Below, in pieces: positions 1 to 64,000 of a stretch of 64,000 nt of DNA (position 1 is its first letter; every line of letters starts with the position of its first letter). The DNA comes from Bryobacteraceae bacterium (GTDB lineage Bacteria > Acidobacteriota > Terriglobia > Bryobacterales > Bryobacteraceae): NCBI GenBank assembly GCA_025055455.1, contig JANWXD010000014.1:1-64000 (forward strand), in the 5' to 3' direction. Position numbers and translations under genes: made by a program. The notes beneath the pieces are model-generated. The model did not search any database. It saw only the letters and a list, made by a program, of their open reading frames with translations, and was not told the DNA's origin.

Positions 1-117
1 CTCTGTCCATACACGCCGCCTTTCAGTTCTGTTGTGAAACAACAATCCGTACCACCCTTCCACGCGTCGCGCGACGCCCCGATCAGAAGGGGACTGAAAT
101 GCGCCCTCGGCAGAGGT

Positions 118-1173
118 TCAGCGCGTGCTGACCCGCTCCGACCGGGCGCCCGCCCCCAGCGCCCGGGCTGGCATGCGGCGTGGTGCCCGATACAAGGCCG
201 AGGCCCGCTCCAGGGCCATCGCCACGGCCCGCCGCAACGAATCCGGCGCAAGCACCTGCACGTCCGGGCCGTGGCGCAGCACGTCCATCAGGATCTCCCG
301 GTCGCTCGAATACGGCACCTCGAGCAACAACGTGCCGTCCGGCATCCGGCTCTGCCGCTGGTCCGGATGCCACAGCTCCCGGCTCACCCAGCGCGCCGCC
401 TGAGGGCTGAAACGCAGCAGAGCCTTTTCCGTGGCCGGGCCCGCGAAAATGCCATAGCCGACGCCCAGGCTGGCGTCAAGCGTTTCCTGGGCCACCTCGA
501 TCGCCGGCTCGGCCAGGATCTTCGCCTGCCGAATCGAGTCCAGCGCAAAGCTTCGCAGAGCGCGCCGCTCATGGCACCACGCCTGCAGGTACCAGTTCGA
601 GCGGTAGGAAATCAGCCGCTGCGGCGAAACTACGCGCTCCCCAACCGCGTCGCGGGCCCGGCTGTAGTAATTCATCCACAGTTTCCGCCGCGCCAGAGTG
701 GCCTGGCTGACAAGCTGGAACCACTCGGGTTCCACCGGGCGCACGCCCGCATGCAGGATCCGGAAACGGCGCCGCACCTCCTGAACCGGGGCCGGCATGC
801 GCTCGAGCAGCTCGCGAACGCGATTTTCCAAAGGCGCCAGGTAGTCCCGCAGCAGCCCTGCATGCAGCTCCTCCAGAATCTCGTGCATCAGCAACAACGC
901 GCTGAGCTCGGCCGCCGTGAACCACAGCCCAGGAAGGGAGTACTCGGGAGCGTCCGGCGAAGGGTTGCCATAACGATACCCCCGCGCTTCCCGATCCCAC
1001 TCGATAGGCGCGTTCAGACGGCTGCGCATGAACTCCAGGTCGCGCTTGAGCGTCGCCGGGGAAACCTCGAGCGCATCCAACAGTTCTTGCCGCGAGGGCG
1101 GCTTACGGCGTCGCAGGAGCCGGTCGATCTTGTAAATCCGCTCGATCTGGCTCACGGGGCTTTCCCCGACCAT
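118..1173 (-). CDS. WYL-domain transcriptional regulator
   Basis: 351-residue DeoR/YafY-type regulator. Residues about 8-50 form a winged helix-turn-helix (SRQELLDALEVSPATLKRDL), and residues about 150-220 form the WYL ligand-sensing domain (VSPQRLISYRSNWYLQAW). A C-terminal WCX-like region follows (FSPQAARWV, then EILMDVLRHG). WYL regulators usually sense a ligand or nucleic acid and control nearby or stress genes; the target here is unknown. I chose the ATG at 1173 because the open frame upstream of it reads as basic, non-conserved sequence and overlaps dut. It is transcribed in the same direction as dut, 136 bp downstream of the dut stop. Confidence 0.85.
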   Translation of the reverse strand: MVGESPVSQIERIYKIDRLLRRRKPPSRQELLDALEVSPATLKRDLEFMRSRLNAPIEWDREARGYRYGNPSPDAPEYSLPGLWFTAAELSALLLMHEILEELHAGLLRDYLAPLENRVRELLERMPAPVQEVRRRFRILHAGVRPVEPEWFQLVSQATLARRKLWMNYYSRARDAVGERVVSPQRLISYRSNWYLQAWCHERRALRSFALDSIRQAKILAEPAIEVAQETLDASLGVGYGIFAGPATEKALLRFSPQAARWVSRELWHPDQRQSRMPDGTLLLEVPYSSDREILMDVLRHGPDVQVLAPDSLRRAVAMALERASALYRAPRRMPARALGAGARSERVSTR

Positions 1174-1309
1174 AACATACCGGCGTGCGGCGGGCGATGT
1201 TACCGCCGCGAGGCACCCGCCCCACGCCATTTCAGTCCACCACAGCGGCACCCCCAGTCGTCGCAGGGTCACGGCCAGCCACTGCCATGCCTTGCGTTGC
1301 CGCCAGCGC

Positions 1310-1741
1310 CTACCGGCCCGAGGAGCCGAAGCCCGCCGCGCCACGCGCACTCTCGCTCAGCTCCCCTTCCACCCATTCGATCTTCTCGTAGCGGGCCACC
1401 ACGAGCTGCGCAATCCGGTCACCCCGGCGCACCGTGTACGGCTCCCGGCCCAGGTTGAGCAGAATCACCTGAATCTCGCCGCGATAACCCGGATCGATCG
1501 TGCCCGGACTGTTGGGTAGGATCACGGCATGCCGCAGAGCCAGGCCGCTGCGGGGCCGCACCTGAGCCTCGAATCCGGGCGGCAGCTCGATGGCGAGCCC
1601 CGTGGGCACGAGCGTGGGAGTTCCCGGCTCTAGGGTCAGGTCTTCGGCCGCTCGCAAATCCATGCCCGCGTCCGTATCCCCATCGTGCGCGTATTCGGGA
1701 AGAAAGGCCTCGGGTCGCAACCGCCGGATTCGAACGGTCAT
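1310..1741 (-). CDS. dut: dUTP diphosphatase (trimeric dUTPase)
   Basis: Hydrolyses dUTP to dUMP and pyrophosphate, keeping uracil out of DNA and supplying dUMP for thymidylate synthesis. At 143 residues it has the normal length and all five trimeric dUTPase motifs in order: [25 protein letters not shown] with the catalytic Asp, [10 protein letters not shown], and the C-terminal Gly-rich arm GFGSSG. It is divergent from thyX with only 21 bp between the start codons, so the two dTMP-pathway genes probably share a compact bidirectional promoter region. Confidence 0.95.
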
Positions 1742-1762
1742 GGACTAGTATCATAGCGGAGA

Positions 1763-3199
1763 ATGCTCTCGCAACCGCGCAAGCGTGTCGTGTCGGTGGC
1801 GCCGCTGCCACCCGAAAAATGCGCGTACGCGCTGGCGCGTTACAGCCGCTCGCCGGACTCCATCCGCCAGTCCCTGGAGTGGGTCCGCGCCCATGACTCG
1901 CAAAAATTCCTCGAGCACTACTACTTTCAGTACGGCCACGCCTCGATCGCCGATCTGGGCCACGTGGTGATCTGCTTCGAAGGGATCTCCGAGCTGGCGG
2001 CCATCGAAATCGAGGACGAGCCCCTCTGGGACGGGCAGGCCAAGTCTTCCCGATACCAGGATTTTTCGAAAACGGGGTTCGTCACCCCGTCGGAGATTTC
2101 CGGTGAGGATGCGCGCCGCTACGAGGCCGCGGCCCAGCGGCTCCTCGAAGCTTACACGGAATTGCACGGCCGCATCCTGTCCTACCTGCGAGAGAAACTT
2201 CCCCGCCCTGCCGAAATGAAGCCGGAAGCGTACGCGCGCAACCTGGCTGCACGCGCCTTCGACGTGGCTCGCTACCTGTTGTTTCTCGGCGTGCCGACCA
2301 ACGTCGGCCAGGTGACCAGCATCCGCACGCTCGAAAAGCAGATCCGCCGGCTGAAAGCCTCCGAGTATGCGGAACTGCGCGAGGTCGCCGAAGAAATCGT
2401 CGCCGCGTGCGCCGCGCCGCCCGATTGCCTCTGGGACCCCGGCGCGGCAGTGGAGCCGCTGGCGCCCACGCTGGCCCGACACGTGGACGCGGATTGTTAC
2501 TGGATCCAGGTCCGGCGCGACCTGCGGGCTTGGGCCGAGCAGAACCTGCCTGCCCCGTCGGGCATCGAGGTGGACGACGTAGACTTGCTGCGGCCCGAGG
2601 ACACGCCGGCTGACATCGTCGCTACGCTGCTTTATCCGGTCACGGACCGGCCGTTCCGCGAGCTGTACGAACTGGCCCGATCTTGGAGCGCGGCGCGGCG
2701 GGCCGAGGTGTTGGATCTGGCCGTGCGCTCGCGCCGGCGCCGGGACGAGCTGTCCAGCGGGTTCCGCGGCAACCTCTACGTCTTCGACATCGTCACGGAC
2801 CTCGGCGCCTATCGCGACCTCCACCGCCACCGCCGCTGCCAGCAGTTCCGCCAGGCATTCACCACGCGCCTGGGCTTCGACACCCCCGCGCTGCTCGAAG
2901 AAGCCGGACTCGCCGGAGTCTACCAGGCCGCCATCGAAACCGCCGTCGACACCGTCCGCTCCTTGCCGGAGCCGGCAGCACACTATCTGATCCCCTTCGG
3001 CGCCCGCGTGCGGTTCTTGTTGAAAATGGACTTCGCGGAAGCCGACTACATCGCGCGCTTGCGCAGCGGCGTCAAAGGCCACTTCAGTTACCGTCAGGTG
3101 GCCTGGCGGATGAAGCAGAAGATGGAGGAAGTCGAACCCGAGCTCGGGCGTCTGATCGAGGCCACGCCGCCCTGGGTCGAGGATCCGCTGACCCGATAG
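1763..3199 (+). CDS. thyX: FAD-dependent thymidylate synthase, tandem (double-length) form
   Basis: Methylates dUMP to dTMP using methylene-THF and FAD. At 478 residues it is about twice the usual ThyX length and reads as two ThyX-like halves. The N half (about 20-215) has HASIADLGHVVICFEGIS and SSRY at 95-98. The C half (about 280-470) has RHRRC at 355-359, then the terminal ThyX-like stretch ending FSYRQVAWRMKQKM. The canonical signature RHRxxSxNExSxRY is divided: RHR survives only in the C half and SxRY only in the N half. The divergent neighbour dut supports a thymidylate role. The ATG at 1763 is the only reasonable start. The family call is firm; how the two halves form an active site is inference. 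Confidence 0.85.
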   Translation: MLSQPRKRVVSVAPLPPEKCAYALARYSRSPDSIRQSLEWVRAHDSQKFLEHYYFQYGHASIADLGHVVICFEGISELAAIEIEDEPLWDGQAKSSRYQDFSKTGFVTPSEISGEDARRYEAAAQRLLEAYTELHGRILSYLREKLPRPAEMKPEAYARNLAARAFDVARYLLFLGVPTNVGQVTSIRTLEKQIRRLKASEYAELREVAEEIVAACAAPPDCLWDPGAAVEPLAPTLARHVDADCYWIQVRRDLRAWAEQNLPAPSGIEVDDVDLLRPEDTPADIVATLLYPVTDRPFRELYELARSWSAARRAEVLDLAVRSRRRRDELSSGFRGNLYVFDIVTDLGAYRDLHRHRRCQQFRQAFTTRLGFDTPALLEEAGLAGVYQAAIETAVDTVRSLPEPAAHYLIPFGARVRFLLKMDFAEADYIARLRSGVKGHFSYRQVAWRMKQKMEEVEPELGRLIEATPPWVEDPLTR

Positions 3200-3200
3200 C

Positions 3201-3866
3201 TCAAGCGGCCGACTTCATCTCTGCCCGCGCCTGCGCAATGACGGCCAGATATTTCCGGGCTCGCTCCTCGATCACGTCAAAGCGGCCCTCGGCCACGCTC
3301 TTGGCGTCGACCAGCTCGGCGCCTACTGCCACCGCGCAGGCTCCGGCTTTCAAAAATTCGCCCGCGGTCTCCAGATTCACGCCTCCGGTGGGAATCATCT
3401 CGATATGCGGGAAGGGCGCTTTCAAGGCCTTGATGTACTTGGGACCGCCGACGTTGCCGCACGGGAAAATCTTGACGATGTCAGCGCCCGCTTCCCAAGC
3501 CGTCACGACCTCGGTCGGAGTGAGCGCGCCGGGAATCATCACCTTGGAGTAGCGCTTGACCATCTCGATGGTGGAGAGCTTCAAGCTCGGGGTGACGAAA
3601 AACTCGGCGCCGGCCAGCATCGAGGCCCTCGCCGTCTCCGGGTCGAGCACGGTGCCCGCGCCGAGCACGATCTTGTCGCCGAACTGGTCGGCTACCTTCT
3701 CGAGAGCGCGCAACGCGCCCGGGACGGTCATCGTGATTTCCGCCGCCCGAATGCCCCCGCGGTAGATGGCTTCGATCGCGCGAATGGCGCTTTCGGCGCT
3801 GGTCGTGCGGACTACGGGAACAATGCCAATTTCCGTGATGGACTCGAGAATCGCTTGCTTGGTCAT
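3201..3866 (-). CDS. 2-dehydro-3-deoxy-phosphogluconate (KDPG) aldolase family
   Basis: A class I aldolase cleaving KDPG (or KDPGal) to pyruvate and glyceraldehyde 3-phosphate in Entner-Doudoroff-type sugar acid catabolism. The 221 residues form a single TIM barrel with the expected catalytic Glu43 in AEITMTVPG and Schiff-base Lys132 in DIVKIFPCGNVGG, plus the phosphate-binding MIPTGGVNLET. It converges with thyX, the stop codons lying 1 bp apart. It stands alone, without edd or a kinase next to it, so KDPG versus KDPGal or 4-hydroxy-2-oxoglutarate specificity cannot be read from context. Confidence 0.9.
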   Translation of the reverse strand: MTKQAILESITEIGIVPVVRTTSAESAIRAIEAIYRGGIRAAEITMTVPGALRALEKVADQFGDKIVLGAGTVLDPETARASMLAGAEFFVTPSLKLSTIEMVKRYSKVMIPGALTPTEVVTAWEAGADIVKIFPCGNVGGPKYIKALKAPFPHIEMIPTGGVNLETAGEFLKAGACAVAVGAELVDAKSVAEGRFDVIEERARKYLAVIAQARAEMKSAA

Positions 3867-4213
3867 GGCACTCTCGATCTTATCCCCAAACGCCAGTCTT
3901 TAGATACCGCGCGCACGACACGCTGGGCAACCAGGCCGCGGATCGGCTAGCCAGCCCGCACCTCCCACGATCGTTTGGATTCGCGCACGGTGGGCAGGAT
4001 TTCCATGGCGGCACGGAGGCACACCTCGCCCGGACCGCGGCGCTTAAGCCGAACTCCCAACCTCGCGCGAAGCGACCACCCTCGTGGACGGCGCCGACGG
4101 TGGAGCCACGGCGTGGGCCCGTCGCGGGCGGGCCGGAACTCGGGGCCGGCCGGGTAGGAGCCGGTTGCGAATTCGGACCGCAGAAATCGGGGGTGCGTAG
4201 CCTGTCCCCGAAA
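3867..4213. other. Intergenic stretch, no gene; REP-like hairpin at its right end
   Basis: No open frame here looks coding on either strand. The only structure I see is a short inverted repeat at about 4182-4214 (TCGGGG/CCCCGA around a loop containing tagcctgt), abutting the stop codon of the downstream minus-strand dehydrogenase gene. The rest may carry the KDPG aldolase promoter, but no clear -35/-10 pair was found. Confidence 0.5.
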
Positions 4214-4214
4214 T
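4182..4214. repeat. REP-like inverted repeat / possible terminator
   Basis: The arms atcgggg and ccccgaaat flank a 13-nt loop that includes tagcctgt. It sits exactly at the 3' end of the minus-strand D-2-hydroxyacid dehydrogenase gene, so it may act as its terminator. The same word tagcctgt recurs at 17651-17658, at the start of another intergenic hairpin, which hints at a dispersed REP-type family. Confidence 0.35.
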
Positions 4215-5224
4215 CAATAGCCTTTGTGCTTGTCCACGATATTGATCAGCGGTTTGCCTTCCACGAACCGCCGGATGTTCTCTCGCACCGTGCCGATCAT
4301 GCGGGCGCGGTCCTTGTCCGAGCGGCCCGCGATGTGGGGCGTGATGATCACGTTGTCGAACTTCCAAAGCGGGTGACCCTTCGGCAGAGGTTCTGGATCG
4401 GTGACGTCCAGGCCGGCGCCCGCCAGCCGCCGGCTGTCGAGCGCCTTGACCAGCGCGTCCATGTCGTAGAGCGCCCCGCGGCTGACGGCAATGAAGTAGG
4501 CGCCCGGTTTCATCCGCTCGAACTGGCGCGGCCCGAGCATCTTGTAGCTTTCCGGGGTGTGCGGCGCTGCCACGAAGATGACGTCCGCTTGCGGCAGCAC
4601 CTCGTCCAACTGATCCGGCTTGACGACGCGCTGCAAAAACGGCGTGTACGGGATGTCCTCGGGATCCGCGCCCAGCACGGTCATGCCGCAAGCCCACGAG
4701 CGCACCGCGATTTGCATGCCGACACCGCCCACCCCGATCACCAGCGCCGTACGACCGTTCAGTTCGATCCCCTCGTAGGGACGCCCCGTGCGCCAAATCT
4801 CCTGACGGCGGTTCTCGACGAATTCCGGGATCCGGCGCGCGAGAGCGAGCAGCAAGGCCATGGCGTGATCCGCGATCTCCGGGCCTTGAACGATCTTGTT
4901 GTTGGTCAGAACAATGTCGCTGTCGCGAAGGTCGTTGCTCCCGGAAAGATGCAGCACCTGCTCGACGCCCGCGCTCATCACCTGGACCCACTTGAGCTTC
5001 TTGCCCGCTCGCACGTGTTCCGGACGGATATTGCCGATAAAAGCGTCCGCGTCGGCGATCTCCCGCATGACGGTTTCCGCGGTGACCGGAACGAGCTGCG
5101 CCTGCGGCGTCACGCCTTCCAGTTCCCGTAACAGCGTGGGATCGGGGTGGAAAACCAGGATCTTCTTGGGCTGGGCGCTCGCGGGCAGCGCGAGGCATAA
5201 CACGGAAAAGAAAAACCGCAGCAT
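4214..5224 (-). CDS. Exported D-2-hydroxyacid dehydrogenase family protein
   Basis: 336 residues. It has the NAD-binding glycine motif VIGVGGVGMQIA and the catalytic triad positions of the D-isomer-specific 2-hydroxyacid dehydrogenases: Arg in VSRGALYD, Glu in DPEPLPKG, His in ITPHIAGRSDKD. The start at 5224 gives a clean signal peptide (MLRFFFSVLCLALPASA, cut before Gln), which is unusual for a cytosolic NAD enzyme; starting at 5251 would bury that signal. The family normally reduces 2-keto acids to D-2-hydroxyacids. Substrate and how the exported enzyme would obtain cofactor are unknown. It lies downstream of tonB on the same strand. Confidence 0.85.
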   Translation of the reverse strand: MLRFFFSVLCLALPASAQPKKILVFHPDPTLLRELEGVTPQAQLVPVTAETVMREIADADAFIGNIRPEHVRAGKKLKWVQVMSAGVEQVLHLSGSNDLRDSDIVLTNNKIVQGPEIADHAMALLLALARRIPEFVENRRQEIWRTGRPYEGIELNGRTALVIGVGGVGMQIAVRSWACGMTVLGADPEDIPYTPFLQRVVKPDQLDEVLPQADVIFVAAPHTPESYKMLGPRQFERMKPGAYFIAVSRGALYDMDALVKALDSRRLAGAGLDVTDPEPLPKGHPLWKFDNVIITPHIAGRSDKDRARMIGTVRENIRRFVEGKPLINIVDKHKGY

Positions 5225-5305
5225 GTGGTCCCCTCCGGTGAACGGCCACATTCTACCCCACCGAAACCGCGCGGTCGCAATCGCGTAAGAGAAGGTGGCT
5301 TGTGG

Positions 5306-6325
5306 TTAGAGCAGCCGGAAGTTGACTTCGATCGTGGCAGCCACGGTCACGGGCTTACCGTCCTTGTATCCAGGCCGGAAGCGCCACTTCTGGACCGCCT
5401 CGATGGCCTTCTCGTCCAAGCCGAGTCCGAGAGCCCGCAAAACCTTGATGTTTTGACAAATGCCCCGCTCAGTTACTTCGCAGTACAGGACCACCGTACC
5501 CTGGAACTTGGCCTTGCGCGCCTCCTCCGAATACTCCGGCTCGACCTTGTAAACGAGAACCGGCGCGGTCACTCCGCCGCCGACGCGGAATACCCCGCCG
5601 CCGAAACCCCCGCCTTCTCCGGGACCGTAGCCCGGCCCGCGACCCGGACCAACCCCCCCGCCGGAACCGGATCCGATACCTCCGCCAGAGCCAGGGCCTC
5701 CGGAAAGCGGTCCGATCTTACCCAGCGGGTCGCCATACTGCGCCATGTTCACGCTGGGCAACGCGATGTCCGGCGGAACCACTAGCGTCGGCTCCATCGC
5801 CAGCTTGGGCTCTGGGTTAGTAATCACAGCCGCTGGAGGCGTGAATTGACGAGGCGCCAGTTTCGGCAAGCGCCCTTTGCTCGCGGGCAGCGGCGACCGA
5901 TCGCCCCCACCCCCTCCGCCTCCCATGAGTTGAGGCTTGGGTCTGGTTTGCGGAATGTAGGGCGCCAGATCCGGCGCAACGAGCGTGATCGTCTGCCGGA
6001 CGTGATGGTGCACCGTGGGGCTGGTCGCCAAGGAAAACATCAACACCACGACCGTGGCGTGGACCACGAACGAAGTGACGAAGGACTTCTTGCTGTGCCC
6101 GTACAGGCCCCAAATATCCTTGACCTGCACCGGCTTGGAGCTCACCTGCAAGGGTGGCAGCTTTTCGGGAAACAGCAGATCGCGCAGATTGCCGATGAAG
6201 GAGCGGAACCAAGGCTGCTGCGTCTCGACCGGCAGCAATCTTCGGAGATGCTCCTCGGCATCCGGGATTGCGCTCGCCGTGTTCCAGTGTTCCGCTGGAG
6301 CCTTGCCCTCGTCTACCGGGTTCAT
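5306..6325 (-). CDS. TonB-family energy transducer
   Basis: 339 residues. A cytoplasmic N-terminal segment of about 80 residues precedes one membrane helix (SFVVHATVVVLMFSLATSP). A Pro-rich periplasmic linker follows, interrupted by two Gly-rich tracts (a run of Gly after QLMG, and a GSGGG/GPGRG region). The C-terminal TonB domain has YKVEPEYSEEARKAKFQGTV and ends in RPGYKDGKPVTVAATIEVNF. It couples the proton motive force to outer-membrane receptors, plausibly including the large receptor at 17.7 kb. The long cytoplasmic extension differs from E. coli TonB and is common in Acidobacteriota. No exbBD is adjacent. Confidence 0.88.
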   Translation of the reverse strand: MNPVDEGKAPAEHWNTASAIPDAEEHLRRLLPVETQQPWFRSFIGNLRDLLFPEKLPPLQVSSKPVQVKDIWGLYGHSKKSFVTSFVVHATVVVLMFSLATSPTVHHHVRQTITLVAPDLAPYIPQTRPKPQLMGGGGGGGDRSPLPASKGRLPKLAPRQFTPPAAVITNPEPKLAMEPTLVVPPDIALPSVNMAQYGDPLGKIGPLSGGPGSGGGIGSGSGGGVGPGRGPGYGPGEGGGFGGGVFRVGGGVTAPVLVYKVEPEYSEEARKAKFQGTVVLYCEVTERGICQNIKVLRALGLGLDEKAIEAVQKWRFRPGYKDGKPVTVAATIEVNFRLL

Positions 6326-6520
6326 GTATTCTGCCCGCGCCTTGTGATTGTTCGGATAATCAAACCCTCTCGTTCGCTCAGACGGACTCGCCCGCGGTCA
6401 GGTTGCGCCTGCGCACCCTCGCCGCTACCAAAAATTGTAACACAGCACGTCAACTGGGTCATCCCTCTCCCGAAATATGTATTCGATTTTACAGGGCCCA
6501 GTGTCGCGATCCCCGAGGCG

Positions 6521-7408
6521 CTACGGCCCGGTTTCAGCGAACCGGATATCCGTCTGTGCCCCGAAACGCCGAAAGTTGGAGTAGTGGAATACGTTTTCGG
6601 CCAGCAACAGGTCCCCGATGAACTGGCGGTGCACCACCGAAACGGGGAGCAGGACCCCGTGGGCCGACATGGCGTAATCCACGGCAGCTTCGTCCCGCAC
6701 CAGGACATTGTCTTGGCTGCGCTGGGCGCGCAACTCGATCCGCATCGGCAACAAATCGCTGGCCCGAACCCAGATCATGCCCTCCAGGGGCAAGCGCAGC
6801 ATGCGTTTGGCTTCGAAGACCGTCAAGTGCGCCGTGCTATTGCCCCTTTGGCGAAAAGCGCAGCCGAGCGCATAGTCCGCGCCGATCCAACGCTGACCCG
6901 CCCAACGAAACTCGTAACCCGGCTGTGAGGACTTGTCGAACAGCAGGAGCACGGGACCGAAATCGGCTACGGCATGCTGGATGCCCACCCGCTCAAAGGC
7001 CTCGAGCAAATGCCGGCGGCGGCGGTCGTCGGGCGACGACATGCCCTCGATCAATCGCTTTCTTGCGCGCGCCGCCCCGGCCACGCGGCGACCGTCCACG
7101 GACACTACTTGCCGCACTTCGTGCAGAACCGTAGGTGGCCTCCCGAAAAGCCCAAACCCGTACTCGGAGATGACCTTTCGAGTCTCGAATGGAGGCGGCG
7201 CGGGCTGGTCCGAGTCGCCGATCCGTGGACGGAACCTCGCTGGCCGCTTACGGGCCCGGTGCGTCAGCGTCTCCTCCGCAATGACGTTCGGCGCCACGGC
7301 GCGGAACGCGGCCGCTTCTTCCGCGAGGCGGGCTAGGAGCTTGTCGAGCGCCGAGTCGCCAGCCGGATGCTGGAGAGTTAACGCCAGCAGCACAAGGGCC
7401 GACGACAT
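6521..7408 (-). CDS. Hypothetical exported protein
   Basis: 295 residues with a short signal peptide (MSSALVLLALTLQHPAGDSA) if the ATG at 7408 is used; the frame upstream of that overlaps the Gfo/Idh/MocA gene and is low-complexity. The mature part is mixed alpha/beta without a motif I can name (VRQVVSVDGRRV, LTVFEAKRMLRLPLEGMIWV, LLPMRIELRAQ). The pattern 'acts on prior stages, GMIWVRASDLLPMRIE' resembles acidobacterial outer-membrane-lipoprotein-sorting-like proteins, but that is a guess. It starts 8 bp after the Gfo/Idh/MocA stop codon, so the two are probably cotranscribed. Confidence 0.7.
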   Translation of the reverse strand: MSSALVLLALTLQHPAGDSALDKLLARLAEEAAAFRAVAPNVIAEETLTHRARKRPARFRPRIGDSDQPAPPPFETRKVISEYGFGLFGRPPTVLHEVRQVVSVDGRRVAGAARARKRLIEGMSSPDDRRRRHLLEAFERVGIQHAVADFGPVLLLFDKSSQPGYEFRWAGQRWIGADYALGCAFRQRGNSTAHLTVFEAKRMLRLPLEGMIWVRASDLLPMRIELRAQRSQDNVLVRDEAAVDYAMSAHGVLLPVSVVHRQFIGDLLLAENVFHYSNFRRFGAQTDIRFAETGP

Positions 7409-7415
7409 TCCAGCC

Positions 7416-8531
7416 TCACTCCCCAGCGGCGCGTGCTTGCCGCGCTTCGAGCCACAGATCCACTGGCTTGCGGACGCCAGAGGGCCGGAACGGCAGCGGG
7501 ATCTTGCGCCCTTGTCCCGCCGAGGCGTAGCCTGCGTAGATCGCTTCCAGGACCACGCGGCCGTCCTCGCCCGTAGCCTCCGGTTGTTCTTTGCCCCGCA
7601 CGCAGCGGGCAAAGTGCCGCATTTCCTGAGGGAAACCGTAGTTCCACAGCTCTTCGAACACCGGCCAGCTCCAGCCCTTCGTGGTCGGGGCTTTCTCGAC
7701 CGCGTAACCGTAGCCGTATTCGCTGTAGGTGGGCAGCGCGTTGCCCATGTGCAGGTTGCCGTACGTCACGCCGCCTTCGCCGTAGACCTCGATACGGTCA
7801 TCCATGCCCCCGCGCCGCGCCCAACTGTTCTCCACCAGCCCGACGGCTCCGTTGTCGAATTCGAGGATCGCGATGCTGTCATCTTCCCCCAAGGTCTTAT
7901 CGGCGTGGACGTAAGTCCCCATCTGGCAGTAAACGCTGCGAATTCGTGGCCGGCCGAGAAACCAGTAGCAGAAGGCGATGCCGTGGCATCCCATGTCCAT
8001 GAAGACGCCGCCGCCGGATCGCTCGACATCCCAAAACCAGGGGCTGTGCGGGCCATAATGCTTTTCGCTTTGCTTAACCAGGTAGACTCTTCCGAACGCG
8101 CCCTGGTCGGCCATCTCCTTGGCTTTGCGATACTTGGGCGTGAAGAAGAGCTCTTCGGCATACAGTAATAGCACCCCTTGGCGGCGGCAGGTTTCGATCA
8201 TCTCCTCGGCTTCCTCGAGGTTCAAGCACAACGGTTTCTCGCACACCACGTGCTTGCCCGCCCGCGCGATGTCTACGGTCATGCGCGCATGCAGGTCATT
8301 GGGCGCCGTAATGGTGACCATTTCGATGTCCGGCTCTTTGAGCATCTCGCGGTAGTCCAGAAACACGCGCGGGATGCCGTACCGGCGAGCCAGTTCCGCA
8401 GCGTGCCCCGCAGTGGGTGACGCCACGGCCACCACCTCGGCGGCATCGGGGATCATCTGGATCGAAGCGGCGTGAATGTCGGCTTCGAATTGCGATCCGA
8501 TGATGCCCACCTTGACCGGGCCGCTCGCCAT
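7416..8531 (-). CDS. Gfo/Idh/MocA family oxidoreductase (cytoplasmic)
   Basis: 371-residue NAD(P)-dependent sugar or polyol dehydrogenase family member. It has an N-terminal Rossmann fold ([19 protein letters not shown]), the signature [20 protein letters not shown] with the catalytic Lys of EKP, and a C-terminal alpha/beta domain containing [15 protein letters not shown]. There is no signal peptide, unlike its paralogue at 30550. The substrate cannot be told from sequence. It probably heads an operon with the exported unknown at 6521. Confidence 0.9.
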
Positions 8532-8562
8532 ATGCTCCGATTGTACTTCCCCGCTAGCGGTG

Positions 8563-8742
8563 TCAGTGCACGTGCAGCGGATCCCCGAAATAGCTGAGGA
8601 TCTGTTCCGCGCAGCGGCGGCACGCCTCGTCTTGGTCGCGGTGGCGGACCTCGGTCCGGATCAGCTCCTGATCTTCGAAGGCCATGGCGCGGCCGCAAAT
8701 CCACTCCTCTCCATCGAACAAATGAATGTGGTTAAACTCCAC
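8563..8742 (-). CDS. Small hypothetical protein with CxxC
   Basis: 59 residues, starting [24 protein letters not shown] start at 8742 is preceded by a perfect AGGAGG with 5-nt spacing; the GTG two codons earlier would overlap that ribosome binding site. The composition is balanced, with a late CRRCAEQ pair and an earlier Cys-Gly that could bind metal. It lies 31 bp upstream of the Gfo/Idh/MocA start on the same strand and may lead that operon. I do not recognise the family. Confidence 0.5.
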
Positions 8743-8850
8743 CGACACCTCCTGGAAGGCTTGCCCCAGGATACCACCGGCGCAGACATGAGAGCACCGG
8801 CGGCACGTCGCGCCATCCGGACGGGGTTGGTCCTTCCCGCCAGCCGGCTG

Positions 8851-8878
8851 TTGCCTTCGGCCAGGGCCGTGTTAGAAT
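8851..8878 (+). promoter_or_regulatory. Sigma70-type promoter for acpP-fabF
   Basis: TTGCCT (8851-8856), 16-bp spacer, TAGAAT (8873-8878). The predicted start near 8885 leaves a short leader with GGGGAGG at 8901-8907 before the acpP ATG at 8911. Confidence 0.6.
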
Positions 8879-8910
8879 CGTTCCGTTTGCCAGATATCCG
8901 GGGAGGATTC

Positions 8911-9150
8911 ATGTCCGTCGAACAGAAGGTAAAGCAGATCATCGTCGAGCAGTTGGGCGTCGACGAAAGCCAGGTGGATCCGACGGCGTCCTTCGTCGAA
9001 GACCTGGGAGCCGATTCGCTGGACTTGGTCGAGCTGGTGATGCAATTCGAGGAGGCCTTCGAGCTGGAAATTCCCGACGAAGACGCCGAGAAGATCAAGA
9101 CCGTCAAAGACGCTATCGACTACATTGAGTCGAAGACGGCCAAGAAATGA
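8911..9150 (+). CDS. acpP: Acyl carrier protein
   Basis: 79-residue acidic helical carrier that holds growing acyl chains on 4'-phosphopantetheine in type II fatty acid synthesis. The attachment Ser is in the classic [12 protein letters not shown] motif. The strong ribosome site GGGGAGG, 3 nt before the ATG, fixes the start; the open frame extends upstream but does not look coding there. It is followed 33 bp later by fabF, the usual acpP-fabF order. Confidence 0.97.
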
Positions 9151-9183
9151 CTTCGGTCGCGGGCCGTCCGAGGAGCGTGAGTT

Positions 9184-10428
9184 TTGACGCGCAGAGTCGT
9201 CGTCACCGGCATCGGCTTGGTTTCGCCGGTGGGCATCGGCACTGAAGAATCTTGGCAGGCCCTCAAAGAGGGACGCAGCGGCATCGGTCCTATCACGGCC
9301 TTTGACGCCTCTCAGTTCGCCTGCCGCATCGCGGGCGAGGTTCGCGGTTTCGACCCGGAGCGGTTCATCGAGCGCAAAGAGATCAAAAAGATGGGCCGCT
9401 TCATTCACTTCGCGATTGCGGCCGCGGATTTCGCCCTGGCCGCTTCTAAGTTGAAGATCCAGGACACCGACCCCGAACGCGTGGGCGTCTACATCGGCAG
9501 CGGCATCGGGGGTTTCGAAATTATCGAGCGGGAACACAAGAATCTGCTCGAGCGTGGTCCCGGCCGGATCTCCCCGTTTTTCATCCCGGCGACCATCGTC
9601 AACCTGGCGGCGGGCTATGTTTCGATCCGCACCGGCGCCAAAGGGCCGAACTCGGCCACTGCCACGGCGTGCACCACGGGCGCTCACGCCATCGGAGATT
9701 CGTTCAAGATCATCCAGCGAAACGACGCCGACGTGATGATCTGCGGCGGCGCCGAGGCGCCCATCTGTCCCATGGGCATCGGCGGCTTCGCCGCCATGCG
9801 GGCGTTGTCCACTCGCAACGACGAACCCGAACGCGCCAGCCGGCCTTGGGACAAATGCCGCGACGGGTTCGTCGTCGGCGAAGGCGCCGGCATCTTGATC
9901 CTGGAAGAGCTCGAGCACGCCCGCCGGCGCGGTGCTCCCATTCTGGCGGAAATCGTGGGCTATGGCATGAGCGGCGACGCTTACCATATCACCGCTCCCT
10001 GCGAAGACGGCGACGGCGCTGTGCGGGTGATGCGGAACGCGTTGCGCGACGCCGGTCTGGAGCCCTCGCAGATCGACTACATCAACGCCCACGGTACGTC
10101 CACCGACGTCGGGGACAAGATCGAAACTCTGGCCATCAAACGCTGTTTCGGAGACCACGCCTGGCGGCTGGCGGTGAGCTCTACCAAGTCCATGACCGGT
10201 CATCTGCTCGGCGCCGCCGGGGGGCTGGAGGCCGGCATCACAGTGCTGGCCATCCGCGATCAGATCGCTCCGCCCACCATCAACTACGAGGTGCCCGATC
10301 CCGACTGCGACCTCGACTACGTGCCGAACCGGGCGCGCCCCATGCGCATCGAGTACGCGTTGTCGAACTCCTTCGGGTTCGGGGGCACCAACGGGTGCTT
10401 GATTTTCAAACGCTACGCAGGAGACTAG
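9184..10428 (+). CDS. fabF: 3-oxoacyl-ACP synthase II
   Basis: 414-residue condensing enzyme that elongates acyl-ACP with malonyl-ACP and controls unsaturated chain length and temperature response in many bacteria. The nucleophile Cys lies in [13 protein letters not shown], the two catalytic His in [12 protein letters not shown] and [14 protein letters not shown], and the C-terminal [10 protein letters not shown] is intact. It uses a TTG start ([11 protein letters not shown]) with GAGGAG about 7 nt upstream. It is in the acpP transcription unit and is followed after 12 bp by etfB. Confidence 0.96.
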
Positions 10429-10440
10429 CCGGCGGCGCGG

Positions 10441-11211
10441 ATGAAGATCCTGGTCGCGATCAAGCAGGTGCCGGGGCGCGACTCCGTCCTCCGGCCCGAT
10501 CCCTCTGGACGATGGGTCCAGGAGACCGACCTAACGTTTGAAATCAATGAACCGGATGCGTACGCGCTCGAGGAGGGCTTACAGCTCAAAGAGCAGTACG
10601 GCGGAGAAGTGGTCGTGGTCTCGGCGGGGCCGCCGCGCGTTGCGCAGGCCATCCGGGAAGCCTTGGCCAAGGGGGCGGACCGGGGCATCCACATCGAAGA
10701 AGACAACGCGGCCGCATGGGACGCCCTGGCTTCAGCGCGGCTGCTCGCGGCCGCCTCTCGCCTCGAAAGCCCCGATTTGATTCTCACCGGTCTGCAATCG
10801 GACGACCTCGGCGCCGGACAGACGGGAGTGATCCTGGCGGAACTGCTCGGGCTGCCCCACGCCACCATCATCATGGACGTCGAAAAACGGGACGGCATCT
10901 TGCGGGTGAAGCGGGAATTGGAAGAGGGCTGGTTCCAGCACGTCGAGCTGCCGCTGCCGGCCGTGCTGACCATCCAGTCCGGCATCAAGAAGCTGCGCTA
11001 CGCTACGCTGATGGGCATCAAGCGCGCCAAGACGAAGGAAGTGAAGCGATACACGGCCGCAGAGCTGGGCGTCGCCACCACGTCCTCCCTCGCGATCGAG
11101 CGGCTTTATGCGCCGCCCCGCGCCAAGCAAACGCAGATCCTGGAGGGGTCCCCCAAAGAAGCGGCCGCCAAGCTCGTGGAGAAGCTCCGGTTCGAGGCGC
11201 GCGTCTTATGA
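10441..11211 (+). CDS. etfB: Electron transfer flavoprotein beta subunit
   Basis: 256 residues. Together with EtfA it carries electrons from acyl-CoA and other flavin dehydrogenases to the quinone pool. Family motifs include the N-terminal MKILVAIKQVPG, the AMP/FAD contact region LTGLQSDDLGAGQTGVILAE, and LPAVLTIQSGIKKLRYATLMGI with the ETF-beta signature. Its stop codon overlaps the etfA start (ATGA), implying translational coupling. Its place right after fabF links fatty acid synthesis and oxidation genes on one strand. Confidence 0.95.
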   Translation: MKILVAIKQVPGRDSVLRPDPSGRWVQETDLTFEINEPDAYALEEGLQLKEQYGGEVVVVSAGPPRVAQAIREALAKGADRGIHIEEDNAAAWDALASARLLAAASRLESPDLILTGLQSDDLGAGQTGVILAELLGLPHATIIMDVEKRDGILRVKRELEEGWFQHVELPLPAVLTIQSGIKKLRYATLMGIKRAKTKEVKRYTAAELGVATTSSLAIERLYAPPRAKQTQILEGSPKEAAAKLVEKLRFEARVL

Positions 11212-12185
11212 GCGTGCTCGTCGTGCTCGAGGAGCAGGGCCGCCGCTGGCACCGTCTGTCCTGGGAGGCGCTGGCCGCGGGCCAGCAGTTGGCCAGCCGG
11301 CGGGGTGTTCCCGTCAGCGCGGCGGTGGTCGGCAACGGCATCTCGGAGTTGGCCAACGAGGCAGCCCGCCGCCAACTCGAAACCGTCTGGGCCGTTGAGC
11401 ACCCCTTGCTCGAGACCTACACGGCCGATGGATTCACTGCCGCTCTCGAGCAGCTGATCCGGCATGCCGGGCCTGCTGTCGTCTTGTTCCCCCACACCTA
11501 CCAGACGCGGGACTACGCTCCCAAACTGGCCGCCCGTTTCGGTTCCGCCCTCGCTAGCGACGTCATCCGCTGGAGTGTGGAGGATGGCCGCTGGATTCTC
11601 GTGCGCCAGGTGTTTCAGGGCAAGCTACAGGCGGACGTAACCTTCCTCTGTCCCCCACCGCATTTCGTCTCCGTGCAAGCGGGGGCGTTCCGGGCCGACG
11701 CCGCTATTGCGGGCGAGGCGCCGGTAACGGTGTTTCGCCCGGAGTTGGATGCCCGACTCATTCGTGCCCGGCCGGGGGAGCCGTTCCGCGAGTCCCAACG
11801 GGCCGTGGATCTGTCCAGCGCCGAAGTGATCGTGGCAGTGGGTCGTGGCATCAAGGAAAAAGAGAACCTACCCTTGGTCGAAAGGCTGGCCGAAGTTCTC
11901 GGGGCGGAGCTGGGAGCTTCCCGCCCCATTTGCGACAGCGGTTGGCTGCCCATGGAGCGTCAGATCGGCAGCTCCGGTCAGACCGTGGCGCCGAAACTTT
12001 ACGTAGCCGTGGGCATCTCCGGCGCGATCCAGCACTTGGTCGGCATGAAAGGATCGAGGACCATCGTGGCGATCAACAAAGATCCCGAAGCCCCTATTTT
12101 CGAGGTGGCCGACTACGGCATCGTCGGCGACCTGTTCGAAGTGGTGCCCGCTCTCGTCGAGGAGATTCGCAAGGCGAAGACTTGA
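11208..12185 (+). CDS. etfA: Electron transfer flavoprotein alpha subunit
   Basis: 325 residues, FAD-binding partner of EtfB. An N-terminal alpha/beta domain ([17 protein letters not shown]) is followed by the C-terminal FAD domain with [40 protein letters not shown] and [21 protein letters not shown]. The start at 11208 is set by the 4-bp overlap with etfB. No ETF:quinone oxidoreductase gene is adjacent. Confidence 0.95.
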
Positions 12186-12197
12186 CCGGCCCGCCCG

Positions 12198-12596
12198 CTA
12201 CCACGTGGGCAGGCGCGAGGACTCGGCCTCCAGGTCCGCCGCCCGCTGAGCCTGTTGCGCCTGGCAGTGGACGCAGTATCGAGCCCACGGCAACACTTCC
12301 AGACGTTTCGCCGGGATGGGTTGCTCACACGCCAGGCAGATGCCGTAGTCCCCCGCGGCCAGGCGGTCGAGGGCTTCCTCTACCATCCGAAGCTGTTCGT
12401 AGTCCAAGCGATTGCGGCGCAACGAGATGAACTCGTCGTGGCTGATCGCCGGCTGATCCTCTTCGGCCACGCGGCCCAGCCGCGCCACGGTGTCGAACTT
12501 CGTGCCAAGGTTCTCCAGAATTTCGGCGCGCTTGGCCAGGAGTGCCTCCCGGTAGCGCTGATGAGCGCCCCGCCCCTGATTGCTTGCGCGTTTCAT
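12198..12596 (-). CDS. DksA/TraR-family C4 zinc-finger protein
   Basis: 132 residues: an N-terminal coiled-coil rich in Arg/Glu, then GDYGICLACEQPIPAKRL and RYCVHCQAQQ, a C-x2-C-x17-C-x2-C zinc finger typical of DksA/TraR. Family members bind the RNA polymerase secondary channel and modulate stringent-response promoters, sometimes with ppGpp. The ATG at 12596 is preceded by GGCGAGGAGGG. A promoter with a perfect TATAAT lies about 70 bp upstream. It converges with etfA, 12 bp apart. Confidence 0.88.
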   Translation of the reverse strand: MKRASNQGRGAHQRYREALLAKRAEILENLGTKFDTVARLGRVAEEDQPAISHDEFISLRRNRLDYEQLRMVEEALDRLAAGDYGICLACEQPIPAKRLEVLPWARYCVHCQAQQAQRAADLEAESSRLPTW

Positions 12597-12665
12597 GGCG
12601 CCCTCCTCGCCTGTCCCCCGCGCTGATCGGCGGAAAGCAGGCAAGCCTTTATATTGTGTGCCGGA

Positions 12666-12693
12666 ATTATACAACTTCTCCGGCAAATTGCAA
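12666..12693 (-). promoter_or_regulatory. Sigma70-type promoter for the DksA/TraR-like gene
   Basis: On the minus strand: TTGCAA (12693-12688), 16-bp spacer, TATAAT (12671-12666). The predicted start near 12659 gives a leader of about 60 nt with a ribosome site before the ATG at 12596. The surrounding DNA is markedly AT-rich for this window. Confidence 0.6.
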
Positions 12694-12808
12694 GCTTTTT
12701 AATAACCTGTTGAGGTGGGCTTTTCTTCCGGAACGGTTGTCGGCTTGGTCGCCATTGGGAGGCTTGCAGAGTCAGATGAGGGACCCCGGGCGCGAGCCTC
12801 CTACGGGC

Positions 12809-13093
12809 CTATTCCTCCCCAGGTTCGATGGCGGCGACTCGAGCGACGGCTCCAACCAAGGTTTCGAGCTCCTGCCGGGTGATGGGGCGGGCGGCGCCCC
12901 CGGCCGCGGGCTCCAGCGTGAACGATTCGGCCGCGGCAAATTCTTCCTCTAAATTGAACTGCGGCGGTTCGCGAAGTTCCGGCACGCGGCTGACACCGTG
13001 TTCGTCAATGACACATTCCATCCCGTTGCGCAGCCGGAAGCGCAGCCGCACCCGTTGGCGTACCGTGAGCTTGCGCGCGTCTTGGAGTTTCAT
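12809..13093 (-). CDS. Hypothetical small protein
   Basis: 94 residues starting MKLQDARKLTVRQRVRLRFR. A basic first half with beta-strand character (VRLRFRLRNGMECVIDEHG) precedes an acidic second half (FNLEEEFAAAESF, ITRQELETLVGAVARV). There is no signal peptide or membrane helix. I do not recognise it. It faces away from the neighbouring transporter gene and probably has its own promoter in the 71-bp gap. Confidence 0.65.
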   Translation of the reverse strand: MKLQDARKLTVRQRVRLRFRLRNGMECVIDEHGVSRVPELREPPQFNLEEEFAAAESFTLEPAAGGAARPITRQELETLVGAVARVAAIEPGEE

Positions 13094-13164
13094 ACCCGCG
13101 TTCTGGAATCGAGAATAACAGTCCGCGGCAGTGAGCCACAATCGCAGTGCGCTATAGTGCGGGC

Positions 13165-14112
13165 ATGAGCGCCATCTCTTGCCAGGCATGGCGTGTGGCT
13201 CTCGCCGGCATGGGGGTGAGCGTGGCCCTCGCGCTGGCCAAGATCGTCATCGGCCTGATGGCGGGCTCGACCGCCGTGGTGGCTGACGGGGTCGAGTCCG
13301 CCGGAGACGTGGGCGCTTCCTTGGTCGTGCTGTTCGGACTGTGGGTGGCGGCCAAGCCGCCGGATGCCAACCACCCTTACGGACACGGGCGACTCGAAAT
13401 TCTCACCGGCTTGGTGGTCGGAATCATCCTAGCGGCGGCTGGAGCTGTGATCATCGTGCGTTCCCTGGATCGTGTTGGAGAGGCTCACGAGCCGCCGGCC
13501 GCTTACGCCGTCTGGCCCCTCGTGGCCTCCGTCGCCCTGAAGTCCGGCCTCGCAGCGTTCAAGTTACGGCATGGGCGGAGGTTCAGGAGTTCGGCTCTCG
13601 TCGCGGATGCCTACAACGATCTCGTGGACGTACTTTCCGGATCGGTGGCGCTGCTGGCCGTGGGGTTGACGCTTTACGATCCCGCGCGGTTCCTGGCGGC
13701 GGACCATTACGGTGGCGCGGCCGTGGGGCTGATCGTGATTTTCACCGGCCTGCGCGTGGTTCGCACCACGACGCTGCAACTCATGGATACGATGCCCGAC
13801 CCCGGGCGCATGAAGGAGATTCGCCGCGTGGCCTTGAGCGTTCCGGGAGTCCTTGGCGTCGAAAAATGCTTTGCGCGGAAAACGGGGTTTCAGTACCACG
13901 TGGATCTGCACTTGGAAGTGGATCCGGAACTGACCGTACGCGCCTCGCACGACATCGCGACGGACGTGCGCTTTCGCATCCGCGAACGCTTGGAGTGGGT
14001 GGCGGATGTGCTGGTGCACGTCGAGCCCTTTCTCCCCCAAGAAGCGAACGCCTCCACGCCCGGCCACTCCTCAGGGCCGGGCGGGCGCCCTTCAGCGCCC
14101 GGTCCGGCATAA
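13165..14112 (+). CDS. Cation diffusion facilitator (CDF) transporter
   Basis: 315 residues with six predicted membrane helices and a cytoplasmic C-terminal domain (VPGVLGVEKCFARKTGFQYHVDLHLEVDP). The family exports divalent metal in exchange for protons. NHPYGHGRLEI after helix 2 is a clear CDF signature. Metal-site helices read ADGVESAGDV (helix 2) and ADAYNDLVDV (helix 5); the usual His of the Zn site is replaced by Glu and Asn, which points away from strict Zn specificity, perhaps to Mn or Fe (inference). The ATG at 13165 is preferred to the upstream GTG. The C-terminal 20 residues are Gly/Pro-rich and probably disordered. Confidence 0.88.
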   Translation: MSAISCQAWRVALAGMGVSVALALAKIVIGLMAGSTAVVADGVESAGDVGASLVVLFGLWVAAKPPDANHPYGHGRLEILTGLVVGIILAAAGAVIIVRSLDRVGEAHEPPAAYAVWPLVASVALKSGLAAFKLRHGRRFRSSALVADAYNDLVDVLSGSVALLAVGLTLYDPARFLAADHYGGAAVGLIVIFTGLRVVRTTTLQLMDTMPDPGRMKEIRRVALSVPGVLGVEKCFARKTGFQYHVDLHLEVDPELTVRASHDIATDVRFRIRERLEWVADVLVHVEPFLPQEANASTPGHSSGPGGRPSAPGPA

Positions 14113-14365
14113 ACCGGGCTTTAGTAGGCGCAGGCGCGGGACGTCCCCAATCGGAGCAGCAGATCCGGTCCAGGGTATCGCTCGCGAGCGCTCCTTTGGC
14201 GGCGCGGCGTGAGATCTCGCCGCAAGTGGATCCGTTGGCGTTCCCAAGACCCGCCGACCTTCCGCACGGCTCCTCGCGCAGGAGGACTTGCGTCCCCATC
14301 GCACACCACTGGCGCCGACGGATCCAGCCAGCCGATGAGGTTCATCTGGCTACGCGCCTCGGCCT

Positions 14366-16045
14366 ATGGTATCGTCCCAAAAGGGGATGCAAGATCGTTA
14401 CGACGTCATTGTGGTCGGCACTGGCGCCGGTGGGGCGACGGCCGCCTACGTGCTTACCCTGGCGGGAGCGCGCGTGTTGAATCTCGAGGCGGGCCGGATG
14501 CTCGACCCGGTCAAGGATTTTCACACCCACACCTGGCCTTGGGAATTGAAATTCCGCGGCTTCGGCCCGCCCGGTGAGTACGACGGCCTGTGGAAGATCA
14601 ACGAGTACACCGCCCATCTCTACACGAACCCTCGCAAGGACCGCTATCGGTCCGATCCCGCGTTTCACTGGACGCGCCTTCGAGCCGTCGGCGGACGCAC
14701 GAACACTTGGGGCCGGGCGTGCTTCCGCCATGGCCCCCTGGACTTCAAGACCAAAAGCCTCCAAGGTTTCGGGGAAGACTGGCCCATCGGCTATGAAGAC
14801 ATCGCACCTTATTACGACAAGGTCGAGCGGTTAGTGGGCATCGTGGGCGCCAAGGACAATTACTTCAACATGCCGGACGGGATTTACTGCGGACCGCCCC
14901 ACAAGCCCCGCTGCGGGGAGGTCTTGCTGATGGAGCGAGCGCGCAAGATCGGCGTTCCGGTTCTGCTCGAGCGCACCGCAGTCCTGAGCGTGCCCTACGA
15001 CGGTCGGCCGGCCTGCCATTACTGCGGCGCCTGTGGCCACGGCTGCGACGTGCGCGCGCGGTTCAGCACGCTCGATGCCGTGATTCCGAAGCTGCGGAAG
15101 CGTCCGAATTACACCCTGCGAACCAACGCCACCGTCTACCAGGTATTGACTGACGAAAATGGCCGGGCCGCGGGTGTGTCGTTTTTCGATAGCCTCACTA
15201 AGGAGTACTACGAAGTGCGGAGCCGGGCCGTGGTGCTGGCGGCCAGCACGGTCGAGTCCGGCCGAATCATGCTGAACTCGCGCTCCCGCCACCATCCCAA
15301 CGGGATCGGCAACTCGAGCGGCTTGGTGGGGCGCTACTTGATGGACAGCGTCAAGTCGGGCGCGGTCGTTGGCGTGCTGCCGCTACTCAAGAATCGCGTG
15401 CGCGAGGATGAAGACGGCGCCGGCGGCGCCCATGTCACCATTCCGCGCTTCAATTACAACCGGAAGGACAATTACTACGGCGGCTACTTCATCCTCTGCG
15501 GCACCGGCTTCGGCCGCGGCGTTTCGAGTGCCGGAGGCATCACCGGCTGGGGCGCGGCTCTCAAACGCCAAATTCGCCAAGAGTACGGCGCTACGCTTTC
15601 GCTGCGGGCGTACGGGGAACGGCTCCCGGACTATCACAACTACTTCGAGATCGACCCGGACAACAAAGACGCCTACGGAATCCCGCAGGTCCGCTTTCAT
15701 TGGAGAGAAAGCGACAACGACCGCAAAATGATGGAAGACATGTATGGTTGGATGGAGGAGATCCTGCGGGCCTGCGGAGCCGAGCGCGTCGTCCCGTACA
15801 AGAAGTATCTAGAGCCCATGGGCGATGCCACACACGAAGCCGGCACCGCGCGCATGGGTACGGACCCGAAGACGAGTGTCCTCAACCCGTTCTGCCAGTC
15901 ACACGACGTGAAGAATCTGTTCGTCACCGACGCCAGCTGCTTTGTTTCGTTGCCGGGCACTCACGGCATCACCACGCTGATCATGGCCCTGGCCTGGCGG
16001 GCGGCGGAGTATTTAGCCGAGCAACTTCGGAAGGGGGAGATCTGA
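14366..16045 (+). CDS. GMC-family oxidoreductase (catalytic subunit)
   Basis: 559-residue FAD flavoprotein of the glucose-methanol-choline family. It has the N-terminal dinucleotide fold YDVIVVGTGAGGATAAYVL, the GMC segment GGRTNTWGRACFRHGPLDF, a Cys-rich CHYCGACGHGCDV that could hold metal or Fe-S, and the C-terminal FVTDASCFVSLPGTHGITT containing the catalytic His. The downstream gene (2-bp gap) encodes the gluconate 2-dehydrogenase subunit 3 family, so the pair is probably a membrane- or periplasm-associated sugar or alcohol dehydrogenase. No cytochrome subunit is adjacent. The large subunit lacks its own signal peptide and may travel out with the Tat-signal partner. Confidence 0.9.
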   Translation: MVSSQKGMQDRYDVIVVGTGAGGATAAYVLTLAGARVLNLEAGRMLDPVKDFHTHTWPWELKFRGFGPPGEYDGLWKINEYTAHLYTNPRKDRYRSDPAFHWTRLRAVGGRTNTWGRACFRHGPLDFKTKSLQGFGEDWPIGYEDIAPYYDKVERLVGIVGAKDNYFNMPDGIYCGPPHKPRCGEVLLMERARKIGVPVLLERTAVLSVPYDGRPACHYCGACGHGCDVRARFSTLDAVIPKLRKRPNYTLRTNATVYQVLTDENGRAAGVSFFDSLTKEYYEVRSRAVVLAASTVESGRIMLNSRSRHHPNGIGNSSGLVGRYLMDSVKSGAVVGVLPLLKNRVREDEDGAGGAHVTIPRFNYNRKDNYYGGYFILCGTGFGRGVSSAGGITGWGAALKRQIRQEYGATLSLRAYGERLPDYHNYFEIDPDNKDAYGIPQVRFHWRESDNDRKMMEDMYGWMEEILRACGAERVVPYKKYLEPMGDATHEAGTARMGTDPKTSVLNPFCQSHDVKNLFVTDASCFVSLPGTHGITTLIMALAWRAAEYLAEQLRKGEI

Positions 16046-16047
16046 CT

Positions 16048-16605
16048 GTGGCTGTCGATCGTCGCGAAACGCTGCTGCTGCTGGGCGCAGGCGTGATTTC
16101 CTCCCGGCTCGAGTCGGCGCAGCATCATCTACACGTGCTGCGGAGCACTCCGGGCCGCTACCAGCCCCAATTCTTCACCGAGCGCGAACATGCCCTGCTC
16201 GACCAGGTCGCGGAGATGATCCTTCCCGCCGATGAGCACTCGCCGGGAGCGCACGCAGCCCGCGTGGCGGACTACATCGACCTCGTGGTCGCTCACAGCC
16301 CGCACAGCGTGCAGCAGCAGTGGCGCGCCCAGCTGGCCGCTTTCGACCAGCTGGCGCGCGCTGCGGCCGGCCAGCCGTTCCTCGAGCTCGACCAACCGGA
16401 GCGAGCCCGGGTGCTCGACCTGGCGGCCCAGGGGGAAATCAACCCCTCGAGCCCGGCCGAGCAGTTCTTCGTCGCCATGAAGAAAATGACCCTCGCCGCT
16501 TACTACACCTCCGAGATCGGCCTGCTTCAGGAACTTGGCTACCAAGGTAATCGCGTGCGGGCGAGCTTCCCGGGATGCCGGCACCCCCGTGGAAGCCACA
16601 CCTGA
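16048..16605 (+). CDS. Gluconate 2-dehydrogenase subunit 3 family protein
   Basis: 185 residues starting at GTG 16048, two bases after the GMC gene stop. It has a Tat-like N-terminus (DRRETLLLLGAGVISS), the family core FTEREHALLDQVAEMILPAD and the typical C-terminus FPGCRHPRGSHT. Small subunits of this kind accompany GMC dehydrogenases and are needed for export and assembly. Pairing by position and family is strong; the substrate remains unknown. Confidence 0.88.
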   Translation: MAVDRRETLLLLGAGVISSRLESAQHHLHVLRSTPGRYQPQFFTEREHALLDQVAEMILPADEHSPGAHAARVADYIDLVVAHSPHSVQQQWRAQLAAFDQLARAAAGQPFLELDQPERARVLDLAAQGEINPSSPAEQFFVAMKKMTLAAYYTSEIGLLQELGYQGNRVRASFPGCRHPRGSHT

Positions 16606-16643
16606 AACGGCACGGGTGTACACTGGAACCAGCGAGGGGCGAG

Positions 16644-17642
16644 ATGGCCAGGGAGGTAACCGAAAGCCAGTTCCTGATCCGCTCCCATGAATTCCAGCCT
16701 GCCTATATAGAGCTGTACCGGACGGGCGAGCTCCAACGCCGGGCGCAAGAAGCGGTGGCGGCGTTGGAGCACTGTTTGATGTGTCCCCGCGACTGCGGAG
16801 TCAACCGCCTCGCGAACAAGACCGCCACGTGCCACACGGGCCGCTACGCCCGCGTGTCGAGCTACTTCCCTCACTTCGGCGAGGAGGATTGCCTGCGCGG
16901 CTGGCGCGGCAGCGGAACGATCTTCTTCTCCCTGTGCAACCTGCGGTGCGTGTTTTGCCAGAATTGGGAGATCAGCCAGGCGGGCGAGGGCGTCGAAGTG
17001 GGTCCGGAACGCTTGGCCGCCATGATGCTCGAGCTGCAGGATCGCGGGTGCCACAACATCAACTTCGTGACGCCCGAGCATGTGGTCCCGCAAATCTTGG
17101 AAGCGCTAGTGTTGGCGGTGGAGGGGGGCTTGCGCCTGCCCCTGGTTTACAACACCTCCGGCTACGATTCCCTGCACAGCCTTCAGCTGATGGACGGCGT
17201 CGTCGACATCTACATGCCGGACTTCAAGTTCTGGGACTCGGCTCTTTCGCTCCGATACCTGAAGGCCAAGGACTACCCGGAGGTGGCGCGGCGCGTCATC
17301 AAAGAGATGCACCGGCAGGTGGGCCCGCTGAAGTTCGATGAAAACGGGCTCGCCAAACGTGGCCTCCTGGTGCGCCATTTGGTCATGCCGGGCGGGATCG
17401 CCGGCACGGAAGCGATCATGCGCTTCTTGGCGGAGGAAGTTTCGCCCCACACCTATGTAAATGTAATGGGGCAGTACCATCCGGACGGACGCGTGGGTCC
17501 CCAACAGTACGTAGAGATCAACCGGCGTATTACCCCCGCCGAGCTCGACGAGGCTGTGGCGGCCGCCCGCCGTTTTGGACTCCGGCTCGACGACGACCAC
17601 CACGTCCGCCGCCGACTCGTGATGCTGTACGCTTGGAATTGA
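16644..17642 (+). CDS. Radical SAM protein, PflX-like
   Basis: 332 residues. The radical-SAM cluster motif CNLRCVFC (CxxxCxxC) is followed by QNWEISQAGEG, typical of the PflX branch of pyruvate-formate-lyase-activase-like proteins. An upstream Cys set (CLMCPRDCGVNR, then ATCHTGRYA) is characteristic of this subgroup and may bind a second cluster or zinc. The ATG at 16644 follows GCGAGGGG and avoids overlap with the preceding gene. The physiological substrate of PflX-type enzymes is not established, and no glycyl-radical enzyme is encoded nearby. Confidence 0.85.
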   Translation: MAREVTESQFLIRSHEFQPAYIELYRTGELQRRAQEAVAALEHCLMCPRDCGVNRLANKTATCHTGRYARVSSYFPHFGEEDCLRGWRGSGTIFFSLCNLRCVFCQNWEISQAGEGVEVGPERLAAMMLELQDRGCHNINFVTPEHVVPQILEALVLAVEGGLRLPLVYNTSGYDSLHSLQLMDGVVDIYMPDFKFWDSALSLRYLKAKDYPEVARRVIKEMHRQVGPLKFDENGLAKRGLLVRHLVMPGGIAGTEAIMRFLAEEVSPHTYVNVMGQYHPDGRVGPQQYVEINRRITPAELDEAVAAARRFGLRLDDDHHVRRRLVMLYAWN

Positions 17643-17650
17643 AAGGGCGC

Positions 17651-17690
17651 TAGCCTGTGGCCCGCGGATCGGCGTCCACGGGCCACAAGC
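17651..17690. terminator. Hairpin between convergent genes
   Basis: A 9-bp perfect stem, TGTGGCCCG (17656-17664) and CGGGCCACA (17679-17687), lies between the radical SAM gene and the TonB-dependent receptor gene, which converge here. There is no U-run on either strand, so it may be a Rho-assisted or bidirectional end signal. It begins with tagcctgt, shared with the hairpin at 4182. Confidence 0.4.
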
Positions 17691-17699
17691 CGTCAGCCG

Positions 17700-20600
17700 T
17701 CAGAAGGACAGCCGCAAGCCGAACCGGAAGACCCGCTCGTCGATCCCCTCGCGACCTGTGTTGCGTACGCCGGTCACCTCGAACACGCCGCTGCGGAAGG
17801 TGCCGTCCGGATTGAGACGAAGATTCGAGATGTTATTGCTCGGGTTCGCGAAGTGCGGCGTGTTGGTGGCGTTGAACGCCTCGGCGCGGAACTCCAACTT
17901 CACCCGCTCGCTGACGTCGAAACGACGGAACACGCCCAGGTCCAGGTTGACCAAGCCCGGGCCGCGGAGGATGTTGAAGCCCGCCGTGCCGAACCGCGGC
18001 TCGGTCACCGAGCTAAAGCAAGTCCAGTCGTAGAACGGCAGACCCGCGCCCACGTGCCCGAGCTTCTTGGGCTTGCAGTTCGGCTTGAGATCGGCCCTCT
18101 GCGAGCTGAACGGAGCATTCAAGGACACGCCAGAGGCCACCACGCTGAAGGGATAGCCCGAAAACGAGCTGAACATGGCGCTCACCTGCCAGCCACCCAG
18201 GACCGCGGCGGCTGCGCCGTCGTTAACCCACCGCTTGCCCCGTCCAAAGGGCAGCTCCGCAATGGCCGCCGTCTGGAAGTTGTGGGGGGAGTCGTTCCAG
18301 CACAGCGCCCGATTCAGGTGGAAATATTCGGGGATGGGAATGGCCGGCGCATCCCCGCTGTTGTTGACGCCCGCGATTCCCATGCACTTTGACCAAGTAT
18401 AAGAGACATGTAACTGGTAGCCCCCCGCGAAGCGGCGCTCCAACGTGGCCTGGAGCGAGTCATAGCGGCTGTTACCCACGGGGCCTACCAAGCGGGTTGC
18501 GGCCGTCCGCAAGAACCTACGGTATAGTTGTTGGCTGTCGCGGCCGCCCCCGGGCAACCCGTAATTCTGCTCCAAAAAGCCTAGGATATTGTTCTGGCGC
18601 GTCGCCACATAGCCGACTTGCGCCGTGAACGAACCGAACTGCTTCTGCAACATGAAGTTCCAGGATTGGATGTAGCCGCGCTTGAAGAAGTCCGGCAAAG
18701 TGTTGGCATCGACGTTCAGCGGCATGTCGATAATGCCGTTGCCCAGCGGCGGTTGCGTGAGCGTCGGGATGCCGTCCCGCAGACGGCCCACCGGCGTAAA
18801 GGAGTTCGGCCCATTTTCCGTCAAAGACATCAGCACGGGATGATTGACCCGCATGGGCCGGGCCAGATTCCATGGGTCGTTCGTGATGCCGTAGCCCGCG
18901 CGGATCACGAAGGTGTCGGTCGCGCGGATCGCCAAACCGAGTCGCGGCGCAAAGAGCCGTGCGCTCACATCTACGCCGCAGTCCCGCGGCACCACACCCA
19001 CACCGCATACGTGCATCTTATTGGTGGCTAGATTATAGCGCTCCAAACCGAACTTGCCCTTGCGCACGGGCACTGGGAAATACTCCCAGCGCGTGCCGTA
19101 GGAAAATGTTACGCGGCGGCTGACCTGCCAACGGTCGCGTACATACAAGCTGTACATAGACGTCCGGGTGTTGTACTGATCCGGAAATTGGAAAATTTTG
19201 CCTCGCGAGAACGGCAAGCCCAACAGGAAGTCCGCATAGCTGTTCCACTGGTTGGCCGCCGGGCCACCCCGCACCGTGGTGATGCCCCCACTGAAGAGGA
19301 ACCCGCCGGCCCCCGGCTGTGTGCCTCCATAAAACTCCGGTTGGGTGTGATTCAAGTTCTGGTAAGAGAACTCCATGCCCCACCGCACTTCATGGGCGCC
19401 CTTGATCCAGTTGGCATTGGCCTGGTAGTTGTGTTGCGGATCCCAGCGGTAGTAGGGCATGTAGCCTTCGGTCTCACCGAGGGTGTCATAACCCGAGATC
19501 TGGAAGCGGGGCCAGCCGCCCTCGAAACGCCGCGGGCCGTTGGTTCCCGGTATCCCCAGCACATCGGACCCGATCTTCTGGTCGATCTGCTGCTGAGTGG
19601 CGTTTTGGATGGTCACTGTCACGCCTATATTGGCGTCCAAAACGAAGGTCGGGCTGACGACGTACGTCATGGCCCAGGTGCCGCTGTGGGTGCCGCCGTA
19701 GCCCTTACCCGGGTTCGTGAATTCTCGCGACACCCAAAGCCCATGCTCTCCCAGGGGGGTGCGGAACGCCCGAGCACAGAGTTGATCGAAATTCAAATAA
19801 CTATACCGCCAGTAAGTGGTAAACTTCTCGCTGGCGTTGTAGTTGAACTTGGTGTCGAGCGTGTGCCGGTCAAAAGCAAACGAGCCGGCGGCGTAATAGT
19901 TGCTCGTGAACCTCCCCGGAAATGTGGGCAGGGGCGTGTTCTCCACCAACTTCAACGAGATCGGCTCGAATCGCGAGGGCGGGATGATTTTGCCCGGAAA
20001 CGGAACGCGGCCGCTGCCGTCCGGATTCCCGGTGAGGGGGTCATAAATTTCCCGATCCGACTCGGTCATGATGCCTCGGCGCGTGAGCTCCGTCGGAACC
20101 GTCATCAGCCGCGAGGCAAACTCCCGCAGGCTCGTGCCTTCGTAGCTGGCAAAGTAGAAGAACTTGTTCTTCACGAAGGGTCCGCCGATCGTCCCGCCGA
20201 ACTGATTGAAGATGTACTTCGGCTTTCGCTCACCGGCCGGGGAAAAGAACTGCCGGGCTTTGATCTTGTTGTTGTTGTGGTACTCGAACAGCGAACCGTG
20301 GACCTCATTGGTGCCGCTCTTGATCTGGACGTTAATCGCCGCTCCGCCCGCCAAGCCCTGCTCGGCGTCGAAGCTGTTGGTCACCACGTTGACCGCCTCG
20401 ATGGATTCCAGCGCTGGCACATAAGCCGTGATATGAGGCAGCCAGATGTTGTACTGCGTGGCGCCGTCCAAGCGGACATTGTTCGAGGCGGGCACCGTCC
20501 CATTGACCTCGTACATGAGCGAGCGCGAAGGATTGGAAGGAATCGAGTGGGCGTTCCGAGGCTGGCTGAAGCCGGGCAGCATCTTGAACACGTGCTGGTA

Positions 20601-21083
20601 GTTGCGCCCAGTGAAGACCGGAAGGTTTTCCAACGTACTCGCCGTCACCTCCGCCCGGACCTCGGCCCGATCTGTCTGTAACGCCGCCGTCGTCGCCGCC
20701 ACCTGCACCGTCTCCGTGACGGCCCCGACCTTCAGGGCGATGTTCACCCGCGTGACCGCGTTGATCGGCACGACCACGTCACTCTGGACATAAGTCTGGA
20801 AGCCTTCCTTAGTCACGCGAATATCATAGGTGCCACTCGGCACCGTGGGGAAGTGGTAGAGACCCGACAGGTCCGTAGTGGTCGTTCTTGTCACCCCGGT
20901 CTCTTTATGGACGATGGTGATTGTGGCTCCGGGCACGGCGGCCTCGCTCGGGTCTACCACGTTGCCGATGATCGAACCATACAGGACTTGCGCACTCGAG
21001 ACCGAAGCCGCCGAGAGGAAAATCAAAGCCGCGCAAACCCAAATCCTTAGCGGCATAAGTGGCCAATTGCGGCACCCCGACAT
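17700..21083 (-). CDS. TonB-dependent receptor with N-terminal carboxypeptidase-regulatory domain
   Basis: 1127-residue outer-membrane protein. The signal peptide ends near VSSAQ. Next comes a transthyretin-like carboxypeptidase-regulatory domain (GNVVDPSEAAVPGATITI, GTYDIRVTKEGFQTY), then a plug domain (PVFTGRNYQHVFKMLPGF, AGGAAINVQIKSGTNEVHGS) and a long beta-barrel ending in FRFGLRLSF with a terminal Phe. Such Oar-like receptors are greatly expanded in Solibacter-type acidobacteria and are thought to import large substrates or glycans. The start at 21083 has AAGGAGG 7 nt upstream and follows a plausible promoter. It should be energised by TonB (for example the copy at 5306). Confidence 0.92.
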   Translation of the reverse strand: MSGCRNWPLMPLRIWVCAALIFLSAASVSSAQVLYGSIIGNVVDPSEAAVPGATITIVHKETGVTRTTTTDLSGLYHFPTVPSGTYDIRVTKEGFQTYVQSDVVVPINAVTRVNIALKVGAVTETVQVAATTAALQTDRAEVRAEVTASTLENLPVFTGRNYQHVFKMLPGFSQPRNAHSIPSNPSRSLMYEVNGTVPASNNVRLDGATQYNIWLPHITAYVPALESIEAVNVVTNSFDAEQGLAGGAAINVQIKSGTNEVHGSLFEYHNNNKIKARQFFSPAGERKPKYIFNQFGGTIGGPFVKNKFFYFASYEGTSLREFASRLMTVPTELTRRGIMTESDREIYDPLTGNPDGSGRVPFPGKIIPPSRFEPISLKLVENTPLPTFPGRFTSNYYAAGSFAFDRHTLDTKFNYNASEKFTTYWRYSYLNFDQLCARAFRTPLGEHGLWVSREFTNPGKGYGGTHSGTWAMTYVVSPTFVLDANIGVTVTIQNATQQQIDQKIGSDVLGIPGTNGPRRFEGGWPRFQISGYDTLGETEGYMPYYRWDPQHNYQANANWIKGAHEVRWGMEFSYQNLNHTQPEFYGGTQPGAGGFLFSGGITTVRGGPAANQWNSYADFLLGLPFSRGKIFQFPDQYNTRTSMYSLYVRDRWQVSRRVTFSYGTRWEYFPVPVRKGKFGLERYNLATNKMHVCGVGVVPRDCGVDVSARLFAPRLGLAIRATDTFVIRAGYGITNDPWNLARPMRVNHPVLMSLTENGPNSFTPVGRLRDGIPTLTQPPLGNGIIDMPLNVDANTLPDFFKRGYIQSWNFMLQKQFGSFTAQVGYVATRQNNILGFLEQNYGLPGGGRDSQQLYRRFLRTAATRLVGPVGNSRYDSLQATLERRFAGGYQLHVSYTWSKCMGIAGVNNSGDAPAIPIPEYFHLNRALCWNDSPHNFQTAAIAELPFGRGKRWVNDGAAAAVLGGWQVSAMFSSFSGYPFSVVASGVSLNAPFSSQRADLKPNCKPKKLGHVGAGLPFYDWTCFSSVTEPRFGTAGFNILRGPGLVNLDLGVFRRFDVSERVKLEFRAEAFNATNTPHFANPSNNISNLRLNPDGTFRSGVFEVTGVRNTGREGIDERVFRFGLRLSF

Positions 21084-21121
21084 TACGCACCTCCTTGCTG
21101 TTGACAACCCCCTCGCCCCCG

Positions 21122-21151
21122 ATTTTACAGCGGCTTGGCGGGCCCAGGCAA
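21122..21151 (-). promoter_or_regulatory. Possible promoter for the TonB-dependent receptor
   Basis: On the minus strand: TTGCCT (21151-21146), 18-bp spacer, TAAAAT (21127-21122), followed by a ribosome site and the ATG at 21083. The short leader leaves no room for a riboswitch. Confidence 0.45.
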
Positions 21152-21167
21152 GTAAATTCTAAGGGGG

Positions 21168-22418
21168 TTAGCAGCCCGGGGAAAGTATCCATTCCAACCG
21201 GCGAAAGGTCTCCTCCAAGGTGGCTTGCGGCGCTTGTGCGTCCGCCACGACGAGCTCGACCCGGCCGCGACCGAACGGACGCCAGCGAGCGCGCATGCGC
21301 GGCGACACCGCCCCCGCGAAAACGCTTACAACCGGCGTGCTGCTAGCGGCCGCTGCATGGCCGGCCGCCGAGTCGTAACCCACAAAGACACGGCTCCGCG
21401 CGATGCGGGACGCGAACTCGGCAAAAGATCCCTCGAACGTTTTCACCCACGGGCTGCCGCAGGCTTTGACCGCCTTGTCCACGCGCATGGCTTCTTCCGG
21501 GTCCCCACCCTTGTCCACCAGCACCGGGCCGAACCGAGCTAGGCTCGCCAGAAGTTCGGCTTCGAAGGGGTCGCCCAGCCGTTTGGCGGGATTGCCACCC
21601 ACGCCGAGACTGACCGTGATCATCGCACCCGAGGACGTTTCCGGGGCCGGTTGTGGGGCAACATACGGCCAACCCCGGACCCCGAACGTCTCCTCCACCC
21701 ACCGGCCCGCCAGCAGTCCCAGCGGTTCGTCGCCCTCCCGGCCGTAGGAGCGGCTTTCGAAAAAGAAATACCTGTCCTCCGAGCACACTGGGAGCAGCCC
21801 GAGCTGGGTCAGGCGCGAGTCTGGATCCACAACGATGGAATCGGGCTGGTCCACTAACGCCCGCAAGCGGGACCAAACGGCCAACCTCTCCCGGAGCCGC
21901 CCGCTGCGCTCGTAAGGCAGCAGAATCGGCCGGATGCGTGGATCGGCGGCAAACAGTTGGTGGCTTTTCGGCCCCCCCACTAAGGCGATCTCTGCCGCCG
22001 GGAAGGCTCGCTCGAGACCGTCGAGAATGGGGCTCGTCACCGCAATGTCCGCCCCGAGCGTCACCCGCGACAGGACGAAGATCCGCTTCACCGCGGAGCG
22101 GTCACCTTGGAACACACGCGGTCGCCGGACCCGTTGGTAGCGTGCAAGCAGGTCCGCTGGATCCACATCCGGATAGGTGATCGCAATCACTTCCGAGAAG
22201 AGTTCGGCATAGGTATCACACAACCGCGGTTCGAACCGGTCCGCCAGGCCCTCCACCAAAACGCCAAACAGCGCCTGCGACGCCGCCTGCGCGCGAACCG
22301 GATCCGGATGCAAGGCCTCACCAACGAGTCGCCGCAAAACGTCTTTAGCCCAGCGCCCTGAACCCAAGCACTGGGCCAATAACGTCCGCGCGGCTTCCCG
22401 GCCCCAGTGCTCACCCAT
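21168..22418 (-). CDS. Glycosyltransferase family 9 (heptosyltransferase-like)
   Basis: 416 residues. An N-terminal helical extension of about 130 residues precedes a GT-B core resembling ADP-heptose:LPS heptosyltransferases (FVLSRVTLGADIAVTSPILD, AEIALVGGPKSHQLF, MITVSLGVGGNPAKR, SRVFVGYDSAAGHAAAA with the conserved acceptor/donor Asp, VVSVFAG). It probably transfers a sugar in envelope polysaccharide or LPS synthesis at the inner membrane face. The ATG at 22418 is chosen; a TATAAT lies at 22445-22440 on the same strand, with the symmetric CTCGGGACCCGAG just upstream of it. It is an isolated gene, not in an LPS cluster. Confidence 0.85.
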   Translation of the reverse strand: MGEHWGREAARTLLAQCLGSGRWAKDVLRRLVGEALHPDPVRAQAASQALFGVLVEGLADRFEPRLCDTYAELFSEVIAITYPDVDPADLLARYQRVRRPRVFQGDRSAVKRIFVLSRVTLGADIAVTSPILDGLERAFPAAEIALVGGPKSHQLFAADPRIRPILLPYERSGRLRERLAVWSRLRALVDQPDSIVVDPDSRLTQLGLLPVCSEDRYFFFESRSYGREGDEPLGLLAGRWVEETFGVRGWPYVAPQPAPETSSGAMITVSLGVGGNPAKRLGDPFEAELLASLARFGPVLVDKGGDPEEAMRVDKAVKACGSPWVKTFEGSFAEFASRIARSRVFVGYDSAAGHAAAASSTPVVSVFAGAVSPRMRARWRPFGRGRVELVVADAQAPQATLEETFRRLEWILSPGC

Positions 22419-22481
22419 GGGCTTTTCCGTGAAGCTCCGATTATACGGGGCTCGGGACCCGAGAGCGGCGTGCCGGTCAAC

Positions 22482-22521
22482 AAAAAAGCTCACCGGCTCT
22501 TGGTGGGCAGAGCCGGTGAGC
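22482..22521 (-). terminator. Intrinsic terminator on the minus strand
   Basis: A perfect 13-bp stem, GCTCACCGGCTCT (22488-22500) with its complement at 22509-22521 and an 8-nt loop. Read on the minus strand it is followed by six U (22487-22482), so it terminates minus-strand transcription. No minus-strand gene lies upstream, which implies a leader or small RNA starting within 22530-22700. Confidence 0.65.
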
Positions 22522-22561
22522 AAAAGGTGGACCGGCTATGCACCGGTTTAGGAGGAGTGAA

Positions 22562-22762
22562 ATGTGCGAACCCGACTTTCCATTAGAGCGTCCCCCTGAT
22601 GTAGAAGGCTGCTCCAGTCCTGAGCTTACGTCACATGCTTTATATACGTACGCCTATCTTTCGGTGAAAACTTGTGTGACCGCCGTACGGGATCTACCTG
22701 CAAACTTTGGTACTAGGAACCCGCGCCTCAGCACCTGTCAGATGTCCCCCGCGCCACCGTGA
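22562..22762 (+). CDS. Small hypothetical protein
   Basis: 66 residues starting MCEPDFPLERPPDVEGC. The ATG at 22562 has an excellent ribosome site (TTAGGAGGAG, 5 nt away). The coding region is noticeably less GC-rich than its neighbours and contains four Cys and many Pro/Thr/Ser. It ends 28 bp before the response regulator, so it may be that gene's leader cistron. I do not recognise it. Low GC and odd composition could also mean recent acquisition or a non-coding leader. Confidence 0.4.
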   Translation: MCEPDFPLERPPDVEGCSSPELTSHALYTYAYLSVKTCVTAVRDLPANFGTRNPRLSTCQMSPAPP

Positions 22763-22789
22763 CCGTACTACAATGTGGCAGAAATCCGC

Positions 22790-23440
22790 ATGGACGACCA
22801 CCGCGACGGCAGAATCCGGATTGTCGTCGTAGACGATCACGGTTTGTTCCGCGAGAGCCTATCTCGGCTGCTCGCGGCCGAAGCCCAACTGGAAGTGCTG
22901 CCGCCTTGCGCCACCGTCGATGAAGCCCTCGAGCTTCTCGAGAACACTAGCGTGGATGTCGTGCTGCTGGATTATGACCTGGGCGACGAGCGTGGCACGC
23001 GGTTCCTCGTGCAGGCCCGCGAGAGGGGCCTGAGGCCCCGCACGCTCATCCTGACCGCCGGAATGGACGACGCCGCAGTGCTGGAGGTCGTCCGCAGCGG
23101 CGCCGCTGGAATCTTCCTCAAGCACCATCCCTCCGCGCTGCTGCTGAAAGCGATTCTGCGAGTGGCGGCCGGGGAGGTGTGGTTCGAGCAGCGCTACGTC
23201 CGTCTCGCCCTCAGCCACCCCGTGGAATCGCGCAACGGCTCGCGATATCTCACCGCCCGCGAGCGCCACGTCCTCGAGGGCATCCTCGACGGATTGACGA
23301 GCAAGGAGATCGCTGCGCGTTTGCGCCTTTCGGAGAGCTCCGTCAAAAATGCCCTGCGCCAGTTATTCGCCAAGACCGGCGCCCGCAACCGCGCGCAGTT
23401 GGTCCGGCTGGCGCTAGAGCAGTATCGCGACTACCTCTAG
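22790..23440 (+). CDS. Response regulator, NarL/LuxR family
   Basis: 216 residues. The receiver domain has the acidic pocket VVDDHG, phospho-acceptor Asp in VLLDYDLGDERG, Thr in LILTAG and Lys in IFLKHHP. The C-terminal LuxR-type DNA-binding helix-turn-helix includes LTARERHVLEGILDGLTSKE and IAARLRLSESSVKNALRQL. It should act as a phosphorylation-dependent transcription factor. No histidine kinase is adjacent, so it is an orphan. An in-frame GTG at 22775 is an alternative start. Confidence 0.92.
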   Translation: MDDHRDGRIRIVVVDDHGLFRESLSRLLAAEAQLEVLPPCATVDEALELLENTSVDVVLLDYDLGDERGTRFLVQARERGLRPRTLILTAGMDDAAVLEVVRSGAAGIFLKHHPSALLLKAILRVAAGEVWFEQRYVRLALSHPVESRNGSRYLTARERHVLEGILDGLTSKEIAARLRLSESSVKNALRQLFAKTGARNRAQLVRLALEQYRDYL

Positions 23441-23483
23441 GGGTGCGCGGGATCTGGGGTCCTTTCGGCGGTTCTTGAGGGCC

Positions 23484-23560
23484 TGGGGTGGGTGGAGGGG
23501 CTCGAACCCTCGACCACTGGAACCACAATCCAGCGCTCTGCCAACTGAGCTACACCCACC
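23484..23560 (-). tRNA. tRNA-His (GTG)
   Basis: The minus-strand sequence folds into a standard cloverleaf: acceptor GTGGGTG/CACCCAC with an extra 5' G opposite C73 as expected for tRNA-His, D-arm GCTCAGTTGGCAGAGC, anticodon loop with GTG, and T-arm GGGTTCGAGCCCC. The 3' CCA is encoded at 23484-23486; the mature body is 23487-23560. Confidence 0.95.
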
Positions 23561-23572
23561 GCGGTCCGTCTT

Positions 23573-23581
23573 ATTGTACCA
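23573..23581 (-). promoter_or_regulatory. Extended -10 promoter element for tRNA-His
   Basis: The minus strand reads TGGTACAAT (TGN followed by a -10 box), placing the transcription start near 23566, a few bases before the tRNA 5' end. No convincing -35 is present, as expected for an extended -10. Confidence 0.5.
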
Positions 23582-23906
23582 TGGGCCTCGGCGACCACCC
23601 ACGTTGGAGTGAATGGCCATCGTTCTTCACGCATCCGGCCTTCCACGGCAACGCCCCCACGACCTTTAGCCGATCGAGCGACTCGTTCCCCGCTCCGCAG
23701 TGGCCACTGCCAGGCGCAGCAGCACGGCGGGCGCGACACGCCTCCGAGCGGCGGTCAATGCCTTTCGTCCTTCCGGCCGCTATGGATGCTCCCGGGGCTG
23801 GCAGCGAAGCGTTCCCCAGCCCGGGGTGGCCCCTGCTCCGTGGCCTGACAGCGCTGGGCGTCATCAAATGGCTGTCGCACACTCAAGGTTCTCACTTCTG
23901 CGGGTC
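23582..23906. other. Intergenic stretch with no recognisable gene
   Basis: GC-rich sequence between tRNA-His and the promoter at 23907. Frames on both strands are short, Ala/Arg/Pro-rich and without ribosome sites. I see no repeat, RNA structure or gene remnant that I can name. Confidence 0.5.
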
Positions 23907-23934
23907 TTGACAAGACAGCTTGAATGAATAGAAT
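23907..23934 (+). promoter_or_regulatory. Near-consensus sigma70 promoter
   Basis: TTGACA (23907-23912), 16-bp spacer, TAGAAT (23929-23934), in a local AT-rich pocket. The predicted start near 23941 leaves about 15 nt before the small gene at 23956. This is one of the two best promoter matches in the window. Confidence 0.7.
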
Positions 23935-23955
23935 TGAGTGTAACTCTGCTCTGCT

Positions 23956-24108
23956 ATGCAAGGCGATTGCACCCATCCGCGCACGGAGTTTCTTGCCAGG
24001 CGGGACGGAGTGGACTATCTCCGGTGCCTGGACTGTGACCAGGTTCTGGAGGCGGATGACTTGGAGTCTGTTCCCGCAGTCGATGAGGATCGGGACCTGG
24101 ACCGGTAG
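23956..24108 (+). CDS. 50-residue zinc-ribbon-like protein
   Basis: A short gene reading MQGDCTHPRTEFLARRDGV, continuing with YLRCLDCDQVLEADDLE and an acidic tail. C5, H7, C24 and C27 (CTH and CLDC) suggest a single zinc site, as in half of a zinc ribbon. The frame has strong protein character compared with the overlapping alternatives, and it sits directly behind a near-consensus promoter, though no good ribosome site is visible. I recall similar unnamed CxH...CxxC small proteins in acidobacteria; function unknown. Confidence 0.6.
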   Translation: MQGDCTHPRTEFLARRDGVDYLRCLDCDQVLEADDLESVPAVDEDRDLDR

Positions 24109-24235
24109 CCGGTGATCATGTCGTCCTCCGTATGCCGCCGAGGGCAAACCGGCTCAGCGAACACAGGAGGACGTCAAGCTGGCCCGGGACAGTGCTAAGC
24201 TAGCGGATGGCACCGATTCCAGCTGCCCGTTGGCG

Positions 24236-24829
24236 ATGAATAGGTCTGCGGAACCCCCGATTCCTGAGGAAAATACAGCAAAAAATCCTCCTCGTCGCAA
24301 GGCGACAACGGAGGGGTCCTCCGCCAAGTCTCGGAACACCGCCGCACCCGGCAACCGGGAACAAGTCGAATGGTTCGAAAAGGCGGTCGCTCTTTTCCAT
24401 GCTCGCAAGTTCGAACAGGCCCGGAGTTTCTTCGAGAGAGCCGCTATTGGGCCCGCCTCCGACATAGCCCACACCGCCCGGGCCTACATCCGCATGTGCG
24501 AGCAGCGCCTTAACCGGAACGAGCCGCAGCCCGCAACGGCCGAAGAGCACTACGCTTACGGCATCGCCCTTCTCAACCAGCGCCGGCTGGAGGAGGCCGA
24601 GCGGCATTTGGGGGAAGCTGCGCGTCTGTCCCCGAACGCCGACCACGTCTACTACGCCTTGGCTCTGTGCCGAGGTTTTCAAGGGGACTACGAAGGCGCT
24701 GGCAGGCACCTGCGGCGCGCCATCGAGCTCCAGCCGCAGACCCGCTCTCTGGCCCGCCGAGACCCGGACTTCAGCGGACTGGTGCACCAGCCACCGATAA
24801 AGGAGATCGTGTGGCCGGAGGGGGAATGA
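24236..24829 (+). CDS. TPR-repeat protein
   Basis: 197 residues. A charged, low-complexity N-terminal 40 residues is followed by tetratricopeptide-like helices (WFEKAVALFHARKFEQARSF, HYAYGIALLNQRRLEEAERH, HVYYALALCRGFQGDYEGAG). There is no signal peptide, so it is likely a cytoplasmic scaffold. It lies between the small zinc-ribbon gene and yvcK on the same strand and may be cotranscribed with either. The ATG at 24236 is preferred over the TTG two codons earlier. Confidence 0.75.
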   Translation: MNRSAEPPIPEENTAKNPPRRKATTEGSSAKSRNTAAPGNREQVEWFEKAVALFHARKFEQARSFFERAAIGPASDIAHTARAYIRMCEQRLNRNEPQPATAEEHYAYGIALLNQRRLEEAERHLGEAARLSPNADHVYYALALCRGFQGDYEGAGRHLRRAIELQPQTRSLARRDPDFSGLVHQPPIKEIVWPEGE

Positions 24830-24854
24830 ACCTCCGAGTCCACCAGCAACAATC

Positions 24855-25889
24855 TTGTCGTCGAGCCCACATCTGCATCCGCCTCCGGACGCGCCCCTGA
24901 GAATCGTCGCCATTGGCGGCGGCACGGGCCTTGCCACTCTGCTGCAAGGGCTCAAGCAGTACGCCCGACTCGACCCGCCTCAAGTGCAGATCACGGCGGT
25001 CGTCACGGTGACCGACGACGGAGGCAGCTCCGGGCGGTTGCGGCGCCAGTTCGACGTGCCGCCACCGGGGGACATCCGCAACTGCATGGTGGCGCTATCG
25101 GAAGACGAGGCGCTCCTGTCCCGGCTGTTCGAATACCGCTTCCCCGCCGGCCGGGGCTTGAAAGGGCACAGCTTCGGCAACCTGTTCCTGACCGCGTTGA
25201 GCCGCATCACCGGCGATTTCGCTCACGCCGTCCGTGTCTCCTCTGAAGTGCTGGCCATCGTTGGACGGATCTACCCTTCGACCGTAGCCAACGTCACGCT
25301 CGAGGCCCGCCTGGAGGACGGTGCGGTGGTGGCCGGCGAAAGCCGAATCAGCAAGAGCCGCGTGCCCATCGAACGGGTGGTCTTGCGGCCGCCGGATTGT
25401 CAGCCGTTGGAGGAAACGGTGCAAGCTCTGGCGGAGGCCGATCTGATCACGCTCGGCCCCGGCTCCCTGTTTACCAGCGTGATTCCGAACCTCCTGGTGC
25501 ATGGTATCCCCGAGGCGATCCGGCAGTCGCCGGCGGTGACGGCTTACATCGTCAACCTGATGTGGCAACCCGGGGAGACGCTGAACTTCACGGCCGCGGA
25601 CCACGTCTGCGCCGTCCTGCGCCACGCCCCTCAGATACGGCTGGATTACGCTGTGGTGAACACCCGTCCGGTGAGCGAGCGGATGTGTCGCAAGTACGCG
25701 CGCCAGCGGGCTCGCCCCGTGGAAGCCGACTGCGACCGGCTCGAGCGCCTGGGCTTGACCGTCGTGGCCCGGGACGTGCTTGAGGAAACGGACAAGGTGC
25801 GGCACAACCCCGCGGCTTTGGCCCAGGTCGCTCTGGAGCTGGCCCGCGAAGGCCGGCGAAGGCGATCCGGCCCAGCCCAACCCGCCTGA
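24855..25889 (+). CDS. yvcK: YvcK/CofD-like gluconeogenesis factor
   Basis: 344 residues of the 2-phospho-L-lactate transferase (CofD)/YvcK fold. Family motifs are VAIGGGTGLATLLQGLK, VTDDGGSSGRLR, GDIRNCMVAL, LKGHSFGNLFL, ITLGPGSLFTSVIPNL and YIVNLMWQPGET. In Bacillus, YvcK is a UDP-GlcNAc-binding regulator needed for growth on gluconeogenic carbon and for cell-wall homeostasis. The only upstream in-frame start is the TTG at 24855, with a weak ribosome site, so the first 14 residues are uncertain. It converges with the Mut7-C gene; a GGCCGG/CCGGCC hairpin lies in between (25936-25960). Confidence 0.9.
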   Translation: MSSSPHLHPPPDAPLRIVAIGGGTGLATLLQGLKQYARLDPPQVQITAVVTVTDDGGSSGRLRRQFDVPPPGDIRNCMVALSEDEALLSRLFEYRFPAGRGLKGHSFGNLFLTALSRITGDFAHAVRVSSEVLAIVGRIYPSTVANVTLEARLEDGAVVAGESRISKSRVPIERVVLRPPDCQPLEETVQALAEADLITLGPGSLFTSVIPNLLVHGIPEAIRQSPAVTAYIVNLMWQPGETLNFTAADHVCAVLRHAPQIRLDYAVVNTRPVSERMCRKYARQRARPVEADCDRLERLGLTVVARDVLEETDKVRHNPAALAQVALELAREGRRRRSGPAQPA

Positions 25890-25977
25890 GTCTGCTCAAG
25901 CCCGGCTCAACGACGGACACGGGCGGAACAGCAACGGCCGGTCGGCACTAAACGCCGGCCTGGCTTTCCGACGAGTT

Positions 25978-26754
25978 CTATCCGGTCGCCGGATCGCGCG
26001 CCGCGGCCAGCGCCTGCTCCACCAGCCGCTCCATCCGCCGGTAGTGCGAGCCGCCCCAATACACGCGACCGCAGCCCGGGCAGCGCCAGAATTCTCGGTA
26101 GTGCTCGCGGCTGCGCGGCGGCAAATGATCCCACACCTCTTCCTTCCGCGCTTCCTCCAGCAACTCATTGCAGCGCAGGCACCGCACAAACGGCTTGACC
26201 GCCCCCGCTAAGTCGAATCGCCGCAGCACCTCGACAAGCTGCGCCCGCGGCTGCGTCTGGCGCACATAGTAGCCGTGGGTCACCGCGCTGCGTTTGAGCA
26301 GCTCCCGGTCGCGCGTCAACAGAATGCGGCGCTGTTCGGAGGCGCACCGGGCAAGCTCGTCGTCGGTGGAGTCCCTCTCGTGCACCGTGTCAAATCCGAG
26401 CATCCGCAGATACGCCGCCAGCCGCCCGAGGTGGCCATCCAGCACGAAACGCGCCTGACGCAGAGGCTGCGGCCGCACGCGCGTCACGCCGGCAATGTCG
26501 AAGGCTTCGAAGACAGGGTAGACACTGATGCGGTCGCCCCCCTCGACCAGATAACCGAAGTCCACCGGTTCGCCGTTGGCCAGCACTAGGTCCACTTCCG
26601 TGTGCGGCACGCCCGCGGCTTCGATCAGGTGCTTGACGCTCTGCCGGCCGCTGAAGGAATATTCGAACTCCCGCATGCGGCGCTCGGGCGGCAGGAAATC
26701 GTTGAGCTCCGCGTAAAAGCGAAAGCGGGCGGTTTTCACCTCGGTTGCATTCAT
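25978..26754 (-). CDS. Mut7-C RNase domain protein with N-terminal ubiquitin-like domain
   Basis: 258 residues. Residues 1-95 form the Mut7-C ubiquitin/ThiS-like fold (ARFRFYAELNDFL, ANGEPVDFGYLVEGGDRI). The rest is a Mut7-C PIN-like nuclease domain (RFVLDGHLGRLAAYLRMLGF, DDELARCASEQRRILLTRDR with acidic catalytic candidates) ending in a zinc ribbon (VRCLRCNELL ... RCPGCGRVYW). Its start overlaps the stop of the upstream reductase/polyferredoxin gene (ATGA at 26754-26751), so expression is probably translationally coupled. Related proteins are predicted RNases; the substrate is unknown. Confidence 0.85.
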   Translation of the reverse strand: MNATEVKTARFRFYAELNDFLPPERRMREFEYSFSGRQSVKHLIEAAGVPHTEVDLVLANGEPVDFGYLVEGGDRISVYPVFEAFDIAGVTRVRPQPLRQARFVLDGHLGRLAAYLRMLGFDTVHERDSTDDELARCASEQRRILLTRDRELLKRSAVTHGYYVRQTQPRAQLVEVLRRFDLAGAVKPFVRCLRCNELLEEARKEEVWDHLPPRSREHYREFWRCPGCGRVYWGGSHYRRMERLVEQALAAARDPATG

Positions 26755-29051
26755 CGCGTCGAGACACCCGCACCAGCCGGGGCGATTTGGACCAGCGGCG
26801 TCGCGGGCTTCACCGATCCGAACGACAGCACCCCCATCGGGCACACGGTCACGCAGATGCCGCATCCGATGCAGGAGCTGTTGAGATTGTTCAGCTCCTC
26901 CTGCTTCAGGGCGAACCGCATCACGTCAATGCCTACTTGACAATAGCGTGTGCACTCGCCGCAGGCGATGCATTTCTCGTTGGCCTGAATCGCGAACCGG
27001 CTGATCCGAAGGCGCGTATAGAGGGCGCTCCAATATTCGATCAGCTTGGCGAGCGGGCACCAGTAGCGGCACCAGATCCGGCCTCCAAAAAACGGATACA
27101 GCGTCACGGGGAGGATTCCCACCAGCCAGAGGTCCGCAATCCAACGGTACGCGCTCACACCGAACTCGGCCGGAGCCCGGAGCCAGCCAATGGAATCCCG
27201 TAACACCATGGCCAGCGTGATGGCCGCCGCTGCCCAAAGCACCGCTTTGTTCATGGCTTCCAGCCGGATGCTGGTTCTGCCTTTGGGCGCCAGATGCCGC
27301 CATCGGTCGCCCAGCGTCTCGGCCAGCCCGCCACAGCCGCAGATCCAGGAACAATAGCGCTTGCCGTGGAATAACGCCAAGACGGGCAGCACCACGAAGC
27401 TCAAAAGCACGCCCCAGACGACCCAAATCTGATGCGGTGCGCCGAAAAACGTGTAGAAAAACAGCGGCCAGGCGTACACCAGGCCGTAGGCGCGCCAAGC
27501 TTCGCCGGCGAACTTGGGGTCGTTGGCCAGCCGCGCGCCGACCCACTCGTACTCCACCGCCCAGCGAAACAGAAACTCCGGGATCAGAAAGAAGAAGGTC
27601 CACTGAAACGCCAGCAGGCTCACGTAACGCCACGTCTGGAACTTGTCTTTCCGGTCCAGGCCCCACCGCTTCATGGCCTGGAGGCCGAACACCGTCATCA
27701 CCGCCGTGTAGAGCACCGTGTACCAGAACGCCCACGGGCGGTCGAGGAACGAAAGGGCGCGATACCCCCAGTCGCGGAACGGCCAGAGCTCGTGGCCCTC
27801 GCCGAGCTTGACGCCGTAAACGGTGTAGGCCACCACAAAGGAAACTCCCAGCCACGAGAATCGACTGCCCCGGAGCCCCGACCGGACGAGCGCAGCAACG
27901 GCGGCGAGCGCGGCAGCGCCGCCGAGCCACCCCAAACCAGCCAACATCGGAATCCCGGTCCGGGAGCCCAAGATCCAGAGTCCGAGGAATGTGACCGCCA
28001 CCAGCGCGAGCGTGAGTGCCGGGCTTCCCGTCCAGTCCGTCTCCAGACGCAGGCCCAGCGACCGCAGGAATCGCGCCGGGGGCTCGGCGCCGATCAGCAC
28101 AAAGGCGCGGTCGTACGGCACCTCGAGCGTTTCGACCCGGTCGCCGTGTTCCACTTCCAGCCGGCAACTGACCGCGCCGAACTCGCGCACCCTCGAGCGG
28201 TACAGCACGCGAATCCGTCCCTCCGAGACCGCCTGCTCGAGCTTTCGGGCAAGCTCCGGCAACAGGCGGTGGAAGGCCGCGCCACGATAAGACAAAGTCA
28301 CGCGGTTGTGTTCCGCCAGAGCCAGCGCGGCTTCCGCTGCGCTGTTGCCTCCGCCCACCACCAAGATCTCTTCGCCGCGGTACTCCCTGGGGCTGTAGAG
28401 CCGGTGGTGGACGTTCGAGCGGTCCTCTCCCGGAACACCGAGCCGCCGCGGGTTGCCGCGCTGGCCTGTGGCCAGGATCACACGCCGCGCCCGGTACTCG
28501 CCGCGCGGAGTGCGTACTCGGAAGCCCTGGACGCCGCCCCGCTCGATGGCCGTGACGCCCTCTCGGACGCGCACGTCCAGGCGGTTTTCGCGGATGATCT
28601 CGTGCCAGCGCGCAAGCAGATCTTCCTTGCGCGCTCCCTCCAGCCAGAGCTTCCCTCGGGCTGGCCTTTCGGCCGGTTCCGCATAGACCCACTTGCCTTC
28701 GGGGAAGTCTTCGATCGTGCTGGCGACTTCGTTTTTCTCGAGCACGAGCACTCGCAGCCCTGCGTTGTGCAACGTGAGCGCGGCATTCAAGCCGGCCGCC
28801 CCCGCGCCCGCCACGATCACGTCGTAGACGCCGGGAGTTCGGGCGCGTGCGTCCGGCTGGGAGACGATGTGCGCCGCCACTTGATCGCCCTGCTCCATGG
28901 CGAGCTTCACGACGGGTGCGCCCGCCAGGTCTCCAATCACGTAAAGCCCCTTCACGTTGCTTTCGAAATGGCGGTCGAGCACCGGGCGCGGGGCAGGCGC
29001 GTCCGAACTGTCCCACAACTGCTTCCACCACCCCCGCAACCCTAAGTTCAT
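26751..29051 (-). CDS. FAD-dependent NAD(P)-binding reductase fused to membrane polyferredoxin
   Basis: 766 residues. Residues 72-335 form a thioredoxin-reductase-like flavoprotein with FAD motif VAGAGAAGLNAAL (80-92) and NAD(P) motif VVGGGNSAAEAAL (231-243), but no CxxC redox pair. The segment SNVKGLYVIGDLAGAP (31-46), which closes the FAD domain in TrxR/YpdA, is found before it, as in a circular permutation. Residues about 343-670 carry several membrane helices with NapH/CcoG-like Cys pairs (YCSWICGC 566-573; CRYWC 661-665), and the C-terminus has two 4Fe-4S sets, CIACGECTRYC (694-704) and CIGCGICVTVC (727-737). It probably moves NAD(P)H electrons to or across the membrane; the acceptor is unknown. 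The ATG at 29051 is chosen because the upstream frame is low-complexity. Confidence 0.85.
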   Translation of the reverse strand: MNLGLRGWWKQLWDSSDAPAPRPVLDRHFESNVKGLYVIGDLAGAPVVKLAMEQGDQVAAHIVSQPDARARTPGVYDVIVAGAGAAGLNAALTLHNAGLRVLVLEKNEVASTIEDFPEGKWVYAEPAERPARGKLWLEGARKEDLLARWHEIIRENRLDVRVREGVTAIERGGVQGFRVRTPRGEYRARRVILATGQRGNPRRLGVPGEDRSNVHHRLYSPREYRGEEILVVGGGNSAAEAALALAEHNRVTLSYRGAAFHRLLPELARKLEQAVSEGRIRVLYRSRVREFGAVSCRLEVEHGDRVETLEVPYDRAFVLIGAEPPARFLRSLGLRLETDWTGSPALTLALVAVTFLGLWILGSRTGIPMLAGLGWLGGAAALAAVAALVRSGLRGSRFSWLGVSFVVAYTVYGVKLGEGHELWPFRDWGYRALSFLDRPWAFWYTVLYTAVMTVFGLQAMKRWGLDRKDKFQTWRYVSLLAFQWTFFFLIPEFLFRWAVEYEWVGARLANDPKFAGEAWRAYGLVYAWPLFFYTFFGAPHQIWVVWGVLLSFVVLPVLALFHGKRYCSWICGCGGLAETLGDRWRHLAPKGRTSIRLEAMNKAVLWAAAAITLAMVLRDSIGWLRAPAEFGVSAYRWIADLWLVGILPVTLYPFFGGRIWCRYWCPLAKLIEYWSALYTRLRISRFAIQANEKCIACGECTRYCQVGIDVMRFALKQEELNNLNSSCIGCGICVTVCPMGVLSFGSVKPATPLVQIAPAGAGVSTR

Positions 29052-29192
29052 GGCGCGACTGGGATCCTGCCCTGGTCCCAGAATAGCCCATGGCTCGCCG
29101 CGGCCGTGAGAGACGCCCAAACTTCGGTGAGAACTCCGGCGGCCTCGGCGCACGTTTCTCATGGAGGCGCGTCCCCATTGTCCGGGTTGCGT

Positions 29193-29669
29193 GTGCCCCT
29201 TGCACGCGGCCGCTGGTGCTGGCGCGGGGGGGTTCTGCTGGCTTCCGCCGGCATGTTGCTCGCCGCCGAGTGGCGCGGCGGACGGGCAGATTACGTCGGC
29301 GGGACCAGCGAGGCCCTCCAGCCCGACACGGAGGGCCTCATCTACACCGCACACCCCGAATGGTTCTTGTTTCAGACCCGCAAGACCGTAATCCGCGTGC
29401 CTTACGAGCGCATCAACTTGCTCGAGTACGGACAAAACGTCAGCCGCCGTTATGCCCTGGCCATTCTGGTGTCGCCCCTGCTGTTGCTCAGCAAGAAGCG
29501 CACGCATTTCCTGACGGTGGGTTTTCAGGACGAATTCGGACGCCAGCAGGCCCTGGTGTTCCGGGTGGACAAGAAGGACGTGCGCGCGGTGCTGGCGGCG
29601 CTCGAGGCGCGCACTGGCCTCCGCGTGCAATACCAGGACGAGGAGGCGCGCAAGGCAGGCAAAGGATGA
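29193..29669 (+). CDS. Hypothetical exported or membrane-anchored protein
   Basis: About 158 residues. The GTG at 29193 gives an N-terminal signal-like segment (RGGVLLASAGMLLAAEW). The body contains a second hydrophobic stretch (YALAILVSPLLLLS) within a PH/GRAM-like beta pattern (FQTRKTVIRVPYERINLLEY, FLTVGFQDEFGRQQALVFRV). The start is uncertain because the frame is open back to 29106. Its stop overlaps the next gene's start (ATGA), so the two are coupled. No named family recognised. Confidence 0.65.
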   Translation: MPLARGRWCWRGGVLLASAGMLLAAEWRGGRADYVGGTSEALQPDTEGLIYTAHPEWFLFQTRKTVIRVPYERINLLEYGQNVSRRYALAILVSPLLLLSKKRTHFLTVGFQDEFGRQQALVFRVDKKDVRAVLAALEARTGLRVQYQDEEARKAGKG

Positions 29670-30265
29670 GACCCGCGCTGCTGGTCACACTCGCCCTGGC
29701 GGCGGCTCAGGAACCGCCCAAGCCGCGGCCCTCCTCCATCGAGGAGCAGACGCTGCTGCGCCTCCTCGAGGTGCGCCGGGTCTACGTGGACCGCTTGACC
29801 GGCGGGGAAACGGCGGCGCAAATTCGCGACATGATCATCAGCAGCCTTCAGGCGGCCCGGCTGTTCATTATCACGGAGAACGAGGAGCGCGCCGATGCCT
29901 TTCTGCGCGGTTCCGCGGAGGACCTGGTTTTCACCGACACCTATTCCTCGAGCGAGAGCGTGACCGCCCGGGCCACGCTGGGCGCCGGCGCTGATCCGGA
30001 TCGTTCTGCCCGCGACCGCCGCAGCCGATACGCAGGCGTGAGCGTCGGCGAGCACGAAGCCACGCGCATCGCCGAGCGTAAGCACGAGGCAGTAGCCGCC
30101 GTGCGGTTGGTGAGCCGCGACGGCGACGTGCTGTGGTCCACGACTCAGGAAAGTACGGGGGCGAAGTTCCGCGGGGCGAGCGCCGACGTCGCCGACAAGG
30201 TCACTCGACAGCTCCTCCGGGACTTCGAGCGGGCGCGCGCGCTGCGGCAATCTCAAGGAAAATAA
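29666..30265 (+). CDS. Hypothetical exported protein
   Basis: 199 residues with a short signal peptide (MRPALLVTLALAAAQEP). Conserved-looking core: VRRVYVDRLTGGETAAQIRD, MIISSLQAARLFIITENEER, ADAFLRGSAEDLVFTD, VRLVSRDGDVLWSTTQES. The pattern (a fixed anchor strand, then 'SLQAARLFIITENEERADAFLRG') resembles periplasmic CsgG/TolB-N-like regulatory lipoproteins of acidobacteria, but I would not name it. It is coupled to the upstream gene by a 4-bp overlap and followed by the promoter at 30314. Confidence 0.7.
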   Translation: MRPALLVTLALAAAQEPPKPRPSSIEEQTLLRLLEVRRVYVDRLTGGETAAQIRDMIISSLQAARLFIITENEERADAFLRGSAEDLVFTDTYSSSESVTARATLGAGADPDRSARDRRSRYAGVSVGEHEATRIAERKHEAVAAVRLVSRDGDVLWSTTQESTGAKFRGASADVADKVTRQLLRDFERARALRQSQGK

Positions 30266-30313
30266 GAACTTAAGGTCCTAGAAAAATTTTTTCCGATTCG
30301 GGCCGCCTGGGAC

Positions 30314-30342
30314 TAGACAAACGGATGTGTTTGTCTTATAAT
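30314..30342 (+). promoter_or_regulatory. Near-consensus sigma70 promoter
   Basis: TAGACA (30314-30319), 17-bp spacer, perfect TATAAT (30337-30342). The predicted start near 30349 lies about 95 nt upstream of a strong intrinsic terminator, outlining a short transcription unit. Confidence 0.75.
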
Positions 30343-30348
30343 GAAGGC

Positions 30349-30446
30349 AACGCCATAGAGTAGCATCCCCGGCGACGAGGCCCAGCTCGTCGCCAGCCCC
30401 TCTGAGTGAAAGCCCCCGGGGGGCCCAGACCCCCGGGGGCTTTTTC
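30349..30446 (+). ncRNA. Candidate small RNA or transcription attenuator
   Basis: About 98 nt between the promoter at 30314 and the terminator at 30410. A first hairpin, GGCGACGAG (30371-30379) with CTCGTCGCC (30386-30394), has loop GCCCAG. The second hairpin is the terminator, whose loop is GCCCAGA, so both loops present the same hexamer. No open frame of note is inside. Because the Tat-exported dehydrogenase starts at 30550 on the same strand, this may instead be its attenuated leader: CCCCGG at 30367-30372 could pair with CCGGGG in the terminator's left arm. Confidence 0.5.
30410..30446 (+). terminator. Strong intrinsic terminator
   Basis: A perfect 13-bp GC-rich stem (30410-30422 with 30430-30442), 7-nt loop, and a run of T at 30441-30445. 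It closes the short RNA unit started by the promoter at 30314. Confidence 0.8.
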
Positions 30447-30549
30447 TGTGCGTGCCCTCGGCACTTGGTTTGACAACCCCGTCCGGGCTTCGTACGCTTG
30501 GGAGAAGCGAGCCCAGTCACTTGAGCTCGCCTCGCAGGGAGGTTTTCCA

Positions 30550-31887
30550 ATGTCGAATCGCAACCGTACGCGGCGCGAATTCCTCGCAACCAGCGCCTCG
30601 TTAACCGGCACGGCTGCCCTTGCCCAGACCGGACGCATCCTTGGTGCCAACGACCGGATCAACGTAGGGGTCATCGGCGTCGGGATCCGAGGCCTCGGCC
30701 TCGCGCGCACGATCCTGCACCGCGCCGAAATGAAGGGTGACGTGCGGCTGGCGGCCATCAGCGACATCTACGCCCGGCGCACGGAAGCCGCGCGCCAGGC
30801 AGCCCGTCTGGAGACCAAAGACGTCCACCGGGACTACCGCGACTTGCTAGCTCGCCCCGACGTGGACGCCGTCTTCATCGTGACGCCGGACCACTGGCAC
30901 GCCCGGATGGCGATCGAAGCTATGGACCGCGGCAAGGACGTGTACCTGGAAAAGCCCATGACCCTCACCATCGAGGAGGCCCGTCAAGTCGCCGAAAAAG
31001 TTCGGCAGACCGGCCGGGTGCTTCAAATCGGCAGCCAGCACCTTTCCGACAAGCGCTACCACCGGGCGCGGGAAGTCGTCGAAAAAGGCTGGATCGGCGA
31101 AGTGCTCTGGGCGCAGACCACGTATTCCCGCAACTCCGTCTGGGGCGAGTGGAACTACCGGGTTGACGAAGGCGTGACCGCCGAAGACGTGGGCTGGAAG
31201 GACTTCCTCGGACCGGCGCCCCAGCGCCCCTTCGACCCGGACCGCTACTTCCGCTGGCGCAAGTACTGGGATTACTCGGGAGGCATCGCCACCGATCTTT
31301 TCTTCCACCGCCTGGCACCGCTGCGCTTCATCATGGGCATCGAATTTCCCACGCGTGTGGCGGGTGCCGGCGGCATCTACGTCCACAAGGACCGCGAGGT
31401 GCCCGACACCTACGCCACCATCGTGGAGTACGCCAACAACTACTGCGTTATCAGCAGCTCGATGGCCAATGCCGCCGCCAACCGCTACCTCCAGACCGTA
31501 ATTTACGGCCACAAAGGCACCATCACCTTCGACGAGAACGTGGTCATCGTCGAGCCGGAATGGCAGTTCGAACGGGAGTTCGTCGAGAAAGCCGGCTCTT
31601 CCAAGGTCTACCTCGAGGTGCCGCCCCATAACCTCGACGCCGAGCACGTGGACAATTTCCTCACCTGCATGCGCACTCGCCAAAAGCCCATCTTCGACGC
31701 CGACTTCGGCTACAAAATCATGGCGGCGATCAAGCTCGGTGTCGACAGCTATCGCGAGGGGAAACTCATGCTCTGGGATCCGGAGCGCGAGCGGCTTCTC
31801 AGCCAAGCGCCGGCGCGGCCCAGCTACGCCGGGGACGGCAAAAACCGCGAGGAGCCCCGTCCACCCTTCGGATTCCGCCGCATCTGA
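30550..31887 (+). CDS. Tat-exported Gfo/Idh/MocA family oxidoreductase
   Basis: 445 residues. A twin-arginine signal (TRREFLATSASLTGTAAL) precedes a Rossmann domain (INVGVIGVGIRGLGLA), the EKP signature DVYLEKPMTLTIEEARQVA and the C-terminal domain with DYSGGIATDLFFHRLAPLRF. Tat export lets the enzyme leave the cytosol with NAD(P) already bound. Family members act on sugars and cyclitols, and such exported forms are abundant in Solibacter-type and planctomycete genomes. The ATG at 30550 has GGGAGG upstream; the preceding open frame overlaps the terminator hairpin and is not coding. Confidence 0.9.
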   Translation: MSNRNRTRREFLATSASLTGTAALAQTGRILGANDRINVGVIGVGIRGLGLARTILHRAEMKGDVRLAAISDIYARRTEAARQAARLETKDVHRDYRDLLARPDVDAVFIVTPDHWHARMAIEAMDRGKDVYLEKPMTLTIEEARQVAEKVRQTGRVLQIGSQHLSDKRYHRAREVVEKGWIGEVLWAQTTYSRNSVWGEWNYRVDEGVTAEDVGWKDFLGPAPQRPFDPDRYFRWRKYWDYSGGIATDLFFHRLAPLRFIMGIEFPTRVAGAGGIYVHKDREVPDTYATIVEYANNYCVISSSMANAAANRYLQTVIYGHKGTITFDENVVIVEPEWQFEREFVEKAGSSKVYLEVPPHNLDAEHVDNFLTCMRTRQKPIFDADFGYKIMAAIKLGVDSYREGKLMLWDPERERLLSQAPARPSYAGDGKNREEPRPPFGFRRI

Positions 31888-31893
31888 GGCCGG

Positions 31894-32433
31894 CTAGCGG
31901 ACCGCGGCAGGTACCGCCGTCAGCACGGAGATCGCAGCGCGGCAAAAAGCCGGCAGGTCGTCGGGCTTCCGTGAGGTCACCAAGTTGCGATCGACGACCA
32001 CTTCGGCGTCCTCGTAAATCGCTCCCGCGTTCACGACGTCGTCCTTGATCGCCGAAAAGCAGGTGACGCGCCGGCCTTTGAGGATCCCCGCCGAGCACAG
32101 CACCCAACCCGCATGACAAATTGCGGCCACCAGCTTGCTCTCGGCATCCATGTCCCGGACAAACTGGAGGGCGGCCGGGTACCGCCGGATCAGGTCGGGC
32201 GCGTAACCGCCCGGGATCACGACGCCGTCGAACTCCGCGGCGCGAACCTGATCGTAGGAGCGGTCGGAAACAATAGGGTAGCCGTACTTGCCTGTGTACT
32301 TCTCACCGGCGGCCGCGCCCACACTCACCACTTCCGCGCCGGCCTCCTTGAATCGGTAGTACGGATACCAGACCTCCAGGTCTTGATAGATATTGTCCAC
32401 GAGGATTGCGATTCGTTTTCCTGCCAGTTCCAT
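31894..32433 (-). CDS. DJ-1/PfpI family protein
   Basis: 179 residues, single DJ-1/PfpI domain: KRIAILVDNIYQDLEVWYPY with the acidic partner residue, DGVVIPGGYAPDLIRR, and the nucleophile elbow VAAICHAGWVLCSAG with the reactive Cys. Related proteins are deglycases, glyoxalases or chaperones, so a stress-protection role is likely but not specific. The ATG at 32433 follows GGGAGGG. It converges with the Tat-exported dehydrogenase gene. Confidence 0.9.
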   Translation of the reverse strand: MELAGKRIAILVDNIYQDLEVWYPYYRFKEAGAEVVSVGAAAGEKYTGKYGYPIVSDRSYDQVRAAEFDGVVIPGGYAPDLIRRYPAALQFVRDMDAESKLVAAICHAGWVLCSAGILKGRRVTCFSAIKDDVVNAGAIYEDAEVVVDRNLVTSRKPDDLPAFCRAAISVLTAVPAAVR

Positions 32434-32736
32434 ATGCCCTCCCAGCGCGTCTTGGTTCATGACGGCGCGCAAGGCGCGGCGGAGGAACTCGGGTTCAGCA
32501 GTCACCCGTCGCACGACCGGTGCCACCTGCGGCGAGGGCCGTTCCGCTTTTCCTCAGCACCCGCGCCCTTATTTTACCCTGGCCCGACCCGTCGTTCTCG
32601 GCCAGCTGCACGGATTCCTCGCACCGTTTCGGCTGACCCGCTCAGGCGCAAACCACATCCGCTGGTCCAGATGCCGGCTCGCGGTTTGTGCTGCCCTCTT
32701 AGCCGACGGATCCACTCCGCGCGCAGACCCGGCACG
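32434..32736. other. Intergenic stretch with no recognisable gene
   Basis: Between two minus-strand genes. Short frames on the plus strand are rich in Arg/Ser/Pro and lack ribosome sites. It should hold the promoter for the PfpI-like gene, but I could not pick a convincing pair of boxes. Confidence 0.45.
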
Positions 32737-33210
32737 CTACAACAGCTTCACTACGGCCTTTTCGACCTCGTTGAGATCCGCTTCTCCGACGAAGGATCGC
32801 ACTAAGCGACCCCGACGGTCATAAAGGAAAAGGGCGGGCAGCGCCCCGCTCCACTTCGGATCGACCGAAACGATGAACTTCTCATCGTCGGCGACGCGCT
32901 TCAAGTAGCCAGGAAAGCTCACGCCAGCTTTGCGGAGAAAAGCGAGAGCCTTGCCTTCATCCTCGGGTTCGTCGCAGGAAACCGGAACGAGGCGAAGCCC
33001 CCGGGAGCGGTACTTCGCCTCGAGCTTGACCAACTGGGGCAATTCTTCCAGGCACGGCGCGCACCATGTGGCCCAGAAATCCACCAGCACGACTTGACCT
33101 CTGTAGGAGGCCAGCACCTGCCGGTAGATCTTCTCGTCCAGAGGGGCCAGACGCGCCGTTGCCGCGCCTGTCGCGGCGGCCACGAGCCCCACGAACGCCA
33201 GGCGCTTCAC
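32737..33210 (-). CDS. TlpA/ResA-like thioredoxin-fold protein
   Basis: 157 residues with an N-terminal signal or anchor (MKRLAFVGLVAAATGAATA) and the active site FWATWCAPCLEELPQL (WCxPC). Periplasmic proteins of this type reduce disulfides, for example during cytochrome c maturation. Its start overlaps the stop of the peroxiredoxin-like gene upstream (33207-33210), so the two thioredoxin-fold proteins are coupled and may work as a pair. Confidence 0.9.
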   Translation of the reverse strand: MKRLAFVGLVAAATGAATARLAPLDEKIYRQVLASYRGQVVLVDFWATWCAPCLEELPQLVKLEAKYRSRGLRLVPVSCDEPEDEGKALAFLRKAGVSFPGYLKRVADDEKFIVSVDPKWSGALPALFLYDRRGRLVRSFVGEADLNEVEKAVVKLL

Positions 33211-33782
33211 GTGGCTTTCTTGACGCGCTTGATCGTGCAGCCGAAGGCCTTCGTCTCCGGGCGCTCGACCTCCTTGCCGGCCAACAGGGCGTCCAGCGCC
33301 AGCCGCAACCCCGGATGCTTGACGTCGCCCTTGCGGGAGTCGTCAATGTAGCCGTGGTAGCGGATGGTGCCCGTCTTGTCCAACACGAACACCTCGGGCG
33401 TAAACTGCGCGGCGAACCGGTCGGCAATCTTGTTGTCGGGATCCTTGTACACGGCGAATTGGAAGCCGTTCTTGATCCGGTGCTGCTCCACCTCCTCGGC
33501 CGGCTCCGTGTGGTTGGAGTTGATGGCGACGAATTTCACACCCTTCGACGCATAGTCCGAGTAGATCGCTTTCATCCGCTCGTTGTAGTCATTGGAGATC
33601 GGGCACTGTGTGGCGATGAACAGGATCACCGTCACATCGCCCTTCAGGCTCGAAAACTGGACCGCTTTCCCCTTGGTGTCGTACAGGGTGAAATCGTCCA
33701 CTTTCGAGCCCAGCTTGAAGTCCTGGCCGAAGGCCACCGCAGCCAAGCCCACGATCAACGAGATCAACACAATTCTTCTCAT
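33207..33782 (-). CDS. Exported redoxin (AhpC/TSA-type thioredoxin fold)
   Basis: 191 residues with a signal peptide (MRRIVLISLIVGLAAVAFG). The redoxin core has FIATQCPISNDYNERM, where a single Cys precedes Pro as in peroxiredoxin-like proteins, then FVAINSNHTEPAEEV and TPEVFVLDKTGTIRYHGYID. A late Cys in AFGCTIKRV is typical of this subgroup and may resolve the first. The TlpA-like protein encoded next could recycle it. The ATG at 33782 has GGGAGGGAA upstream. Confidence 0.85.
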   Translation of the reverse strand: MRRIVLISLIVGLAAVAFGQDFKLGSKVDDFTLYDTKGKAVQFSSLKGDVTVILFIATQCPISNDYNERMKAIYSDYASKGVKFVAINSNHTEPAEEVEQHRIKNGFQFAVYKDPDNKIADRFAAQFTPEVFVLDKTGTIRYHGYIDDSRKGDVKHPGLRLALDALLAGKEVERPETKAFGCTIKRVKKAT

Positions 33783-33815
33783 GTGTTCCCTCCCAGACGC
33801 CGGCCCCGAAGCCGG

Positions 33816-34172
33816 CTATTTTTTTGATGCCAGTTTCAAATTGATAACCGCTTTGCGCCGCGAGTCAAAGACGCTCAGCGTCTTGGTGTCGCTGGCGGCT
33901 TCTCCGTGCTCGGCTCGGAGTTCGTAATCCACATCCGTGCTCAAGCCGTGAAAGTAGTAGGTCCCATCGCGCTGGGTGACGAACGAGCGCACTTGCAACG
34001 TCTTGAGATTTTTCAACTTGACGATCGCCCCTTCGACGGGCTGGTCGTTGGCGTCGTAGACGGCTCCCTGCACGGACCGCACATTGGGATCTTCCCGCGG
34101 CTTGCCCCGTTGCGCGGCCCACAGCGAGCCGATCCCGACTACCAATGCACAAGCAACGGCGAGCAGTCGCAC
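33816..34172 (-). CDS. Small exported carboxypeptidase-regulatory-domain protein
   Basis: About 118 residues: signal peptide (MRLLAVACALVVGIGSLWAA) and one transthyretin-like domain (VRSVQGAVYDANDQPVEGAI, DGTYYFHGLSTDVDYELRAE). This is the same small fold found at the N-terminus of the TonB-dependent receptor at 17.7 kb, here free-standing. I chose the GTG at 34172 for the signal peptide and the GGGAGG upstream; GTG 34181 is an alternative. Function is unknown; free-standing copies may be matrix or structural proteins. Confidence 0.7.
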   Translation of the reverse strand: MRLLAVACALVVGIGSLWAAQRGKPREDPNVRSVQGAVYDANDQPVEGAIVKLKNLKTLQVRSFVTQRDGTYYFHGLSTDVDYELRAEHGEAASDTKTLSVFDSRRKAVINLKLASKK

Positions 34173-34224
34173 GCCGGACACATCCTCCCTTGCTTTGACG
34201 AACAGAGCGCTTCCGAGGTAACGC

Positions 34225-34590
34225 CTAACGGCGTTCCGGTTCGAGCAGGAAAAACAGGTCCACCTTCTGGTCACCCTCGATCTCCACCACCTTCTCTTGG
34301 GGCCGGAACCCCTTCGCCCGAACGGTCACAAGGTAGCGCATGGGTTCCACTGGCACCCGTACGGCGAATTCTCCGCGCCCATCCGATACGGCGTTGGCCT
34401 TCCTGAGCTTTGCCTTGCGGCGCTCTTGCGGGTCGGGCGCTGCCGCGACTGTGATCTCGGCTCCGGGCAGCACGAAGCCCGAATCCCGGAACACGGTCCC
34501 GGCAATCAACGCAAACGGCTCCTGCGCCCGTCGTTGAGGCTTATCGGCGGCAGCGAGACACACAGCACATACGCCCGCCAGCAGGCGCAC
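34225..34590 (-). CDS. Small exported carboxypeptidase-regulatory-domain protein
   Basis: About 121 residues with signal peptide RLLAGVCAVCLAAADKP and a transthyretin-like domain (LIAGTVFRDSGFVLPGAEIT, GEFAVRVPVEPMRYLVTVRA, GFRPQEKVVEIEGDQKVDL). It is the second such free-standing protein here, with its partner at 33816 on the same strand. The GTG at 34590 starts just after the upstream LysW-like stop. An ATG at 34644 would extend the protein but overlap that gene by 35 nt. Confidence 0.65.
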   Translation of the reverse strand: MRLLAGVCAVCLAAADKPQRRAQEPFALIAGTVFRDSGFVLPGAEITVAAAPDPQERRKAKLRKANAVSDGRGEFAVRVPVEPMRYLVTVRAKGFRPQEKVVEIEGDQKVDLFFLLEPERR

Positions 34591-34609
34591 GCTGAGCCAC
34601 CCGCGGTGC

Positions 34610-34816
34610 CTAGCGCCACCGTTCGTCGTCGCCTTCCTCTTCATCAAAACCCAGTTCTTCTTCTTCCTCCTCTTCTTCAGCTTCCTCCAGCTCCAGCGGA
34701 TCGACACTCGCCACGCGCAGCTCCGCGCCGCATTCGTCGCAGACGATGACGTCGCCTTCGTCCAGCTCGTCCTCATCCACGTCGATCTCGCTATCGCATA
34801 ACGGACAAGTAACCAT
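34610..34816 (-). CDS. LysW-like zinc-ribbon protein without the acceptor tail
   Basis: 68 residues: TCPLCDSEIDVDEDELDEGD and VIVCDECGAELRVASVDPLE give the C-x2-C...C-x2-C ribbon and acidic face of LysW/ArgW amino-group carrier proteins. LysW normally ends in EDWGE, whose terminal Glu carries the substrate; this protein ends in a long Glu-rich tract then DDERWR, so it cannot be the usual carrier. No lysX, lysZ or argX homologue is nearby. The ATG at 34816 has GGAGGG 5 nt upstream. It may be a general zinc-ribbon regulator. Confidence 0.75.
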   Translation of the reverse strand: MVTCPLCDSEIDVDEDELDEGDVIVCDECGAELRVASVDPLELEEAEEEEEEEELGFDEEEGDDERWR

Positions 34817-34862
34817 CGAATCCCTCCACACTCGTTATACGAAACTCGTCACAGTTTGCCAA

Positions 34863-35369
34863 CTACGATCTCCCAGCCATGCGGCGACGGGTCGTGGGCG
34901 GCACCCGGCCCTTGAGGCGCAGGTACAAGAACATCTGCCCACGGTGACTCAGTTCGTGCTCCTTGACGAACTGGAGCATCTCGAGCCGCGTCACGCTCTG
35001 GCCGTCCATCCGCGTGACGATATGAGAGAAGAATTCCGGCGGCTGTTGCGCCAACTGCTGGCAGCGCGTCTCGACGCTCTCGCGCAGCGCCGCCGCCAAG
35101 GCTCGGGCGTCGGCATCCGCCGCCACCAAGGCGCCGCGTTCTTTGACGCGCTCCCGGAAATCTGGCGTCGCGAAATTCTCCACGCCCTCCAGCAGCAGGC
35201 CCGTCAGGCCGTGGCCCGCCTGGAGAATGTGAAGGGCAAGCTCGCGGAAGCTCATGACCTCCGGCGCCGGCCGGAAGTCGAGCTCCGATGGCGGGAAGTC
35301 TTCGACCGCTTGCGCCGTGTCGGCGCGGACCGAGCGCCACGACTCGAGAACCGTTGCAACGCGGACCAT
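34863..35369 (-). CDS. DinB-superfamily protein
   Basis: 168 residues in the four-helix-bundle DinB/YfiT fold. Metal-ligand His are placed as expected in FRELALHILQAGHGLTGLLL and in EHELSHRGQMFLYLRLKG near the C-terminus. Members are often mycothiol- or bacillithiol-dependent transferases or thiol-independent metalloenzymes. The substrate is not deducible. The TlpA/redoxin genes sit a few genes downstream on the same strand, but no operon link is evident. Confidence 0.85.
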   Translation of the reverse strand: MVRVATVLESWRSVRADTAQAVEDFPPSELDFRPAPEVMSFRELALHILQAGHGLTGLLLEGVENFATPDFRERVKERGALVAADADARALAAALRESVETRCQQLAQQPPEFFSHIVTRMDGQSVTRLEMLQFVKEHELSHRGQMFLYLRLKGRVPPTTRRRMAGRS

Positions 35370-35682
35370 ACCCTCTCATACTTACCACGCGTGGAGCCCC
35401 GCGGTCGGCTGCGACCGTTGTTTCCCGCCGGCGCGCCGTTCCTCACCCTGGCCGCACCAACGGCAAACGAATAGGAGCAGCATCCGGGCGACCGCCGCCG
35501 AAACGGAAATTCTCGACAGATTCCTCCGCCGCGTGCGCCTTGCGCCCGGTCGTCCCTACCCTACGGCCGGATGGACAAAGCTTCCGTGCAACATGCAGAT
35601 GCGGCAACGACCTTCTCGGCTGGCGATCCGCCGGCATTGTCCCCACATGTGCCAGGAGCCACTCCCCGATTCGGGAACAGTT
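35370..35682. other. Intergenic stretch with no recognisable gene
   Basis: Between the DinB-like and beta-propeller genes, both on the minus strand. Open frames on either strand have no ribosome sites and biased Arg/Ala/Pro composition. No terminator-like hairpin with a U-run was seen. Confidence 0.45.
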
Positions 35683-36711
35683 CTATTCTTTGCGGAACCA
35701 GTACAGGAGGATACCGTAGCCCACGCCGGCTTCATCGGCGCTCCGCGCTAATTGGAAGGCCATGAAGCGCCCGTCGGTGGAGACCACCGGGTTGGAGGCT
35801 TTGTAGCCTTCGAAGTCGTTGAAGTGCGTCAGACGGGTAAAATCTTTTCCCGTGCCGTCCAGCCGGAGTTTCCAAATGTCAATTTGCCGGAAGCCCCGCG
35901 ACCAGCCCCGCTGCACGGCGTGCCGGTCGGCTTCGACCAGCGTGTAGAGGCCGTCGGGGAAAATCCCCTCGGGTTCGTTGTACGTACCGGGCGCCTGCGA
36001 ATGATTCGTGACTTGCCCGGTCTCCAGATCGATCGACATGACCGAGGCCGCGTCCCCCGGCTCGTAGCAACTAAAGGTCAGCTTCCTGTCGTCGTCGAAG
36101 AAATCCTGGGCCTCCAAGGTGCAGCGGTTGTCCGGGCTCTCGTACACCACTCGCCGGTTCCGCAAAGCGGGGCTAGAAGGATCGACCTCGGCCACAAGCA
36201 GCCGAGAAGCCCCCTTGGGCAGCTCCGGATTCTGCGCGCTGGTCTCCGCGAACGCAATTTTGAGGCTGCGCTTGGAAATGGCCGCGCCTTCGCTCATGCG
36301 CTGCCCTAAGCGGACCGGCCTGGATCCGGGCTGCCGGCCCAAGAACCATAATTCATTCTCCTCCCGTCGGCTCGTGCGAATGTCCTTGAAGCGCTCCGGA
36401 CCGATCAGGATGTAATCTCCCGTGACCAGATGCATCACGCGCAAGAAGGCGGCCCCCGGGACGTTGCAGGTCAAGCATCGAATGATGCGCGATTGGAGGT
36501 CAATGACGAAGGCATCGCCGAAGCTTTTGGCCATGAAGGCGATTCGCTGATTGTCCGGCGAGATGTCGGCCCGCTCGCCGAACCAGGTCAGGACCTCAAT
36601 GTTTGGCGGAAGCTGATCCAGCGGGCTGCCCGGTTTGCGCTGCGCCTCGAGCGGCGCCCGCCCCACCACGAGAATCGTCGCGAGCGTCCCCACTCGAATC
36701 GAAACCCACAT
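35683..36711 (-). CDS. Exported PD40 beta-propeller protein (TolB-like)
   Basis: 342 residues. The signal peptide is LATILVVGRAPLEAQ, followed by repeated propeller-blade motifs with the PD40 pattern (ISPDNQRIAFMAKSF, SKRSLKIAFAETSA, FDDDRKLTFSCYEPG, STDGRFMAFQLAR). It is probably periplasmic. The ribosome site AGAGGAGG, 6 nt before the ATG at 36711, lies inside the murB coding region, and the first 116 nt of this gene overlap the end of murB in another frame. No specific partner is visible. Confidence 0.8.
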   Translation of the reverse strand: MWVSIRVGTLATILVVGRAPLEAQRKPGSPLDQLPPNIEVLTWFGERADISPDNQRIAFMAKSFGDAFVIDLQSRIIRCLTCNVPGAAFLRVMHLVTGDYILIGPERFKDIRTSRREENELWFLGRQPGSRPVRLGQRMSEGAAISKRSLKIAFAETSAQNPELPKGASRLLVAEVDPSSPALRNRRVVYESPDNRCTLEAQDFFDDDRKLTFSCYEPGDAASVMSIDLETGQVTNHSQAPGTYNEPEGIFPDGLYTLVEADRHAVQRGWSRGFRQIDIWKLRLDGTGKDFTRLTHFNDFEGYKASNPVVSTDGRFMAFQLARSADEAGVGYGILLYWFRKE

Positions 36712-37666
36712 ATTGCACCTCCTCTTCGAGCTCGATGCCGAATCGCTCCCGGACGCGCCGTTTGAGTTCCGCGATCAGCGCACACAGATCGCGCGCCGTG
36801 CCGGCGCCGCCATTGTAAACCAGGTTGGCGTGGTACTCCGCAACGTGGATGTCGCCCTGGCGCATCCCTTTGGCACCGACCTGCTCGAGAAACCACGCTG
36901 CCGGAACCTTGCCCTCGCGCACCACCTCAGCCGGCACCTGCGCCGCCACTTCGGGCGGGAGCTGAGCCAGGTAGAGGTTCTTGAAAATGCTCCCGGCACA
37001 CTTCATCGTCGGCGGAAACTTCGCATCTCGAATGCGCGCAATCTCCTCCGCGGTGCGACGCAATTGGTCCGGGTCGCCGGGTTGCAGCATCAGCTCGGCC
37101 GACAGGATGGTCCAGCCCTTGTGTCGCTTGAAAATGCTGCCGCGGTATTCGAACTGGCACTGTTCCTGGTCGAAGACCCGAATATCGCGGCCGTCGAAGA
37201 AGCGCACTTTCAGGATGCACTCCGAAATGGAATGTCCGTAAGCGCCGGCGTTGCCGTAGACGGCGGCCCCCACGGACCCCGGAATGCGCGTCAGCGTCTC
37301 CAGGCCCTTCAAGCCGCGGGCGATGGTGAAGTCCACCAAGGCTTGGAGCTCGGCGCCCGCATCTGCCACGACGCGGTTGCCCGCGGCCAGGATCCGGTCG
37401 GCTGTGTAGCGGACCACGGCGCCGCGGAAACCCTCGTCCGAGACGATCACGTTGGTACCGCCCCCCAGGACCACGACCGGCACGCCGCTCTGACGCATCA
37501 CTTCTATCGCCCGCAGGAAGGCCTCCACGCTGCTGGTCTCCACCAGAATGTCCGCCGGCCCTCCCAGGCCGAAGCGAGTGTAAGCGGCGAGCGGAACACT
37601 CCGACTAACGCTCAGGCCGGCAACGGCTCGGAGCGATGCGACAGTGGCTTCCGTGGCGGGCACCAA
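36596..37666 (-). CDS. murB: UDP-N-acetylmuramate dehydrogenase
   Basis: 356 residues. Reduces UDP-GlcNAc-enolpyruvate to UDP-MurNAc for peptidoglycan synthesis. FAD-binding motifs are TRFGLGGPADILVE, VVVLGGGTNVIVSDEGF and RIPGSVGAAVYGNAGAYG; the NADPH/substrate region has YRGSIFKRHKG and FPPTMKCAGSIFKN (a type where Ser is followed by a shortened loop), and the catalytic Glu is probably the one in AEYHANLVYNGG. About 38 C-terminal residues beyond VQYVGFDSSGD are extra, Gly/Ala/Ser-rich, and overlap the next gene. Starts TTG 37666 or GTG 37663. Isolated from other mur genes. Confidence 0.9.
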   Translation of the reverse strand: MVPATEATVASLRAVAGLSVSRSVPLAAYTRFGLGGPADILVETSSVEAFLRAIEVMRQSGVPVVVLGGGTNVIVSDEGFRGAVVRYTADRILAAGNRVVADAGAELQALVDFTIARGLKGLETLTRIPGSVGAAVYGNAGAYGHSISECILKVRFFDGRDIRVFDQEQCQFEYRGSIFKRHKGWTILSAELMLQPGDPDQLRRTAEEIARIRDAKFPPTMKCAGSIFKNLYLAQLPPEVAAQVPAEVVREGKVPAAWFLEQVGAKGMRQGDIHVAEYHANLVYNGGAGTARDLCALIAELKRRVRERFGIELEEEVQYVGFDSSGDARDDSRGGAGAARGAAQTGQPAGSASAKH

Positions 37667-37755
37667 TCGATTCGATTATAGAAATCGTGGCGTCGGCACC
37701 GCCGGGTCGGCGCTTAACAATCGGAAAGGAATCTCGGTGCAGCTTGAGGATGGTG

Positions 37756-37829
37756 TGGCTGGGAGGCAGGGATTCGAACCCCGATAAGCAGATCCAGAGT
37801 CTGCCGTGTTACCGTTACACCACCTCCCA
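37756..37829 (-). tRNA. tRNA-Gln (CTG)
   Basis: Minus-strand cloverleaf: acceptor TGGGAGG/CCTCCCA, D-arm with GTAACGGTAAC, anticodon stem GCAGA/TCTGC around loop CTCTGGA (anticodon CTG), T-arm CGGGGTTCGAATCCCTG, discriminator G. The 3' CCA is encoded at 37756-37758; the mature body is 37759-37829. Confidence 0.93.
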
Positions 37830-37972
37830 GCGAGCGCTCCAAAAGCAAGTTTAACATGAGGCTCCGCGGACGCTAGTCAGCCCCGTTGGCGATCGGTCCC
37901 TGGGTAGCTCCCCCGCGCGCCAGGGTGATCTGCCGCGCCTGAACTGCGAGCTTGACCCAGTCCGCAACAACC

Positions 37973-38653
37973 TTAAGGGCGCACAGGCCCGCCAGCGGCG
38001 CGCGTTGTTGTCATACCCGAAAACCGCGTGGCCGCCGTCAGCGCTCTGCGGGCCAGTTTCTTTTTTCCGAGTTCCCCGAACCGCGCCTTGGCGCGGGATT
38101 TGAGCAGGCGGAACTGCGTCTCGGTCAATTGCATCTCCCGGCAAATTTGCTCCTGGCTCTGCCCCAGCAAGTAAAAGCGCGTGAGGATTTCCCGATCCCG
38201 CCGGGAGATGCTCCGTAGGACCTGCTGCATGATCTCGGCCCGCTGCAACGCCATCACGCGCTCCTCCGGCGTCTCGGAACCGTCCGGCACGGGCGGTAGC
38301 CCTTCCAGGTTCTGAAAATCTCGGCGCGCATGCACCATTTCTTGGATGTAGCCGGCGACGTGCCGCCGCACCACGGTCCGCACGAATCCCATCAGTCGCT
38401 CCGGCTCGCGCAGTTCGCCGCGCTGGATGGCCTGGACTACCACGACAAAAGTGTCGTGCACCTTGTCGTCGAGCTCTTGCGGACCAAGCTGGCGGCAGAG
38501 GTAGTAGCGGATCCCGCGCGAGAAGAGGCGGTAGAGCCGCTCCATGCCCTCGGGATCTCCGGCCTGGATCGAGGCCACCAAGCCCGCCCAATCCACACGG
38601 TCGGCGGACCGTTCGCTGGCACTCGTGCGAGAGGTCTGGGGGGAGGCGGCCAT
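37973..38653 (-). CDS. RNA polymerase sigma factor, ECF-like
   Basis: 226 residues. The region-2 core is YYLCRQLGPQELDDKVHDTF (binding core polymerase and -10), and region 4 contains SRRDREILTRFYLLGQSQEQ and ICREMQLTETQFRLLKSRAK. A basic C-terminal tail of about 20 residues follows. The ATG at 38653 begins 7 bp after the stop of the CHAT-domain gene, so it is the second cistron of that operon. No anti-sigma factor is encoded next to it, which makes the CHAT/TPR protein the obvious candidate regulator (inference). Confidence 0.85.
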   Translation of the reverse strand: MAASPQTSRTSASERSADRVDWAGLVASIQAGDPEGMERLYRLFSRGIRYYLCRQLGPQELDDKVHDTFVVVVQAIQRGELREPERLMGFVRTVVRRHVAGYIQEMVHARRDFQNLEGLPPVPDGSETPEERVMALQRAEIMQQVLRSISRRDREILTRFYLLGQSQEQICREMQLTETQFRLLKSRAKARFGELGKKKLARRALTAATRFSGMTTTRAAGGPVRP

Positions 38654-38660
38654 TAGCGTC

Positions 38661-41108
38661 TCATTCCTTTCCGATTGCAAAATATGCGGCCCAGTAACTC
38701 GGTCGGGCGCGCCAGCTTCCAGAACGGAGGGCTCCCATTTGAGCCGCGCGGAGCGCCTCCGCAGCGGTCGCTCCGTTCCGTAGCTCCCGGTAGAAGTCGG
38801 CGAAAAACTCCCCGCTGTCATCCGGAGTGGACCACAAAGTGGCCACAACCGCGCGTGCGCCCGCGCCGAGCCACGCCCGCGTCAAACCGAGGAGCCCCGT
38901 CGAAGGAAGCACTTCCGCGCGGCCGGAACCGCAGCCGCTCAACACCACTAAGCGCGCTCCCAAGCGCCGGCGGACAATCTCGACCGGAGTCAGCAGTTCG
39001 GGATCGCCACGGGGACCGAGCCCGAGAAAGACGTGCGCCTGTTTGCGCGGATACTTCGTCTCGAGCATGTGCGTGGCCAGATGCAACACCTCGGGCGCTT
39101 GCTGGAGGTGCGTTTCCAGAGATTGCCTCGTGGCCTCTCTGCCGCGCAGTAAAACCGCCGCGCCTCCCCCCTGCTGCCATATACGGGCACAATGCTCCAG
39201 CTCCCGTCCGCTCCCGACCAAGCGCGGCAACTCGAGTTCAGGTTCGCTCGGGGACGCCGCGAAAAGCTGCGGCCACAAGCTCGCCCGCACTGTACCCTGC
39301 GGGCCACGCGGGATCGGCGGCCCTGTCCGGATGCGAGCGTCCGCCCGATTGTAGATCGCGTCTCCGTAGCCCACGAACAACCCTGAGGCGCGGTGGGGCC
39401 AACCCAGTCCTTCGAACACCGTCGCGGACGGCGCCAGCGTGACGATGTGTCGTTCCACCAGATACACCGGTTTCCCCGAATCGTATCCCGTCACCAGCGC
39501 TGCAAGGGGCGCATCGTAAAGCCGCCCGTCCAGCGTCAGGATCCAGCGCGGCTTCCGCTGGATCGAGTCGGGAAGCGAGCCGAAGAGCTCCTTGTAGAGC
39601 GCGGCGCCCTCAACCTCCGCCGGCCGGCCAGCGCGCACCGCCGCGGCCAAACGCTCGGTGAGCTGCTCCAGCCGCCGCGCCGGCGACAACCGCCGCACCC
39701 GGAGTCCGTCCCTGGTGACGATCCAGAGGTACGAGTCGGGCTCTCCGAGGTGGAAACTGAGCAACGCCTCCCGAGAGTTCAATTTCTTCTGCACGGCCGT
39801 CACCGAGGCGCCGAACCGACGCGCGGAGGAAAGATCCACGTTCGCAGCCGCCTCCATCGCCGAAAGCCGGTACAGCGCGGCGCTCAGCCGGCGCCGCGTC
39901 TCCGCCGTGTCGCGCCCGGCCAGAGCGGCTTCCAACGCGCGCACCTGCGCCAGTTGCTGCCAGTAGGCCGCAGGCAGGCGCCGCTGCCAGTCCGACGGTG
40001 TGTTCAGCAGGGCGCGCAAACTGGCGGCCCGGTTTTCTTCGGAGGCCTGAAATGCGGCGACGGCCGGCTCCCGCCGGCCGCTTCGCAGGTGCTCGCGGGC
40101 GCTGAGCTCGACATACGCGGCATAGAGGCTGTGCAGCTCCCCTTCGGCGCCCACTTGGACGGCATCGTTCGGCAGCAGTTCGGAGCGCCAGCGCCGTGCG
40201 GACTCCAACGCCGCTTCCAATTCTGCCAGCGCCTCCGTGTCCCGCCCCAAGGCTCGCAAAGCCTGACCGCGGCCGTAGTGCCAGCGCCACGGCGGCACCG
40301 CGCCGGTGTTCCGCCCCGCTCCCGCGCCCGCTGCATCCAGCAGCCGCAAGGCTTGCTGCGGCCGGCCCTGCCTGAGACGAAGCAAACTGAGCGTGTAGTA
40401 GGAATATTGCAACTCCGGCAGCCGAAAGAGCCTTCGTAAACGGAAGGCTTCAACCAGAGCTCGCTCGGCTTCATCCAGACGATCTTGCTGCAACCAGTGG
40501 TACCCGAGCTGCTCCCACGTGTCCGCCTTGGTCGAGACCGCATCTGGATGGGGCGATTCGTCGCTGGCCCGCAAGGCCGCCCGGAACAGCTCGTCGGCTC
40601 CCGCCCAATCCCCTTCCCGGGAGCGTAAGACAGCCGCTTGCGAGTACACTTTCGCACGATGACGGCTTGTGGCAGGGAGCGCGCGAAGCGATTCCTCAAG
40701 AGCAACTTTGGCCGACGGCAGATCCCCCAGTTGAAGGTAAAGAGAGGATAAATTCGCTGACAACGCTGCAACCGTATCGCGATCCCCTAGGTCCAAAGCC
40801 TCCCAGCGGGCCCGCAAGTAGGCTTGGATGGCGTCCAAGTATCGAAACGATGCGAAATGGCAGTTGCCCAGGTTCATCAGCAGCCGCACCGCCTGCGAGC
40901 GCTCACCACGGCTCCGGGCTTCTTCATATGCCTGCTCGAAGAGGCGGGACGCCTCCGCATACTGCATCCGGCGGACGAATTGTAAGGCTCGTTGTCGGAG
41001 TGCTGGAGCTTCGTCTGGATCGCGCTCGATGGGGTCAGTTCGGACGGCGCCGCAGCATATAGGGGCTGCGACACATAAGAAAAACGCGGGGAAACGTCTC
41101 GGCCTCAC
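38661..41108 (-). CDS. TPR and CHAT-domain protease-like protein
   Basis: 815 residues. A signal-like N-terminus (FPAFFLCVAAPICCGAV) is followed by tetratricopeptide repeats from about 35 to 330 (ALQFVRRMQYAEASRLFEQA, LLMNLGNCHFASFRYLDAIQ and others), a helical linker, and a C-terminal caspase-like CHAT domain. The catalytic dyad looks intact: His680 in LHLATHM and Cys726 in VVLSGCGSG, with TPVEIVRRRLGARL and GARAVVATLWSTPDD framing it. Related CHAT proteases are activated through their TPRs to cleave partners. It is operonic with a sigma factor. It starts with GTG at 41108, and a perfect palindrome lies 42 bp upstream. Confidence 0.85.
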   Translation of the reverse strand: MRPRRFPAFFLCVAAPICCGAVRTDPIERDPDEAPALRQRALQFVRRMQYAEASRLFEQAYEEARSRGERSQAVRLLMNLGNCHFASFRYLDAIQAYLRARWEALDLGDRDTVAALSANLSSLYLQLGDLPSAKVALEESLRALPATSRHRAKVYSQAAVLRSREGDWAGADELFRAALRASDESPHPDAVSTKADTWEQLGYHWLQQDRLDEAERALVEAFRLRRLFRLPELQYSYYTLSLLRLRQGRPQQALRLLDAAGAGAGRNTGAVPPWRWHYGRGQALRALGRDTEALAELEAALESARRWRSELLPNDAVQVGAEGELHSLYAAYVELSAREHLRSGRREPAVAAFQASEENRAASLRALLNTPSDWQRRLPAAYWQQLAQVRALEAALAGRDTAETRRRLSAALYRLSAMEAAANVDLSSARRFGASVTAVQKKLNSREALLSFHLGEPDSYLWIVTRDGLRVRRLSPARRLEQLTERLAAAVRAGRPAEVEGAALYKELFGSLPDSIQRKPRWILTLDGRLYDAPLAALVTGYDSGKPVYLVERHIVTLAPSATVFEGLGWPHRASGLFVGYGDAIYNRADARIRTGPPIPRGPQGTVRASLWPQLFAASPSEPELELPRLVGSGRELEHCARIWQQGGGAAVLLRGREATRQSLETHLQQAPEVLHLATHMLETKYPRKQAHVFLGLGPRGDPELLTPVEIVRRRLGARLVVLSGCGSGRAEVLPSTGLLGLTRAWLGAGARAVVATLWSTPDDSGEFFADFYRELRNGATAAEALRAAQMGALRSGSWRARPSYWAAYFAIGKE

Positions 41109-41149
41109 GCAACTGCATCCAACTTTGGCTGTAGAACGTCAGGCTGGCG

Positions 41150-41191
41150 TTCCTAGGAGTACCCACCTAGACAGGTCGGTACTCCTAGGAA
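41150..41191. repeat. Perfect 14-bp palindrome upstream of the CHAT-sigma operon
   Basis: The arms ttcctaggagtacc (41150-41163) and ggtactcctaggaa (41178-41191) are exact complements around a 14-nt centre that itself has an acct/aggt core. Its right edge overlaps the predicted transcription start (near 41186) of the CHAT operon, so it could be an operator or a 5'-UTR hairpin. Confidence 0.6.
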
Positions 41192-41340
41192 GATCATACC
41201 AGAAATGGCCGGAGATGTGGCTGCCGATTTTTCGGCTTACATTGAGGCGACGTGCGCCTGTGGCGCGCACGGGAGTTCACAACATCTTCGAGGAACCACA
41301 GCCCACAATCAATCCCAAATGATGATCGGGGGCATCGGCT

Positions 41341-41433
41341 GCTCCTAATTGAGGCTCCCCGCTGCCAAGCTGCGGGATACGCCCGATTCGAGGCTACACG
41401 CCTCACAGGCATTTCTTTCGGCGAATTAGGAGC
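41341..41433. repeat. 93-bp unit bounded by 10-bp inverted repeats
   Basis: GCTCCTAATT (41341-41350) and AATTAGGAGC (41424-41433) are perfect inverted repeats around a 73-nt interior with further self-complementary pieces (GAGGC, GCGGG). This resembles a MITE/REPIN-scale element or a structured RNA. No target duplication is evident. Confidence 0.4.
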
Positions 41434-41530
41434 AACCCTTTAGAGACCAGCAGGTTACCGAGTCAGGGAGGATTGTGACCGGCTCCGCCCCACCCCCACA
41501 CGCGCGTGGGGGCCAGTGCCGGGGAAGCCT

Positions 41531-42109
41531 TTACATCGGTAGATCGGTCGTATAAACGTGCCGATTGATGTGCCGATCCAAGTTGATCACGTAGGTCTCC
41601 GGGGCTTCGATAAAAACCGACGAGTGCGTGGCCGCGATGATCCGGAACCGCTTGCGCGCCACCAGCTCCTGAAGCGACTGCAAGATCCGCCGTTGGTTGG
41701 CGACCGAAAGAGCCATCTCGGGCTCGTCCAGCAGCAGGATGGTGCCGTCGGGCAGCCCCGGGAAACTCTGGTGAAACATTGCCAACATCACCTGCCCGTG
41801 ACTGGCGATCTGCAAGAACTCGAGCATCCGAGGGTCATTTTTGAAAAAATCGAGCTTCATCCGCGGATTGTGTTGCTCGGCGTCGAAAAGCAGCACGTTG
41901 TCCGTCGGGACGCCGCCCCGCTCGAGCTTGTAAACGTATCCATCCACCTGCTCTCCGCGCAAGGCGTAGTAAATGGAGTGCAGCAGGGTGGATTTCCCGC
42001 AGCCGTTTTCCCCGGTCAGCATGATCAGTGGATGGGACAAATCCACGATCATCGGCATGTGGAAATTCAGAGTCGTGAGCACGGGATGAGCTAGGATCTT
42101 CAGAACCAT
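41531..42109 (-). CDS. Small AAA-type ATPase (ABC/SMC-like head)
   Basis: 192 residues. Walker A GENGCGKST (33-41), Walker B TILLLDEPEMAL and the switch His in IIAATHSSVF are all present, so it is likely an active ATPase of the compact AAA_21/OLD-like kind. There is no ABC signature insert of transporter length and no nuclease or TOPRIM domain, so it is shorter than RecF or OLD proteins. It starts 15 bp after the DUF1501 stop on the same strand. Partner and function are unknown; it could belong to a defence or transport module, but nothing nearby supports either. Confidence 0.8.
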   Translation of the reverse strand: MVLKILAHPVLTTLNFHMPMIVDLSHPLIMLTGENGCGKSTLLHSIYYALRGEQVDGYVYKLERGGVPTDNVLLFDAEQHNPRMKLDFFKNDPRMLEFLQIASHGQVMLAMFHQSFPGLPDGTILLLDEPEMALSVANQRRILQSLQELVARKRFRIIAATHSSVFIEAPETYVINLDRHINRHVYTTDLPM

Positions 42110-42124
42110 CCTGGTCGCGTCGCT

Positions 42125-43588
42125 TCAAACCAGCAGTTTCTTGACAACCTCTCCGGAGACGTCGGTCAGCCGGAAGTGGCGGCCTTGGTACTGATAGGTT
42201 AGCCGCGTATGGTCCACGCCCAGGCAGTGAAGGATCGTGGCTTGAAGGTCATGGATGTGGACCGGATCCGAGACGATGTTGTAACAATAGTCATCCGTCT
42301 CGCCAATCGTGATGCCGGGCTTGATGCCCCCGCCGGCCAGCCACATCGTGAAGCAGCGCGGATGATGATCTCGTCCGTAGTTGGTTTCCGTCAGCCGTCC
42401 CTGGCAGTACACCGTGCGTCCGAATTCCCCTCCCCAGATCACGAGCGTGTCGTCGAGCAGCCCGCGCTGCTTCAAGTCCAGAATCAGCGCCGCAGAAGGC
42501 TGGTCCACGCTCTTGCACTGGAGGGCAATGTCCCGCGGCAGGTCATTGTGCTGATCCCAGCCGCGCTTGTACAACTGCACGAACCGCACGCCGCGCTCGA
42601 CCAGCCGCCGCGCCAGCAGGCAGTGGTTGGCGTAGGTGCCCGGCTTGCGTGCCTCCTCGCCGTACAGCTCGAAGATGTAGTCGGGCTCGTTGGACAGGTC
42701 CACCAGTTCGGGCACCGACGCCTGCATGCGGAAGGCCATCTCGAACTGGGCAATACGCGTCTCGATTTCGGGATCCGCGTAGGCTTGCGCCCGTGTGCGG
42801 TTGAGCTCCTGAAGGCTGTCGAGCATGAGCCGCCGTAGGTCGCGGTCCACGCCTGGCGGGTCCGACAGGTACAGCACCGGATCCCCGCCGGAGCGGAACT
42901 GCACGCCCTGGTAGCGAGAGGGCAGAAAACCGCTCCCCCACAAGCGAGAAAACAGCGGCTGGTCCACGTTCAACGCGCTGGCTTGCGATACCATCACCAC
43001 GAAGGCCGGCAAATTCTCGTTCTCGCTGCCCAACCCATAGCTGACCCAAGCGCCCATGCTCGGCCGCCCCGGCTGCTGGCTTCCGGTCTGGATGAACGTG
43101 ATCGCTGGGTCGTGATTGATGGCCTCCGTATGGACACTCTTCACGATGGCGATGTCGTCCACGATCCGGGCGTGGTACGGCAACAGTTCGCTCAACCACG
43201 CGCCGGACTGGCCGTGCTGCTGAAACTTGAAAATGGAATTGGCCACCGGCAGAGTGCCCTGGCCGGACGTCATCCCGGTGATGCGCTGGCCCATCCGCAC
43301 CGAATCGGGCAGCTCGGTTCCCCGAAGTCGTTCCAGTTGCGGCTTGTAGTCGAACAAGTCAATCTGCGACGGCCCGCCGGACTGGTGCAGAAAAATCACG
43401 TGCTTCGCCTTGGGGGTGAAGTGCGGCAGATCCGCGAGCCCGCCCGTTTTGGGGTTGATCGCCGGCGTGCCGGCAAATAGCTTCGGCTCGAGTAGCGACG
43501 CGAGCGCCGCAACACCTAGGCCCGTGCTGGTCAGCGAGAAGAAGTGACGACGCGTGATGGCCAACCGCAGCTCGTCGTGGCAGCACAT
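42125..43588 (-). CDS. DUF1501 protein, Tat-exported
   Basis: 487 residues. A Tat-type signal ([19 protein letters not shown]) precedes the sulfatase-like DUF1501 fold: [26 protein letters not shown]-type metal region ([19 protein letters not shown]), [19 protein letters not shown] and the C-terminal [17 protein letters not shown]. In planctomycetes and acidobacteria DUF1501 genes usually follow a DUF1549/DUF1553 cytochrome-domain gene; here that partner is missing. The ATG at 43588 is chosen for its AGGAGG 7 nt upstream. Confidence 0.88.
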
Positions 43589-43675
43589 CGACATGCCTCC
43601 TCTGAGGATTGCTCCTATCATACCTCCCCCGGCAAGCGCTCGGGCAGGCCCCGCGAACCGCGATAGTCTGGAGCC

Positions 43676-45256
43676 ATGACCACCACACCATCGACCGCCG
43701 CCGACCACTTCGTCAACGCATTGAAGACGCGCGGCGTCACCTGGGTGGCGACCCTGTGCGGACACGGACTCGAACCGCTCTACTTCGCCGCCACCAAGGT
43801 CGGCTTGCGCCTCGTGGACACGCGCAACGAACAAACCGCCAGCTACATGGCAGAGGCCTACGGCAGGCTCACGCGCCGCGCCGGCGTCTGTGCGGTTTCA
43901 AGCGGTGTGGCCCACATCAACGCTCTGACGGGCCTGGCCAACGCGTGGTTCGACAGTTCTCCGATGCTGCTGGTGACCGGCGAGGGAGCCGTGCGCACGG
44001 CCGGCTTGGGCCATTTTCAAGACATGGACCACACCGGCTTGGCGCGGCCCCTGGCCCGGTACGCGCGCCGGCTAGATCATCCCGCGCGCACTCTGGAGAT
44101 CCTCGACGCCGCCTTTCACGCAGCCGAGGGGCCGCCGCCGGGCCCTGCACAGATCACCTTTCCCCTGGACGTCCAGAACACGCCGATCGAAGAAGGCGAG
44201 CTGGTGAAGCCGGGCCCGCCCACCCCCTGGCGGCCCGCCGAAACCGATCCCGAGGAGATCGCGCGGCGCCTCAGCCAAGCCTCGCAGCCTCTGATCGTGG
44301 CCGGCAGCGGCTTGTTTTACGCCGGCGCCTCCGAGGCGATGCTACATTTCGCGGAACGCTTCTCCATTCCGGTGGCGGTTCCCATCTGGGACCGCGGCCC
44401 CGTCAATCGCGTCAGCGACACCTTCGTCGGCGTGCTCGGCGCGGCCACCGGCGGTCCCCGATTGCTGGCCGACGCAGATTGCATCTTGCTGGCCGGGGCG
44501 GCCGTGGACTACCGCATTGGTTTCCTCCAGCCCGACGCTGTGCGCCCGGAGGCGGCGCTCTTTCGTCTCACCCACGGATTCCGAGAGCTTCTTGCGCTCT
44601 CGGAACGTCGCGGCCTGCGAGCTTTCACCTCTTGGCTCGCCGAGGCGCGGCGCCGGCGCGTCGCATTTCGCCAAGCCATCGAAGATTCCGCGGCGGCTCA
44701 GGCGCGGGCGGGCACGCACGCCGTTCACGTGCTCTCTGCCCTGCGCCGGGTCATGACCGAAGACGCGGTGCTTCTGGTAGATGGCGGCGCCATTGGGCAA
44801 TGGTTCCACCAACTACTCTGCGACCGCTATCCGGAGCATTGGCTCACCTGCGGCCGCAGCGGCGTCGTGGGCTGGGGGATCGGCGGCGCGATGGCGGCGC
44901 GCCTAGCTTTCCCGGATCGCCCCGTGATTCTGTTGTCCGGCGACGGCGCTTTCACGTTTACCGTGGCGGACCTAGAGTCCGCCGTGCGGCAGCGGTTGCC
45001 GTTCGTCGCCGTGGTGGCGGACGATCAGGCCTGGGGGATCACCAAGGCCGGGCACGAGCGGCAGTTCGGCCAGCCGATCGCCAGCACGCTCGGTCCGATT
45101 GCCCTGGATCGGCTTGCCGAAGCACTCGGCGCACGCGGCTTACGGCTGGAGCGCGCCGAGCAGATCGCACCGGCGCTAGAAGAAGCTCTGGGCGCTCGGG
45201 AAGTGACGGTGTTGCACGTGCCGGTCGTAGGCGGCCTGCCCGCCGGATCGGCTTGA
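43676..45256 (+). CDS. Thiamine-pyrophosphate-dependent enzyme, acetolactate-synthase-like
   Basis: 526 residues with the three-domain plan of the acetolactate synthase/pyruvate decarboxylase superfamily: N-terminal pyrimidine domain with catalytic Glu52 in [17 protein letters not shown], central domain, and C-terminal pyrophosphate domain with [18 protein letters not shown] and VADDQAWGI. It lacks a CoA- or FAD-specific signature that I can identify, so the 2-keto acid substrate is open. The downstream gene (37 bp) encodes a carboxymuconolactone-decarboxylase-like protein, perhaps cotranscribed. The gene diverges from DUF1501. Confidence 0.88.
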
Positions 45257-45293
45257 GTCCGCAGCAAGCTACCCTAGCCAGAGGAGGATACCC

Positions 45294-45626
45294 ATGTCAT
45301 CATTGCCCGAGTCGGTCTCAAAATTCCGTGAACGCTACCCGCGCATCTGGCACGCCTTCGAGCAGTTAGGCGCCGAGTGCCACGAGGCCGGCCCGCTCGA
45401 CGAGAAAACCCGCCGGCTCGTCAAGCTGGCGCTGGCCGTGGCTCACCGCCACGAAGGCGCGGTGCATTCGGCCGTGCGCAACGCCCTCGCTTCCGGCGTG
45501 AGCCCGGACGCCATGCGGCACACAGCCCTGCTGGCCGTCACCACCATCGGATGGCCCGCAGCGTTCGCCGCTCTCACTTGGATCGAGGAGGCCCTCGAAA
45601 GCCAAAGTGGCCCAACCGGCGTCTGA
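45294..45626 (+). CDS. Carboxymuconolactone-decarboxylase/AhpD-like protein
   Basis: 110 residues, all helical: DEKTRRLVKLALAVAHRHEG then AVHSAVRNALASGVSPDAMR and HTALLAVTTIGWPAAFAAL. AhpD-type members have a CxxC peroxidatic pair before the conserved His; here the corresponding stretch is HEGAVHSAV with no Cys, so a thiol peroxidase role is excluded and a decarboxylase-like role is more likely. Ribosome site AGGAGG precedes the ATG. The next gene starts inside its 3' end (20-nt overlap). Confidence 0.85.
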   Translation: MSSLPESVSKFRERYPRIWHAFEQLGAECHEAGPLDEKTRRLVKLALAVAHRHEGAVHSAVRNALASGVSPDAMRHTALLAVTTIGWPAAFAALTWIEEALESQSGPTGV

Positions 45627-46017
45627 ACCTCGCGGAAAAGGCGTCTTCCGGCGTTACCTCCTGCTACAGATCCCGGGCTGGATCTTGGTGGCGCTGATTC
45701 TGGCCGGCCTGCACCGCTGGGCCGGACTGCCGCTATGGGCGGCCGCCACCGCTTATGCCGTCTACGTGGGAAAAGACTTCCTGCTGTACCCTTTCCTCCG
45801 GCGGGCCTACGAACCAGACCCGCGGTCAGGCGTCGAGCGGCTGGTTGGCCAGCGAGGTGTGGCCGAGACCGATTTGAGTCCCGACGGCTTTGTCCGCGTG
45901 CGCGGCGAGTTATGGGGCGCCGAGCTGGAACCGGCCGGCGCCAGAGCGTTGCGCGGCGATCCAATCGTAGTTACGGGCGCCCGCGGCATGACGCTGCGTG
46001 TTCGACGGAGCGAGTGA
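45607..46017 (+). CDS. NfeD-like membrane protein
   Basis: 136 residues. Two predicted membrane helices (YLLLQIPGWILVALILAGL; LPLWAAATAYAVYVG) precede an OB-fold domain (LVGQRGVAETDLSPDGFVRV, GELWGAELEPAGARAL) characteristic of NfeD C-terminal domains. NfeD proteins pair with stomatin/SPFH proteins or a ClpP-like protease; neither is adjacent. Starts at GTG 45607 within the end of the previous gene. Confidence 0.8.
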   Translation: MAQPASEPRGKGVFRRYLLLQIPGWILVALILAGLHRWAGLPLWAAATAYAVYVGKDFLLYPFLRRAYEPDPRSGVERLVGQRGVAETDLSPDGFVRVRGELWGAELEPAGARALRGDPIVVTGARGMTLRVRRSE

Positions 46018-46041
46018 ACCCCGACAACGATCCGCCTCGGC

Positions 46042-46049
46042 GCCGATAA
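46042..46049 (+). promoter_or_regulatory. Possible sigma28 (FliA) -10 element
   Basis: GCCGATAA, the flagellar sigma28 -10 consensus, 7 bp upstream of the GTG at 46057. The matching -35 (TAAA, 15 bp away) is not conserved, so this is a weak call that rests on the location next to flagellar genes. Confidence 0.3.
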
Positions 46050-46056
46050 GCCCTGC

Positions 46057-46458
46057 GTGGACGCGTTTGTTCGCAACGCCGAGGCTCTGCTGGATACCGC
46101 CTCGAGTCCCGCCAGCCCGGGCGAAGAGTCCGAATGGGTCGCGCTCGTCGGCCCGGGCTCGCAGATCCGCCTGCTTGCGGGAACCGATTGGCCACTGGAA
46201 TCCTTGCGCCTGCATCACGGCGCGCTCATGGCCTATCGTGTATCTCGCCGGCGCGGCAAAGTGCGGATCGAGGGGCGCGCCGAGCGCCGAAGTGTCACCC
46301 TGGAACGCGAGACCGCACTGCCGGCGCTTCAGTTGTCCTCCTGCACCCGGCGTTGCTCGAGCGGGGAGGCCAGATTCTGCGTTTCTCCTTCCGGCTCTTT
46401 GCCTTCCGCGGCGACTGGGGCCTTTTTGCCGAGCTGGTTCAGAATCCACCGCACGTAG
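46057..46458 (+). CDS. Hypothetical protein overlapping the lytic transglycosylase gene
   Basis: 133 residues from GTG 46057. The first 90 residues look protein-like (ALVGPGSQIRLLAGTDWPLE, HHGALMAYRVSRRRGKVRIE); the last 43 are the antisense of the transglycosylase 3' end, Ser/Arg-rich, and probably not selected. A convergent 130-nt overlap is unusual. The reading may be of a real small flagellar-locus protein, but I do not recognise it. Confidence 0.4.
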   Translation: MDAFVRNAEALLDTASSPASPGEESEWVALVGPGSQIRLLAGTDWPLESLRLHHGALMAYRVSRRRGKVRIEGRAERRSVTLERETALPALQLSSCTRRCSSGEARFCVSPSGSLPSAATGAFLPSWFRIHRT

Positions 46459-47045
46459 GCGACCGTCTCGGGGAAGGAAGGCACGCCGCCGGCCGCATCC
46501 ACCGCGGAAGGCCCGGCATTGTATGCCCCCAGTGCACGGGACAAGTCGCCGCGGTAGCGATCGAGCAACTCGCGCAAGTAGCGCGCCCCCGCGCGAATGT
46601 TTTCCCCGGGGTCGAACGCATCGGTCACCCCCAGCTCGCGGGCCGTTTCGGGCATCAGCTGCATCAGCCCCAGCGCTCCCCGGGAGGAGACGGCGCAAGG
46701 ATCGAAGCCGGATTCTCTTTCGATGACGGCCCAGAGCAAAGCTTCCTCGAGCCGCTCGCGTCGCGCCGCCTGCTGAACGAGCGGAGAAATGTCCGGTTTC
46801 GCCAACGGGCCGCAGCCTTGCGGCGCGACTCTGTCCGGCTCAAGCGAGGCTGCCGGCCCGAGGGCCGATTCCCTCTGACGCCTGACGGCAGCGAGCTGCT
46901 GCGCAATGGCCTGTTCCATGGCCCGGATGCTCTCTTGCTGGCGCGCCACCGATCGTGCCAGCGCCTGCTCGGCGGCCCGGGGTTCGCTCGCCGAAGCCGC
47001 CAGGGCCACGACGGCCGGCAGCCAGCTAGATCGAATCCCCGGCAT
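46329..47045 (-). CDS. Lytic transglycosylase (SLT domain)
   Basis: 238 residues. A signal-like N-terminus (SSWLPAVVALAASAS) and a coiled-coil spacer (QESIRAMEQAIAQQLAAVRR) precede an SLT-type soluble transglycosylase: catalytic Glu in VIERESGFDPCAVSSRGALG, LMQLMPETARELGV, GARYLRELLDRYRGD and LGAYNAGPSAVDAAGG. It cuts peptidoglycan glycan strands. Since the FlgJ here lacks a muramidase domain, this protein is the likely local cell-wall opener for the flagellar rod (inference from context). Confidence 0.9.
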   Translation of the reverse strand: MPGIRSSWLPAVVALAASASEPRAAEQALARSVARQQESIRAMEQAIAQQLAAVRRQRESALGPAASLEPDRVAPQGCGPLAKPDISPLVQQAARRERLEEALLWAVIERESGFDPCAVSSRGALGLMQLMPETARELGVTDAFDPGENIRAGARYLRELLDRYRGDLSRALGAYNAGPSAVDAAGGVPSFPETVAYVRWILNQLGKKAPVAAEGKEPEGETQNLASPLEQRRVQEDN

Positions 47046-47142
47046 AAGGTTTCGTTCTCAAATCGAACCGCGGCGTCCGATGAGAAAAGAGGAGCAGAGG
47101 ACCCAAGCGGCGCATCGCCGCCGGTCCGGGAAGGAGCAGGTT

Positions 47143-47427
47143 ATGGAGATCACGGCGTTGCACCGGCCCGCACCCGTGCAGTCGGCCGCTGGGCAGCCCG
47201 TGGCGCCGGAGCAGGCCGCGCAGAACCGCGAGCTCATCCAAGCGGTCAAGGCGCTCAACGCCGCTGAGCTGTTCGGTCAGGACCGAGAACTGACGTTCGC
47301 GGTGGATCGTGAGACCCAACGCACCGTCATTCGGGTGGTGGACCGCAAGACTCGGGATGTCATCCAGCAGATTCCGCCCGAGCACGTGCTCGAGCTGGCG
47401 CGCGAGCATCGGCGCGGACGCGAATGA
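47143..47427 (+). CDS. flaG: FlaG family flagellar protein
   Basis: 94 residues. A disordered N-terminus leads into the FlaG core: ELTFAVDRETQRTVIRVVDR, KTRDVIQQIPPEHVLELARE. FlaG affects filament length and sits beside fliD/fliS in many genomes. The ATG at 47143 has AAGGAGC upstream; the gene diverges from the lytic transglycosylase across a 97-bp gap. Confidence 0.88.
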   Translation: MEITALHRPAPVQSAAGQPVAPEQAAQNRELIQAVKALNAAELFGQDRELTFAVDRETQRTVIRVVDRKTRDVIQQIPPEHVLELAREHRRGRE

Positions 47428-47466
47428 AACAAAACGGGCGCATTTTGAATCCATCCCGCCGGCGCG

Positions 47467-47474
47467 GCCGATAA
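47467..47474 (+). promoter_or_regulatory. Possible sigma28 (FliA) -10 element before fliS
   Basis: GCCGATAA, 20 bp upstream of the fliS ATG and just before its ribosome site TAGGAGG. The -35 region is not recognisable. It is the second exact copy of this octamer in the window, both before genes of the flagellar locus. Confidence 0.35.
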
Positions 47475-47493
47475 GGGGTGTAGGAGGAACGGA

Positions 47494-47940
47494 ATGGTCG
47501 GCACCGTGCAGGACGCCTATTTGGAAAGCCGCGTGCTGTCCGCCACTCCGCTGGAGCTGGTCCGGATCCTGTACCGGCTGGCCATCGAGCGGCTCCGCGA
47601 AGCCAAGGCCCATCAGGCCGCCGGCGACGTCACCGCCCGTTCGAAATCCCTCACTAAGACTTCGGAAATTCTCGCCGAGCTGACGGTCTCCCTCGACATG
47701 GCCCGAGGAGGAGCGCTGAGCGCCCGGCTGGCCGCGCTTTACCAGTACATGCAATCCCGCCTTCTGGAGGCGAACTTCCGCCAGGACATGGCGCTCGTGG
47801 ATGAGGTCATCGGTTTGCTTTCCACCCTGCTGGAGGCCTGGCAGCAGATCGAGGTACCCCATCCGGCGGCGCCGGTTGCAGAGTCGGCGGCCTTCAACGC
47901 TGCCTATCCGCATCGAGTTTCGCTGGACCTGAGCGTGTAG
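47494..47940 (+). CDS. fliS: Flagellin chaperone FliS
   Basis: 148 residues, four-helix export chaperone that binds flagellin C-termini in the cytoplasm: YLESRVLSATPLELVRILYR, AIERLREAKAHQAAGDVTAR, LAELTVSLDMARGGALSARL, AALYQYMQSRLLEANFRQDM and LSTLLEAWQQI. The Ala/Pro-rich C-terminus overlaps the convergent flgJ by 47 nt. Flagellin itself is not in the window. Confidence 0.93.
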   Translation: MVGTVQDAYLESRVLSATPLELVRILYRLAIERLREAKAHQAAGDVTARSKSLTKTSEILAELTVSLDMARGGALSARLAALYQYMQSRLLEANFRQDMALVDEVIGLLSTLLEAWQQIEVPHPAAPVAESAAFNAAYPHRVSLDLSV

Positions 47941-48226
47941 CCCCCTGAACCGCCTCGAGTCCTTCCCCGATCAGACGGGCCAGGCCCAACCCGCCGCCGT
48001 GGGCCAACGCCCGAGCCAATTCTTCCTCGGCCATCTCGAGAGCTGTAGCAGCCGCGTCCTCGCGATCCGTGCCGAGCCAGCCGCTCCAACCCGCCTCGCG
48101 CGCTGACTTGAGCAGCCGCGCCAGTAGCAGCGCCTCGAACTCCCGCGCTGCCTCTTCCAACCGCTGGCGGGACGCCTCCGAAGAAGACGGCGCGCTGCCC
48201 GCGGGGCCCAAAGCGTGCAGCTCCAT
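47894..48226 (-). CDS. flgJ: FlgJ-type rod-binding protein (no muramidase domain)
   Basis: 110 residues matching only the N-terminal scaffolding half of FlgJ: AAREFEALLLARLLKSAREA and EMAEEELARALAHGGGLGLA with the rod-binding pattern. The C-terminal muramidase of enterobacterial FlgJ is absent, as in many non-proteobacteria. It follows flgI with a 1-bp gap at the end of the flgF-flgJ operon. Confidence 0.88.
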   Translation of the reverse strand: MELHALGPAGSAPSSSEASRQRLEEAAREFEALLLARLLKSAREAGWSGWLGTDREDAAATALEMAEEELARALAHGGGLGLARLIGEGLEAVQGATRSGPAKLDADRQR

Positions 48227-48227
48227 T

Positions 48228-49325
48228 TCAGATCACCTCCAGCTCGGCCTCGAGCGCCCCAGCCGCCCGCAGGTTTTCCAGAATGGCAATGATGTCTCGC
48301 GGCGTCGAACCCACTGAGGTGAGCGCCCGGACCAGTTCCTCCACGGTGGCACCCTCCTTGAGCACGACGTTGCGCGCTTTGTCTTCCTTGATGCCCACTC
48401 CCACTTGCGGCACCACCTGTGTGGTTCCAGGCGACAGGGGCGGTGGCTGGGAAACGGCGAATGCGGTCTGGATCTCCACGGTCAGATTCCCGTGCAGGAT
48501 CGCTACCGGCGAGATGCGCACCTCCTTTCCCATCACGATCGTTCCGGTGCGCTCGTTCACCACCACTTTCGCGGGCCGGTCCGTCTCCACCGTGAGCCGT
48601 TCCAGCTCGGCGATGAACTCCGCCGCTCGTCCGATGAAAGCCTCCGGCACCCGAACGCTGACCACGGCGGCGTTGTCGGCCCGGGCCGCCGGCTCGCCCT
48701 CGGAGGCGAACTTCCGGTTCACCGCCGCGGCGATGCGCACGGCAGTGGAAAAATCCGCCTGCCGGAGTTGCAACTTCACGTGGCCCGTCGGCTCCGCCGT
48801 GGGGGCGGGCCGCTCGACCGTGGCTCCGTTCGGCACTCGGCCCACGGTCGGATGGTTGACGGTTTGACTCGTACCGAGACGTCCGGCCACGAACCCTCCC
48901 GTGACCACCGGACCCTGTGCGACGGCGTACACCTGCCCGTCGGCCCCCCGCAAGCTGGTAAGCAACAGCAAGCCCCCTTGCAGGTTGGAAGCATCGCCGA
49001 TGGCCGCCACGGTGACATCGATCTTGGTGCCGGGCCGCGCAAACGGCGGCAGCACAGCCGTCACCATGACCGCCGCGGTGTTGTTCACACGGATCGCCTC
49101 GGGGGCGACCGAGACCCCCATGCGCTCGAGCAGGTTGGTCAAGCTCTGCGCCGAAAACACCGTCTGGCGGCGGTCTCCCGTTCCCGCCAATCCCACGACC
49201 AGACCATAGCCGATCAGTTGGTTCTCCCGGACGCCCTCGAGCGAGACCAGCTCCTTGAGCCGCGTGGCGCCGCCGAGCGGAGCGAGCCCCGCCAGGATCG
49301 CCACCACCGTCCGCAGGCTGCGCAT
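48228..49325 (-). CDS. flgI: Flagellar P-ring protein FlgI
   Basis: 365 residues with a signal peptide (SLRTVVAILAGLAPLGGA). Family motifs: LKELVSLEGVRENQLIGYGL, VVGLAGTGDRRQTVFSAQSL, VNNTAAVMVTAVLPPFARPG, ERTGTIVMGKEVRISPVAIL and the C-terminal LGVSPRD-like LTSVGSTPRDIIAILENLRA. It forms the periplasmic P ring around the rod. The ATG at 49325 gives the signal peptide; the ring pair with flgH is adjacent. Confidence 0.95.
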   Translation of the reverse strand: MRSLRTVVAILAGLAPLGGATRLKELVSLEGVRENQLIGYGLVVGLAGTGDRRQTVFSAQSLTNLLERMGVSVAPEAIRVNNTAAVMVTAVLPPFARPGTKIDVTVAAIGDASNLQGGLLLLTSLRGADGQVYAVAQGPVVTGGFVAGRLGTSQTVNHPTVGRVPNGATVERPAPTAEPTGHVKLQLRQADFSTAVRIAAAVNRKFASEGEPAARADNAAVVSVRVPEAFIGRAAEFIAELERLTVETDRPAKVVVNERTGTIVMGKEVRISPVAILHGNLTVEIQTAFAVSQPPPLSPGTTQVVPQVGVGIKEDKARNVVLKEGATVEELVRALTSVGSTPRDIIAILENLRAAGALEAELEVI

Positions 49326-49341
49326 CCCTCGTCCCCTCCCC

Positions 49342-50025
49342 CTAAAACGGCAGCAAGCCAACAAGCAGACGATAGAGGAAAAACGGGCGACGCACGGCAT
49401 CGGCCACCACGCCTTTGCCGTTGACGCGCACTTCCAATTGGGCGATCCGGTCCGAACGGATCACGTTGCCCGGACTCAGGTCCTCCGGACGGATGACGCC
49501 GCGCACGACCACCGTTTGGCGTTCCGCGTTCACCTGCACCTCCTTGGCGCCCTCGATCACGAGGTAACCGTTGGGCAGCACATGCGTCACACGCGCCGCC
49601 AGAGTGGTGCTCAGCACGGTCTCGCGGCTGGTGGCGCCTTCGCCGTTGAGCTGCGACTCACCGCCGAGATCCGCCAGGTTCGCCAAGGGGCCGCGCGCCT
49701 TCGTGATGCCGCCCAGCGCAGCGACCGAAGCGGAGGCGCTCGAGGCGCGCGCGGTTTTGGTGGCGCCCCGCGCCAACGCGCTGGCCCGCTCGGCCACTAG
49801 AATCGTCACGATGTCGTCCACCTGCGCCGCCCGCACGTCCCGCGCCAAGTCCGCAAAGCGCGCCCCAGGAAACCAGATGGCCCCTGGCGCTGCCTGCATC
49901 TCGGGCCCCGGCCGGTTCATCGCCTCCTCGATGTAGCGGTCCAGCGCCGTGCGGGGCGGTTTGCCGGCCCGCTCGGCGCCGCTGACCGTCACGCACAGCA
50001 ACATCGCCGCCAGTTTCGCCTTCAT
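49342..50025 (-). CDS. flgH: Flagellar L-ring protein FlgH
   Basis: 227 residues. Signal peptide [18 protein letters not shown]; core motifs IWFPGARFADLARDVRAAQV, DDIVTILVAERASALARGAT, HVLPNGYLVIEGAKEVQVNA, RPEDLSPGNVIRSDRIAQLE. FlgH is normally a lipoprotein, but the only early Cys (LLCV) does not match a lipobox, so anchoring may differ. It overlaps flgA by 4 nt (ATGA), indicating translational coupling. Confidence 0.92.
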   Translation of the reverse strand: MKAKLAAMLLCVTVSGAERAGKPPRTALDRYIEEAMNRPGPEMQAAPGAIWFPGARFADLARDVRAAQVDDIVTILVAERASALARGATKTARASSASASVAALGGITKARGPLANLADLGGESQLNGEGATSRETVLSTTLAARVTHVLPNGYLVIEGAKEVQVNAERQTVVVRGVIRPEDLSPGNVIRSDRIAQLEVRVNGKGVVADAVRRPFFLYRLLVGLLPF

Positions 50026-50939
50026 GGCGTCCTCCTCTCCCCGAGCGACGGGGCCACCACGGGCGTCGCCACGCGTCCCGGGCCCTCCACCCGTGCGCGG
50101 AACACTTTGCCCGTCGCCGGATTGCGCACTCGCACGACTTGCCCCCGGGCCCCATCCGACTCGGCCCGCGCCTCGAGCACGACGCGCGCCGCACCCGCCG
50201 CCGCCTCGACGCGCACCAGCTCGCCGCGCGCCACCTCCGTGGCCTCGCCGAGCATGCCGCGACCCAGCGGCGCCCCAGCCGGAACCGAACGCAGGAGCCG
50301 GCGCCCAGCAACCTCCTCCACCGAAGTGAACCAGCCGCCCGCCTCCGGGAAGCCCTCCCGCTCTTCCAGGCGCACCTGCTCGGGCCGAATCACCTCTCCC
50401 GCTTTGAGCGACTCGGCCGCCACCACGCGGGGGCTCTTGGCCAGAATCCGGACCCGCGCCCACACGGGAAATCTTCGCCCACTGCCGTAGCGCACCCAGC
50501 CCTTCCACAGCACGGCCGCACCCGGCGCGGAAGCCGGCGGCCGCAACAGGCCCGAGCTGGGAAACTCCAGCACCCCGGGCGGCACCGGTTGCCGGCTCCA
50601 TTCGATCACCTCCAGCCGCACCGCTTGCGCCCCCAGACTTCCCATCAGAGCCGCCCGCACCTGCTCGGCACGGAGCCGCTCCATGCGCCGTTCGAAGCAC
50701 ACCGGCGCCGTTTCGCTCAGCGTCAAGCCGAAGCGCGCGGCCCAGCGCGCCAGCTCGCTCGATCGCACCCAGCGGCGCGTCCCCGGTGCCGGCGCATAGC
50801 CCAACTCAGCCTCCGGCGGCGCCGCGGCGAACGCCGGCACGACTCGAGCCACATCGGCCGCGCGGAGCCGCTCGCCGTCCACCGCCACGCAAGTTCCCCA
50901 AGCCAGAGACGTCACTGCTGACCAGGCCGCCAGCCTCAT
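50022..50939 (-). CDS. flgA: FlgA, P-ring assembly chaperone
   Basis: 305 residues. A signal-like N-terminus ([16 protein letters not shown]) is followed by a longer-than-usual middle and the C-terminal SAF-domain typical of Flg[41 protein letters not shown] and [20 protein letters not shown]. It works in the periplasm to assemble FlgI. Its position between flgG and flgH is standard for operons with this order. It overlaps flgG's stop by 4 nt. Confidence 0.88.
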
Positions 50940-51727
50940 CGCGTCAGATTGTTCACTTGCTGGTACATCTCGTCCGCCGCTTTGACGATCTTGGCGTTGG
51001 CCTCGTAGGCGCGCTGGCTCACGATCAAGTTGATGAACTCCTCCACCACGCTCACGTTGGATTGTTCGAGATAACCTTGCAGCAGCGTGCCCAAACCCTC
51101 CTGGCCTCCCGGAGTCCCCACCGTCGGATCCCCGGAGGCATCCGTCGGCAGGTATAAATTGCGCCCGATGCTGTTCAGCCCCGCCGGGTTTTGGAAATTG
51201 GCCAGCTGGATCTGCCCCGCCAGCTGCGCCGCCGTCTGGCCTGGTTGCGTGTAGCTGACCGTGCCGTCAGCTGCCACGGTGATCGACTGCGCGTCCGGCG
51301 GAATCGTAATCTGCGGCTCGATGGGATCGCCATCCAGCGTCACCAGGTTGCCATCCCGGTCCAGATGAAACGACCCGGCGCGCGTGTAGGCGATCTCCCC
51401 CGACGGCAGGCGCACCTGGAAAAAGCCCCGCCCTTGAATCACCAGATCGAGCGGATTCGAGGTTTGAATGAAATTGCCCTGCGTGAAGATGATCTCGTTC
51501 GAGGCGGCCCGGGTGCCCAGTCCGAGCTGCAAGCCCGTGGGAACCACGGTCTGCTGGCCCGCCGAAGCCCCCGGCGTCACCAGATTCTGATAGAGCAGGT
51601 CCTGAAACTGGGCCCGCCGGACCTTGTAGCCCACGGTGTTGGCGTTGGCCAGGTTGTGGGCGATGTTGTCCACGTTCAGCTGCTGCGCCGTCATGCCGCT
51701 GGCGGCGCTGTAGAGTGCGCGAATCAC
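50936..51727 (-). CDS. flgG: Flagellar distal rod protein FlgG
   Basis: 263 residues, right at the family norm. N-terminal rod motif [41 protein letters not shown]-terminal [20 protein letters not shown] and [15 protein letters not shown]. It starts at GTG 51727, preceded by GGAGGAGG. It forms the distal rod outside the inner membrane. Confidence 0.96.
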
Positions 51728-51785
51728 GTTCCTCCTCCTCGTCCGGTTGTCGAATCTCTCTCCGCGGCGCGGCGTCTCCACGGAC

Positions 51786-52532
51786 TCACGGATTGACGCG
51801 CGCCACTTCCTCCACGGCCCGCCGGTTCATCTCCGCCCCGATGGCGATGGCCCTTTGCAGCATCTCGAATTGCCGCAGCACGCTCACCAGCCGCGCCGCC
51901 GCTTCCGGAGCCGAGACGTTAGAAGACTCGAGCGCGCCCTGCTGCACCGCGCCGGCGGCCGTCGTGCGCTGAGCGCCCGCCGGCGCCTCGAAATAGTTCT
52001 TTCCCCGCTTGACGAGCAGATGGCGCTCGGCAAAGTCCACCAACTCCAATTGGCCGACGACTTGCGCTCCTGCCGTGACCGTGCCATCGGCGGCGACTTC
52101 AACGTCCTCGCCCGCCGGGATCGCGATCGTGCCCCCGCCGACGGCCCGCAGCGGATAGCCATCGGCCGTCACCAACAGGCCCGAAGCCGAGATCCGGAAG
52201 TTGCCGTTGCGCGTGTAGAGCGGGCCCGACGGTCCGTGGACCGCGAAAAAGCCCGGACCGGACAGAGCCAAGTGCAAAGGATTCTTCGTCGGCTTCAGGG
52301 AACCTTGACTGAAATCCGTCCAGTGGCGTTCGATCACCGGCAGCACCGCCCCGTAGGGACTGTCGCCGTGCGCCGTCGCCGCCGCGGCCTCGGCCGAAAT
52401 GTACAGGCTGTAGAATTCCCGGTCGGCTTTGAAGCCTTCGGTCGCTTGATTGGCCAGATTGTTGGCCAGCATCTCGAGCGATTCCATCCGCGCCCGTAGA
52501 CCGCTGGCCGCCGCAATGGTCAACGCATCCAT
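51786..52532 (-). CDS. flgF: Flagellar rod protein FlgF
   Basis: 248 residues with the same rod-protein plan as FlgG: N-terminal [20 protein letters not shown] and [17 protein letters not shown]-terminal [40 protein letters not shown]. The order before flgG, shorter hook-like middle and N-terminal [11 protein letters not shown] identify it as FlgF. It is the first gene of the minus-strand ring/rod operon and is divergent from fliK across 234 bp. Confidence 0.9.
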
Positions 52533-52766
52533 AAAGGCATCCGGCTCCGACCGCGCTACTGCACGCGCAGGGCCAAGGCATCGGCTGCGAAGAAAGGGCT
52601 CGAAAATCCTCGGTGCGCGCCGAGGAGCGTTGCAGAAGCCCGCGCGGATCGCCGCCACCGTTTTGGCGTTGGGCGGCAAATGCCAGGATTCCGTCAGCAG
52701 GCATCCCCGTAACTGCCTTCCACTCCACCGCTCGAGACTGGCGTTCCAAGTGCATGGAGTCGCTGC

Positions 52767-54692
52767 GTGAGCGGCGCGTTGCCGAGTTCGTTCCTCACTG
52801 CCGCGGATCCCGTCTTCGGCTGGGCGGCGGGTTCCTTGGCGGGGGAAGAGCCACGCACCGCGCTCCTTCCACCGACGGTTGATTCCGGTTTTGCCAACCT
52901 GCTGGATGGTCTGCTTACGGTCCCAGGTTGCGGCGGCGCCGGCAAATCCGGGTTGCGGGCCGATGCGCTTCCTTCGGCGGAGCTTGAAACCAAGCCACTC
53001 GAGATGGCCGAACCATCCGTTCCACGAGCGATGTGTGCCGCGGCCCCCACCGCTGGCGCCTGCGAGGTAGCCGCTATCGGAGCGCGTGCCGCACTCAAGC
53101 CCATGGGGCGCCCAGCGCAGGCGACGGAGTTGTTCGGCGACGCCGATCGCGACGCAAGTGATCCTCTAGTGATGGCCATGCCGGCGGAAGGGCCCAACGC
53201 GGCGGTTGCGCAGTCCGCTCCGGCAGGTTCGACCACATGGGTTCGGCGAGCGGCCGGGCCGCCAGAGGCTGTGGTTCGACCGTGGCACCCAACGCCGCCA
53301 GCCTCTCTGGCAGATGCGCCGGCAGGAGTCGCGGAAGCGGAGGAGCCCGACCCCGTCGGAGGGAACCGGCGGGACGCCCTGGGCGCCGGAGCAAACGTCA
53401 CGGAATGCCTTCGACCCCGCTTGCCGGTCAACACTAGTGCGCCGTTCGAGCAGGCTCGGCAGTCTCAGCCGGCCTTCGATCGGCGACAGCCGGGCGACGG
53501 CGAACTCTCCCTCGAAACGCTAGACCATGCGCCGACGGGCAAAACTCCCACTGCCCCCGAGTCGGCACCCGGGCTCGACCTTTCGCACCGCTCGTCGCCG
53601 CCGACGGAACGTTTGGAAGGACACGCCGAAGCTTCCGCGCCCGAACCTAGAGGCAGCAGCTCCCAGCCGGGCCAGTTGCAGATCCCGCCGCGCACCCCGG
53701 CTGGCGCCCGAGGAGGCGCGCTAGGGGAACTGGCTTTCGCTGTGCGCATCGAAGATCCCCGCCTCGCGCCGGCGCCTGTCGGGCACGCGGCATGGTCTGA
53801 CGCCCGACCAGAGGACAATTCGCGCCAAAAGGCGACCGCGACCGAACCTCGCGCAGCGGGCCCGGAACCGGCTAGACCGCAGGGCATGTCGCGGATGCCG
53901 GCCGACGCTGAAGCAGGCTTCGCCGGGCAACTGGCTTTTGCCGAGCGCACTCCAGAGGTGCGGCTCGACCCGTGCCCTAACGGGCACGCTGCGTGGTCTG
54001 ACACCCGGAAAGAAGAAGCTTCGGGCCAGTGGCCCAACAAGCAGGTGGCGCCGCCCCAAGCGGGAATCCAAACCACGCCGCTGCGTCCGGCGTCGGAGCG
54101 AGGGGTCGCGACGGAACTGATCGCGCTGCGGGAGCCGGCCGTCGGACGCCTGGACCCGCGTGCGGCTGCTCGGGCCGAATCGGAGCTCGGAAGGGGCGCA
54201 CCCCAGGTGTATCCCATGCCCATCGAGACCCCGCTAGCGAGGCGCACTGACGAGCCCATCCCGGGCGCGCCCCGGCCGCCGGCTTGGTCTCCGGCGCCCG
54301 AGCCGGAGCCGGCCAGCGAGCGGGAGCTTCGCCAGATCACTCTGCGCCTGGACGGGACGCGAGGCGAGCGTGTGCAGCTTCACGTGCATGACCGAGCCGG
54401 CGAGATTCGCGTGGCGGTTTCGGCCCGCGATCCGGCGCTGGCGGCCAGCTTGCGGGAGGGCGCCGCCCAGCTCGTCCACCGCTTGGAGGCGAGCGGCTTC
54501 CGCGCCGAGTTGCTGCCGGGACCCGGCGCTTCGAGCGCCGGCGCGCGCTGGCCGGAACCGGCCGCCCCGAGCACCTTGGCGGAACAGCACGACGGCGCGA
54601 GTTTCGGCCAGCACCGTGGCGGCGACGATGCGCGCCAGCGCCGCAACGGGCCGCACCCGGATTGGGAAGCCGACTGGGAAGCACAGCCATGA
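52767..54692 (+). CDS. fliK: FliK-like flagellar hook-length control protein
   Basis: 641 residues, mostly Ala/Pro/Arg-rich and disordered. The C-terminal 130 residues match the FliK switch domain (ELRQITLRLDGTRGERVQLH, VHDRAGEIRVAVSARDPALA, AQLVHRLEASGFRAELL). In the middle, residues about 320-350 and 387-417 form an imperfect tandem repeat with a 67-residue period (ELAFAVRI.../QLAFAERT..., both containing GHAAWSD). FliK measures hook length and switches export specificity. It starts at GTG 52767 with GGAG upstream and is followed by flgD and flgE. Confidence 0.8.
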   Translation: MSGALPSSFLTAADPVFGWAAGSLAGEEPRTALLPPTVDSGFANLLDGLLTVPGCGGAGKSGLRADALPSAELETKPLEMAEPSVPRAMCAAAPTAGACEVAAIGARAALKPMGRPAQATELFGDADRDASDPLVMAMPAEGPNAAVAQSAPAGSTTWVRRAAGPPEAVVRPWHPTPPASLADAPAGVAEAEEPDPVGGNRRDALGAGANVTECLRPRLPVNTSAPFEQARQSQPAFDRRQPGDGELSLETLDHAPTGKTPTAPESAPGLDLSHRSSPPTERLEGHAEASAPEPRGSSSQPGQLQIPPRTPAGARGGALGELAFAVRIEDPRLAPAPVGHAAWSDARPEDNSRQKATATEPRAAGPEPARPQGMSRMPADAEAGFAGQLAFAERTPEVRLDPCPNGHAAWSDTRKEEASGQWPNKQVAPPQAGIQTTPLRPASERGVATELIALREPAVGRLDPRAAARAESELGRGAPQVYPMPIETPLARRTDEPIPGAPRPPAWSPAPEPEPASERELRQITLRLDGTRGERVQLHVHDRAGEIRVAVSARDPALAASLREGAAQLVHRLEASGFRAELLPGPGASSAGARWPEPAAPSTLAEQHDGASFGQHRGGDDARQRRNGPHPDWEADWEAQP

Positions 54693-54720
54693 AACCGAAC
54701 GACAAGGAGGACAAGCCGCG

Positions 54721-55014
54721 ATGACGGTTCCCGTCAATTCGAACCTCGCCGGCCCGAAACCAAGCCAGGAGATCCGGCCGGTCGTGGGCGAACCGCAGAT
54801 GGTCACCAAAGATGCCTTTCTGCGGCTGCTGATCGCTCAGATCAAGAACCAGAACCCGCTCAATCCGGCCGACGGCATCGAGTTTCTGACGCAACTGGCC
54901 CAGTTCACCGAGCTCGAGCAGATGCTCGAAATCCGCAAGCAACTGGAGGCGCTGGTGCGTCAGTTGACACCGGCGTCGGGGACCGCCGACACCCCGGCGC
55001 CAGGCGCCCCGTAG
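54721..55014 (+). CDS. flgD: Short FlgD hook-cap/scaffold protein
   Basis: 97 residues: FlgD N-terminal core VTKDAFLRLLIAQIKNQNPL, NPADGIEFLTQLAQFTELEQ, MLEIRKQLEALVRQL. The usual C-terminal FLgD Ig-like/hook-capping domain is absent, leaving only the export and polymerisation segment. AAGGAGG lies 9 nt before the ATG. Position between fliK and flgE is standard. Confidence 0.92.
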   Translation: MTVPVNSNLAGPKPSQEIRPVVGEPQMVTKDAFLRLLIAQIKNQNPLNPADGIEFLTQLAQFTELEQMLEIRKQLEALVRQLTPASGTADTPAPGAP

Positions 55015-55044
55015 GGAATTCAGGAGAAACACGGAGGAATCGAG

Positions 55045-56301
55045 ATGGCATTCACTGCATTTTCCACGGCGCTTTCGGCGCTGAACGCTCACACCACCGC
55101 GGTGGACGTGGTGGCCAACAACCTGGCCAACCTCAATACGCCGGGCTTCAAAGCCAGCACCGTCGTCTTTCATGACCTGGTAACGCAGGCTCTGGGGCTG
55201 GGCGAGACGCAGGTAGGACTCGGAGTGGCGCGGCCGCGGACCTTGCGGCAGTTCACGCAAGGCACGCTTCAGTCCACCGGCGGCAGTCTGGATGCGGGGA
55301 TCCAGGGAGACGGTTTTTTCGTGCTGCGGGACCGCAATGGAGCGCTGCTGCTGACCCGCGCCGGGAATTTCCACGTGGACGCGGAAGGCAATTTGCTGAC
55401 CGCCACCGGCGAGCGGGTGCAAGGCTGGACTGAATCCGGCGGCGTGCTCGACACCAACCGGCCCATTGGCAACATCGTGATCCCGGTGGGCGCGCTGCGG
55501 CCGCCGTTGGCGACCACGCGGTTTTCCCTGGTGCTGAACCTCAACGCGGCGGGAGGCGTCGGCCAGCCGAGCGGGGTGTTTTCGACGCCCGTGGAGGTGG
55601 TGGACTCGCTCGGCGTCACGCATGTGCTCACGGTCACCTTCACCAAGACTGGCGCCAACCAGTGGGACTACGACATCACGATCATGGGGGATGAAGTTTC
55701 CGGCGGTACGCCGGGAGCGCCGGTGTCGTTGGCTAACGGCACGCTGGATTTCGATCCCCAGGGGCTGTTGCAGTCGCCTCCCGCCTCCGGGGGCCCGATC
55801 ACGATCAACATCACGGGCTTGTTGAGCGGCGCCGCGGACATGAACATCGACTGGCACCTGTATGCGCCCGACCAGACGCCGCTCATCACCCAATACGCCC
55901 AGAGTTCGGCGGTGGCGGCCGTGTCGCAGGACGGCTTAGCGGCAGCCCAGCTCGTGCGCGTCGGCTTGGCGGACGGGGGTAAGATCCTGGCCCAGTACTC
56001 CAACGGGGAACAGCGCGTGGTGGGCCAGTTGGCTCTGGCGGTGGTGCGCAACCCGGACTCGCTGATGGCGGTGGGCAACAACAACTTCCAGTTGACGGCC
56101 CTCAGCGCCACGCCGGCGATCGGTTTGCCGGGCACGGGGGGCCGTGGAAAGGTCTTCGGGGCTTCCATCGAGTCCTCGACGGTGGATATCGCCCAGGAGT
56201 TCACCAACCTGATCGTGTTCCAGCGCGGCTATCAGGCCAACGCCCGGGTGGTGACGACCGTGGACGAGATCAGCCAGGAAACGATGAACCTGAAACGGTA
56301 A
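55045..56301 (+). CDS. flgE: Flagellar hook protein FlgE
   Basis: 418 residues. N-terminal ALSALNAHTTAVDVVANNLA, NLNTPGFKASTVVFHDL and FVLRDRNGALLLTRAGNFHV; C-terminal SSTVDIAQEFTNLIVFQRGY, QANARVVTTVDEISQETMNL. It polymerises outside the cell into the hook. The ATG at 55045 follows CACGGAGGAAT. Immediately downstream is fliN. Confidence 0.95.
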   Translation: MAFTAFSTALSALNAHTTAVDVVANNLANLNTPGFKASTVVFHDLVTQALGLGETQVGLGVARPRTLRQFTQGTLQSTGGSLDAGIQGDGFFVLRDRNGALLLTRAGNFHVDAEGNLLTATGERVQGWTESGGVLDTNRPIGNIVIPVGALRPPLATTRFSLVLNLNAAGGVGQPSGVFSTPVEVVDSLGVTHVLTVTFTKTGANQWDYDITIMGDEVSGGTPGAPVSLANGTLDFDPQGLLQSPPASGGPITINITGLLSGAADMNIDWHLYAPDQTPLITQYAQSSAVAAVSQDGLAAAQLVRVGLADGGKILAQYSNGEQRVVGQLALAVVRNPDSLMAVGNNNFQLTALSATPAIGLPGTGGRGKVFGASIESSTVDIAQEFTNLIVFQRGYQANARVVTTVDEISQETMNLKR

Positions 56302-56325
56302 TTCTGCCGCGGAGTCAGCAGACCG

Positions 56326-56577
56326 ATGGAGATCAGCCCCCAGGAAGCCATCGAGGCGCTCGGCGACGTTCCGGTGGAGATCGAAGCCGAGCTCGGGCGG
56401 CCGGTGCTGACGCTGCGCGATCTGATGGGGCTGCGGCCGGGTACTGTCCTGCCGTTGAATCGCCCCGCCGGAGAAAACTTGGAGGTGCGCGCCGGCGGCG
56501 TGCTCATCGGCTACGGAGAGGTGGTGGTGGTCGAGAATGCGGCCGCCATCCGCCTGACGGACTTCGTCGTCGTATGA
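56326..56577 (+). CDS. fliN: Flagellar motor switch protein FliN
   Basis: 83 residues, essentially one SpoA domain: VPVEIEAELGRPVLTLRDLM, GLRPGTVLPLNRPAGENLEV, GVLIGYGEVVVVENAAAIRL. It forms the C-ring with FliM and binds CheY and the export apparatus. It is the minimal FliN type without an N-terminal extension. No fliM is in the window; the partial gene at 63839 could be another switch component. It overlaps fliO by 4 nt. Confidence 0.9.
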   Translation: MEISPQEAIEALGDVPVEIEAELGRPVLTLRDLMGLRPGTVLPLNRPAGENLEVRAGGVLIGYGEVVVVENAAAIRLTDFVVV

Positions 56578-56867
56578 GGCTTTCGCAAGCCGTCCGGTGG
56601 TCGATTTTCGATTGGCTGGCCAGAGCGTGGGCGCGCTCGCTGAGCGCGTGGCGGAGGGACGGGCGCGGGAGCCTCACCGGCGCCGCCCGGGGTGAGCGCC
56701 AACTAGAACGTTTGGAGCGTCTGCCGCTTTCTCCGCAGCACTCCCTCTACCTCGTGCGCGTCGCCGGCCGCGCGCTCCTGCTCGGCGTCTCGCCGGCCGG
56801 CATCCAGGTGCTCGAGCGGGTCCGAAGGCCGGAAGCGTTGGGGAGCCGGGAAGGAGACGGAGCATGA
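56574..56867 (+). CDS. fliO: FliO-like protein
   Basis: 97 residues. The C-terminal FliO signature is recognisable (LERLPLSPQHSLYLVRVAGR, ALLLGVSPAGIQVLERV), but the N-terminal membrane helix is weak or missing; instead there is an amphipathic basic segment (FDWLARAWARSLSAWRR). FliO helps assemble the FliP ring. Placement between fliN and fliP supports the call. Both ends overlap the neighbours by 4 nt. Confidence 0.75.
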   Translation: MRLSQAVRWSIFDWLARAWARSLSAWRRDGRGSLTGAARGERQLERLERLPLSPQHSLYLVRVAGRALLLGVSPAGIQVLERVRRPEALGSREGDGA

Positions 56868-57658
56868 AGTCGCTGGTCGGGACTATCGGCGAGGCTCGCG
56901 GGCGCCGCATGAGCCGTGTGCGGAATCAGCGCATCCTCGCGCTGCTGGCGACCGTCGTCTTGGCCGCACCGCTCGGGGCCCAATCCACCGCGCGCGGGGT
57001 GGCCGGCGCGCTGCGATTGGATCAGGGCACCCTCAGCGTGCCCATGCAAATTGTCTTGCTGCTGACGCTGCTAGCGCTGCTGCCGGCGCTCATCGTCTCG
57101 GTCACCCCGTTTTTGCGGATCACGCTGGTGCTCCACTTTCTCCGCCAGGCGCTCGGGACCCACTCGGCGCCCTCCAACCAGGTGCTGCTCGGCTTGGCGC
57201 TGTTTCTGACCGCGCTGATTATGCAGCCCGTCGCCGCGGAGATCTACCAGAAGGCTTGGGTCCCATTCGAGAAACAGCAGATCACGCTGGCTCAGGCGGC
57301 CCAGGAGGGCGCCAAACCCCTTAAGACCTTTCTGCTCCGCTTTGCCCGGGAGAAGGATATTCAATTGCTGCTCGAAATCAGCCGCAAGCCGGCGCCGGCC
57401 CGGCCGGCGGACCTCGAGCTGAGCGTGCTCATTCCGGCCTACATCCTGTCGGAGTTGAAGGCGGGCTTTCAGATCGGCGCGGTGTTGTTCTTGCCGTTCC
57501 TGGTCATCGACCTCGTGGTGTCCTCGGTGGTGCTGTCGGTGGGCATGATCCAGCTTCCGCCGGTGATGATCTCGGCCCCCTTCAAGATCCTCCTGTTCGT
57601 GCTGGTGGACGGGTGGAACCTTGTGGTGGGCTCGCTCGTGCGGAGCTTCTACGGGTAG
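56864..57658 (+). CDS. fliP: Flagellar export gate protein FliP
   Basis: 264 residues. A cleavable signal (ILALLATVVLAAPLGA) leads to the FliP core: VTPFLRITLVLHFLRQALGT, LTALIMQPVAAEIYQKAWVP, LIPAYILSELKAGFQIGAVL, DLVVSSVVLSVGMIQLPPVM, and ISAPFKILLFVLVDGW. FliP forms the pentameric inner-membrane export gate with FliQ and FliR. The ATG at 56864 overlaps the fliO stop; ATG 56909 is an alternative. Confidence 0.96.
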   Translation: MKSLVGTIGEARGRRMSRVRNQRILALLATVVLAAPLGAQSTARGVAGALRLDQGTLSVPMQIVLLLTLLALLPALIVSVTPFLRITLVLHFLRQALGTHSAPSNQVLLGLALFLTALIMQPVAAEIYQKAWVPFEKQQITLAQAAQEGAKPLKTFLLRFAREKDIQLLLEISRKPAPARPADLELSVLIPAYILSELKAGFQIGAVLFLPFLVIDLVVSSVVLSVGMIQLPPVMISAPFKILLFVLVDGWNLVVGSLVRSFYG

Positions 57659-57676
57659 GCCGGCAAGGAGGCGGGG

Positions 57677-57946
57677 GTGAGTCCGGAGCTCGTGGTGGAA
57701 AGCGTGCGGCAGGCGCTGATGACGGCCTTCTGGGTGGGGGCGCCGCTGCTGGCGGTCGGTTTCGTGGCTGGCGTGGCCGTCAGTCTGGTGCAGATCGTGA
57801 CCTCGATCCAGGACACCGCGTTCAATTCCGTCCCGCGCTTGGTGGCTTTTCTGGCCGGCCTCGTGGTGTTGCTGCCCTGGATGCTGGAGCGCATGACCCA
57901 CTATGCGCTGACGTTGTTCGGGGATTTTTCTCGCTATGCCCGGTGA
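57677..57946 (+). CDS. fliQ: Flagellar export gate protein FliQ
   Basis: 89 residues, two membrane helices: ALMTAFWVGAPLLAVGFVAG, VAVSLVQIVTSIQDTAFNSV, and ARLVAFLAG-type second helix. Starts at GTG 57677 with AAGGAGG upstream and overlaps fliR by 11 nt. Confidence 0.95.
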   Translation: MSPELVVESVRQALMTAFWVGAPLLAVGFVAGVAVSLVQIVTSIQDTAFNSVPRLVAFLAGLVVLLPWMLERMTHYALTLFGDFSRYAR

Positions 57947-58709
57947 GATCCGCTTGCCGCTGGCGACGGTGTGGGCGTTCGCCCTGGTGCTGGCGCGCAT
58001 GGCGGGAGTTCTCGCGCTGGCGCCTTTGCCAGGTCTCCGCAACGGTCTGGAGCCCGCCCGCATCGTGCTGGCGGTGGCTCTGACCGTGGCCCTGTACCCG
58101 CGATGGCCGGCAGTGGGCTCGACGCCGACCTTCGGGACGCTGGCCGCCTGGGTCGCGGCCGAAGTCGTCTTTGGCCTGGCGGTGGGGCTCGCGGTGATGT
58201 TCGTGATCGAAGTGTTCCAAATGGCGGTGCAGGCGGTGGGGTTGCAAGCGGGCTTTGCCTACGCCTCGATGATCGATCCCCAAACCCAGGCCGACTCGGG
58301 GGTGCTCCTGGTTCTCGGCCAACTCACGGCCGGGCTGTTGTTTTTTGCCCTCGGGCTCGAGCGCGAGGTCATCCGCATTCTGGCCTCCAGCTTGGAGGCC
58401 TGGCCGCCGGGCACCTGGCGACTGACTTCGGCGAACGCCGAGGCCTTGGTTGAGACCGGCGCCGGGATGTTTTCGGTCGGACTGCGCCTGGCCTTTCCCA
58501 CAGTCGCCCTGCTGTTGCTCGGCGACATCGTCATGGCGCTGCTCGGCCGCATCCACCAGCAGGTCCAACTGCTGACTCTTTCGTTTCCTGTCAAGCTGCT
58601 CGGCGCGCTGGCGGTGCTAGCGGCCACAGCGAGCGTCTTCCCTCAAGTCATGACCGGATACGCCCGCCACGTCCTGGGTGCGCTGCGCCAGGTGGCGGCT
58701 GGGGGATGA
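57936..58709 (+). CDS. fliR: Flagellar export gate protein FliR
   Basis: 257 residues, about six membrane helices. Family segments: LVLARMAGVLALAPLPGLRN, AEVVFGLAVGLAVMFVIEVF, QAGFAYASMIDPQTQADSGV and LRLAFPTVALLLLGDIVMAL, LGRIHQQVQLLTLSFPVKLL. It is the asymmetric member of the FliPQR gate. It overlaps fliQ and ends 9 bp before flhB. Confidence 0.95.
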   Translation: MPGEIRLPLATVWAFALVLARMAGVLALAPLPGLRNGLEPARIVLAVALTVALYPRWPAVGSTPTFGTLAAWVAAEVVFGLAVGLAVMFVIEVFQMAVQAVGLQAGFAYASMIDPQTQADSGVLLVLGQLTAGLLFFALGLEREVIRILASSLEAWPPGTWRLTSANAEALVETGAGMFSVGLRLAFPTVALLLLGDIVMALLGRIHQQVQLLTLSFPVKLLGALAVLAATASVFPQVMTGYARHVLGALRQVAAGG

Positions 58710-58718
58710 AGACGATTC

Positions 58719-59783
58719 GTGCCGGACCGCGGACAGAAGACCGAGCCGCCTACGCCGCGCAAGATCGAGAGGGCGCGGCGGGAGGGACAGTTCGTCGTCT
58801 CGCGGGAGTTCGTTGGAGCGCTTCACTTTCTCGCTTTCGTGATCGTGGTCACGGCTTGGTCGGCCGGTTGGCTGGCCGAGACGGCGGAGGCCTGCCGATG
58901 GGTGTTGCGCAAAGCCTTTCGCGCCGAGCTCGGCCTGCGGGAAACCGAGCGCCTTCTGGCGGGACTCATTCGGCGGTCACTGGTTCCCTTGGCGGCAACC
59001 GGGGTGATCGTCGCTGGCGCGGCGTTGCTCGCTCACCTTACCATTACGCGCTTCGGCTTCAGTTGGAAGCGCCTGGCGCCCGACGCGCAACGGCTGGCCA
59101 TCCGTCCCCGGCTCGAAGAGTTGTTCCGCAACAATGTGGCGGGCCTGTTCAAGGCCGTGCTCTTGCTGCCGATCTTCGCTTGGGTGGTCTACTACACAGC
59201 CAAGGAGAATCTGGCCGCCTTCCTGATGTTGCCGCTGGCGGCCATCCCGGCGGGGGTACGGATCGTCGCGGCATCCATCGCGGATCTGCTCTGGAAGACG
59301 GCGGCCGTACTGCTCGTGCTGGGTGTGGTGGACCTAGCGCGCCAGCGGCGACGCTACCTAGAAAACCTCAAAATGAGCCGCCAGGAACTTCGTGACGAGA
59401 TCCGCGAGCTCGAAGGCCACCCCCAGGTGCGGCTGCGCATCCGGCGCCTGATGCGGGAGCGCCTCCGTCGCCGGATGTTGCGCGAGGTTCCCAAGGCGAC
59501 CGCCGTCGTCGTCAACCCCACGCACTACGCCGTGGCCCTGCGCTACTCGATGGAAACCATGCGCGCGCCCGTCGTGGTGGCCAAGGGCAAGAACTGGCTG
59601 GCGCGCAAGATCCGTGAGCTGGCCGTGGCTTATGAGGTTCCCGTGATCGAAAACCCGCCGCTGGCGCGGGCTCTGTACGAAGCGGCCGAAGTCGGCCAGG
59701 AGATTCCCAGCCATCTCTACCGCGCCGTGGCGGAAATCCTGGCCTATGTGTACCGCCTGCTCAATGGGCGATTACCGGGTTAG
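58719..59783 (+). CDS. flhB: Flagellar export switch protein FlhB
   Basis: 354 residues. Four membrane helices precede the cytoplasmic domain with the self-cleavage site NPTH in AVVVNPTHYAVALRYSMETM; KTEPPTPRKIERARREGQFV is the family N-terminus. FlhB autocleavage, prompted by FliK, switches export from hook to filament substrates, so its site next to fliK and the gate genes is apt. Start at GTG 58719. Confidence 0.96.
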   Translation: MPDRGQKTEPPTPRKIERARREGQFVVSREFVGALHFLAFVIVVTAWSAGWLAETAEACRWVLRKAFRAELGLRETERLLAGLIRRSLVPLAATGVIVAGAALLAHLTITRFGFSWKRLAPDAQRLAIRPRLEELFRNNVAGLFKAVLLLPIFAWVVYYTAKENLAAFLMLPLAAIPAGVRIVAASIADLLWKTAAVLLVLGVVDLARQRRRYLENLKMSRQELRDEIRELEGHPQVRLRIRRLMRERLRRRMLREVPKATAVVVNPTHYAVALRYSMETMRAPVVVAKGKNWLARKIRELAVAYEVPVIENPPLARALYEAAEVGQEIPSHLYRAVAEILAYVYRLLNGRLPG

Positions 59784-59856
59784 GACCATGCCGCGGGCGG
59801 GTGGGCAAAAGAGGCGGAACGACTCACCGGACCGCAGGAGGCGGAGGTAGCCGGAG

Positions 59857-61917
59857 ATGGCCGAAGCCAAAACGTCGGTGGCGGCCCCCGGCTGGCGCTT
59901 GTCGGCGAGCCCCGGAGAGTTGGCCGTTCCCCTGGCGGTGCTGGCCATCGTCGCCGCGCTCATCATTCCGGTGCCTCCGGCGCTGCTGGACCTGCTCATC
60001 GCAGCGGATCTGCTGCTGTCGCTCACCGTGATGATGGTGGCCATGTCCATTCGCCGGCCGGTGGACTTCAGCGTCTTTCCCACGACCCTGCTCCTGTTGA
60101 CGCTGTTCCGGCTCGCGCTCAACATCTCCTCGTCGCGGCTCATCCTGCTCCACGGCCACACGGGCACGGCGGCGGCCGGGCGGGTCATCGAAGCGTTCGG
60201 CAGCTTCCTGGTGGGCGGCAGCTACATCATCGGCGCCGTGATCTTCCTGGTGCTGATCGCCATTCAGTACGTGGTGATCAACCACGGCGCGGTGCGCATT
60301 TCCGAAGTCACCGCCCGGTTCACCCTGGACGCGCTGCCGGGTAAGCAGATGTCCATTGACTCGGATTTGAACGCCGGCCTGATCGACGAGGCCGAAGCCC
60401 GCGAGCGCCGGCGCCAGCTGGCCTTGGAAGCCGATTTCTATGGCGCCATGGACGGGGCGTCGCGGTTCACCCAGCGCGACGCCGTGGCGAGCATCCTCAT
60501 CACCGGCATCAACATCATCGCTGGCTTCTTGATCGGCGTCTTCCAGCACGGCATGGAGCTGCGGCGCGCCCTGGAGACCTACACCGTGTTGACCATCGGC
60601 GACGGCCTAGTGACGGTGATCCCCGCGTTGATGATCTCCATTTCCGGAGGTCTGATCGTCACCCGGGCCAGCACCGAAGCCCGTTTGGGGGCCGAGTTCC
60701 AGCGTCAGGTCTTCGGGGCGGCCGAACCGCTGCTGCTGGCGGCGGCCGTGCTGGTGGCGGTGGCGGCATTTCCCGGACTGCCCAAGGTTCCCTTCCTGCT
60801 GCTCGGTGCCGTGTCGGCTGCGGCGGCCTGGCGCATCCGACGACGGGCCCACACGACCCCGGCGCCCACCCCGCGCCCGGCGCCGTCTCGGGAAAGTCTC
60901 GAGGACCTGCTGCGGGTCGAACCGCTGGCCGTCGAGGTCGGTTTAGGTTTGGTCAAGCTGGTCGAAGGCGGAGCCAATTCCCCGCTGCTGCGGCGCATCG
61001 CAGCCATCCGGCGGCAGATCGCCTCCGAACTCGGCTTTATTCTCCCGCCCGTGCGCGTCACCGACAACCTTGCGCTCGGTGCCCACGAGTACGCCGTGCT
61101 GCTCAAAGGCAACCCGTTGGCGCGCTACGAGCTCCCCCAGGGCTTTGAACTGGCCATTCCCTCGGGTCCGCTGCCTCCCGCCCTGACCGGCCGGCCCACC
61201 AAGGATCCCGCCTTCGGCATCCCCGCCTGGTGGATTCCCGCAGCGCAAGCCGAGCTGGCGCGCCAGGCCGGCTGTACGGTGGTCGATGCGGTCAGCGTTC
61301 TCGGCACGCACTTGGCCGAATTGATCCGGCGGCACGCCCACGAGCTGTTCTCGCGGCAGGAGGCCAAAAAGCTGCTGGATCGCGTGAGCGCGGACAGTCC
61401 CAAGCTGGTCGAAGATCTGGTCCCCAAGCTGTTGCCCCTGGCCACAGTGCATCGGGTGTTGCAGAACCTGTTGCGCGAACGCGTGCCGATCCGCGATGCC
61501 GTCTCCATCCTGGAAGCGCTCGGCGAAGCGGGGGCCATGACGAAGAACCCAGTTCTGCTCACCGAGTACGTCCGCCAGGCCCTCCGCCGCTCGGTGGTCA
61601 AGCCGTACTTGAACGCGGCGGGCGAGTTGCCGGCCTGGTTCTTGGATCCGAGCTTGGAAAGAGCCGTGGAATCCGCCGCGGAGCACGGCGAACACAACAG
61701 CCATCTGGCAGCGCCGCCCGATGTGATCCGCGACATTGTGCAGCGCATCGAGCGCCGCGTGGGCTCAGGCGGCACGCCGGTGGTGGTGCTGGCTTCGAGC
61801 GGCGCCCGCTACTTCCTGCGCCAGATCGTGGAAGCCTCGCTGCCGAACGTCTTCTTCCTGGCGCACAGCGAGGTGCCGCCCGGGGTCCGCGTGGTCTCGC
61901 TCGGGACGATTTCCTGA
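59857..61917 (+). CDS. flhA: Flagellar export component FlhA
   Basis: 686 residues. N-terminal eight-helix membrane half with the FHIPEP motif (MSIRRPVDFSVFPTTLLLLT, FRLALNISSSRLILLHGHTG, KQMSIDSDLNAGLIDEAEA) and a long cytoplasmic C-terminal half forming the nonameric substrate-docking ring (DAVSVLGTHLAELIRRHAHE, LLDRVSADSPKLVEDLVPKL). It is the proton-driven core of type III flagellar export. Start at ATG 59857 with CGGAGG upstream. Confidence 0.96.
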   Translation: MAEAKTSVAAPGWRLSASPGELAVPLAVLAIVAALIIPVPPALLDLLIAADLLLSLTVMMVAMSIRRPVDFSVFPTTLLLLTLFRLALNISSSRLILLHGHTGTAAAGRVIEAFGSFLVGGSYIIGAVIFLVLIAIQYVVINHGAVRISEVTARFTLDALPGKQMSIDSDLNAGLIDEAEARERRRQLALEADFYGAMDGASRFTQRDAVASILITGINIIAGFLIGVFQHGMELRRALETYTVLTIGDGLVTVIPALMISISGGLIVTRASTEARLGAEFQRQVFGAAEPLLLAAAVLVAVAAFPGLPKVPFLLLGAVSAAAAWRIRRRAHTTPAPTPRPAPSRESLEDLLRVEPLAVEVGLGLVKLVEGGANSPLLRRIAAIRRQIASELGFILPPVRVTDNLALGAHEYAVLLKGNPLARYELPQGFELAIPSGPLPPALTGRPTKDPAFGIPAWWIPAAQAELARQAGCTVVDAVSVLGTHLAELIRRHAHELFSRQEAKKLLDRVSADSPKLVEDLVPKLLPLATVHRVLQNLLRERVPIRDAVSILEALGEAGAMTKNPVLLTEYVRQALRRSVVKPYLNAAGELPAWFLDPSLERAVESAAEHGEHNSHLAAPPDVIRDIVQRIERRVGSGGTPVVVLASSGARYFLRQIVEASLPNVFFLAHSEVPPGVRVVSLGTIS

Positions 61918-61947
61918 CATGCCTTCGCGAGGAGATAACGCCGCATC

Positions 61948-63123
61948 ATGACGCTCAAGAGCTTCTTCGCAGCCACAGTGGAGGCGGCCATCGAGCAGGC
62001 CCGCCGAGAGATGGGGCCGGACGCCGTGATCGTCGCTTCGCGACCCGCCCCGCCGGAAGCCCGCGCCTTTGGCGCCTACGAGGTCGTCTGCGCCTCCTTC
62101 ATACCGGGCGAGGAGCCGACCTCAGTGGCGGAGTCACTGGGGCGAATCGACACCCCACCGCCAGGCGCTCCGGACCTGCTGCGTCGCGAGCTCATGCAAT
62201 TGCGCCGGCAAATCGAAGGTCTTCGGCGAACGCTACGGGGGTCGTTGCGGATGGGTGCCGCCTCGGGCCCGCCAGCCGTCGTGGCCCCGCTCGAGGACCT
62301 GTTGGCGGAGGCCGACGTGGACAGCGACGTGGCGTCGCAGTTACTGGAACAGGAGCCGCCGGAGGAGCTGCGCAGGGAAGAGGGCCTGCGCGGCTGGCTG
62401 GCGGCCCGGATGGAGAACCGCCTCCAAACAGCGCCGTGGCTCGGTGAAGAGGGCGCGCCGGCAACCGCCGTCGCACTGGTCGGCCCGCGCGGGTCGGGAA
62501 AGACGACGACCCTCATCAAACTCGCCGTCACGTACGGTCTTCAGTGCCGGCGCCGCCCGTTGCTGGTGTCGGCCGATGGCGAACGAGTCGCCGGGGCCGA
62601 ACCCTTGCGCACGTACGCCGCCATCCTGGGCGCTGGTTTTCAAGTGGTGGACACCTCCGGGGCCTTGGCGCAAGTCTTGGACCGGCGCTCGGGCGAAGAC
62701 CTGATCCTGCTGGACACGCCGGGCTTCAGCCCCGCCGAACAGGCCGCGGCGAGCGAGCTGGCCTCTTGGCTGGCCCGCCGGGAGGAGGTCGAAGTTCACT
62801 TGGTTCTACCGGCCACGGCCCGAACTGCCGATCTACTGTTCGCAGTGGAGCGCTTTGAGGTATTTCGCCCTTCGAAGCTCATCTTCACACGCCTGGACGA
62901 GGCGCTCTCGCTCGGCCCGTTGTTCTCCGTGGCGGCGATCACCGGCAAGCGGCTGTCCTTCTTCGGCTGTGGGCCGAGCATTCCCGAGGATCTGGAGCCG
63001 GCCTCAGCCCAGCGCGTCGTGGCGGGTGTGCTCGGCGAACGACCGCGCGCCCTGGCGGCGGTCTTAACGGGCGGGCCGACCGCGCGACGCGAGCCATGTA
63101 CCTGTGTGCCAAGACCGGACTGA
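61948..63123 (+). CDS. flhF: Flagellar placement GTPase FlhF
   Basis: 391 residues. The basic N-terminal region (MTLKSFFAATVEAAIEQARR, EMGPDAVIVASRPAPPEARA) is followed by the SRP-type NG GTPase: P-loop VGPRGSGKTTTLIKLAVTYG, VSADGERVAGAEPLRTYA, DTPGFSPAEQ and TRLDEALSLGPLF. FlhF sets where and how many flagella form, normally with the antagonist FlhG; flhG is not between flhF and fliA here. Its 3' end overlaps fliA by 28 nt. Confidence 0.93.
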   Translation: MTLKSFFAATVEAAIEQARREMGPDAVIVASRPAPPEARAFGAYEVVCASFIPGEEPTSVAESLGRIDTPPPGAPDLLRRELMQLRRQIEGLRRTLRGSLRMGAASGPPAVVAPLEDLLAEADVDSDVASQLLEQEPPEELRREEGLRGWLAARMENRLQTAPWLGEEGAPATAVALVGPRGSGKTTTLIKLAVTYGLQCRRRPLLVSADGERVAGAEPLRTYAAILGAGFQVVDTSGALAQVLDRRSGEDLILLDTPGFSPAEQAAASELASWLARREEVEVHLVLPATARTADLLFAVERFEVFRPSKLIFTRLDEALSLGPLFSVAAITGKRLSFFGCGPSIPEDLEPASAQRVVAGVLGERPRALAAVLTGGPTARREPCTCVPRPD

Positions 63124-63836
63124 GCCCCGCTGAACGGGAACGGTTGATCCTGGAGCACCTGCCGCAAGTGCGGCTCATCGCGCGGCGGATTCACGAACGA
63201 TTGCCCATCAGCGTGAGCCTGGATGATCTGATCTCCACCGGGATCCTCGGCCTGATTGCCGCCATCGACAACTTCGACCCGAGCCAGAACGTCAAGCTCA
63301 AAACCTACGCCGAGCACAAGATCCGGGGAGCAATTCTGGACAGCTTGCGAGGTCTGGACTGGGCCCCGCGGGACAAACGGCGCAAAGCCAAAAAGATCGA
63401 GGCCGCCATCGCCGCGGCCGAGCAAAAATGGCGGCGCGCGCCCACCGAGGAAGAGATCGCCGCCGAGCTGGGCTTGACGCTGGAGGAGTACCACGCCTGG
63501 CTGGTCGAGGTGCAGGGGCTCGGCTGGAGCAGCCTTGACGGCGCCGGAGAGGGAACGCGCCGGCCCCTCGACTGGGTGGCCGACGAAGCGCAGAAGCTGC
63601 CCTCGGAACAGTTCGAACGCCAAGAATTGGAGCGACTGTTAGCCGAAGCCCTCCAGAAGATGCCACCTGCCGAGCGCGAGGTGCTCAGCTTGTACTACGA
63701 ACAAGAGCTCACTTTGCGCGAAATCGCCGAGGTCATGCACCTGCACCTGTCACGAATCTCGCAACTGAAATCGCAAGCCGTTCTGCGGCTTCGCTCTTAC
63801 CTGGCAGAGCGGTGGCCCATCGAGCGCGGGAGGTGA
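63096..63836 (+). CDS. fliA: Flagellar sigma factor FliA (sigma28)
   Basis: 246 residues. Regions 2 to 4 of sigma28: SVSLDDLISTGILGLIAAID, NFDPSQNVKLKTYAEHKIRG, AILDSLRGLDWAPRDKRRKA, then region 4 with LTLREIAEVMHLHLSRISQL. It directs late flagellar genes (flagellin, flaG, fliS candidates). No anti-sigma flgM is seen. Its start lies inside flhF, suggesting coupled translation. Confidence 0.95.
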   Translation: MYLCAKTGLSPAERERLILEHLPQVRLIARRIHERLPISVSLDDLISTGILGLIAAIDNFDPSQNVKLKTYAEHKIRGAILDSLRGLDWAPRDKRRKAKKIEAAIAAAEQKWRRAPTEEEIAAELGLTLEEYHAWLVEVQGLGWSSLDGAGEGTRRPLDWVADEAQKLPSEQFERQELERLLAEALQKMPPAEREVLSLYYEQELTLREIAEVMHLHLSRISQLKSQAVLRLRSYLAERWPIERGR

Positions 63837-63838
63837 GC

Positions 63839-64000
63839 ATGCCGACCACGGATGCCATGGCCGGGGCCGGCCAAGCCGTCTCCCTGGCCGAAGCGTGGGC
63901 CGAGGCGTTCGCCGGTGTATTGGAGCTCATGGCCGGCGCACGACCATCCTGGCAGTGCGCCGCCGGCGCGCCGGAGCTCGGCGGGGAGCCGCTGCTCGGT
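63839..64000 (+). CDS. Partial gene at the window edge, flagellar operon
   Basis: The first 54 codons of a gene running off the right end: MPTTDAMAGAGQAVSLAEAW, then AEAFAGVLELMAGARPSWQC. GGGAGG lies 5 nt before the ATG, which is 2 nt after the fliA stop. The Ala-rich beginning could be the leader of a switch protein (FliN/FliM-like) or a CheC/CheX-type phosphatase, but there is too little to tell. Confidence 0.6.
   Translation, partial: MPTTDAMAGAGQAVSLAEAWAEAFAGVLELMAGARPSWQCAAGAPELGGEPLLG

Follow-up and report, generated by a model that had tools for sequence, protein, structure and literature searches.

A stretch of 64,000 nt from a Bryobacteraceae genome (GCA_025055455.1, contig JANWXD010000014.1, positions 1 to 64,000; hereafter the window) holds a compact unit of promoter, hairpin and intrinsic terminator upstream of a dehydrogenase gene at 30550, raising the question of whether this unit is a leader of that gene or a small RNA (sRNA) gene of its own, and to which RNA class it belongs. 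On the basis of sequence comparison, the window RNA appears to be an sRNA of the Acido-1 family (Rfam RF01686) with a conserved gene of its own, read from the plus strand, and we think that the strand of Acido-1 in Rfam is inverted, the entry describing the complementary strand. To our knowledge, acidobacterial sRNAs have been little studied. If the strand is inverted, a catalogued orphan RNA family needs its strand, length and promoters corrected, and as long as the catalogued strand is used, expression and target searches would be run on the complement of the RNA. Acidobacteria would then have, in the corrected family, an sRNA whose input can be read from the DNA (sigma-54 activator sites) and whose seeds can be tested.

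Predicted transcript and hairpins

The promoter, 9-bp hairpin and intrinsic terminator described in the earlier note were confirmed by promoter scan and folding (Table 1). The hexamers TAGACA (30314-30319) and TATAAT (30337-30342), with a spacer of 17 nt, agree with 11 of 12 consensus positions on the plus strand, and a scan of 5 kb on both strands returned two promoter-like sites, this one among them, against 0.4 expected from shuffles. The start of the predicted transcript was inferred from the -10 box and its end placed in the T-run; between these lie the element GCAUCCCC and both hairpins. Folding of 30343-30456 gave a minimum free energy of -65.7 kcal/mol (z = -5.6), equalled in stability by none of 200 shuffles, with the terminator hairpin P3 formed by 15 pairs (30408-30444) and followed by TCTGT. 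A simple terminator scan did not report the P3 hairpin of the window, probably because the stem absorbs the Us. The motif GCCCAG, noted earlier in both loops, is present in this fold, and C-rich loops are kept in relatives; since structure and loops are conserved there, the unit is more than a chance arrangement. The statement that it contains no open frame was loosely right: the listed frames of at least 80 aa that overlap the unit lie on the minus strand or extend the downstream gene from a GTG start.

Table 1. Positions and strands of predicted features around the sRNA locus in the window
Feature	Position	Strand	Basis
Sigma-70-type promoter, TAGACA-17-TATAAT	30314..30342	+	Promoter scan; promoter-like sites also 5' of relatives
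Predicted sRNA transcript, ~98 nt, sense strand of the Acido-1 family	30349..30446	+	Ends inferred
Conserved GCATCCCC, C-rich patch 1, taken as single-stranded	30363..30370	+	Alignment A1
Hairpin P2, 9 bp, loop GCCCAG (C-rich patch 2)	30371..30394	+	Fold, compensatory changes, loop counts
Conserved linker AGCCCCTCTGAGT (also given as AGCCCCUCUGAGU), C-rich patch 3	30395..30407	+	Alignment A1
Predicted intrinsic terminator P3, loop GCCCAGA (C-rich patch 4) and T-run	30408..30445	+	Fold, compensatory changes, T-run counts
Match to Rfam RF01686 Acido-1, 35.9 bits (gathering 50)	30371..30443	-	Rfam search, permissive thresholds
Promoter-like TTGACA-17-TACGCT, separate from the RNA, 5' of the Gfo/Idh/MocA-type dehydrogenase	30470..30498	+	Read from sequence, inference

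Relatives and the strand of Acido-1

A BLAST search with 30310-30460 against 61 genomes (E <= 1e-4) found matches in 16 of the 37 same-family genomes, its own included, and in none of the 24 others, with the strong matches mostly spanning the transcript and not the promoter. Thirty-nine sense copies were aligned over the whole RNA (alignment A1), from which a filter had left out L008, L018, L038, L041, L069 and L113, among others; an early row set had kept 26 rows, one of them false (L035, plus strand). One invariant column of this alignment lies in the P2 loop (C44) and five in the linker (C62, T63, C64, G66 and A67). The earlier note had proposed looking for compensatory changes in both stems, and RNAalifold on the 39 copies gave 17 consensus pairs with such changes in 15. 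It had also proposed a covariance search of acidobacterial genomes, which found copies across the family and weak matches outside it. Our covariance model R1, built partly from copies that it later finds, matched the window at 30339-30452 (+) with 85.7 bits, and among 237 genomes of the window's family (Bryobacteraceae) it matched 105 at E <= 0.01 (98 at E <= 1e-11, seven marginal at E 0.002-0.008) and gave no match in 132; strong copies are missing from 139 of the 237. Among 396 genomes drawn from the phylum, 14 matched at E <= 0.01, namely the window's own and 13 others, and these 13 matches, at 20.6-28.8 bits, we take for chance. The top score was 19.1 bits in 24 same-order or same-class genomes, and 28.8 outside the family as a whole, compared to 85.7 for the window.

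Carriers hold one to five copies, with at most five R1 matches per genome at E <= 0.01, and copies are often in tandem (42 of 124 loci have two to four copies, which within a locus all share one strand). Loci L271 and L268 (G255 C333 and G256 C85) are tandem groups of four sRNA copies whose starts lie 173-213 nt apart. The window's genome has a second copy at G000 C56:61014-61122 (L024, L349). Identical cores were counted once, or once per genome in the promoter-class count, and two weak R1 matches (L306:662 and L287:2105) were excluded from the neighbour, loop, tandem, promoter-class and equal-window counts.

At gathering thresholds Rfam reported two tRNAs only in the whole window, and the earlier note had recognized no RNA class. 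That view has to be given up, as the element is homologous to Acido-1 on the other strand: its sub-threshold match (Table 1) covers model positions 1-64 of 64, comprising two hairpins and the linker, and BLAST matches of the window in G035, G001, G020 and G036 (E 1.8e-8 to 1e-4) overlap Acido-1 matches above the cut-off. Acido-1 lay on the strand opposite to the RNA in six of six relatives tested (38.7-45 bits). The second copy in the window's genome gave no match at E <= 0.01 in one Acido-1 test, and was matched in the search of the 61 family genomes (E 0.00584, 27.3 bits). This search (E <= 0.01) yielded 40 matches in 24 genomes, 16 of them above the cut-off (61.6-85.8 bits, in 9 of the 61 genomes). 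Compared by eye, 39 of the 40 overlap R1 matches, all 39 antisense, and the fortieth (G009) was not matched by R1. It is because Acido-1 runs antisense to the promoter- and terminator-defined RNA in 39 of 40 matches that we think Rfam's strand is inverted.

The competing reading, that Acido-1 is functional as catalogued, with a minus-strand transcript and G-rich loops, has in its favour Rfam's own orientation, including the 16 matches above the cut-off (up to 85.8 bits), and an A-C mismatch in the first hairpin of classical copies that becomes G-U on the minus strand. An early count of wobble cells in 16 copies likewise ran against inversion (5 G-U vs 14 A-C, mostly at one position of classical copies). 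Over all pairs in 123 copies the cells number 59 G-U vs 55 A-C, with 52 of the 55 A-C cells in two pairs and 39 G-U vs 3 A-C in the remaining 15; wobble pairs do not decide the strand. Promoter-like sites and T-runs favour the plus strand of the window. In equal upstream windows of 97 nt, 103 of 159 copies have a promoter-like site (at least 9/12) on the R1 strand and 7 of the 159 have one on the other strand, compared to 41 of 795 shuffles, and at least five Ts within 10 nt past the last hairpin occur in 97 of 161 copies vs 0 of 161, some 35-40% of copies falling below the promoter or T-run thresholds. The 159 copies are those of 171 with both full windows. An earlier promoter count with unequal windows, which omitted 6 of 173 copies with cut flanks and still included the two weak matches, gave 107 of 167 vs 7 of 167, and the T-run count supersedes one of 51 of 75 vs 0 of 75 under a stricter stem filter. 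Moreover, the Acido-1 consensus begins with AAA, the complement of the T-run. We therefore regard a minus-strand function as very improbable. By title, a literature search for strand corrections returned none on Acido-1 among the matches listed. Acido-1 is listed as probably RNA, probably not cis-regulatory, from Acidobacteria (Weinberg 2010, PMC2864571), and is tabulated among the predictions for a Herbaspirillum strain (PMC6337395).

Promoter classes and activator sites

From 87 genomes 174 copies were fetched, a subset of all copies in each genome, and at thresholds of 8/12 at fixed position the 168 with readable flanks divided into 94 sigma-70, 60 sigma-54 and 14 unclear copies. Counting fetched copies only, 12 genomes (the window's included) have both classes, 32 sigma-54 only and 41 sigma-70 only. 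The window copy belongs to the sigma-70 class and the second copy of its genome to the sigma-54 class, with the promoter TGGCACTCTACGTGCA and activator palindromes at -119 and -100. An AGTC...GACT 5' hairpin accompanies 58 of 60 sigma-54 copies vs 16 of 94 sigma-70 copies, and palindromes of the form TGSG-N8-CSCA lie upstream of sigma-54 copies. The activator matrix was derived from these same copies, and hence was cross-validated two-fold, trained on one half and scored on the other, after near-identical upstream regions had been merged to 47 sigma-54 (here defined by TGG plus score) and 65 sigma-70 regions. Held-out sites of at least 10 bits were found in 44 of the 47 sigma-54 regions, with two sites in 21, against 2 of 130 scorings of the 65 sigma-70 regions (two folds) and 25 of 940 shuffles. 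With the threshold at 8 bits, the two sites of a pair are 17-22 or 30-32 nt apart in 27 of 30 cases, close to two and three turns of the helix. From its sequence layout, this arrangement is the putative enhancer of a sigma-54 activator. A search for a GAFTGA-like plus Walker-type pattern, run without a positive control, found no activator gene in the window or in the 12-20 kb around each of 20 sigma-54 copies.

In the window's genome TGGCAY-N6-TGCW has 22 matches, fewer than the 51 for a reversed control, and most of the 22 are therefore chance. Three, those of the sRNA copy, of a 4Fe-4S/molybdopterin-oxidoreductase operon and of citrate synthase, are preceded by an activator-like site of at least 8 bits. 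Citrate synthase was dropped as a regulon member, as none of the 24 readable related loci (of 26) conserves the sites. At L360 (G000 C145:9826), a sigma-54-like site and an activator palindrome of 17.7 bits precede genes identified by eye as a 4Fe-4S subunit and a molybdopterin oxidoreductase, a possible co-regulated operon. Separately, a histidine-kinase-like gene (named by eye at L289) is the upstream neighbour, on the other strand, at L289, L291 and L312, and could belong to an activating two-component system.

Proposed action, alternatives and known systems

The candidate sRNA gene of the earlier note is supported by conservation, structure and strand evidence from relatives, and the conservation of its repeated C-rich loops is borne out by 167 folded copies, in which 160 P2 loops and 155 P3 (terminator) loops contain CCC while the stems vary. 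The commonest P2 loops are TCCCCT (55), GCCCAG (46) and ACCCAG (44); GGG occurs in the P2 or P3 loop of none of the 167, and the common P2 and P3 loops are C-rich and free of GGA. An ATCC-like motif stands at C-rich patch 1 in 158 of 167 copies. There are thus four C-rich patches, AUCCCC, the P2 loop, the linker CCCCUCUGAGUG and the terminator loop. Both siblings in the window's genome are predicted to carry them in a near-identical core, in which a 5' part is followed by AUCCCC, a CCC-loop hairpin, CCCCUCUGAGUG and a CCC-loop terminator hairpin. Most likely, the patches would provide the RNA with repeated antisense seeds for G-rich translation-initiation regions, and several mRNAs paired in this way would be blocked or destabilised, possibly with Hfq as a partner. 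Co-occurrence was uninformative on dependence on Hfq or CsrA, both being widespread (Hfq above its cut-off in 60 of 61 family genomes, CsrA in 47 of 61). The two promoter classes may let one RNA activity respond to more than one signal, one class giving a basal supply and the other a supply induced by a putative sigma-54 activator, the latter input apparently marked by the dedicated 5' hairpin and by activator sites that are often paired. On balance we lean towards the window element being a stand-alone, trans-acting sRNA of the Acido-1 family, the plus-strand sigma-70 sibling with C-rich antisense seeds. The wider proposal, that Acido-1 is on the wrong strand and comprises sibling sRNAs with housekeeping and sigma-54/activator inputs, forming a C-rich multi-site antisense module on G-rich ribosome-binding regions, we consider evenly balanced.

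An attenuator or riboswitch-like leader of the Gfo/Idh/MocA dehydrogenase, which the earlier note had entertained, would fit the terminator lying ~100 nt upstream of that gene in the same direction, and of the 115 loci with a downstream ORF two others, L302 and L305, also have a related dehydrogenase in the nearest position. Nevertheless, in 72 of these 115 loci the ORF nearest downstream runs on the opposite strand, and neighbour clustering of 124 loci gave a largest downstream cluster of 7, with no constant downstream gene. The window copy shares its upstream gene with five others; going by names assigned by eye, the dehydrogenase follows in the window only and other proteins follow in those five. 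Such variable flanking genes speak against a leader. The dehydrogenase gene also has a promoter-like site of its own (Table 1), which is not in the promoter-scan list, where 4/6 is required in each hexamer, and classical Acido-1 copies do not conserve the CCCCGG that was proposed as a partner of the terminator arm. The leader was thus rejected on synteny, L302 and L305 notwithstanding, and we give it almost no credence. Other neighbours identified by eye include a PilZ-like gene (upstream of the RNA in 8 loci), an LptD-like gene (downstream in 7) and an adenylate-kinase-like gene (upstream in 9); three loci have both the PilZ-like and the LptD-like gene, and the copies next to these two genes are mostly of the classical Acido-1 type. 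Within the window, 26751-29630 (-) is a long frame that by eye resembles a fusion of a pyridine-nucleotide-disulfide oxidoreductase with a membrane polyferredoxin bearing 4Fe-4S motifs.

The presence of several copies at separate loci of one genome could also mark a dispersed palindromic repeat or mobile element without a function of its own; covarying stems, an invariant linker, a promoter-like site and T-run kept in most copies, and the ceiling of five matches per genome (E <= 0.01) make this scarcely believable. The main rival, which we hold to be unlikely though well above the others in weight, is a protein-binding sponge, in which an RNA-binding protein occupies the repeated CCC loops and patches in several copies and differently driven siblings tune its free level. 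The CsrB/RsmZ RNAs bind their protein in this way by GGA hairpin loops, and CCC-bearing P2 and P3 loops on variable stems, as well as one to five copies per genome in tandem groups, are in keeping with a sponge. Against this, sequestration of a bacterial protein by CCC loops is not known to us, GGG is absent from the P2 and P3 loops, and the linker CCCCUCUGAGUG is kept well beyond CCC, as expected of an antisense seed.

In the preferred sRNA reading, comparison is the basis for the conservation, the structure, the strand and the promoter classes, and the pairing with G-rich initiation regions is proposed by analogy. Compared to Acido-1 as catalogued, with which it shares two hairpins and the linker (ACUCAGAGGG on Rfam's strand, CCCUCUGAGU here) and an occurrence in Acidobacteria, the RNA described here would lie on the opposite strand, with promoters, a 5' part, a 3' hairpin interpreted as a terminator and a sigma-54 class with activator sites, and its window-type members fall under Rfam's cut-off. 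In Vibrio, activation of the Qrr sRNAs depends on LuxO, which is sigma-54 dependent. The Qrr sRNAs resemble the present family as siblings switched on by one response regulator (PMC4211561); here, sigma-70 and sigma-54 siblings coexist in 12 of 87 genomes, and homology is not claimed. The CcsR1-4 RNAs of Rhodobacter are likewise clustered homologous sRNAs, which are processed from one ccaF1-CcsR precursor (PMC10253847), whereas the tandem copies here mostly have promoter-like sites of their own. The nearest working analogue would be ar14/NfeR1 of alphaproteobacteria, described as tied to the cuckoo RNA family and as having three hairpins with the same anti-Shine-Dalgarno motif that silence mRNAs redundantly (PMC10746234). 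The P2 loops of Acido-1-family copies do not contain the ar14/cuckoo hairpin-loop motif CCUCCUCCC, having mostly CCCAG or CCCCU instead, and the likeness is one of layout without a claim of homology: several hairpins, each with the same C-rich motif unpaired on variable stems (PMC10746234), through which the predicted acidobacterial sRNA may act on its targets much as ar14/NfeR1 does.
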